IMG/VR virus record: IMGVR_UViG_3300039707_000002
Location: 1 to 28,565 of that record
Length of the DNA: 28,565 nt
DNA from: a virus
Reading direction: 5' to 3' (one strand)
Shown here: positions 1-28,565 of the stretch, piece after piece
How positions within the stretch are numbered: position 1 is the stretch's first letter
Layout of the letters: every line of letters starts with the position of its first letter
Notes under the pieces: generated by a model
What the model saw: the letters and a program-made list of their open reading frames with translations, nothing else
The model's database searches: none
Told to the model about the DNA's origin: nothing
Position numbers and translations under genes: made by a program

Positions 1-204
1 AGTGCTGTTGAAGAAGAATATCTGGCCTTCCGTACCAACCGGGAGTGTCGTTGAAACAGATATGCCCCCAGACGGGCCTCCGGGGGGTCCTGGTGGCCCT
101 GGCGGCCCTGGCGGCCCCGGTGGACCAGGAGTGCCTCCACCCTCCCAGCCCTGCCTAGCGACGCCTGGGCCGCCAACACCCGGCTGCGGTACGATGTCAG
201 ACAT
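1..204 (-). CDS. Collagen-like (Gly-Pro-Pro) virion-type protein, 5' part only
   Basis: The first 68 codons of a gene that leaves the window at base 1. The start ATG at 204 overlaps the stop of the upstream gene as TAATG. Residues 24-44 are seven consecutive Gly-X-Y triplets, five of them Gly-Pro-Pro, the signature of a collagen-like triple helix. Phage collagen-like segments are known in tail fibres and other elongated, usually trimeric, virion proteins. The position just past the capsid genes agrees with a structural role, but the diagnostic C-terminal part is missing, so fibre, spike or head-fibre protein cannot be separated. The sequence after the repeat (ISVSTTLPVGTEGQIFFFNS) looks like the start of a beta-rich domain. 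Confidence 0.75.
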   Translation of the reverse strand, partial: MSDIVPQPGVGGPGVARQGWEGGGTPGPPGPPGPPGPPGPPGGPSGGISVSTTLPVGTEGQIFFFNST

Positions 205-524
205 TATCCCTCAGCCTGAACAACCGACAAGTTGGCAAAACCGGACGTGTACTCAAGAATGGCTAATCTGACCCCGGTAACAGGGTATTCCAGGTTGCCG
301 TTGGCACTGGCAGTTAGGTTGAATAGAGTATCATGGAAATTCCAATTGCCGAGGATTGGTCTATAACCCTCAGCAAAGATATTATCACCCGTAACCTGAA
401 CAGAGCAGTTCAGTACGCCGAGAATGCTGACAATGAGGCCAACACCATTTGAATAACGACGCAAGTCAAGCGGAATGACCTGACTTGCACCAAGCTCATT
501 AAGCCTAACCGAAGCTTGTGGCAT
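204..524 (-). CDS. Hypothetical virion-type protein (106 aa)
   Basis: 106 aa, start ATG at 524 preceded by a good Shine-Dalgarno (AAAAGGAAATCTC before ATG). The protein is rich in Val, Leu, Ser, Thr and Asn with regular beta-type alternation and no membrane segment, like a small head or tail component. It is the first gene after the terminator behind the major capsid gene, so it may need its own promoter or rely on readthrough. It overlaps the collagen-like gene by one base. I recognise no family; a head-tail connector or decoration role is a guess from position only. Confidence 0.75.
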   Translation of the reverse strand: MPQASVRLNELGASQVIPLDLRRYSNGVGLIVSILGVLNCSVQVTGDNIFAEGYRPILGNWNFHDTLFNLTASANGNLEYPVTGVRLAILEYTSGFANLSVVQAEG

Positions 525-544
525 GAGATTTCCTTTTAGGGGAG

Positions 545-595
545 ATTTAGACCAAAAAGGGGGGTCTCGACAGGCTTAGCTGGAGACCCCCAATA
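545..595 (-). terminator. Intrinsic terminator after the major capsid gene
   Basis: Perfect 9-bp stem GGGGGTCTC (60-68 of the 500s block, i.e. 560-568) with GAGACCCCC (583-591) and a 14-nt loop. On the minus strand the stem is followed by five T residues (A run at 554-558). It lies between the capsid gene stop at 680 and the next start at 524. A weaker second hairpin (about 633-665, ACCCCT with AAGGGT, followed by CTTTT on the minus strand) lies between it and the capsid stop, so termination may be in tandem. This would favour high capsid expression relative to downstream genes. Confidence 0.85.
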
Positions 596-679
596 AGCAT
601 TAAGGTCAAAGGAGCTAGAAAACCCTTAATGCCGAACGGAAAAGACCCTTCCGCAGGGGTAATATACAACAACTCAAGC

Positions 680-1591
680 TTAGACGCCAGGAGTACCAAA
701 GATGCTACGGAAGTCAGTGACACCGCACGAAAACCGCATATAGGCCGCAGCCCTCGCGTTCTTCGTGTCAAAGTCATTGTCGGTATCGAAGGTCGAAGCT
801 TCACGATTGAAGTAGGTCATGCCGTGCGGGATGTTCGTACGAATGAACCATGCAGACGCGCTGCTGAAATAATGGTTCATCTTGATACCGCGAGGGAACG
901 TGCCATTGGCGCGGAGCACGTTGACGGCATTGTTGGCCGTATCGTTCTGCAGGACGCTGAACAGGATACGGTTGGCCTCAAACCAATACTGCCGAGGAAT
1001 GTGGAGGGACATCGGCATATTGGAGACTTGCAGACCACGGGAGTTCTGGGTACCCATGATCTGAATAACGAGGTCTTCGATCGCCGTCTCGCTGAGGTCC
1101 GCCGCCGTGGTAAGCAGATTAGACTGGTTACCACTCAAGGTCGGATGATCATTCGCAAGCAACGTAGTGCCGTCCGGCATCGGATAGAGGGGATTAAACC
1201 CTCGATTATAGACGTTGGCACAAACGTTCTCTTGCGTCTGGCGCATCGAGAAAGCAATAGCCTGAGCACGTCGCTTCGAGACGATCTCATAGAGGTTGTC
1301 GCGCAGTTCCTCGTAGGATACGATATAGCCGAGCGCGTAGGCTACGTGCGTATATCGTGCCACCAGTCCCTGTGTCTCACTATCGTATGAAATTGACCCG
1401 GTTTCAGGCTTAACCGGAGCAAGTCCAAAGCCAGTGATTTCGACATCCTCTTCGTATGCCTTGTCCGAAGTCTCGATGTCAAAGAGGTCAACATACTCTT
1501 CTTGGTGTTCATCGTACTGACGACCAAACCAAGCATGGATACCGGGCCACAATGCTTTTGGATGGGCGCCAGTGGTAATCGGGCCTGCCAT
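680..1591 (-). CDS. Major capsid protein
   Basis: 303 aa, start ATG at 1591 with a strong Shine-Dalgarno (GGGGAG, 8 nt spacing). Composition and patterns fit a HK97-fold major capsid protein: an acidic N-terminal arm (HEEYVDLFDIETSDKAYEED region), then a helix-rich segment around YIVSYEELRDNLYEIVSKRRAQAIAFSMRQTQE, then a beta-rich C-terminal half ending with MRFSCGVTDFRSIFG. Order (portal, scaffold-like, capsid) and the strong terminator directly downstream support the assignment. I identify it from context and general pattern rather than from one invariant motif, so a closely related structural protein remains possible. A 253-aa antisense frame overlies it and is a shadow. Confidence 0.85.
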   Translation of the reverse strand: MAGPITTGAHPKALWPGIHAWFGRQYDEHQEEYVDLFDIETSDKAYEEDVEITGFGLAPVKPETGSISYDSETQGLVARYTHVAYALGYIVSYEELRDNLYEIVSKRRAQAIAFSMRQTQENVCANVYNRGFNPLYPMPDGTTLLANDHPTLSGNQSNLLTTAADLSETAIEDLVIQIMGTQNSRGLQVSNMPMSLHIPRQYWFEANRILFSVLQNDTANNAVNVLRANGTFPRGIKMNHYFSSASAWFIRTNIPHGMTYFNREASTFDTDNDFDTKNARAAAYMRFSCGVTDFRSIFGTPGV

Positions 1592-1613
1592 TGTTCTGTC
1601 TCCCCTTTACCTA

Positions 1614-2234
1614 TTAGATGCCATTAGGCTCAAGAAGGAAGTGCAGGTTGATCTTTACGAGCCATTTGGCAAAGGCGAGACCGCCCTCGTTGTCCTCCTG
1701 CATGAGAAGTCGCATAATGCGAAGTTGAGCGGTTGGAGTAGCGGCAGCAACCGACGCCGAATTGAGTTGCCAACCGGAGTAACCGGTAAACGTGCTACCC
1801 GTACCAGCGATCAGGTTGGCATTCTTCATGCCGGCAGTAGCAATCGGAATAGGGCTAGGACCGAGAACACCACCGCTGCTGTCCTGGATCACGAACAGGG
1901 AATCCGGATCATGATCAACCAGGATGTAGTGAGCACGTCCGCCACCACGGTAGATCGGGTTATCCCGAGTGACAGCCAGAACCTGAGTATTCGGTCCGCC
2001 AGGAGCGATCGAAACCATCGGCCCCAGGATCGGATTTCCGGCCCCAGCCGTAGCGAGGGTCACGACCGGGATGCCGTAGCGATCACTAGCTCCGGTTGGG
2101 ATCACCGGATCACCAACAAAGATATTGTTGATGTCGGTAGCTGGGACAAAGTACAACCCCATACCACCTGTGCGATACCCATCGTATGCATCGCGATAGG
2201 GAATGAGTCCCCGTGGAACATTGTTGTTCGCCAT
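1614..2234 (-). CDS. Virion-type protein upstream of the capsid gene (possible decoration protein)
   Basis: 206 aa, start ATG at 2234 with strong Shine-Dalgarno GGAGG. Gly-, Pro- and Ala-rich beta-type sequence (for example VPATDINNIFVGDPVIPTG and the following VTLATAGAGNPILGPMVSIAPGG region) without membrane segments or catalytic motifs. Only 22 nt separate its stop from the capsid start, so it is co-transcribed and probably co-regulated with the capsid protein. In many podovirus-like genomes a beta-rich protein next to the capsid gene is a head decoration or capsid-associated protein; that is an inference from position. Family not recognised. Confidence 0.8.
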   Translation of the reverse strand: MANNNVPRGLIPYRDAYDGYRTGGMGLYFVPATDINNIFVGDPVIPTGASDRYGIPVVTLATAGAGNPILGPMVSIAPGGPNTQVLAVTRDNPIYRGGGRAHYILVDHDPDSLFVIQDSSGGVLGPSPIPIATAGMKNANLIAGTGSTFTGYSGWQLNSASVAAATPTAQLRIMRLLMQEDNEGGLAFAKWLVKINLHFLLEPNGI

Positions 2235-2269
2235 TTAACTATGACCTCCGTGGATTTCAGTAGCCTCTC

Positions 2270-2776
2270 TTATCTCGACATCCGCCCAATACCATCCCTA
2301 ATGTCGATCTGACCTCTATCAGAGCCGGCATAAAAAGAACTGGTATCTTTTGGGTTTTTCTGGTCTACAAAGCCGCGTTTGATCGCGTTCATTTTGTCGT
2401 CAACAAGTCTCTGCTGACGAGCCATATCCTCCTGATACCACTCAAGAGGAATTTCCATCAGATAACCGAGAAGAGGGCCACCCCCAGCAGCAGTGCCAAC
2501 AACACGGCTAACAGGACGCCCAGCATGGTCTTGGACATGCTCGTAACCGGCTTCCTTAGCGGTGAAGATACGGCCGGGATCGTCATTGAACCAATGCTGA
2601 TGATATCCACGGCGCGGCGGCCACGCTAGTTTTTGGTCGGTAGAGCCAAAAGGCTTGCGGTTTTCACGCGTGACTTGCCGCCGCATTGGGGCATCAGCCC
2701 TAAAGTCTTCTGACGTAACTTGTTCCGTCATGTTTTTCTTGTTTAACAGGTTTTCTGAGTATTCCTTCGGCGGCAT
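2270..2776 (-). CDS. Hypothetical protein of the head operon (168 aa)
   Basis: The start is placed at ATG 2776 because AAGGA lies 8 nt upstream; the frame could open at 2806, but that lies inside the HNH gene and has no ribosome site. 168 aa, hydrophilic and charged, with a Trp/His-rich patch (WPPRRGYHQHWFNDDPGRIFTAKEAGYEHV) and a predicted helix with EDMARQQRLVDDKMNAIKRG. The phrase IFTAKEAGYEHVQDHAGRPV, followed by a Gly-rich turn and GYLMEIP, recurs in small proteins of phage head operons as I remember them, but I cannot name a family. It was probably the direct neighbour of the scaffold-like gene before the HNH gene inserted. Confidence 0.75.
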   Translation of the reverse strand: MPPKEYSENLLNKKNMTEQVTSEDFRADAPMRRQVTRENRKPFGSTDQKLAWPPRRGYHQHWFNDDPGRIFTAKEAGYEHVQDHAGRPVSRVVGTAAGGGPLLGYLMEIPLEWYQEDMARQQRLVDDKMNAIKRGFVDQKNPKDTSSFYAGSDRGQIDIRDGIGRMSR

Positions 2777-2787
2777 GTCAGCTATCC

Positions 2788-3336
2788 TTAGTGTACGTGT
2801 TTCCACTCCAGGTTATTTAGAACCCTCCGAACCTGGGACGGATGAATCCCATACTTTTTGCTAAGCGCAGTACTGCCATGAGTTAGAGAATAAGGCACAT
2901 ACTCTTCTCGCATAGCTTTTACCCTAGCTTCATCAAGCTTACACTTGCTGTGAGTAATCCCTCGCTGAACTGTCCTTCCATGCCGATCACGATCAGCCAT
3001 GTTCTGGATATGTGTTCCGTAATAGAGATTACCTATCCGGTTATTCGTGGGATCACCGTCCTTGTGACATCTCTCCATCCCAATAGGACAAGGACCAACG
3101 AAAGCCTCTAGCGACAACTTGTGTACAACCTGTGTACGTGTACCATTCTCATTACTCAAACAGACAACGACGTAATTATCCTTATGTTTGTCCGAGTACA
3201 GGCTAAAGTACCGCTGCTTCCTCCGTTTTCCGGCCCTATCTATCCAACCTTGCTTACTCCTTACTCTACCGAAGCTACTAACTTCGTAGTTAGGATAGGT
3301 AGCGATAGTACGCCACATCTCCTTTTCTTGGATCAT
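2788..3336 (-). CDS. Free-standing HNH homing endonuclease (NUMOD4-HNH_3 type)
   Basis: 182 aa. Residues 5-27 (KEMWRTIATYPNYEVSSFGR) match the NUMOD4 module that often leads phage HNH nucleases. Residues 71-108 form an HNH_3 core with H72, H91 (MERCHKDGDPTNNR), N99 and N103 in NLYYGT. The C-terminus (STALSKKYGIHPSQVRRVLNN) is a helix-turn-helix-like DNA-binding segment. Such enzymes cut intron- or gene-lacking alleles and spread by repair. The ATG at 3336 overlaps the scaffold-like gene stop (ATGA), and the gene sits in the middle of an essential structural operon, typical of homing genes. It appears intact. Confidence 0.93.
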   Translation of the reverse strand: MIQEKEMWRTIATYPNYEVSSFGRVRSKQGWIDRAGKRRKQRYFSLYSDKHKDNYVVVCLSNENGTRTQVVHKLSLEAFVGPCPIGMERCHKDGDPTNNRIGNLYYGTHIQNMADRDRHGRTVQRGITHSKCKLDEARVKAMREEYVPYSLTHGSTALSKKYGIHPSQVRRVLNNLEWKHVH

Positions 3337-4331
3337 TGCTCGTCCTCGTCCATGAAATAAACGCGGACATATTCCTCTTTTGTGTAATTAGGGATTGTCT
3401 TCACATACTTGTCACAGGCCAACTTAGCCTCAGCCGGAAGATCATCATACCCTAGCTTCTTCCTGGCCGTGGCTCGTGTCGTTGTAGTTACACCAGAAGC
3501 AGTAACGGCAGCTTCCTCGCGTCTTGGGTTGATACCGAACTCCTCCGGAAACTTCTTTCTGGTAAGCTCGGTGACTTTCTCTAGGTTAGCTTGTAGGGTA
3601 AGTGCTGGCTCAGTCCGCATCAGATGCATATGCATCCTTTGTGCGTACTGGTTCATATACGAAAAGTCAGGATTGATAAACCACTGATTGCGAGATACCC
3701 AGGCTTGCACCTCCGGTGGGGGAGGGGGAGCTTCCTGAGTTGTAACCTCTGCCTGGGCTGCACCATTCGGTTTTGGCTGTTCTTCTGTTTGTTGCCGTTG
3801 CCGTGTCTGGCGAGTCTCAACGTATTCAGCAGCTTCCTGATCCAATTCATCAACGCGGTTCTTGATCGCGTCAAACCGTTCTACGTCAGCCTCAGCAACG
3901 GCTTTGCGCATCTCAGCCTGTAAGTCAGTACGAGCTTTCTGGTACGCGCGCTTGTTTGCTGAGGTAGCAAAATCACGGAAATCAACTAAGGTATCTTGCA
4001 GTTCCTTAAGCTGATCAGACATTTCCTTTAGCTGTTTTTCACTATTCTGCTTGTAGATACCAAAAGTCTTTTCACTCTGTTCAAGACGACGGTCGAGGGC
4101 TTTGTTGCGCTCAATTAGGATGTCAGCGGATTGTTCGGCACGACGGACAAAGGTCTCGGCGTCAACCCACTGTGCTCCGCCATCACCACGGAACTCTTCT
4201 TTCCCAACCCAGCCCATGCGTCTCGCACGGGATTCAAACGGATCCTCTACAGCGCCGTTTAAGCGCGACTCAGTTGGGGTTTCGGCTGCCCCCGTCTCAA
4301 CGGGGTCTAGCTGCTGAGCAGCATCAGACAT
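3333..4331 (-). CDS. Scaffold-like head assembly protein
   Basis: 332 aa, acidic overall. The middle (about 65-190) is a long heptad-like coiled coil (ERNKALDRRLEQSEKTFGIY, KQLKEMSDQLKELQDTLVDF and onward), followed by a Gln/Pro-rich linker with a run of six prolines near 205 and a basic C-terminal part (RATARKKLGYDDLPAEAKLACDKYVK). A helical acidic protein between portal and capsid genes is the classical profile of an internal scaffolding protein, though an ejection or capsid-internal protein is possible. The stop overlaps the HNH start; the start lies 4 nt after the co-chaperonin stop, so coupling is tight. Confidence 0.8.
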   Translation of the reverse strand: MSDAAQQLDPVETGAAETPTESRLNGAVEDPFESRARRMGWVGKEEFRGDGGAQWVDAETFVRRAEQSADILIERNKALDRRLEQSEKTFGIYKQNSEKQLKEMSDQLKELQDTLVDFRDFATSANKRAYQKARTDLQAEMRKAVAEADVERFDAIKNRVDELDQEAAEYVETRQTRQRQQTEEQPKPNGAAQAEVTTQEAPPPPPEVQAWVSRNQWFINPDFSYMNQYAQRMHMHLMRTEPALTLQANLEKVTELTRKKFPEEFGINPRREEAAVTASGVTTTTRATARKKLGYDDLPAEAKLACDKYVKTIPNYTKEEYVRVYFMDEDEQ

Positions 4332-4335
4332 CGAT

Positions 4336-4740
4336 CTACTCCTCTATGCTCTCGGATTCGACGGCAGCGCAGCATTTGTCATCGAGGACCCGATACATCG
4401 TGTTATCTTTACCTTTGATCACACGACCAGCGTACCGCTCTATGTACACTCGGTCTCCGACTTTAGGGCGATAACCGTACCACTCTCGGGTCCGATCGAA
4501 CGTCCACTTAAATGCTGCGTCGCCCATGTCCACGATGACACCCGTCTCAGATGCCATCGTCATCTTGTAGACAGTCTCATCAGGTAAAACGATGCCACCC
4601 GATGTCTTCTCGGCGGACTCATCCACCTTGATCAGCACACGGTCACCAATCGGTGTATACCCCGAATGATTACCCGCGAACTCACCCTTTATATAATCGG
4701 CGTCCATCGTCCGCAATATTTTTGGTGTTAGTGATGTCAT
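4336..4740 (-). CDS. GroES-like co-chaperonin
   Basis: 134 aa, against about 97 for bacterial GroES. The family pattern is clear: PIGDRVLIKVDESAEKTSGG with IVLPDE following (residues 30-54, strand plus mobile loop) and KVGDRVYIERYAG (93-105) with a closing strand MYRVLDDK. It carries an N-terminal extension of about 25 residues and an inserted segment between residues 74 and 92. In T4 the phage co-chaperonin gp31 works with host GroEL to fold the capsid protein. Location between portal and scaffold/capsid genes suggests the same job here: capping host GroEL to fold the capsid protein or another large virion protein. ATGA overlap with the upstream gene. Confidence 0.93.
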   Translation of the reverse strand: MTSLTPKILRTMDADYIKGEFAGNHSGYTPIGDRVLIKVDESAEKTSGGIVLPDETVYKMTMASETGVIVDMGDAAFKWTFDRTREWYGYRPKVGDRVYIERYAGRVIKGKDNTMYRVLDDKCCAAVESESIEE

Positions 4741-5006
4741 GACTCTTCCGTTTGTTCCTGTTCAGAATAGGCTTGCTCAATAGCATCGTAGGTAAGCTCT
4801 AGGAACGAGTTCGTGAACAGGATCACCCCAAGCGCACGTGCTTCTAACTGATCGTCCATTTCCCCTGTTGTCCAACGTTCTACGTGTTCTGCCTCTACTT
4901 GTCTCTTGTAGGCACGCAGAAACTCGAAGACGGTAAGCGTTACAGGTGAGTGACGCCACAACGCAAATTGCTCACGACTGATCCTAGGTATTCCCCGACT
5001 AATCAT
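4737..5006 (-). CDS. Hypothetical protein between portal and co-chaperonin (89 aa)
   Basis: 89 aa, helical and acidic, with a Trp/Arg-rich N-terminus (SREQFALWRHSPVTLTVFEF) and an acidic tail (EQAYSEQEQTEES). The ATG at 5006 overlaps the portal stop and its own stop overlaps the co-chaperonin start (ATGA on both sides), so it is translated in a chain with them. No membrane segment. Short proteins of this type next to portal genes are often virion-assembly accessories. Function unknown. Confidence 0.75.
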   Translation of the reverse strand: MISRGIPRISREQFALWRHSPVTLTVFEFLRAYKRQVEAEHVERWTTGEMDDQLEARALGVILFTNSFLELTYDAIEQAYSEQEQTEES

Positions 5007-7597
5007 CTCCGTGGCCCAACGATCGTATAGCGACCGGGATCACGCACATTCGGGATGTAGTAATTCCCGTCTCTACCCATCACAGCATTTGATGGCACTG
5101 CGGCTCCAGCACCAGCTAATGATGATTGCCATAAGCTAGGGGTAATTGCACTAGCCATAGGTGGTAGATGTTGAAGAGGGTCAAACTGCATCAACCCCAT
5201 GTTACGCGGTACCGGCCCTGGTCCCCCAGCCGGTGCCGTAACGTTCGGCATCGTACCGCCTTGCGGATGGGCTGCTGGCTCAGAATCAGCGTTGCTCATC
5301 GACTTCGGACCAGACGGCGGCGTGCTACGAGCAGCATCCTGTTGAATTTGAGACTGCTCCATCCGTAGCCGGAAGGCTTCCAACTGTTGGTCAAACCAAG
5401 CAAGGTGAGCGTCGTCACTCGCCTTACGAGCTTGAGCCATATAGTTGATAGCCTGTGCAATCTCACGGATTTCAGCGGCCCGGTCACGAGCGGCACTCGA
5501 TGCAACTTCACTGATCTTCGTGAGGATCGCCGGATTAGGCGGCGGATTGGTGATAATCAGGTTCTCGTAGTTCGGGATTTGAGCGTCGTAGAACACCCGG
5601 TTGAGGATTTCGACCGGGTTGCAGTTCGGATTTTGGAGAAACTGAAGGAGGAATTGGGCTTTGCCGAGTCTTTGAGCATCTGCGACTTGGCTCGGGTCGC
5701 CGACTGGCTCAACCCCGCTCTGTTTGCTGTATTCGATCCGTTTGATGTAGTTCCACTCATCTCCAAACCGGAAACTGCTCAATTCCGGCAGGTAGATGCT
5801 GTTCAAACGGTACAATTTGTCAAATTCGGACCCGAGAGCGCGGTAAACCCGCTTATAAATCGACGTAAAGACCTTCAAACCTTGCTCAATGAGGGCCATT
5901 GTCGTCGTTGCGGGCACATTTGCCTGGGTAATATCCCCAGAAAGCACGTCCTTGACCGATGCGACCTCTTTTCCGGCTTCAATCAGGAGTCCAAGAAGCT
6001 GAAAGAGGACTTGTGACGGTCCAGGGAAGGTTAATGGGACCAAATTATCCTTCAAAATGCCGCCGGCAACGTTAACAGCCTTATATTCGCCCATCGCAAA
6101 CCGGACATTGCCGGTGTGCATCGACAAACCCTTACCAATAAAGCCGCCGCCACGGATTTGTAGGTGACCGGCATCGAGTAATTGGTTCAAAGTGGTGTTG
6201 ATTGCGGCGTTTATAGGCGATAACAGCTTGCCGAAGCCTGTTCCGTAGATCGAACCATCAATTGAGGGGATGAAATCGTACTTGGTGTAATACTGAACAG
6301 GTGTAATCTTGGTAACACGGTCATCACTGTTGGAGAACAATACCCCATCCGGGTCGTATCTCGCGACAATTCTGGCTACTTTTGCCGTACTCTTGTGGAT
6401 AGTGACGATGTACGGCTCCGGGTACCCGTCTTCATCAAGGTCCCAACGCCTGTGTTGCTCCAAAAACTCGATCGGAGCGTCTTCATCGCCAGCATCACGT
6501 TGACTATGGCCTGTATCAGATGGGTAATCCTGGTCAATAAACAGGCCAGTTCGGATCAGTTCCTCAATTTCAAAGGGATAAAGTGACATAACCTCAGTGA
6601 TACGAGGCGCTGTCTCAAATGATTTGGCGTGGTAGTTGATGATCAGCTTATCTGCCGTGATCAGATCACTACAATTACGGCCTAAAGTCGGATCAAAATA
6701 GGTCTTTCTGAACACACAGCCGACAATAGGCAGAATGTGGAGTAGCCTATCTGTGTCAGCTTCCCACTCCTTCTGCTCAGAGAGCAGTTGCCAACTCATA
6801 TGTTTGGCTATGTGGTTAGCTCGTACTCGCTTAGCCCCTGGTGGCAGTACCCACATGGGGCCTTGTGGCCCCATAGCCTGTTGACCTGTCTGCGGATCGA
6901 TAACCGGGTGTCCGTGATCAGTGCCGATAACGACACCTTTAACAACCATTGGTCCACTGATGATCGCCGGATAGGCTCTAGCAGCGAACTGAATTGAGGC
7001 TGTTGTAATCAGCGGGAAGATAACGTTGCTGGCTTGCGGCCAAGGATAGGTTTTCTCGTCAGCAACTTGTAGGGCAAAGTCGAGGTATTCGTTGTACTTG
7101 GTACGCCACTCAGAACAGGACTCGTAGTCAATATCAAACTCTAACTTAACCCTATTGCCGATCTTATTAAGGATAGTGTCATCCAGATATTCTGTGATCG
7201 CGATATTCCGCGAGCGTATCCATTCCTCTAATTTAGCCTGATGTGCAAACGTTGCCTGCTCATGAGGATCTTGACCTAAGACAGCATCTGAGCTAAAACC
7301 GGGGTAGACGGACCCTTGTGGGAACGCTACGTCAGTGCTTGTCGAAAAGGCAGGTTCAGCTTGTAGGTCAATAACATTTGTCTCATCCGGGAACCGGGAT
7401 TGTCCCGAATCTGACCCAGTATAGCCGAGTAGCTCTTCGTCAATGCCTATAGCTAGATTGTCGTGGAATGCCGTATACGGTGAAAAGGCACCGCTTCTGG
7501 CTTTCGGTAGTTGGGGCTGTTGAACGTCGTCAGAAAATTCCTCTACACCCTGACCGAGTGCAAAGGCTAGACGACGTACACCCGATGACCTTGCCAT
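5003..7597 (-). CDS. Portal protein
   Basis: 864 aa, at the large end for portals, in the P22-like/podovirus size class. An N-terminal acidic region leads into the helical wing (KLEFDIDYESCSEWRTKYNE, then YPWPQASNVIFPLI), a crown/clip part with HRRWDLDEDGYPEPYIVTI and a conserved stem/loop part with LSGDITQANVPATTTMALIE, followed by GLKVFTSIYKRVYRALGSEF. The C-terminal about 120 residues are Pro/Gly/Gln-rich and probably flexible. The portal forms the dodecameric vertex ring through which DNA is packaged and ejected. It lies two genes after the terminase, the usual order. The start ATG at 7597 directly follows the preceding stop (TAA then ATG). Confidence 0.92.
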   Translation of the reverse strand: MARSSGVRRLAFALGQGVEEFSDDVQQPQLPKARSGAFSPYTAFHDNLAIGIDEELLGYTGSDSGQSRFPDETNVIDLQAEPAFSTSTDVAFPQGSVYPGFSSDAVLGQDPHEQATFAHQAKLEEWIRSRNIAITEYLDDTILNKIGNRVKLEFDIDYESCSEWRTKYNEYLDFALQVADEKTYPWPQASNVIFPLITTASIQFAARAYPAIISGPMVVKGVVIGTDHGHPVIDPQTGQQAMGPQGPMWVLPPGAKRVRANHIAKHMSWQLLSEQKEWEADTDRLLHILPIVGCVFRKTYFDPTLGRNCSDLITADKLIINYHAKSFETAPRITEVMSLYPFEIEELIRTGLFIDQDYPSDTGHSQRDAGDEDAPIEFLEQHRRWDLDEDGYPEPYIVTIHKSTAKVARIVARYDPDGVLFSNSDDRVTKITPVQYYTKYDFIPSIDGSIYGTGFGKLLSPINAAINTTLNQLLDAGHLQIRGGGFIGKGLSMHTGNVRFAMGEYKAVNVAGGILKDNLVPLTFPGPSQVLFQLLGLLIEAGKEVASVKDVLSGDITQANVPATTTMALIEQGLKVFTSIYKRVYRALGSEFDKLYRLNSIYLPELSSFRFGDEWNYIKRIEYSKQSGVEPVGDPSQVADAQRLGKAQFLLQFLQNPNCNPVEILNRVFYDAQIPNYENLIITNPPPNPAILTKISEVASSAARDRAAEIREIAQAINYMAQARKASDDAHLAWFDQQLEAFRLRMEQSQIQQDAARSTPPSGPKSMSNADSEPAAHPQGGTMPNVTAPAGGPGPVPRNMGLMQFDPLQHLPPMASAITPSLWQSSLAGAGAAVPSNAVMGRDGNYYIPNVRDPGRYTIVGPRR

Positions 7598-7909
7598 TTA
7601 CGACATCGGCTCCACAATAAGGTCAATCCAACGAGTGCCGTCCCATTTGTAGAAACGATCTGGCATAGCCGGGTAGCGAACCATCACACGATCATACGTA
7701 ATAAGTTCCCAAAGGCTATCGATGGCTTCACCAGGATTAGCCCCAAAAGCCGAAGCTTGTTCACCATCTGGCAATAGTAACGGCGTTGTGGCTCGCCATA
7801 TCCTAAGTTCATGATCAAAGCCGACCACAACAGTACCATGGCCTTTACAGACTTGCTTGATAGCAACAAGTCTCTCCTCAACCGAACTGTAACGCTGACG
7901 ATCTGACAT
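7598..7909 (-). CDS. Hypothetical protein upstream of the portal (103 aa)
   Basis: 103 aa, mixed alpha/beta, ending in an aromatic strand-like segment (MPDRFYKWDGTRWIDLIVEP). The phrase YKWDGTRW resembles the carbohydrate- or polymer-contacting loops found in several phage tail and tip proteins, but this is weak. The ATG at 7909 overlaps the previous stop (TAATG) and its own stop TAA is followed directly by the portal ATG, so expression is coupled to packaging genes. No family recognised. Confidence 0.78.
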   Translation of the reverse strand: MSDRQRYSSVEERLVAIKQVCKGHGTVVVGFDHELRIWRATTPLLLPDGEQASAFGANPGEAIDSLWELITYDRVMVRYPAMPDRFYKWDGTRWIDLIVEPMS

Positions 7910-8181
7910 TAGGGCTCTTGTTCATCCACAGGGGTTTCGGTGGGCGGTTCCTCAGGCGGAGTTTCTGGTTCTTCTGGTTCTGGTTCCGGAGGAACGAAGC
8001 CAGGAAGTTGGGCTGCTGGCACTTCATTTGGACGCAGTGGATCAGGCCGATAAGGGTCTTGACCTATTGGCAGAGGCGGACTTGGCTGAGATGGTTGAGG
8101 CGGTGTACTAGCCGGTTCTTCTACAGGCTCCGGTTCCGTTGTCGGTTCTTCTACAGGCGGTGTTTCTGGCGTGTCAGACAT
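7909..8181 (-). CDS. Pro/Glu-rich low-complexity protein (90 aa)
   Basis: 90 aa, almost only Pro, Glu, Thr and Ser (PVEEPTTEPEPVEEPASTPP and similar), strongly acidic and surely disordered. The start at 8181 has a good Shine-Dalgarno (AGGAGA, about 8 nt). It sits between the terminase (23 nt away) and the portal-side genes in the same operon. Possible roles are a flexible virion linker or a packaging accessory that binds a basic partner; both are guesses. Reading frame kept open by its unusual composition, so the coding call rests mainly on spacing, start site and operon fit. Confidence 0.7.
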   Translation of the reverse strand: MSDTPETPPVEEPTTEPEPVEEPASTPPQPSQPSPPLPIGQDPYRPDPLRPNEVPAAQLPGFVPPEPEPEEPETPPEEPPTETPVDEQEP

Positions 8182-8203
8182 GAGAGTCTCCTATTCTCAT
8201 AGG

Positions 8204-10591
8204 TCAATAGCCCGTTACCTTGTTCCTCGTGTAGTTATAGTTATTATCCTCAAAGTCATCATCATAGTCGTCTTCAAAGCCAAGAAGACCTGTGCCGAAG
8301 ATGCGAGTGAAGCTGTACTGCAGGGCATCATGGAGATGGCTGTAGCGGTTCTTGTCGGGAATCTCAGTATACCGATTACCACCACCACCTATGTTGATAC
8401 GACGGAACTGATACCCGCCGATAAACCCACGTCTGAGGATACGACACCGTGGATGCAGGACGAACTGCGGCTTACCGGACATTAAGGTACGCAACGGTTT
8501 TCTCACACACTCTAGCCGCATCTTTAGGGTAATCATTCCAGGCTCAACCGGGATACCCCTAGCAGCCATTATCTCATAACAGGTTTTCTCGTCTGTCTGC
8601 ACTCTCTGCGAACCAGCTGGATCACCAATGTAAATGAACTCCCTATCGCGGAAGTGCAAGTTGTTATGAAGGATAAGCTCATCGGTGAAACGCTCGATAC
8701 CCATTCCGGTAGCGCTCAGTTCATCGAGAACGAGGCATTGCCCACCAGGGACAACCTGGGTATAGGTTGCTGCTGGAGTTAGTCCGAAATCGAGACCGAT
8801 AAAGATCGGATAACCCTCAATCGACTGACACTCTTTGCAGTGGATATCGTCGTTATACTCGTCATAAACCGGACGGCCATCGGTGACGAAATCGTATTTA
8901 CCGTGTATGTAGACGTTGGTCCAGGTCTGACTTTTGCCTATCGAGAGGCGTTCGTAGTACTCTCTGCCATTCGGTAGATTGGTTACATTCTCAGCGTTCT
9001 CAGCGAGGCCGGACGGCTGACGGAAAATGTTGCGGAACTCTATAGGGTGATCTTCTTCTTCAAAGAAGCGGTACCAATCGGAGTCGGTGTCCGGAGGGTT
9101 AGTGTCGAGGATAAGACCGGACCATGTTGGGCCGCCTTCGCGTTTCGGCGGAAACTGGCCAACACGGCCCTGAATAGCCTCAATAACAGGCCAGGGGACT
9201 TCTCGTGCTTCGTTAACCCATGCACCTGTCAACTCCAACGATAAGAGTTTCGACATGTGGTCCGGACGATCGAGAGCACGGAATAGGATTTCTATTTCAG
9301 TATTTTCAAAGGCGTTGATGTTGTATTCGTGTTTGTAGTCGATCCATTCACCAAACAGTCTCGGCGGAAACCATTGGTGGAATGTCTTGATCGTCGTGTC
9401 TCTGAGTTCACCATATGTTTGGCCGCACCAAACTGCTTTACCATTACGGCGAACATAAACTACATGCGACGATACAGTCACACAGTAAACCATACCGTCG
9501 TAATCATGCCTATACCAACCTTGCTTCGTGCTCGGTTCCCGACGCCGACTCGTTACAAAGGTCATGGTATAGATAAATTCTCGATTGCTCCAATGGCTGG
9601 ACATCTTCTGTCTTCCGACAGTAACAACCATACCAGCACGTAGAGCAAGTTCTTGAATATCGTCGGCTAAACGTTTTGAGACAGTCGTAGCGATTACTGT
9701 ATTAATATCCTTATAGACCTGACCATCCCCCTCTACATAACCAATTAAGAATTCTCGTATAGCCTCCCATGAAGAATCCTTAATCCATTGAGGTATATGC
9801 TTCTCGTGTGATTTACCAAGTTCAGTAAGTTCCTCGACTAAAGGCTTAATATCAGGGGTTATCCTGATAACAAAATTCACAGACGATGAGGCTATATGTC
9901 CAGATTTTGACTCTATTTCACTGAATTGTAGTCCAGCCCTGTTCAAAAGGTCACGAGTATAGTCTAATCTGGTCGATTGAACACCAGCATAACCCTCAGC
10001 AAACCAGAAACCGAGAAACTCGTAGAAGTCTAACGAGAATTCAGGTCTTTTACCACGCCACAAGGCATCCCGTTTAAATCGTCTAGTCTGTTTACCATAG
10101 ATTTCAGAAATCGTCTCATGCCTATAGGGATGCCAGATTTTCGTGTCTGTACTCTGCCGACTTGTCCACAGTTTGTGATCTGGAGTAACTAGAAGATCAA
10201 TTCCCTGATGCTGTATACCTAACATCTCACCTTTATACGGAGCAGCATAATGGTAACTCGGTTTCTCAAATACGAGGTCCGTACCATTTTGTAGCGTAGC
10301 TACTCTGTCATCCTTATCTAAATCACGAAATAAAACCCAGCCACGTTCCTCCGTCAGAATCTCAGTCTGATCGTCATAGCAGTTTCGGACGACCATCCAT
10401 CGCGTACGACGTACACCGTCCATCGTGCTGGGCTGCTGAGCCATACCACGACGGATTAGCTCGATCACACACCCACTAGATTTACCACTTCGGAAGGGAC
10501 CGATTAGACCACGGATGAAAGCGTCAGAACGTGCGAACTCGCGGATTGTTGGTACATCAGAATAGGAGTAGCGGATTTGGGGAGACGGCAC
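8204..10591 (-). CDS. terL: Terminase large subunit with an in-frame intein
   Basis: 795 aa: 474 aa of terminase plus a 321-aa intein at residues 71-391. Terminase motifs: Walker A GPFRSGKSS (31-39), the conserved RWMVVRN/TYGELRDTTIKTF segment that the intein splits, a Walker B-like LTGAWVNEAREVP, and a C-terminal RNase H-fold nuclease with PIFIGLDFGLTP, IYIGDPAGS and the HLHDALQYSF helix. It is the ATP-driven motor and headful or site-specific nuclease that packages DNA through the portal. After splicing, 474 aa matches the usual family size. The start is GTG (10589-10591), placed immediately after the TAA of the preceding gene, consistent with coupling. Confidence 0.95.
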   Translation of the reverse strand: MPSPQIRYSYSDVPTIREFARSDAFIRGLIGPFRSGKSSGCVIELIRRGMAQQPSTMDGVRRTRWMVVRNCYDDQTEILTEERGWVLFRDLDKDDRVATLQNGTDLVFEKPSYHYAAPYKGEMLGIQHQGIDLLVTPDHKLWTSRQSTDTKIWHPYRHETISEIYGKQTRRFKRDALWRGKRPEFSLDFYEFLGFWFAEGYAGVQSTRLDYTRDLLNRAGLQFSEIESKSGHIASSSVNFVIRITPDIKPLVEELTELGKSHEKHIPQWIKDSSWEAIREFLIGYVEGDGQVYKDINTVIATTVSKRLADDIQELALRAGMVVTVGRQKMSSHWSNREFIYTMTFVTSRRREPSTKQGWYRHDYDGMVYCVTVSSHVVYVRRNGKAVWCGQTYGELRDTTIKTFHQWFPPRLFGEWIDYKHEYNINAFENTEIEILFRALDRPDHMSKLLSLELTGAWVNEAREVPWPVIEAIQGRVGQFPPKREGGPTWSGLILDTNPPDTDSDWYRFFEEEDHPIEFRNIFRQPSGLAENAENVTNLPNGREYYERLSIGKSQTWTNVYIHGKYDFVTDGRPVYDEYNDDIHCKECQSIEGYPIFIGLDFGLTPAATYTQVVPGGQCLVLDELSATGMGIERFTDELILHNNLHFRDREFIYIGDPAGSQRVQTDEKTCYEIMAARGIPVEPGMITLKMRLECVRKPLRTLMSGKPQFVLHPRCRILRRGFIGGYQFRRINIGGGGNRYTEIPDKNRYSHLHDALQYSFTRIFGTGLLGFEDDYDDDFEDNNYNYTRNKVTGY
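9419..10381 (-). mobile_element. LAGLIDADG intein within terL (321 aa)
   Basis: Starts at Cys71 (CYDDQTEILTEERGWVLF, splicing block A) and ends at Gln391 before Thr392. Block B has T66 and H69 of the intein (LLVTPDHKLW). Homing blocks: FLGFWFAEG (122-130) and FLIGYVEGDG (211-220), the two LAGLIDADG helices with acidic residues E129 and D219. The C-terminal splice block ends VWCGQ, followed by Thr. The terminal residue is Gln, not Asn, and the penultimate is Gly, not His. The insertion lies in the highly conserved RN/TYxELRDTT segment next to the ATPase site, a typical intein target. Rejoined exteins read continuously. Confidence 0.93.
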
Positions 10592-10768
10592 TTACTTCTT
10601 CCTTGCCGTCCCACCTTTACGTACAGGCGGTGATGGGATTTTGCTGAGCGGCGGAATGTTCAACATGTTGGTGCGCTTCGGGTAACGTACCTTTTTGCCG
10701 CCAGTTGTGCTCTGCTTTGTCGTACCGCCAAACAGCGCCTTCGGCGTTGAGCCTGTAGTGATAGTCAT
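10592..10768 (-). CDS. Small basic protein before terL (58 aa)
   Basis: 58 aa starting MTITTGSTPKALFGGTTKQS and ending in the basic stretch SPPVRKGGTARKK. Strongly basic, Gly/Thr/Lys-rich and probably disordered. Its stop TAA is directly followed by the terL GTG start, which supports it as a real, coupled gene. A nucleic-acid- or packaging-related role is plausible from charge and position only. Confidence 0.7.
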   Translation of the reverse strand: MTITTGSTPKALFGGTTKQSTTGGKKVRYPKRTNMLNIPPLSKIPSPPVRKGGTARKK

Positions 10769-10778
10769 CAGATGCCCC

Positions 10779-10949
10779 TCAGCAATTCACACACTTACTG
10801 AACGCCTTAGCATTGCAAGGAAACGCTTTGCCACCGGACGGATAGGAACTACCCTGGTAGTCACGTTGCGGACGTTTAGCAAAGGTTGGAATTGATAGGC
10901 CGGCTCCACGCGGAGCACTAGCGCCAGAACCCTCCAGTCCGGTAGCCAT
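10779..10949 (-). CDS. Small Gly/Ser-rich protein with Cys tail (56 aa)
   Basis: 56 aa. The start is placed at ATG 10949 because AAAGG lies just upstream; a longer frame to 11036 has no ribosome site and would overlap the upstream gene widely. Basic, Gly/Ser-rich and ending FPCNAKAFSKCVNC with three cysteines in the last 15 residues, which could bind metal or form disulfides. Tightly packed in the small-gene cluster ahead of the terminase. No family recognised. Confidence 0.65.
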   Translation of the reverse strand: MATGLEGSGASAPRGAGLSIPTFAKRPQRDYQGSSYPSGGKAFPCNAKAFSKCVNC

Positions 10950-10956
10950 TGTACCT

Positions 10957-11199
10957 TTAACTGGAAGTACGGAGAGTGAGGTGCCGTTCCGTCTTGCCAA
11001 GTGAAGTCCTCCGTCTCGCTGCCTCGGTAGCCTCACGAATGTTCTTGTTCTCGTTTAGGTTTGCACGCATGTGCGTGTGAGGGTAAGGGGAAGCTTTAGC
11101 CTTTTTCAGCTTGTGCGGCGGAATCCGTTTGTCTATCGGGACGTTGAGGTCACGATGGAGTTTCTTCGGATCATTGGCAAACGGCTTCATCCACAACAT
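10957..11199 (-). CDS. Small basic protein (80 aa)
   Basis: 80 aa. The start at ATG 11199 follows the stop of the previous gene (TAA at 11204-11206) by four bases. The frame is open further upstream to 11355, but that part is antisense-like filler over another gene. Very basic (PKKLHRDLNVPIDKRIPPHK and REATEAARRRTSLGKTERHL), with a His/Lys-rich middle. Probably a nucleic-acid-associated or minor structural protein; not recognised. Confidence 0.65.
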   Translation of the reverse strand: MLWMKPFANDPKKLHRDLNVPIDKRIPPHKLKKAKASPYPHTHMRANLNENKNIREATEAARRRTSLGKTERHLTLRTSS

Positions 11200-11203
11200 G
11201 GCT

Positions 11204-11440
11204 TTAGTGCCTGGGATGGGGCTGATAGCCACCGGACGGATGAGGAATAGCGCGTTCACTATCTGCCATGACGCCAAACTTGCGATTGCCATCGCGGTTC
11301 GGAATAAAGGCTTTACCGCCGAGATGAGAGGAGATGCCGAAGTCGCCGACGCCAACCCGGTTGCTGGTGCTGTCGAGTTGGCTCCAGGGAACGTTACGAC
11401 CCGTGCCCATCAACTTACGCGGAGACATACCTGTATTCAT
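11204..11440 (-). CDS. Small hypothetical protein (78 aa)
   Basis: 78 aa, start MNTGMSPRKLMGTGRNVPWS with AAGGA 7 nt upstream of ATG 11440. The ATG overlaps the stop of the upstream gene (ATGA). Rich in Gly, Ser, Arg and Pro, with a His-rich end (PHPSGGYQPHPRH). No membrane segment or known motif. Part of a chain of very small coupled genes that leads into the terminase. Confidence 0.7.
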   Translation of the reverse strand: MNTGMSPRKLMGTGRNVPWSQLDSTSNRVGVGDFGISSHLGGKAFIPNRDGNRKFGVMADSERAIPHPSGGYQPHPRH

Positions 11441-11619
11441 CGTTTGGTCCTTGCGTTTGAGGTCTTCCGTTTCCTGGCGTACTTGTTGGCAGTAGCGATA
11501 GCTACGCCTTCCTTGCCGCCAGACTTTAGGATAGCATTCGCCATCCTGGCAGCCTTAGCAGATTGGGCCGATGACAGCTTCTTGTTATGTTTCTTAAAGC
11601 TGGAACCAGTCCAGGGCAT
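11437..11619 (-). CDS. Small basic helical protein (60 aa)
   Basis: 60 aa beginning MPWTGSSFKKHNKKLSSAQS and continuing AKAARMANAILKSGGKEGVAIATANKYA. This N-terminal SFKKHNKKLS..QA.KAA.IANAILK pattern is one I recall as recurrent in small phage and prophage proteins of unknown function, possibly DNA-associated; this is memory, not a search. Strongly basic C-terminus (RKRKTSNARTKR). The ATG (11617-11619) shares a base with the previous stop (TGATG), so translation is coupled. Confidence 0.75.
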   Translation of the reverse strand: MPWTGSSFKKHNKKLSSAQSAKAARMANAILKSGGKEGVAIATANKYARKRKTSNARTKR

Positions 11620-11783
11620 CAGTCAACAGGACCGGCTGGAATCTGCGGGGCCGTGCCAGGACCCGAACGTAGGGCTCTGGACGGGAACTCTTTTCGTGGT
11701 TCCAGAGCCGGGGCCGGTTTAGGCTTAAATGGAGTTAGCCCAATCATCTCGTCTAAGTGACGACCGGCTTGTTCTTCTGTCAT
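11619..11783 (-). CDS. Small Pro-rich protein, first of the minus-strand cluster (54 aa)
   Basis: 54 aa starting MTEEQAGRHLDEMIGLTPFK, then a Pro/Arg-rich tail. GGGAATAGG precedes the start ATG at 11783. It is the first gene of the minus-strand run into the terminase, so the leader between 11784 and about 11900 should carry the promoter of the packaging/head operon. I see only weak candidates there. Function unknown. Confidence 0.65.
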   Translation of the reverse strand: MTEEQAGRHLDEMIGLTPFKPKPAPALEPRKEFPSRALRSGPGTAPQIPAGPVD

Positions 11784-11919
11784 CCTATTCCCTTTACCTA
11801 AGGTTCATAAAGCCAAAGATTCGGGGTCAATGCTACATAGGACCAAACTTGAGGTTTTGCAAGAGAAAACTTTATGACTGGTAACTAGAGTAGTACCCTG
11901 AAATTAGTGCGAATTGATC

Positions 11920-11948
11920 TTGACAGGTAAAGCGAAATGCGCTATCAT
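11920..11948 (+). promoter_or_regulatory. Sigma70-type promoter, copy 1 of a conserved promoter family
   Basis: TTGACA (11920-11925), exactly 17 nt, TATCAT (11943-11948). It precedes the small gene at 11984. Nearly identical in sequence to promoters at 13234-13262 and 28465-28493, including most of the spacer (GG.RAAGC...TGCG), which a plain sigma70 promoter would not need to conserve. Confidence 0.9.
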
Positions 11949-11983
11949 GGCTCGAAGCAACAAGTAACAGCAGATGCAGTGAA

Positions 11984-12226
11984 ATGACCGAGAAAAAGGC
12001 TAATTACGTTATCGATGGAGCTTGGGATTTTCCGAAGCTCGGCACGGATAAGCAGCACGCAGCCTTAGTGAAAAAGGCTAAGCAGTTTGGCTATAAGAGT
12101 ATGCCGCAGTTCGTGGCTGCTTTTAAGGGTAGGATAAACTATCTACCAGACGGCAACATAGATAGCCTGACAGCACACAACTTCTTTAACCACATTAGGA
12201 GTTACCAGTTCAAATACCAGGACTAA
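11984..12226 (+). CDS. Small hypothetical protein (80 aa)
   Basis: 80 aa, beginning MTEKKANYVIDGAWDFPKLG. Basic and aromatic, mixed alpha/beta, without membrane segments. It follows promoter copy 1 by 35 nt and heads a two-gene plus-strand unit that converges on the terminase-small-subunit-like gene. The ribosome site is weak. Being the first gene behind a strong host-type promoter suggests early expression and possibly a host-directed role; no family recognised. Confidence 0.75.
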   Translation: MTEKKANYVIDGAWDFPKLGTDKQHAALVKKAKQFGYKSMPQFVAAFKGRINYLPDGNIDSLTAHNFFNHIRSYQFKYQD

Positions 12227-12239
12227 AAGGAGCAAAGCT

Positions 12240-12548
12240 ATGCTTGCCTATCAGCGGCCGTTATCGGCAACTATGTTGAAGGGCGGCAAACACGCTAAGA
12301 AGGTACTAGACAACGCCCCAAAAGCCGGGACTAAAACCCGGCTAATCTACGACGCTCTGGTTAACAATGCCGGGAAGCCGGTTGAGTTGCCAAAAGTCAA
12401 ATATATCGGCGGCATCCTCAACAGCCTTATGCTGTACTATGCTCTAGACATTCGGACGTTGCGAAGGGGGAGTAGGTATCAAACTACTCTGTACCTACTC
12501 GCCGGGTATCATGACGGAGACAAGTACATTGACTTTATGGCACCCTAA
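12240..12548 (+). CDS. Small hypothetical protein (102 aa), possible winged-helix fold
   Basis: 102 aa with strong Shine-Dalgarno (AAAAGGAGC, 6 nt before ATG). The middle, TKTRLIYDALVNNAGKPVEL followed by PKVKYIGGILNSLMLYYALDIRTLRRG, has the helix-turn-helix spacing of a small winged-helix DNA-binding protein: a helix, a short turn, a second helix and then a basic hairpin. That is inferred from pattern only. The stop overlaps the end of the convergent gene at 12545 by 4 bp, tail to tail. Confidence 0.75.
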   Translation: MLAYQRPLSATMLKGGKHAKKVLDNAPKAGTKTRLIYDALVNNAGKPVELPKVKYIGGILNSLMLYYALDIRTLRRGSRYQTTLYLLAGYHDGDKYIDFMAP

Positions 12549-13159
12549 CTGTTCTCGATGATCAGGGTGACAGAACCACGGTCGTTTTCCTCAAGTGAGA
12601 CACGACGGTTCTCTAGGGCTCGTTTGCCTTCACCTCTCGTACGATCCCAATATTTGAGAGCCTCAAAGTCCGGCTTCATCGAGGGACGAACAAGGTTCCC
12701 ATCCTGATCATAGATCGCGTCGGCACCTACTGCGAGTTCGTAGATTTTTAGGGCAACGGTGAAGTTAGCCTGTTCCCTGGCGTGTTGGAGTATCTCCCTA
12801 AAGTGGAACGTCATCGTGTTCTCGGGCAGTGGCTCTCCGGTAGTTGGATTGGTTACAGCAAGCCGAATGATTGACTCACTAGCGCCCATCGCTGCCATTT
12901 GCCAGACCATGCGCTTCTGCTGCTCAGTTGGGGTAAAGCGAGCCGTTGGGTGGTTATTCTTGTAGAGGAGTTCGTTCGGAATTTCGGCAGCTATCCGCTT
13001 CTCTAACAGCTTCCGAGTACGGCTTTTGTCCTCATCCTTAATCTTGGTAGGTCGCACAACCTTATCTAAATTAAACTTGGCAATAGGATCGATTTTGACG
13101 CGTTCACGCTTTTTCTTCGGCGGAAACTTGATTATATCGGTCATGGGCGTAAGGGCCAT
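12545..13159 (-). CDS. Terminase small subunit-like protein
   Basis: 204 aa from ATG 13159; an alternative ATG is at 13144 (MTDIIKFPPKKKRERVK). The basic N-terminus is followed by FTPTEQQKRMVWQMAAMGAS and ESIIRLAVTNPTTGEPLPENTMTFHFREIL, a helix-turn-helix layout with a TxEQ...V..MAAmG...I characteristic of phage small terminases, then AREQANFTVALKIYELA and a tail with FEALKYWDRTRGEGK. Small terminases recognise packaging DNA and load the large subunit. It is separated from terL by about 2 kb of small genes. Assignment is by pattern; confidence moderate to good. Confidence 0.78.
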   Translation of the reverse strand: MALTPMTDIIKFPPKKKRERVKIDPIAKFNLDKVVRPTKIKDEDKSRTRKLLEKRIAAEIPNELLYKNNHPTARFTPTEQQKRMVWQMAAMGASESIIRLAVTNPTTGEPLPENTMTFHFREILQHAREQANFTVALKIYELAVGADAIYDQDGNLVRPSMKPDFEALKYWDRTRGEGKRALENRRVSLEENDRGSVTLIIENS

Positions 13160-13178
13160 AAATTAGGAGAGACGGATT

Positions 13179-13208
13179 TATATATTATAATGGGATCACT
13201 AGCGTCAA
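13179..13208 (-). promoter_or_regulatory. Candidate promoter for the terminase-small-subunit-like gene
   Basis: On the minus strand: TTGACG (13203-13208), 18 nt, TATATA (13179-13184), with an AT-rich region that also offers TATAAT shifted by a few bases. It would start transcription about 12 nt upstream of ATG 13159. It is divergent from promoter copy 2, 26 nt away. Moderate match only. Confidence 0.45.
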
Positions 13209-13233
13209 TGCCTGTAGCACTCGAAATCAGTGC

Positions 13234-13262
13234 TTGACAGGAGAAGCATTTTGCGTTATCAT
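13234..13262 (+). promoter_or_regulatory. Sigma70-type promoter, copy 2, heading the long plus-strand operon
   Basis: TTGACA (13234-13239), 17 nt, TATCAT (13257-13262), 45 nt before the ParB-like gene ATG. Shares the conserved spacer bases with copies 1 and 3. All plus-strand genes from 13307 to the terminator at 23629 are co-directional with no clear internal terminator seen, so this may drive about 10 kb, including the repeat arrays. Confidence 0.9.
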
Positions 13263-13306
13263 GCTCTCGCACACACGACGTGTGACCTTAACAAGGAGCT
13301 ATCCTG

Positions 13307-14149
13307 ATGATCGGCGCGTTGAATAATTCTACCCTAGAACCCATCTACAAACGGCGCAGTCAGCGTGAGCCGCAGCACTACCCGACACTGATCAATAAAC
13401 CGGGTGAGTTGGTAATGCTGCCAAAAGCTGATCTACAAATCGACACAACGTACCAACGTCCAGTCAATCTCAACGCCGTTCGCCGCATCGCAGCTAATTG
13501 GAATTGGGTTGCATGCGGTACGCTGCTCGTCTCGGTACGCACACACTCCTACTTTCTAGTCGATGGTCAACATCGATGGGAGGGTGCCAAGCTACGAGAG
13601 GAGATCGTGGAGCTACCCTGCCTCGCGTTTGAGATTAACGACGTGAAGCAAGAGGCAATCGGGTTCCTAGCTGCGAATACAGAGCGACGGTTGCCCTTAA
13701 TGATACATAAATTCAATGCGCTGTGTGCGATCGAAGATCCCCACGCATTGATCGTCGCTGATCTTGTAAAGCAGTCAGGACGACTGATCCGGGCACAGAC
13801 CGGGAAACAGTTCATCTCGTGCATAGGCGATTTGATGCGGTGCGTGAAGACAGATCGCGCGGCCATCGAACGTCTATGGCCTATGATTATCAAAATGGCG
13901 AAAGACGAACCGTTGCCCGGTCATCTCATCAAAGGTCTGTTCTACTTAGAGCGGAAAATGATGAATGACGTTAGCCTGAGTGATCCACGGTTGCGTAACC
14001 GTATCGAGGACATTGGGCTAAAAGGGTTCCTGGACTCGATCAAATTGCAAGCTCACTTTGAGAGCAACATGAGCGAAAAAGTTTGCGGACAGGGTGTCTT
14101 GCGAGCGATAAACCGAGGTAATAAAGCACCCCTCCGCGCTAACCTGTAG
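13307..14149 (+). CDS. ParB-like nuclease-domain protein
   Basis: 280 aa, good Shine-Dalgarno (AAGGAG). Residues 35-125 read as a ParB/Srx-type domain: a strand LVMLPKADLQIDTTYQRPVN, then VACGTLLVSVRTHSYFLVDG, and the DGQHRW box (86-91) with WEGAKLREEIVELPC after it, the nucleotide-binding signature of the ParB family. The C-terminal half is helical and ends in a basic tail. No ParA partner is visible. Phage ParB-like proteins of this size without HTH are commonly uncharacterised nuclease or CTP-binding regulators rather than partition proteins. First gene behind promoter copy 2, so likely early. Confidence 0.85.
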   Translation: MIGALNNSTLEPIYKRRSQREPQHYPTLINKPGELVMLPKADLQIDTTYQRPVNLNAVRRIAANWNWVACGTLLVSVRTHSYFLVDGQHRWEGAKLREEIVELPCLAFEINDVKQEAIGFLAANTERRLPLMIHKFNALCAIEDPHALIVADLVKQSGRLIRAQTGKQFISCIGDLMRCVKTDRAAIERLWPMIIKMAKDEPLPGHLIKGLFYLERKMMNDVSLSDPRLRNRIEDIGLKGFLDSIKLQAHFESNMSEKVCGQGVLRAINRGNKAPLRANL

Positions 14150-14427
14150 TGCCATGCGCCATGGCGATGTCGCGGAGGGAGACAAGCCTCTCTCCCTCAC
14201 AAGTCAAAGCATGGCGCGCTAGGCTAGAGCTATCGCAACCTGAGGCGGCGCAACTGCTAGGTGTTAGCGTGCGATCATTGTCGAACTTTGAAACCGGAAT
14301 AACACCAATCAGTCAACCGATAGCGCTAGCATGTTGGGCCATAGAAGTTATGGCTAATAGAAGGAAAGGAGCGTTCATTCAGCTAAAAAACCTAATAAGC
14401 TACGAACTACGAAACTTGGAGGGCTGA
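14149..14427 (+). CDS. XRE-type helix-turn-helix regulator
   Basis: 86-92 aa. The frame can begin at GTG 14149 (overlapping the previous stop) or ATG 14161/14167; neither has a strong ribosome site, so the start is uncertain. The core SLSPSQVKAWRARLELSQPE followed by AAQLLGVSVRSLSNFETGITPIS is a canonical helix-turn-helix of the XRE/MqsA-antitoxin type (SxxQxxxxRxxLxLSQxExAxxLGVSxxxxxxxExG). Probably a repressor or modulator of one of the phage promoters, perhaps the conserved three-copy promoter. No toxin gene is adjacent. Confidence 0.88.
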   Translation: MPCAMAMSRRETSLSPSQVKAWRARLELSQPEAAQLLGVSVRSLSNFETGITPISQPIALACWAIEVMANRRKGAFIQLKNLISYELRNLEG

Positions 14428-14494
14428 ACATTACAAGACTATTAGCCTACTTCGTAGGCATGCTACTCGGGGCATTAACATAGGAGAACGTGCA

Positions 14495-14818
14495 GTGACC
14501 GACGATGATGAAGGCATGAAGTTTACGTTGGCTGGCGTCGTCGTCGGTCCGTACGGTGTTGAGGTACATCCGGACTTTTGGACTGACTTGGCTAAAGCTC
14601 CACTAGAGGTACAGGAGGCAGCAAAAGAACTGATCGAGAAGATGCGCGAAGCATCCCGCAACACCCTAGCAAAATATGGGCCAAACGCGACTGAGGCTCA
14701 ATTCACAGCAGAGTTAATCAAACTGACCGGACAAGAACCAGAATGGTTAACTGACGAAGACTTACGGATCGTTGAGGAAATTGAACGGCGGCATAGTAAC
14801 TTTCCAACAAAGCATTGA
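14495..14818 (+). CDS. Hypothetical helical protein (107 aa)
   Basis: Starts with GTG 14495 (GGAG 10 nt upstream) or ATG 14516. 107 aa, acidic, mostly helical (LEVQEAAKELIEKMREASRN, then LTDEDLRIVEEIERRH), preceded by a beta segment (MKFTLAGVVVGPYGVEVHPD). No known motif. The 67-nt gap before it could encode a short hydrophobic peptide without a normal start, which I did not call. Same operon as its neighbours. Confidence 0.75.
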   Translation: MTDDDEGMKFTLAGVVVGPYGVEVHPDFWTDLAKAPLEVQEAAKELIEKMREASRNTLAKYGPNATEAQFTAELIKLTGQEPEWLTDEDLRIVEEIERRHSNFPTKH

Positions 14819-14825
14819 GGTGAAT

Positions 14826-15221
14826 ATGCGTAAAACTCCGTGGCTGAAAGCTGAGCGCTACAGAGTAAGGTTGGAGGGGACGTATTACGAATCCCATCAC
14901 GGCGACCCCTACGGATGCTTTGAGGTGCTCAGCCCTAACGGACGGGATATTCTACGCTGTCTCGCGACGAACGGAGACTATGAGGATGCGAAGTTAGATA
15001 AGAAGTTCGCATGGGAGCACGTGTCCGTCTCATTGCTGCACAGATGTCCAACTTGGGATGAGATGTCTTACATTAAGGAAATGTTCTGGCGAGACGACGA
15101 ATGTGTAATGCAACTACATCCACCTAAAGCTGAGCATATCAACGTCCATCCATTTTGCTTGCATTTATGGAAGCCTTTATTAGAGGAAATTCCTCGACCA
15201 CCAGGAGAAGCCGTTGCCTAA
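14826..15221 (+). CDS. Hypothetical protein resembling short phage DUF7694-type proteins (131 aa)
   Basis: 131 aa from ATG 14826 (GAGGTGA upstream); the frame extends to 14772 inside the previous gene without a ribosome site. Contains ERYRVRLEGTYYESHHGDPY with GCFEVLSPNGRDILRCLATN, and a helical WEHVSVSLLHRCPTWDEMSYIK segment; the last part, CPTWDEMSYIKEMFWRDDECVMQLHPPKAEHIN, matches a short sequence common in phage proteins (WEHVSVS..R.P.W.EM..IK..FW...E.V.Q.HPP...Y.N.HP..LHLW). The fold and function of that family are not known to me. The DUF name is from memory and unsure; the pattern match itself is good. Confidence 0.8.
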   Translation: MRKTPWLKAERYRVRLEGTYYESHHGDPYGCFEVLSPNGRDILRCLATNGDYEDAKLDKKFAWEHVSVSLLHRCPTWDEMSYIKEMFWRDDECVMQLHPPKAEHINVHPFCLHLWKPLLEEIPRPPGEAVA

Positions 15222-15531
15222 ACCAAAGTACTACGGCTATCGCCATGAGCGCAAAACTATGAGCGATGTCGCACGCCGTATTGAGGATAAGGATGCGGTA
15301 AAGCCAGAAGCCGACACTCGGTATCGGCCGAAATCTAAGGTGAAGAAGTTTGGGTTAGAGTTCCGCATTCGTGAGGAGTTACACGAGCAGTATCGTGGAC
15401 TCTTCTTTGGTAAATGGATCGAGTGGCAACCTTACTACTTTAAGTACGCGACGGAGAAAGATCGCGAACAGGGGTTAAAAACACTCAACCGCAATGATCG
15501 CATCCATGAATACAGGATACCAAATGAGTAA
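15214..15531 (+). CDS. Hypothetical basic protein (105 aa)
   Basis: Starts at TTG 15214, chosen because AGGAG lies 8 nt upstream; the next in-frame ATG is 15259. It overlaps the upstream gene by 8 nt. 105 aa, charged, with many aromatic residues (GLFFGKWIEWQPYYFKYATE). No membrane segment. Part of a chain of small overlapping genes; no family recognised. Confidence 0.7.
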   Translation: MPKPKYYGYRHERKTMSDVARRIEDKDAVKPEADTRYRPKSKVKKFGLEFRIREELHEQYRGLFFGKWIEWQPYYFKYATEKDREQGLKTLNRNDRIHEYRIPNE

Positions 15532-15703
15532 CTTTGCTCGCCGTACTAAAAATCCAGTTACCGGGGAGTTCCAGAGCGCCGTCTGGATAGACCACGGAGT
15601 TAGAGGATACGAAGTCATTTTTCCCATTGGGCATAGTTATCGAGACGATGCTCACGAGTGGGAATTTGAAGACGAAATAACACCAAAGGAGCAAAAGAAA
15701 TGA
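15524..15703 (+). CDS. Small hypothetical protein (59 aa)
   Basis: 59 aa, start ATG 15524 (AGGA upstream, overlapping the previous stop). Reads MSNFARRTKNPVTGEFQSAV then WIDHGVRGYEVIFPIGHSY, with an acidic end. Looks like a small beta-rich domain of about 50 residues. The stop overlaps the start of the TAXI-type gene by four bases (ATGA), so it is translated together with it. Unknown role. Confidence 0.7.
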   Translation: MSNFARRTKNPVTGEFQSAVWIDHGVRGYEVIFPIGHSYRDDAHEWEFEDEITPKEQKK

Positions 15704-16557
15704 ACGTGTTCACCACTGCCACGGCTATCGCCATGGTGTTTTCGTCAGCAGCCTATGCGCAGAAACCCTCAATCAATGTCTGCACCGGACCGGAGGGCGG
15801 TAACTACCAGAAAGCCGTCTTTGAAGTCATGAAGCAGGCTAAAGAACGGATGGACGTTAAGCCAATCGACAGCAAAGGATCGATCGACAGCTTAGACAAA
15901 CTAGCATCCGGAGCCTGTGACATCGCACCAATCCAGAACGATGCGATGCTTGTCTACAAAAAGAAGTACGCTAAGGATGCCGGCAATCTGGAGAAGGCCG
16001 GGACGCTCTATAAGGAGTATGTCCATCTAGTCTGCAATCGTAAGTCCGGGATCGGACGGGTGACAGACTTAATGGGTAACAAACACCGTGTAGCCGTTGG
16101 TCCTGGCGGCTCTGGAAGCAGCGTCACGTGGGACTCTTTTATCTTAGCTGACAAACGCTACGGCGAGGCTCCAACCGTGCCGCTCGCCGGTCTGCGTGCG
16201 CTAGAGAAGGTTAAGATGGGTGATGAAGTCGCTTGTATGATCTTTACGGCAGCACTCAACTCGTCCTTCGTAACCACTAACATGAGTGAGGCCGGTAGTT
16301 ATGTGCAGCTAATTAAAGCGAATGACGGGGATTTTGACACAGCTAAAGATGAGCGTGGTGTGTCGATTTATACCTACGACACCATACCGAGTAAGACTTA
16401 TCCAAAGCTGCAGGATGGGTCTGTCCGTACCGTGGTTGTCGATGCTTTGTGGGTAGCACGTGGGGCGTTCATCGACGAGAAGGAGAAGCTCTACAACTAC
16501 TTCCTGGAAGCAAAAAACAAGGCCAGCCCAGAAATCAAAAAGATGGTGGGGCAATGA
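15700..16557 (+). CDS. Secreted TAXI-type (TRAP transporter) solute-binding protein
   Basis: 285 aa. Residues 1-20 are a Sec signal peptide with an AYA/Q cleavage site. The mature part begins INVCTGPEGGNYQKAVFEVM, the TAXI-family signature (GGxYY/Q near the N-terminus), with SIDSLDKLASGACDIAPIQN, and VAVGPGGSGSSVTWD (the G-x-x-G-S-G-S/T motif contacting the ligand) followed by a helical end. TAXI proteins bind organic acids or amino acids in the periplasm and hand them to a TRAP permease; no permease gene is near. The gene is in frame and full length for the domain (family about 300-330). Homologous carriage by a phage is unusual. Confidence 0.88.
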   Translation: MNVFTTATAIAMVFSSAAYAQKPSINVCTGPEGGNYQKAVFEVMKQAKERMDVKPIDSKGSIDSLDKLASGACDIAPIQNDAMLVYKKKYAKDAGNLEKAGTLYKEYVHLVCNRKSGIGRVTDLMGNKHRVAVGPGGSGSSVTWDSFILADKRYGEAPTVPLAGLRALEKVKMGDEVACMIFTAALNSSFVTTNMSEAGSYVQLIKANDGDFDTAKDERGVSIYTYDTIPSKTYPKLQDGSVRTVVVDALWVARGAFIDEKEKLYNYFLEAKNKASPEIKKMVGQ

Positions 16558-16715
16558 CACACAAAGAAGCTTGCATCGAGGGGCTGCGTTCAGCCTGGAG
16601 GTTATGGAGGCCAATCTATATTCACCTAGGGATACACATGATGATCACCATAGGGATAGTTCTAAGCCTACTTTGGCTTAGCTTACCCTTCTGGTTAATC
16701 AACCTCAATGAGTGA
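16554..16715 (+). CDS. Small single-span membrane protein (53 aa)
   Basis: 53 aa from ATG 16554, overlapping the stop of the binding-protein gene (ATGA). A basic, amphipathic N-terminus (THKEACIEGLRSAWRLWRPI) is followed by one hydrophobic segment (about residues 28-48: MMITIGIVLSLLWLSLPFWL). Could be a holin-like or signalling membrane peptide, or a partner of the secreted binding protein. It overlaps the next membrane-protein gene by 8 nt. Confidence 0.7.
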   Translation: MTHKEACIEGLRSAWRLWRPIYIHLGIHMMITIGIVLSLLWLSLPFWLINLNE

Positions 16716-16968
16716 TTGGCTACTACGGCATCACCTCTCGACGTGGCTGTTGATTATAGTGCTGATTATGCTGGCTCTCGTAATCCGGCCCCAGTTGCTT
16801 AATTTCATCGTATTCATCTTTGCAGCAGCAGCACTTTTCATCGTACGTGATCTTGGGCGGATCGAGGGAAGGCCACCTAAATTCGGACGGTCAACGATGA
16901 TCGCGTCAGCCGTGATCATCATTATCGTCTTACTAGTAACCTTTGGCGTGAGGCTAATTGCCATCTGA
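16708..16968 (+). CDS. Small membrane protein with three hydrophobic segments (86 aa)
   Basis: 86 aa, start ATG 16708 inside the end of the upstream gene. Hydrophobic segments at about 12-26 (TWLLIIVLIMLALVI), 31-46 (LNFIVFIFAAAALFIV) and 64-86, with a basic loop (RDLGRIEGRPPKFGRS). Three spans in under 100 aa, linked to a second small membrane gene, is the layout of class I holins, but no endolysin is seen nearby, so this is only a candidate. Alternatively both form a small membrane complex with the TAXI-type protein. Confidence 0.72.
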   Translation: MSDWLLRHHLSTWLLIIVLIMLALVIRPQLLNFIVFIFAAAALFIVRDLGRIEGRPPKFGRSTMIASAVIIIIVLLVTFGVRLIAI

Positions 16969-17015
16969 TGAAACGGCTCAAGCTAATACAGCCTAGCCAC
17001 CTATAGGACTGCGAT

Positions 17016-17702
17016 ATGACCTACTTCCCTTTGTACCAAGCGATCAAGTTAGACGAACGCGGGAACATCATTGTCGTTTTAGCGCGTGACCTGAGCATAG
17101 ATAAGGCTAACGAATACTATCAGCATTTACAGACGCTAAACGCTTCAAACGCTCAGTTGCAAAACCAAATGTTCGGAATCGCCTATCAGGGACCTGCACC
17201 AGAAATGGAAACTGTAATCACAGTCGGAGAGCTAGAAGGCTGGAGGCTATGGGCCGTATTGGCTGACGGTGAGCTTAATTCCATGTCCAGAGGTTATATC
17301 TGGGAAGATGGTGAAGCTCACGGTTCAGTAACCGAGTACGGGCATGAAGGAGTATATTGCTTCAATACCCGTGAAGAAGCTCTCCATGAGTTTAAGAGGG
17401 CTTTTGGCAATGTAGCCGTTGGCCGAGTTTCCTTGCATGGCACTGTTATGGAGCATGCCCACGGATACCGGGCTGAGCACGCTAAGGTCACGGAGATATT
17501 TGGGATCAAAGGTCGTTTCTATCCGAAGAAGTTTTATAAGAATGTGATTAAGTTAGACCCAGATTTGCCTAAACCAGAAAAGGACATAGACTACCTCGCT
17601 AGAGCACGCTTCTGGGGAATACTAAGTATTATAGGACTAACTATATGGGCAATGCTCATGGCAGGTCAGGTTGCTTTACTTGTAGCAAAATGGGGGAGTT
17701 AA
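17016..17702 (+). CDS. Hypothetical protein with C-terminal membrane anchor (228 aa)
   Basis: 228 aa. N-terminal part: YFPLYQAIKLDERGNIIVVL with a helix; middle part GWRLWAVLADGELNSMSRGY and GVYCFNTREEALHEFKRAF, then VAVGRVSLHGTVMEHAHGYR; the GxVxxxGTVxEHxxGYRAExAxV pattern recurs in small uncharacterised phage and bacterial proteins as I remember them. Ends with one membrane helix (about 204-222, FWGILSIIGLTIWAMLMAG). A tail-anchored protein of unknown role. A short gap (47 nt) precedes it. Confidence 0.78.
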   Translation: MTYFPLYQAIKLDERGNIIVVLARDLSIDKANEYYQHLQTLNASNAQLQNQMFGIAYQGPAPEMETVITVGELEGWRLWAVLADGELNSMSRGYIWEDGEAHGSVTEYGHEGVYCFNTREEALHEFKRAFGNVAVGRVSLHGTVMEHAHGYRAEHAKVTEIFGIKGRFYPKKFYKNVIKLDPDLPKPEKDIDYLARARFWGILSIIGLTIWAMLMAGQVALLVAKWGS

Positions 17703-17704
17703 GA

Positions 17705-17848
17705 ATGGAGATAGGTAGACCAATCCGCAAACACACAGTTATTCCGATCACAGAGCCAATCACGGCTCCGGAGCCTGTCACGCCAAAACCAAAGCCGAGC
17801 ATAGCTCCGGTAAAGAAACCAGAACGGATACCGGAGAAGATTGAATGA
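17705..17848 (+). CDS. Small Pro/Lys-rich protein (47 aa)
   Basis: 47 aa. Start at ATG 17705, two bases after the previous stop, with GGGGGAG upstream; an earlier in-frame ATG lies inside the previous gene and is unlikely. Low-complexity Pro/Lys/Ile repeats (EPVTPKPKPSIAPVKKPERI), disordered. Its stop overlaps the phosphoribosyltransferase start (ATGA). Unknown function; could be a linker peptide. Confidence 0.6.
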   Translation: MEIGRPIRKHTVIPITEPITAPEPVTPKPKPSIAPVKKPERIPEKIE

Positions 17849-18417
17849 ACCGGAAGAACGCGAACATTTGCAAAGACGGAGGTGTATTCTGCAAAATCGA
17901 ATACCCTCATTCTCATGCCGGACCAACCGTCGATGATTTAGTAGAACCAGCTAAATGGCCGGATCGTGTGTATTGGAAGCCTCCACAAAGGTTCAATGGA
18001 CGCAATCCATACCGCCTATTCCAGTTCGGATGGTTTGCATCACATAGTGGGTTTCAGCTTCCGTGGAAGCTATGTCTCGATAGTTTGGGTTACGGCGAAA
18101 ATTCGGGATGGGAAGACCTCGCCGAACTTGTGGCGTGGAAGTTTGCCTTTAGTTCGGTGTATGGCATACCAAAAGGAGGGAGCAAATTCGCCGAGGCTTT
18201 GCAGAAACACGCAGAGCCAGAGTCCGGGTATCCAGTTCTAATTGTCGATGACGTACTGACTACAGGTAAGTCATTCATCAAAGCGAGAGCCGATATTGGC
18301 AATCCAACGCCATGCATTGGCATTGTCGTCGTCGCTCGTGGTCAATGTCCGGATTGGGTATTCCCAATCCTTAACGTCAACGAGTTCTTTCAGTCGAGAG
18401 CAACTGGACTAGGATAG
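17845..18417 (+). CDS. Phosphoribosyltransferase (type I PRTase fold)
   Basis: 190 aa. Residues 131-144, VLIVDDVLTTGKSF, are the PRPP-binding motif of type I phosphoribosyltransferases (two acidic residues, then TTG). YGIPKGG (106-112) fits the PPi-loop strand before it. The N-terminal about 60 residues (with HAGPTVDDLVEPAKWPDRVY) look specific to this protein. Closest in general layout to orotate or adenine PRTases, but substrate cannot be told. In a phage it may salvage nucleobases or feed nucleotide metabolism during infection. Full length for the domain; intact. Confidence 0.85.
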   Translation: MNRKNANICKDGGVFCKIEYPHSHAGPTVDDLVEPAKWPDRVYWKPPQRFNGRNPYRLFQFGWFASHSGFQLPWKLCLDSLGYGENSGWEDLAELVAWKFAFSSVYGIPKGGSKFAEALQKHAEPESGYPVLIVDDVLTTGKSFIKARADIGNPTPCIGIVVVARGQCPDWVFPILNVNEFFQSRATGLG

Positions 18418-18423
18418 AAGCAC

Positions 18424-18663
18424 ATGCCACCGCTTACAGCACAGGGAAAAGAAGCAGCCCTAGAGGGACTGCGTATACGGCGTGAAGCAGCAAAGGTACA
18501 GAAGGAAATCAATAACTCTAGTCTGCCGGCCGGATCACCTATGTTCTATTTTTGCAATGGGTGCGGCTTGCAGAACATCGTGTTGCCGGAAGCTCACCTT
18601 CATGTACCACCGACTCTATGTACCGAATGCAAAGCCATGCTTGACATGGGGTGGATGATATAG
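18424..18663 (+). CDS. Small zinc-ribbon protein (79 aa)
   Basis: 79 aa. A helical N-terminus (GKEAALEGLRIRREAAKVQK) precedes a zinc-ribbon with CNGCGLQ (44-49 region) and CTECKAM near residue 67, two CxxC knuckles about 20 residues apart. Such small ribbons bind zinc and often nucleic acid or protein partners in phage operons. Starts 7 nt after the preceding stop, with a weak ribosome site. Function unknown. Confidence 0.75.
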   Translation: MPPLTAQGKEAALEGLRIRREAAKVQKEINNSSLPAGSPMFYFCNGCGLQNIVLPEAHLHVPPTLCTECKAMLDMGWMI

Positions 18664-18671
18664 GAGCAACC

Positions 18672-18908
18672 ATGGACAAAGAGGTAAAGCCAATTACGCG
18701 TCAGGCGTGGAAACGGCTGATGGAAAAGGGCTATGCCACGCCCGCGACGCCCGCCAAGCCGGAGTGCGAGAGGGGCTAGAGAGCCGCGCGTGATCTTGAA
18801 ACACTTGTCGAAGAATACGACAGCAGCGGTCAACGCGAAACACGTTATATACTGCTCGACGAGGCAAAGCGTTTGCGCCGCCTCGCGCCCGACACGGAGG
18901 GGAAGTAG
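18672..18908 (+). pseudogene. Small gene split by one in-frame TAG
   Basis: From ATG 18672 (GGAGCAACC just upstream) the frame reads 35 codons (MDKEVKPITRQAWKRLMEKG and onward), TAG at 18777-18779, then 42 further codons (start RAARDLETLVEEYDSSGQRE) to a TAG at 18906-18908, directly before the next ATG. The part after the first stop has a helical, charged composition like a real protein, and its end abuts the next start exactly as in the rest of this operon. Either one point mutation made a pseudogene, or the TAG is read through. The surrounding sequence is richer in G+C than its neighbours. Function not recognised. Confidence 0.6.
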
Positions 18909-19271
18909 ATGCCTATACCGTTAAAGTGTCCTGGGGTTGGTCGTGATGCAGGCAACGTATCTGCGTTGCAGTTTTACTTTAATCGTCGTGTAACAGACGA
19001 TGAAATGCGGTTCTTGCACGATGTTATAAGGCGCGCCGTCGCTTGTGCGCCCGGCACCGGAGTCACAACCTCAGCCCAGCACGGAGGCGGGATGCTCGAT
19101 CTCAGAGAAACAATAAAACTGGTCGAACGTCGCGAGGCACTCTGCCGGCGGCAGATCGAATGCCCGTGTTGCGGTGGCGCGCAGGTTCAGCTGGTCGATT
19201 GGTCCATCGCTCCCGCTGATTGGAAGTGTCGCGAGTGCAAGATGCGGTTCAGCGCGGAAACGGGACGGTGA
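18909..19271 (+). CDS. Zinc-ribbon protein (120 aa)
   Basis: 120 aa, ATG 18909 directly behind the previous stop. The N-terminal half is helical (VTDDEMRFLHDVIRRAVACA) with a Gly/Thr-rich linker (PGTGVTTSAQHGGGMLDLRE), then LVERREALCRRQIECPCCGG and a C-terminal CRECKMRF: a CPCC...CREC zinc ribbon (about residues 83-115). Probably nucleic-acid or protein binding. The abrupt join near residue 45 could mean a fusion. The stop overlaps the GTG of the next gene (GTGA). Confidence 0.72.
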   Translation: MPIPLKCPGVGRDAGNVSALQFYFNRRVTDDEMRFLHDVIRRAVACAPGTGVTTSAQHGGGMLDLRETIKLVERREALCRRQIECPCCGGAQVQLVDWSIAPADWKCRECKMRFSAETGR

Positions 19272-19495
19272 AGGGTGAATTAAGAATTGATATGATTGTT
19301 GCAACTGACGGCCGCGTTCGTGGGAAACAAACAAACCCTGAAACTGGCGAAGTGCGCTTCACCCTTAGTGAATACCGGTCAGGCGTTTCAGGGCAGTGAC
19401 GAGCGGTTGACAACGGAAAGCCTCGGTTGTTTGTCATGCAAGTTGACCTAAAAACCGGCGATACGGAATTGCAGCCGGTCACGTTCGATCCCTAG
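19268..19495 (+). pseudogene. Small gene split by one in-frame TGA, next to the repeat array
   Basis: From GTG 19268 (overlapping the previous stop; an in-frame ATG is at 19292) the frame runs 43 codons (contains TNPETGEVRFTLSEYRSGVS), TGA at 19397-19399, then 31 codons (KPRLFVMQVDLKTGDTELQP and a few more) to TAG at 19493-19495. Both parts have similar beta-strand and ETGEVR/KTGDTE turns, as if halves of one small beta-rich domain. It is the second neighbouring gene with a single in-frame stop, here TGA rather than TAG. Either decaying genes or stop-codon readthrough. It ends 7 nt before the array begins. Confidence 0.55.
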
Positions 19496-19502
19496 GAGAC
19501 GG

Positions 19503-21764
19503 GAGTACCAAGTTTCTCGTGAGAGTCACATCATATGTGAGAACCAATCAAGCGGAATGAGTCAAATGATTAGGGTGAACCAAAGGTTTGGAATGAGTCA
19601 GATGGCAAGGTGAGTACCAAATATGTTGCACGAGTCAATAACCGTACGAGTACCATTCCTTGAGAACGAACTAGGGGCCTAACGAATACCAAAGTTCTTG
19701 GGTGAGTCAAAGGTAATGGGAGCACCAGAAGATACAACACGGAACCGTCACTTAGGTGAGAACCATTGAAGAAGAGTTAACCATAAAAATGGCGAGTACC
19801 AAAAGTTCCTTGGGTGAGTACATAAATCGGGTGAGGACCCTAACTGGACAAACGAGTCAAAAGCGGAAAGAGAACCAAATGTCTCATACAAGTCACAACC
19901 TTTCTGAGAACCAGGAAGTCATGGACGAGTCACAATAAGCGTGAGTACCAAATATGTTGCACGAACTACATATGAAGTGAGTACCTATGGAAACGAGTTA
20001 GCCATAAGTAGGCACGAGTACCATTAAATATGCGTGGGTCATTTCCAGAGTGAGAACCATGATCGAAAAACGAGCCGTTGGGTGGGAGAGAACCAAAGAC
20101 GATAGAGTAAACCAAGACGAGGACGAGAACCACTAGGGCTCATGTTAACCAAAGACGAGACGAGTACCACTGCAGGCTAGGTAATCCAAAGACGAGACGA
20201 GTACCACTGGTACGAGGACCAACACCTCTGTACGAACCATTAGGTACGAGAGAACCAATTCGCGAGAGCGAGTCACCTAGTTGACGAGTACCAATGACTT
20301 CGCATGGCTTTAGGCGAACCATTTAGCGGTGTGAGTACCAAACCGCATGGGTGAGTCTTGAAATGATTGAGTACCAATTGAATGGTACGGAACCAAATGG
20401 AATTAGGGAACCATGGCGTTGTGTGATCCAGGTGGTAGATGAGGACCGGACAACAGTGTGAGAAGCCACGACCGAAAAGAGTACCATAACACGCAGAGGT
20501 GAATCATAATGAGGGTGGGCGCCAAATCCAATAGATGGAACCATCGAACGGATGAGGACCAGATAAACAGACGTGAACTACATTAGATGTAAGAACCACA
20601 GGGTAAGGGTGTGAGTCGTTCTCCTGGCGAGTTCCATTGGATGTGAATGAGTCACTGACTACGAGGGGACCATTGATCATGAACAATCCATGTCTCCCGT
20701 GGGGACCAGATAATTTGCGTGAGCCAAGATGAGGTTGAGAACCAAATCGCCATACGTGAGCCATGGAGTGAGATGAGAACCACGGATGAAGACGTGAGCC
20801 ATCTGGTTTCTGAGTACCATTGAATAGATGCGAACCAAGATGAGCGAGAGGACCAATACCAGTAGTGTGAGCCAATATTCGGGTGAGAACCATCGCTTTT
20901 GGGTGAGTCAAAAAATCAGTGTGTACCAGGGGGTAGAGAATGAACCTTGAACGGAACGAGGACCAGAAACCTAAAGTGAGTCATAAAGATCGGGAGTTCC
21001 ACCGAATGAAGTACGATCCAATCTCGACAAGAGAAACCATTAAGCGAACGTGATCCATTGAATGTGTGAGTACCAATTAGTCCGGCGTGAACCGTAGACA
21101 TAGGGAGTACCAGCGCATCTGCGTGAGCCATCTTGCCGGTGAGAACCAAACAAGGTATGTGAACCAAAATCGCTGTGAGCACCAATCCAGACATGTGCGC
21201 CATTGATCACGGGAGTACCATCACACGAATTGTGAGCCATGGGTGGCATGAGAACCACACAATGTGTGTGAACCATCTGGTTTGTGAGTACCATTATATG
21301 TGGGTGTGAGCCGATGGCTGGGTGGGTACCAGTATGTACAGAGTAAACCACTGATGGAGTAGCGGACTATCGGAGACGAGTTAACCAGCAGAGAAATGAG
21401 GACCAAAAAGCTGACGTGAACCAAAAATAGGGTGAGTACCATAATAGGTATGTGAACCACTGAAACGGGGGGGGGTACCAGAAACTCCATGCGTTTTGAA
21501 CCACTCACGTTACAGCTATAGGTGATCCATGATACTGTAGAGTACCAGTGACCATGGGTGAACCATGAAGAGGTCGAGTACCATTACGCATGAGTTAACC
21601 ATTCGCGAAGAGAGCACCAGGACTGACATGTGAACCAATCAGTGAAAGTGTACCATAAGACGAGAGTTAACCAAAGAATCGGGGGGTACCAGGGTAGCCA
21701 CGTGAGCCAGAAGGGGAATGAGTACCAAACAACCACGGGTGATCCACGCAATCTTAGAGTACCA
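19503..21764 (+). repeat. Array 1: about 123 copies of an alternating 8-nt motif every 18 nt
   Basis: Starting with GAGTACCA at 19503, a motif ending in CA recurs every 18 nt (17-21 in places, rarely 15, 23, 26 or 28) up to 21764. By hand I count about 123 copies. Two forms alternate: A = GAGNACCA (N is T, A, G or C) and B = GTGARYCA (GTGAACCA, GTGAGCCA, GTGAGTCA, also GTTAACCA, GTGATCCA). The 10 or so nt between motifs are not conserved, so it is not a usual tandem repeat. Some larger copies exist: 19610-19633 equals 19941-19964, and 20149-20172 equals 20186-20209. No convincing gene lies in this interval. Confidence 0.95.
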
Positions 21765-21779
21765 AATATGATGAGATTT

Positions 21780-21816
21780 CTAGACTTGTCTAGTCCGGGT
21801 AATCTTTATGATTACC
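21780..21816 (+). promoter_or_regulatory. Two short hairpins between array 1 and the first DUF6197-like gene
   Basis: CTAGAC-TT-GTCTAG at 21780-21793 and GGTAATC-TTTAT-GATTACC at 21798-21816, just after the array ends. The second is a perfect 7-bp stem. No T run follows, so it is not a clear terminator; it could be an attenuator, processing site or RNA-protein site separating the array RNA from the coding RNA. Confidence 0.5.
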
Positions 21817-21852
21817 TGTATCATCATCGCCAAACTGAAAAGGGAGCTACAG

Positions 21853-22257
21853 ATGCCGTTTGACGGAACCGACTACAAGCCCAGCCAGTTAGTGTTGGAT
21901 TTGATGGCGGCCAGGGATTACCTGGATGAGAACGGGTGGTGTAAGGGACAGCTTACGGATGGCCCTCGGCGTTGCCTTGTTGGAGCAGTACGTCAGGTTG
22001 TGCTTGGTGATGCTCACAAGAAACTCGTCACGAAGAATGGAACCTATGTGAGGGATAGTAAGCGTTGTGTTGTTGCTGAGCAGACAATGCATAACTACCT
22101 TAATGAACATATGTTCCCTCACTGGATCGGTTACCCGATGGAAATAGCCCGGTGGAATGACCGTCAGGAAGACTACGCTCCAATACGTACCTTTCTCGAT
22201 CGGATGATCGAGGACGAATTAGCCAAGAATATGGTGAGCACCAACGAAAGTAAGTAA
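21853..22257 (+). CDS. DUF6197-like protein, paralog 1 (134 aa)
   Basis: 134 aa. Start ATG 21853 (AAAGGGAGC upstream); the frame opens earlier at 21808 without a ribosome site. Key residues: LDLMAARDYLDENGWCKGQL, then RRCLVGAVRQV, and at the end WNDRQEDYAPIRTFLDRMIE. This GWCxG...RRCLxGA...(W)NDxxxxxxxxIxxxLDxxI pattern is that of DUF6197, a family of unknown function found in actinobacteria and phages. Shares its start (ATGCCGTTTGACGGAA) and layout with the gene at 22730. Its last codons and stop lie inside array 2: TAA 22255-22257 is part of a GTAAACCA unit. Confidence 0.8.
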   Translation: MPFDGTDYKPSQLVLDLMAARDYLDENGWCKGQLTDGPRRCLVGAVRQVVLGDAHKKLVTKNGTYVRDSKRCVVAEQTMHNYLNEHMFPHWIGYPMEIARWNDRQEDYAPIRTFLDRMIEDELAKNMVSTNESK

Positions 22258-22679
22258 ACCATAAGATAAGTGAGTACCATGATTAGAGGGTGAGACACGT
22301 AGATGGTGAGTACGTGGTCTTGCCGTGAACCAAAAAGCTTGTGAGTACCAAAATTGAAGGGTGAACTAGGTTGATCTAGCGAGGACCAAAATCTCCGTGT
22401 TAACCATAGGATGTGAGAGTACCCAATATTTAGGGTGAGCCAAAAGAGGAATGAGTACCGTGGCGAGGAAGTTAACCAGAAGGCGGATGAGTACCAACCC
22501 TTGATACGTGACTCAAGCGAACGATGAGCACCAACCTATTTGAAGTAACCATTCTGACGCGAGAGCACCAAAAGAGTAGAGTGAACCCTAACCTGGGGGA
22601 GTACCATTGGTTTTGTGTGAACCAATTGTACGGTGAGTACCAAAACCAATAGGTGAGTCAAATTGATGAGTGAGTACCA
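22236..22679 (+). repeat. Array 2: about 25 copies of the alternating 8-nt motif
   Basis: Same A/B alternation and 18-nt period as array 1, from GAGCACCA at 22236, which lies inside the preceding gene, to GAGTACCA ending at 22679. Spacers again are not conserved. The next paralogous gene starts 50 nt later. No open frame of note in the interval 22258-22729. Confidence 0.93.
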
Positions 22680-22729
22680 TAAGGTGTAAACGCTCAACAA
22701 CCAATAAGTATCTACAAAGGAGAATGAGA

Positions 22730-23086
22730 ATGCCGTTTGACGGAAATCCGGGCAAGAACACAGCGCTATCTCAGGTTGTGTTAGACCTAATCGCTGCACG
22801 CGATTATCTCGATGAACACGGCTGGTGTAGTGGTAACTTAATACAAGGTGAACGGCGGTGTCTGATCGGAGCTATCTATCAGGTTACCGACTCATTCAAT
22901 AAGCGCCCTCTTAACCACCCAAACGCGCAACGCGCAGTAGTAGCTATAAAGGTGTTAGAAGCACAGATCAGGGAAACAACCAGACACCCTAATGTCTACA
23001 CCTTTAATGACCAACCACACCGTACGTATAGGCAAATCCATGACATCCTTGATTTAACCATCAAGAATGAAATGGCAAAAGCATAA
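22730..23086 (+). CDS. DUF6197-like protein, paralog 2 (118 aa)
   Basis: 118 aa. Start ATG 22730 with strong Shine-Dalgarno (AAAGGAG, 22716-22722). Pattern as in the paralog at 21853: QVVLDLIAARDYLDEHGWCS, then ERRCLIGAIYQVTDSF, ending FNDQPHRTYRQIHDILDLTI. It is 16 residues shorter, lacking part of the middle. The identical 16-nt start and closely similar first half point to a gene duplication; the array between them may have been duplicated or inserted with it. DUF6197 has no known function. Confidence 0.82.
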   Translation: MPFDGNPGKNTALSQVVLDLIAARDYLDEHGWCSGNLIQGERRCLIGAIYQVTDSFNKRPLNHPNAQRAVVAIKVLEAQIRETTRHPNVYTFNDQPHRTYRQIHDILDLTIKNEMAKA

Positions 23087-23116
23087 AACAACAACACAAC
23101 CAAAAGGAGCACAAGG

Positions 23117-23356
23117 TTGGCAGCAGAACCTGTAAGCACATCTGCACGTTCATTAACCAGACCAATTGTAGAGGAAGTCTACATCTGGGTAAGCATAAAG
23201 CCGGATGGACATGAAACGATCGTTGCCGTAGACGGCAACTATCTGATCTCATCCAATGAGCATGTTGCCTTAGCCTATCAGTACACATTACCCAAGGACA
23301 ACAGTAAGTTCAGGCTAATCAGACTCAGCACTAGGGCTATACTGATCGACTGCTGA
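23117..23356 (+). CDS. Small hypothetical protein following paralog 2 (79 aa)
   Basis: 79 aa. Starts at TTG 23117, chosen because AAAGGAGCACAAGG lies just upstream; no ATG is available near the start. Contains VEEVYIWVSIKPDGHETIVA followed by VDGNYLISSNEHVALAYQYT, a regular beta-sheet pattern ending with ILIDC. No family recognised. Same direction and spacing as the DUF6197-like genes, so part of the array-gene cassette. Confidence 0.75.
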   Translation: MAAEPVSTSARSLTRPIVEEVYIWVSIKPDGHETIVAVDGNYLISSNEHVALAYQYTLPKDNSKFRLIRLSTRAILIDC

Positions 23357-23547
23357 TATACCACAAGACGAATAATGGTTATACCATGATCGTAATGGTG
23401 TAAACCAGAATGTCGAATGAGTAAAACCAGTGATTGTAGTGAGTACCAGAAACTAAGGGTGAACCAGGGTTGTTATGAGTACCAGTCCGGGGAATTAGGC
23501 AAGAGTAACCAGAGTAGTGTGTGAACCAGTAACCAATTTGAGCACCA
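23354..23547 (+). repeat. Array 3: about 10 degenerate copies of the alternating motif
   Basis: Motifs ending at 23363, 23386, 23407, 23429, 23448, 23466, 23484, 23511, 23528 and 23547. Spacing is less regular than in arrays 1 and 2 (17-27 nt), and units such as GTAAACCA, GTGAACCA and GAGCACCA are kept. This looks like a decaying end of the system. The terminator follows 80 nt later. Confidence 0.85.
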
Positions 23548-23570
23548 GAACGAGGGAGTGATTGCTACGA

Positions 23571-23588
23571 CGATCGCATACGCGATCG
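23571..23588. repeat. Short perfect palindrome CGATCGC-ATAC-GCGATCG
   Basis: 7-bp arms at 23571-23577 and 23582-23588 around a 4-nt loop, between array 3 and the terminator. Could be a protein-binding site or a hairpin that protects the 3' end of the array transcript. It may also form part of a composite 3' structure with the terminator. Confidence 0.5.
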
Positions 23589-23628
23589 CCATGCGCTATT
23601 CACATGTCAGTTAGACAAAAGTGACTAG

Positions 23629-23668
23629 GACCGGGGATCAAGAACAAACTCCCCGGTCTGTTCTTTTG
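23629..23668 (+). terminator. Intrinsic terminator of the plus-strand operon
   Basis: Perfect 9-bp stem GACCGGGGA (23629-23637) with TCCCCGGTC (23650-23658), loop of 12 nt, followed by TGTTCTTTT. Strongest terminator of the window and the first one after promoter copy 2 in the plus direction. It would end the transcript that carries the small genes, the arrays and the DUF6197-like genes. Confidence 0.92.
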
Positions 23669-24327
23669 GTTATTGATAGAACACACTCCAGGTTCGTCTC
23701 CGACGAGACCTAGACGTTCCGATCACTAACGTGCTCGGAGCCGTCTTCAGGTTAATTTTAAGGAAATCAGACTACAGAATTTTCCGACCATGTGATCTGT
23801 GTATTGAGACCGGGGGCTATGTATATCCTAAAGTAGGTAAACCTACCATAGTAGGTAAACTGTGATAGGTAAATCAAGGAAATTTATCTGGTGTTGGTGT
23901 TGGAGATTAGTACGGGTGGGTAATCTTGTATAGGATAAGTTACCGAATTTTACTGGTTCTGGAGGTAGGGATTAAGAGACGGTGGATAGGTAAATTTAAC
24001 AGAAATTGTTGGTGTCCTTCAGGCGGATTAAGCCCCCCGTGGTAGGCACAGTCAACCGTACCCACTCTTTGGGGTAGCCGGGTAGGCGATACCGTTTACG
24101 GTAGTGACTTAACCTCAGTCACTAACCACTAGCAACACTGTCACTACCGCTCAGTGTGTCACTACCACTTAGGTGATGCATGGGTATAATGGCAGTGACA
24201 GTGTGGTACAATACCAAGGGCTCACGTAGCGCGTTCCTAGCGTCTGTGAGTAGCTGAAAAGAAAACCGGGCAGAGATGCCCGGCTTCTGAGTTCATCGCG
24301 TTGTAGCGCGTTCCTAGCGCGTTACAG
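23669..24327. promoter_or_regulatory. Intergenic repeat region, possible origin or control region
   Basis: No gene is supported here. It contains a strong hairpin at about 23688-23709 (AGGTTCGTC with GACGAGACCT), a cluster of TAGGTAAA at 23834-23841, 23852-23859, 23866-23873 and 23987-23994 (the first within the palindrome GTAGGTAAACCTAC, 23833-23846), GTCACTAC elements in both orientations at 24101-24108, 24118-24125, 24140-24147, 24158-24165 and about 24192-24199, and two copies of TAGCGCGTTCCTAGCG near 24227 and 24304. Iteron-like clusters of this kind are common at replication origins and regulatory regions; which applies is not known. Confidence 0.55.
24257..24283 (-). terminator. Intrinsic terminator after the 172-aa basic protein gene
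   Basis: Perfect stem CCGGGCA (24266-24272) with TGCCCGG (24277-24283), 4-nt loop. On the minus strand it is followed by TTTTCTTTTC (A run at 24257-24265). It lies 45 nt downstream of the stop of the minus-strand gene at 24328. Confidence 0.88.
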
Positions 24328-24846
24328 CTACCACGTAGCGCGCATGCTTAGATTTGCGATGCATCGCTTAATCTGAGCCTCAGTCTTGATCCCAGCCTTA
24401 AGCATCATTTCCAAGGTCTGACGTGTATCGTTCGCGAGCGTACGAATGCTCGTGTCTTTTACACTGTTGACCTTCATCGCCTTAGCTGTAGCAGCCACGA
24501 GTGCCTTACCGTTCGTTTTGCACTCAGACTTGAACATCATGAGCTTAGCCGTGGCGTACACGCCGTCAGCACTGCGCCGCGTGCCGACTTGCGCATTGAT
24601 CACTTTTGCCTTGTCGTCAATCGCAGCAAGTTCAGCTTTGATCGCATCCATCTTCGCCTTGGCTGCTGCACGTTCTGCTGCTACCGCTTTCTTGTCATCC
24701 ATGGTGAACGCTTTCTTCGCGGCGTTGCTCTGCTTCGTGTTCGTCAGATTGCGCGGCTTGCGTGGCGCTTTCTGCGGCGCAGCAGTCTCGGTGCCGGGAA
24801 CGGCAGCAGTCTCGGAAACGGTCGTGTTCGTGTTCAGATCAGACAT
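24328..24846 (-). CDS. Basic helical protein (172 aa)
   Basis: 172 aa from ATG 24846; an in-frame GTG at 24855 is also possible. The first about 50 residues are Thr/Ala/Pro/Asn-rich and disordered (SETAAVPGTETAAPQKAPRK), then a long Ala/Lys helix (DDKKAVAAERAAAKAKMDAI), then a C-terminal domain with SECKTNGKALVAATAKAMKV and DTRQTLEMMLKAGIKTEAQI. Strongly basic. General layout resembles nucleoid-type or single-strand-binding accessory proteins, but no family is recognised. A second 172-aa protein with a similar layout is at 27780-28298. Flanked by its own terminator. Confidence 0.75.
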   Translation of the reverse strand: MSDLNTNTTVSETAAVPGTETAAPQKAPRKPRNLTNTKQSNAAKKAFTMDDKKAVAAERAAAKAKMDAIKAELAAIDDKAKVINAQVGTRRSADGVYATAKLMMFKSECKTNGKALVAATAKAMKVNSVKDTSIRTLANDTRQTLEMMLKAGIKTEAQIKRCIANLSMRATW

Positions 24847-25210
24847 AGCAATCACTCAAGCTAACACTGCAAAATCGCAGTGCATGCAAAATAGCATATG
24901 CATTTAATGCTAGACACGCTTTATGCGCATAGCTAATGCGCATTTCGCGCACATCCTTTAGTCACTACCGTTTGCGTGCTATTCCTAGCCTTACAAGAGA
25001 ACATGACGTTGTGACTGAATGTATAACATCCTCTAATACAACGTAATACAGACTGGCGTCACCTATATGACTGAGGGAGTATCACTTATGGTAACACTCG
25101 TTGTTATACATAGTAGCAGCAACCTGTAACGTTTGTAGCTCTTGCTAACATGGTCGGGATAGGTCGTGGTCGCCTCAATGGTCGCTAGTATTGCTATCAC
25201 ATATAACATG
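24847..25210. promoter_or_regulatory. Divergent intergenic region rich in ATGCGCAT/ATGCAT palindromes
   Basis: No gene is seen. It holds several short palindromes (ATGCAT, ATGCGCAT, GCATATGC between 24880 and 24950), one more GTCACTAC element at 24961-24968 and two TGGTCGC elements at 25167-25174 and 25179-25185. It must hold the promoters for the genes at 24846 (minus) and 25258 (plus). Similar palindrome-rich sequence occurs upstream of the minus-strand gene at 28298. Confidence 0.45.
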
Positions 25211-25232
25211 TGTTAGACTAACTAGTCTAACA
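25211..25232. promoter_or_regulatory. Operator of the ribbon-helix-helix gene
   Basis: Perfect inverted repeat TGTTAGACT (25211-25219), 4 nt, AGTCTAACA (25224-25232), 26 nt upstream of the RHH gene start and overlapping where its promoter should be. Ribbon-helix-helix proteins bind such palindromes as dimer pairs and usually repress their own gene. Confidence 0.75.
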
Positions 25233-25257
25233 TGATGAACTAGTGGGAGATATACAA

Positions 25258-25515
25258 ATGTCTAGACAGATTAACCTACGTGTAACTGACGAGATATACG
25301 ATGCTATACAAATCAAAGCAATAGAGGAAGGAACAACCGTAACCGGACTTGTCCTAGCTGCTGTAAACAGATTCCAAAGCAGGGGGAAGGTTAACCTATT
25401 AGACCTAACACGTCAGCTAGTCCACATCCAAGCTGCAATCATTAACCAAGAGAACACAGATAAGCTGGATCAAGAGTTCCTGACGCTCTATCAGGAATGG
25501 GTAAATCCCTCATAA
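25258..25515 (+). CDS. Ribbon-helix-helix (CopG/Arc-type) regulator
   Basis: 85 aa. Start ATG 25258 with GGGAG 9 nt upstream; the frame could open at 25243 but this start has no ribosome site. The N-terminal 45 residues (MSRQINLRVTDEIYDAIQIK and AIEEGTTVTGLVLAAVNRFQ) match the ribbon-helix-helix layout: a short strand R-x-x-L-R-V, then helix, turn and helix with the G/T at the turn. The C-terminal half is helical (VHIQAAIINQENTDKLDQEF). Expected to bind the palindrome upstream and to autoregulate. No toxin partner is adjacent. Confidence 0.88.
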   Translation: MSRQINLRVTDEIYDAIQIKAIEEGTTVTGLVLAAVNRFQSRGKVNLLDLTRQLVHIQAAIINQENTDKLDQEFLTLYQEWVNPS

Positions 25516-26730
25516 TTCTACTCACGGTGTACAAATTCGGGCACTCACCGCCTAGCAGGAAAACTACATAGTTGAATCGTGACGGGTCGGGAACAACGTG
25601 GTCGCCAATAGTAGCCACTACTGTCTTAGGTCAGCAATAACCCATGGTCGCCAATACAATTGAGGCTTATAAATGGTCGCCTCAATAATCCTCATTAAGG
25701 CTCAGATGGACCCGAGGGCCGACCAAAATCCCGGTTTCTCACTACTGAGCACCATAGCAGTTAATTCAAAAACAACCCATTCCCAGCTAATCACGTCTCA
25801 TTCGCCATAACAGCTAATTCAACGTGTACACCCCACCATGATCCCACCAACAACCAATCTAGACCCAATACAAAACATCAACGCTAGCGCCGTTTTTTTG
25901 ACCGTGGAGCTAGGGGAACGTGGTCGCAGCACCAGGGACACCAGCCCGGTCTCTCATGGCTGTGTACGGCGTTCTAAAGCGTGTTTACGTGGATGGCTTA
26001 GATGGCTTTTAGGGTGAGCGTTAGCGAACCATAAACATCTAAGCCATGTCAGAGACGTGGCTATGGACGGGAATACGTGGCTTATGGCTTATCTCTCAGT
26101 TATCATTCTTCATGGTCTGTGTTATTCCCTTGGTCGCGTATGGTCTATCTCGGTTATCATTTCTTGTGGCTTTAGATTCTTTATCTCTTCTCCAGGGAAC
26201 ATTATTGGCTATGAGTGTTATCCTTTATTTTTAGCCATAGAGAAAGCCGGGGATTTGGTTGGTCCGGGCTTTTCTCATTTTCATACGATAGGGTTAGTTT
26301 ATGATTTCTTGTGGTTAGTGGGTAACCATTTGCTCTATAGAGCTTATGGTTGTGTCGTGTTGCTACCATTCAGGGTATATACCCTTGTCTCGCTTCGGTA
26401 ATCGATGTTTGTTAGCTAGGTCTTTTGCTTCTGGTAGTTCATGTATTAAACAGTTTATAGGTAATGCCACTCTTTTGGTTATTAGGTCAATAATGCACTG
26501 ACATGCAATAGATGATCTGTCTGTCTTGTACTTTCAGCGCTAAAGCTTGCCTTTGTGGGTCCGTGATTAGCGCACATTAGGCTATCATCTGTGCACTGTG
26601 CTGTACCAAAATCGATTAGGAACTGTTGTTGTGGTTCCATCTGTTTGAACTCCGGTTGTGGTTTTGGTGTATTACTGATCAGTCTGTTTCTGACATCCAG
26701 GTTAATGTGCCAACATGTGGGTTTCCTTTA
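25516..26730. other. Long region without a convincing gene
   Basis: From 25516 to about 26040 I see repeated TGGTCGC(C) elements at 25599-25606, 25645-25652, 25674-25681 and 25921-25927 and a 12-bp inverted repeat ATGGCTTAGATG/CATCTAAGCCAT (25993-26004 and 26036-26047). From 26046 two overlapping hydrophobic frames exist (26046-26234, 62 aa; 26057-26401, 114 aa), neither with a ribosome site, and they compete in two frames. I do not accept either as a gene. A small membrane protein is not excluded. Confidence 0.5.
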
Positions 26731-26961
26731 TTACAGTGCTGACTGTATTCTGCTAATAACCTCATCGATTGATAGGTTGGTGACGATGTGGTTTTTGTCT
26801 GAATTGACAAAGATCACACAACCACCATGTATATTTCTTTGTGTAGCTACATGGGTAATGGCATTAGGGTCAATGTAAACTATGCCTTCGTTCTGCCATT
26901 CTTGTGGTTGGGCATTGATGGATAACCAATGTCCGTGTTCAAACTTTAGCCAATTCTTCAT
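26731..26961 (-). CDS. Small hypothetical protein, FlbD-like pattern (76 aa)
   Basis: 76 aa, ATG 26961 overlapping the stop of the macro-domain gene (ATGA). Sequence includes IVYIDPNAITHVATQRNIHG followed by GCVIFVNSDKNHIVTNLSID and a terminal helix EVISRIQSAL. The order strand, helix, strand, then a final EVIxxI helix resembles small FlbD-like proteins, a likeness that may be superficial. Last gene of the minus-strand operon that begins at 28298. Confidence 0.7.
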   Translation of the reverse strand: MKNWLKFEHGHWLSINAQPQEWQNEGIVYIDPNAITHVATQRNIHGGCVIFVNSDKNHIVTNLSIDEVISRIQSAL

Positions 26962-27470
26962 CCTGTCCGTCTGTCTAACTTGTTTATATCTGTGTACTGG
27001 GTATTAGGGTCACGATTAAGGTCATATATGTATACCTCTTGATGTTGTAGGTAATGATTGATCAACGGTTCGATCATATCCCATTTGCCACCAGCCAACC
27101 CGGTGCCAAACCGTGGAGCATGTATAGTGTAACGTATAAACTGTTGGTCGAGTCTTTGGTCAATAGACTTTAGACAATTGGCTATGGCCTCATAACGGAT
27201 AGGTGGTTTGCCATCTACTACCTTAATGGTATGCTGTGCGATCATATTGGCTACAACTACACCACGGTCAACGGGTACGAATAGGGTTGAGCCGAGTTTG
27301 AGGTGGTCTATAGGTATATGTCTATAGGCATTTTCGGCTTTTGGATACTTCTTGGATAGATTAACCACAAAGCCGGCACCCCAATGACCCTCATCATTGA
27401 CAATATGGATAATTAGTGCTGGACGGTGTATAGGTAGTGTGGCATCACCTATAATGTATCTAATGGTCAT
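26958..27470 (-). CDS. Macro-domain protein (ADP-ribose binding/processing)
   Basis: 170 aa; the start ATG 27470 is preferred since it overlaps the previous stop (ATGA), though the frame extends to 27536. Residues 1-10 (MTIRYIIGDA) and 20-34 (IIHIVNDEGHWGAGF) match the macro-domain ADP-ribose loops, with N25/D26 and the G-x-x-G turn, followed by LSKKYPKAENAYR. A later segment, HAPRFGTGLAGGKWDMIEPL, is the second phosphate-binding loop (GTGLAGG). Members remove or hydrolyse ADP-ribose from proteins or act as Appr-1''-phosphate phosphatases. In a phage it could handle ADP-ribose from RNA repair or counter host ADP-ribosylation defence. Full-length domain. Confidence 0.9.
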   Translation of the reverse strand: MTIRYIIGDATLPIHRPALIIHIVNDEGHWGAGFVVNLSKKYPKAENAYRHIPIDHLKLGSTLFVPVDRGVVVANMIAQHTIKVVDGKPPIRYEAIANCLKSIDQRLDQQFIRYTIHAPRFGTGLAGGKWDMIEPLINHYLQHQEVYIYDLNRDPNTQYTDINKLDRRTG

Positions 27471-27730
27471 GTACCATTTCCCTTCGGTTTGATGATATCC
27501 ATAAAGACGTTGTGATCGTTGAGGTCTTTGTAGCAATCAGTGTAACTGCCAGGAACCATATTGGCTATGTAGATAGACTGTGACATCCAAGTTATCAGTC
27601 TATCTGCTCTCAATAAGGCATTGATCAGGGAGTCTTGTTGTTCTTTGAGAATGGATAGGCTAACTTCATCCTGATACTCAACCATGAAGTGTGCTACGAG
27701 TTTACGGAGTTCTTCGAGTTCATCAGACAT
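27467..27730 (-). CDS. Helical protein upstream of the macro-domain gene (87 aa)
   Basis: 87 aa from ATG 27730 (MSDELEELRKL, a typical phage start), though ATG 27745 is in frame. Neither has a strong ribosome site, and a perfect hairpin (27744-27768) covers the upstream ATG. The protein is helical (LEELRKLVAHFMVEYQDEVS, LSILKEQQDSLINALLRADR) with a probable hydrophobic, possibly amphipathic, part in the middle. Ends in PKGNGT. No family recognised. Translationally coupled to the macro-domain gene. Confidence 0.72.
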   Translation of the reverse strand: MSDELEELRKLVAHFMVEYQDEVSLSILKEQQDSLINALLRADRLITWMSQSIYIANMVPGSYTDCYKDLNDHNVFMDIIKPKGNGT

Positions 27731-27743
27731 TGTGGGACACCAC

Positions 27744-27768
27744 ATAGGGAGGTTATTAGCCTCCCTAT
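27744..27768 (-). promoter_or_regulatory. Perfect hairpin at the start of the macro-domain gene pair
   Basis: ATAGGGAGG (27744-27752) pairs with CCTCCCTAT (27760-27768), 9-bp stem, 7-nt loop, located between the stop at 27780 and the start at 27730. In the minus-strand RNA it lies just upstream of the preferred start and covers the alternative ATG at 27745. It has no T run, so a translational or processing role fits better than termination. Confidence 0.6.
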
Positions 27769-27779
27769 CTCCCTTTGTT

Positions 27780-28298
27780 TCATACCTTAGCGGCTGCTTC
27801 TGCTGTCAATGCACCTAAGTCTTTTAGGACTCGCATCGAGTTCAAGAAGTCGGAGCGCATAGTAACGATGGTGCCGATTGTGGTCTGCACACCGTTGGCT
27901 CTTAGATAGTCGAGAAGATCATCACCCATAAGTTGTGGGTTGTGATAGACTGCTGTCTTCACAGCAATCATAACACCACGACCACGTGGGTTGAGCTTCT
28001 TTTCCTTGCGCTCTTTCTCAGCCATAGCCTGATACTGCTCATTCATGAGCTTGATTTTAGCTTTAACTTCAGCAGCAGTCAGGCCTTCTAGTTCTGGGTC
28101 TGTTGGAGATGGTTCTGGTGTCACGTCTAGCTGCTGATCGATGATGATTGTTTCTGGTTGTTCTTGTGGTTTCTCTATCATTGGTTGTTCGATAGTGATC
28201 GTTTCTTGTGGTTGAGTCTCAGCTTCTGGTTGTTCAGTGCTGCTTAGTTCTTCATGTTGTTCAATGTTCTCTTTCTGTTGTGTGTTACGTGACCGCAT
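27780..28298 (-). CDS. Hypothetical protein with long acidic Gln-rich N-terminus (172 aa)
   Basis: 172 aa from ATG 28298, chosen for AAGGAG 10 nt upstream; the frame continues to 28361 without a ribosome site. Residues 4-70 are Gln/Glu/Pro/Thr-rich and disordered; then a helix (TAAEVKAKIKLMNEQYQAMA), a basic link (KERKEKKLNPRGRG) and a C-terminal helical domain with TTIGTIVTMRSDFLNSMRVL. A winged-helix-like C-terminal domain is conceivable. Same length and similar layout as the protein at 24328-24846, possibly distant paralogs. First gene of the minus-strand operon. Confidence 0.75.
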   Translation of the reverse strand: MRSRNTQQKENIEQHEELSSTEQPEAETQPQETITIEQPMIEKPQEQPETIIIDQQLDVTPEPSPTDPELEGLTAAEVKAKIKLMNEQYQAMAEKERKEKKLNPRGRGVMIAVKTAVYHNPQLMGDDLLDYLRANGVQTTIGTIVTMRSDFLNSMRVLKDLGALTAEAAAKV

Positions 28299-28322
28299 TG
28301 TGGTTAAGCTCCTTGTGCTCAC

Positions 28323-28362
28323 ATGCGCAAACGCATAATAATATGCATTAGTTGCGCGCACA
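28323..28362 (-). promoter_or_regulatory. Candidate promoter of the minus-strand macro-domain operon
   Basis: On the minus strand TTGTGC, 17 nt (GCGCAACTAATGCATAT), TATTAT, within 28330-28362. The -10 is 5 of 6, the -35 only 3 of 6. The region is rich in GCGC and ATGCAT palindromes like the one upstream of 24846, suggesting shared regulation of the two 172-aa genes. Confidence 0.4.
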
Positions 28363-28464
28363 AGAAAACTTATCGTGCTGATACTCTATTGACCTGTCTC
28401 GCAGTTTAACCATTAGCGAGGCCGTTCTCGGTGTCTTGTACCATTAGACGGCCGAATTTGCTGC

Positions 28465-28493
28465 TTGACGGGAGAAGCAAAATGCGCTATCAT
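28465..28493 (+). promoter_or_regulatory. Sigma70-type promoter, copy 3 of the conserved family
   Basis: TTGACG (28465-28470), 17 nt, TATCAT (28488-28493). Matches copies 1 and 2 through the spacer (GGGAGAAGC...TGCGC) and beyond (TATCATGCT). It drives the gene that starts at 28559 and leaves the window. Confidence 0.9.
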
Positions 28494-28558
28494 GCTGTCG
28501 TAGACGTGATGCTGATCCTTTTACCGAGCGTGTCCAAACGCTAGGGAGTAAAACTGAG

Positions 28559-28565
28559 ATGACAT
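28559..28565 (+). CDS. Start of a gene cut by the window end
   Basis: ATG at 28559-28561 (then ACA T) with AGGGAG 10 nt upstream and promoter copy 3 about 65 nt upstream. Only seven bases are inside the window, so nothing can be said of the product. Confidence 0.6.

Follow-up and report, generated by a model that had tools for sequence, protein, structure and literature searches.

An unusually large dual-repeat TIGR array in three blocks on a phage genome fragment

Anatomy of the array

The DNA analysed here, which we call the window, is a linear fragment of 28,565 nt (IMG/VR virus record IMGVR_UViG_3300039707_000002). Its right-hand part carries three blocks of short repeats, which we interpret as a Tandem Interspaced Guide RNA (TIGR) array, interleaved with two genes of the DUF6197 family. 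In the following list, GTGAACCA-type repeats are termed edge repeats and GAGTACCA-type repeats loop repeats, an assignment that is justified below.

13307-14149: gene for a ParB-like protein (DUF6551)
19485-21774, + strand: TIGR array block 1, ~122 repeats or ~61 tigRNA units (autocorrelation, pattern search and chaining model)
~19485-19492, + strand: start of block 1, TCGATCCC, a degenerate (weak) edge repeat read by eye
19503-19510, + strand: first loop repeat of block 1, GAGTACCA
21757-21764, + strand: last loop repeat of block 1, then spacer AATATGAT and a 3'-truncated edge repeat
21853-22257, + strand: DUF6197 gene 1, 134 aa, between blocks 1 and 2 (Pfam PF19698, E=3.5e-14)
22218-22690, + strand: TIGR array block 2, ~25-26 repeats or ~13 tigRNA units (pattern search and chaining model)
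22218 and 22236, + strand: first repeats of block 2, ATTAGCCA and GAGCACCA, overlapping the 3' end of DUF6197 gene 1
22730-23086, + strand: DUF6197 gene 2, 118 aa, between blocks 2 and 3 (Pfam PF19698, E=2.6e-18)
23117-23356, + strand: open reading frame of 79 aa without a match in Pfam or PHROG, located after DUF6197 gene 2 and before block 3
23400-23547, + strand: TIGR array block 3, 8 repeats, irregularly spaced
23400, 23419, 23441 and 23459, + strand: block 3 repeats 1-4, GTAAACCA, GAGTAAAACCA, GAGTACCA and GTGAACCA
23477, 23503, 23521 and 23540, + strand: block 3 repeats 5-8, GAGTACCA, GAGTAACCA, GTGAACCA and GAGCACCA
23628-23670, + strand: probable rho-independent terminator, a 10-bp G+C-rich hairpin followed by TGTTCTTTT, 80 nt past block 3

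The autocorrelation of positions 19503-21775 peaks at lags 36 (0.382) and 18 (0.377), compared to a mean of 0.262 (sd 0.028) and to a highest value at any lag of 0.299 in 200 mononucleotide shuffles. Block 2 likewise peaks at lags 18 and 36. The original prediction, which had counted 158 motifs where we find about 155, was to be abandoned if the 18-nt peak was missing or if shuffled sequence showed the same spacing; neither was the case, and the array is real.

Across the window, the pattern GAGTACCA-N10-GTGAACCA with up to 3 mismatches has 36 matches on the + strand and 0 on the - strand, while a reversed control of the pattern matches once per strand. A two-motif chaining model reveals that GTGAACCA-type and GAGTACCA-type repeats alternate strictly, with 42 + 80 motifs in block 1 and around 25 in block 2; the 8 motifs of block 3 were counted by eye, with pattern matches at 23441-23466 and 23503-23528 and the other repeats read from the sequence. 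All repeats of the three blocks are on the + strand and correspond to around 75-80 tigRNA units.

Based on information content, each repeat is 10 nt long, with consensus RNGTGAACCA for the GTGAACCA type (B) and RNGAGTACCA for the GAGTACCA type (A). Position -2 is conserved in both, being a purine in around 87-90% of the copies. The periodicity of the predicted 8-nt motif at 18-nt steps is therefore retained, but it results from two alternating 10-nt repeats with a true repeating unit of 36 nt, i.e. one two-spacer tigRNA. The spacers, predicted to be 10 nt long and unrelated, are mostly free in sequence but mostly 8 nt long (range 8-10), and three pairs of 8-nt spacers are identical compared to 0.22 expected from between-contig pairs. 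The spacing is also less fixed than proposed: the gap after GTGAACCA-type repeats is 10 nt in 62 of 71 cases, whereas the gap after GAGTACCA-type repeats varies from 9 to 12 nt.

Both repeats end in CCA at the 3' side (box C), and the position of box D is occupied by GN, not UG. Inside most contigs that we compared, the first two repeat positions match between edge and loop repeats.

Blocks 1 and 2 each open with an edge-type repeat and close with a loop repeat followed by one spacer and then a truncated edge repeat. The terminator-like hairpin (fold of -20 kcal/mol, z = -2.4) is present after block 3 only; it is absent from a consensus terminator scan, which permits loops of up to 8 nt. A coding tandem repeat was rejected, as no long open frame follows the array; the many minus-strand open reading frames found within it arise as by-products of its motif and also occur in the other array loci.

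Association with TasA across phages

TIGR-Tas systems are RNA-guided DNA-targeting systems unrelated to CRISPR (Faure et al. 2025, PMC12045711). Published dual-repeat TIGR arrays consist of two alternating 8-12-nt repeats ending in CCA and yield 36-nt processed guides; their spacers have a modal length of 9 nt, reaching 12 nt in some loci, and the arrays have truncated edge repeats at both ends, followed by a terminator (PMC12045711).

We asked how the window motif is distributed in other phages. A pattern of three consecutive motifs matches 31 stretches in IMG/VR, nearly all of which are long arrays. Besides the window, 17 of the 19 distinct array contigs encode a TasA-like protein with a Nop domain (E-values from 3.5e-35 to 3e-141). 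Two near-copies, G001 and G002, were merged in this count with G006 and G013, respectively, and three pattern matches without tas (G022, G023 and G024), which resemble short tandem repeats or arrays of unclear nature, were left out. The tas gene usually lies within around 100 nt of an array, and the motif is on the sense strand of adjacent genes, usually of tas too.

The same family emerges from an all-against-all comparison of the locus proteins, in which one family directly adjoins arrays in 13 loci. It matches TasR (PDB 9mty, E=9.8e-17) and TasH (PDB 21kl, E=8.6e-11), and also Pfam IS110 Transposase_20.

The association also holds in the opposite direction. A TasA profile finds 430 relatives in IMG/VR, and an array is present at all 79 further viral TasA loci that we fetched, 74 of them on contigs that had not been found via arrays. 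For the Tas profile, 15 of the 18 strongest genome loci have an array; the titles of genome records with TasA include Propionivibrio, Halomonas, Acidobacteria and others. In shuffled controls, an array was detected in 0 of 40.

We conclude that the window element is, with very high probability, a dual-repeat TIGR array that serves as the template for 36-nt tigRNAs. The original reasoning that a conserved motif with free spacers points to an array bound by a protein was well founded: the family's repeats are box C/D-like sites of the Nop-domain Tas protein, and its spacers serve as guides. The suggestion of an undescribed system is refuted, since TIGR arrays were published in 2025 (PMC12045711): the array is an unusually large member of that kind and not a categorically new system.

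Compared with published dual-repeat arrays associated with TasA, the window shares the alternating CCA-ended repeats, the short free spacers, the 36-nt unit, the truncated edge repeats at the ends, the terminator and the phage setting, and its sister arrays adjoin TasA genes (TasR/TasH homologues). It differs in having around 75-80 units instead of the usual 5-15 (PMC12045711), in its division into three blocks interleaved with DUF6197 genes, in its degenerate edge repeats and in the lack of tas in the 28.5-kb fragment. Its spacers, mostly 8 nt long with 10-nt repeats, are shorter than the published mode and can be compared with SpTIGR, for which 16 nt per guide are reported (PMC12045711). Because no tas gene lies beside the array, we classify it as a TIGR array and not as a complete TIGR-Tas system. 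The locus gives the family a dual-repeat array of very large size and an example of an array detached from tas.

TIGR arrays in operons of tasParB and tasA (PMC12045711, fig. S14) also have 10-nt repeats, and the window encodes a ParB-like protein; its DUF6551 gene, however, is around 5 kb away on the upstream side, separated from the array by other genes. CRISPR arrays are likewise repeat-spacer guide arrays in which units are gained and lost whole, but the window has 10-nt repeats of two kinds, two spacers per guide and no cas or adaptation genes, and a CRISPR array was rejected on its repeats and on the absence of cas-like matches among the window proteins scanned. With the IS110 bridge RNA and box C/D snoRNA, TIGR shares a Nop-domain protein and a two-part guide RNA; it differs in its regular multi-unit array and in lacking a transposase or methyltransferase partner. 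Interpretations of the motif as a kink-turn, sarcin-ricin or CsrA-type element were abandoned once the tas genes were found.

Guide unit, array turnover and targets

Comparison of related TasA phages defines which spacers belong together. Among the even-length internal blocks gained, lost or replaced between arrays, 150 of 156 run from an after-B spacer to an after-A spacer and 6 are in the opposite phase; these blocks come from overlapping phage pairs and are not fully independent. A further 99 odd-length blocks, mostly single-spacer substitutions, are uninformative on phase. An after-B spacer and the following after-A spacer thus act together as a single guide; accordingly, the edge repeat is B (GTGAACCA) and the loop repeat is A (GAGTACCA). 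The ends of window blocks 1 and 2 agree with this assignment, though TCGATCCC of block 1 is weak. The opposite assignment, with GAGTACCA as the edge repeat, was overturned by the strain comparison.

Arrays change fast relative to tas, and they do so by whole tigRNAs. For example, the tas genes of L256-L259 are 97-98% identical, yet some of their arrays share only 2-6 of 12-47 units. Part of this turnover is duplication: exact spacer duplicates within arrays exceed expectation, at least tenfold in several contigs, and, compared with L239, L241 has one additional unit, a copy of an existing one. Duplicates nevertheless make up the smaller part of the change, and only 1 of 60 single-unit blocks has a near-copy elsewhere in the same array. 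The natural targets of TIGR-Tas and the means by which guides are gained are stated open questions (PMC12045711). The comparison answers part of the latter, in that guides are gained as whole tigRNA units that are seldom copies from the same array, and the 430 TasA relatives in IMG/VR make the origin of the spacers directly testable.

By analogy with the published systems, we infer how the window array may function. Transcription of the array would proceed from left to right and stop at the terminator near 23.66 kb, giving a single long RNA. In this RNA, box C (CCA) and the box D-like ends of both repeats would be bound by a Nop-domain protein of TasA type, and cuts within the edge repeats would release 36-nt units. 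Each tigRNA is predicted to consist of half an edge repeat, a spacer of around 8 nt, the loop repeat GAGTACCA, a spacer of 8-10 nt and half an edge repeat of GTGAACCA type. In a Tas dimer, the two spacers would each pair with one of the two strands of a single DNA site. TasA, which has no nuclease, would likely bind and bend its target, blocking transcription, replication or maintenance, and the action would probably be directed against rival mobile elements.

We searched for such sites using a geometry derived from published work, namely spacer 1, a gap of 0-2 and the reverse complement of spacer 2. A total of 2104 units, 70 of them from the window, were compared with 3.0 Mb of DNA from their own, related and other array-bearing phages. 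Exact sites with gap 0 number 6, compared to 1-3 in four sets of shuffled spacer pairs, while sites with 1 mismatch show no excess over shuffled pairs in the same 3.0 Mb of phage DNA. L228 contains an exact site for one window unit, TGAACGGA / GAAACCTA (edge repeat at 20940), a site that taken alone is not convincing as a target. Overall, the 3.0 Mb yielded no convincing spacer target. An apparently conserved self-target in G001 and G006 was discarded, these contigs being near-identical copies.

Location of tas and alternative explanations

In the six frames of the window, a search with the Tas profile (hmmsearch --max) detected no tas. The gene is also absent from 35 records with relatives of the window's portal protein, and the stretches fetched from such relatives contain no array. 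Phages with related portal proteins are around 46-50 kb long. The window begins near the capsid gene, which in an annotated Alcaligenes phage precedes a long series of further genes.

The array contigs that are 40 kb or longer each carry exactly one tas in the part read. In related phages, some arrays are 10-60 kb away from tas; examples are G017 (around 60 kb from the only tas seen), G008 (around 40 kb) and G020 (37 kb). Given that the window is a fragment and that in related phages the single tas may be as far as 60 kb from an array, an off-fragment gene is likely. We therefore favour a tas gene on the missing part of the phage genome, probably acting in trans.

It is possible, though unlikely, that the array is a relic or orphan that was inherited without tas, no longer works and is slowly decaying. 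The lack of tas in 28.5 kb and the portal-protein relatives without tas (and without an array in the stretches fetched) are consistent with this, as is the state of the repeats. The window's edge repeats contain 9.2 bits compared to 10.5-16.6 bits in the other contigs, making them the most degenerate of the set, and its spacer lengths are the most irregular, a comparison that is only suggestive because the repeat detector was trained on the window and is thus better at catching degenerate repeats there. Judged from these features, part of the array may be decaying. Against a relic, conservation of the loop repeats still amounts to 12.2 bits although the spacers differ, the array ends and the terminator look intact, sister phages combine remote arrays with a distant tas, and the contig is a fragment.

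That the phage truly has no tas of its own, its large array using or soaking up the Tas of the host or of a co-resident phage, perhaps with the participation of DUF6197, seems to us quite improbable. We are slightly more doubtful still of an array that depends on a helper for its Tas, supplied by the host or another resident phage, or that acts as a decoy for the Tas of a rival. Contigs with an array and without tas do exist, namely the window, G019 and the 4-kb G009, in which the array reaches the contig end. The motif is nearly constant across array phages, and use of a foreign TasA is thus conceivable. Tas-free phages nonetheless look rare, given the single tas on each of the longer array contigs, and both tas-free contigs of useful length (the window and G019) are fragments.

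We consider it very unlikely that the DUF6197 proteins are a new partner replacing Tas. Their two genes lie exactly between the three blocks, but the family shows no similarity to the Tas profile and L009 encodes a DUF6197 relative and no array. Nor does the predicted occurrence of such arrays next to DUF6197 genes hold: among the 21 other array records, only two from a single phage (G002/G013) encode DUF6197, more than 12 kb from the nearest array.

Iteron and centromere arrays of plasmids and phages are also direct repeats at regular steps, and the window encodes the ParB-like protein (13307-14149) and a small NikA-like RHH protein; a double-stranded DNA site array (iterons, centromere or origin) for such proteins is nonetheless hardly credible, since the window repeats are far more numerous, alternate, lie strictly on the sense strand, are gained and lost in 36-nt units and are linked in both directions to Tas instead of to replication or partition, and since the DUF6551 ParB-like gene, also rejected as an array partner, is absent from the 21 other array records.

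DUF6197 is most plausibly a passenger, gene 1 probably being carried along on the array transcript and not a proven part of the system. Both DUF6197 genes have the start context ATGCCGTTTGACGG in common.

Turnover of TIGR arrays in TasA phages

When the arrays of related TasA phages (loci L187-L265) were compared, we found that they change in steps of whole tigRNA units, the 36-nt two-spacer guides, with blocks being in phase with the whole unit by 150 to 6 (for example at L256-L259, L191/L192/L194 and L239/L241). Units gained singly almost never have a copy in the same array. In these phages, change in the TIGR array outpaces change in tas.

Array loci with and without tas

Besides the window, a second array contig (G019) has no tas, and its array is internal to the contig. 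Elsewhere, the TasA of contig G014 (locus L031) carries an insertion of about 250 aa immediately N-terminal of the GIGPV motif. This insertion looks like an intein: TasA has a match to Pfam Intein_splicing (E=1.8e-4), under the curated cut-off.

G019 22138-22575: TIGR array, interior of the 30.8-kb contig of L030
L031 3805-5739: insertion-bearing TasA, 644 aa

Other elements of the window

The predicted sigma-70-like promoter that scores highest in the 13-24.4 kb stretch (13234-13262) lies ahead of the ParB-like gene, and the solute-binding protein is an uncommon phage cargo gene.

2788-3336, minus strand: NUMOD4-HNH homing-endonuclease-like gene, within the capsid gene cluster
8204-10591, minus strand: terminase large subunit, intein-like insertion with LAGLIDADG homing endonuclease domain
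13307-14149, plus strand: ParB-like DUF6551 gene, followed by an HTH gene
15700-16557, plus strand: NMT1/TAXI-like solute-binding protein
23832-24345: clustered short repeats, both direct and inverted, where genes are sparse to the right of the TIGR array

The repeats of this cluster include AGTAGGTAAAC, TGTCACTACC and the 17-nt GTAGCGCGTTCCTAGCG, and it is possibly a regulatory or replication region.
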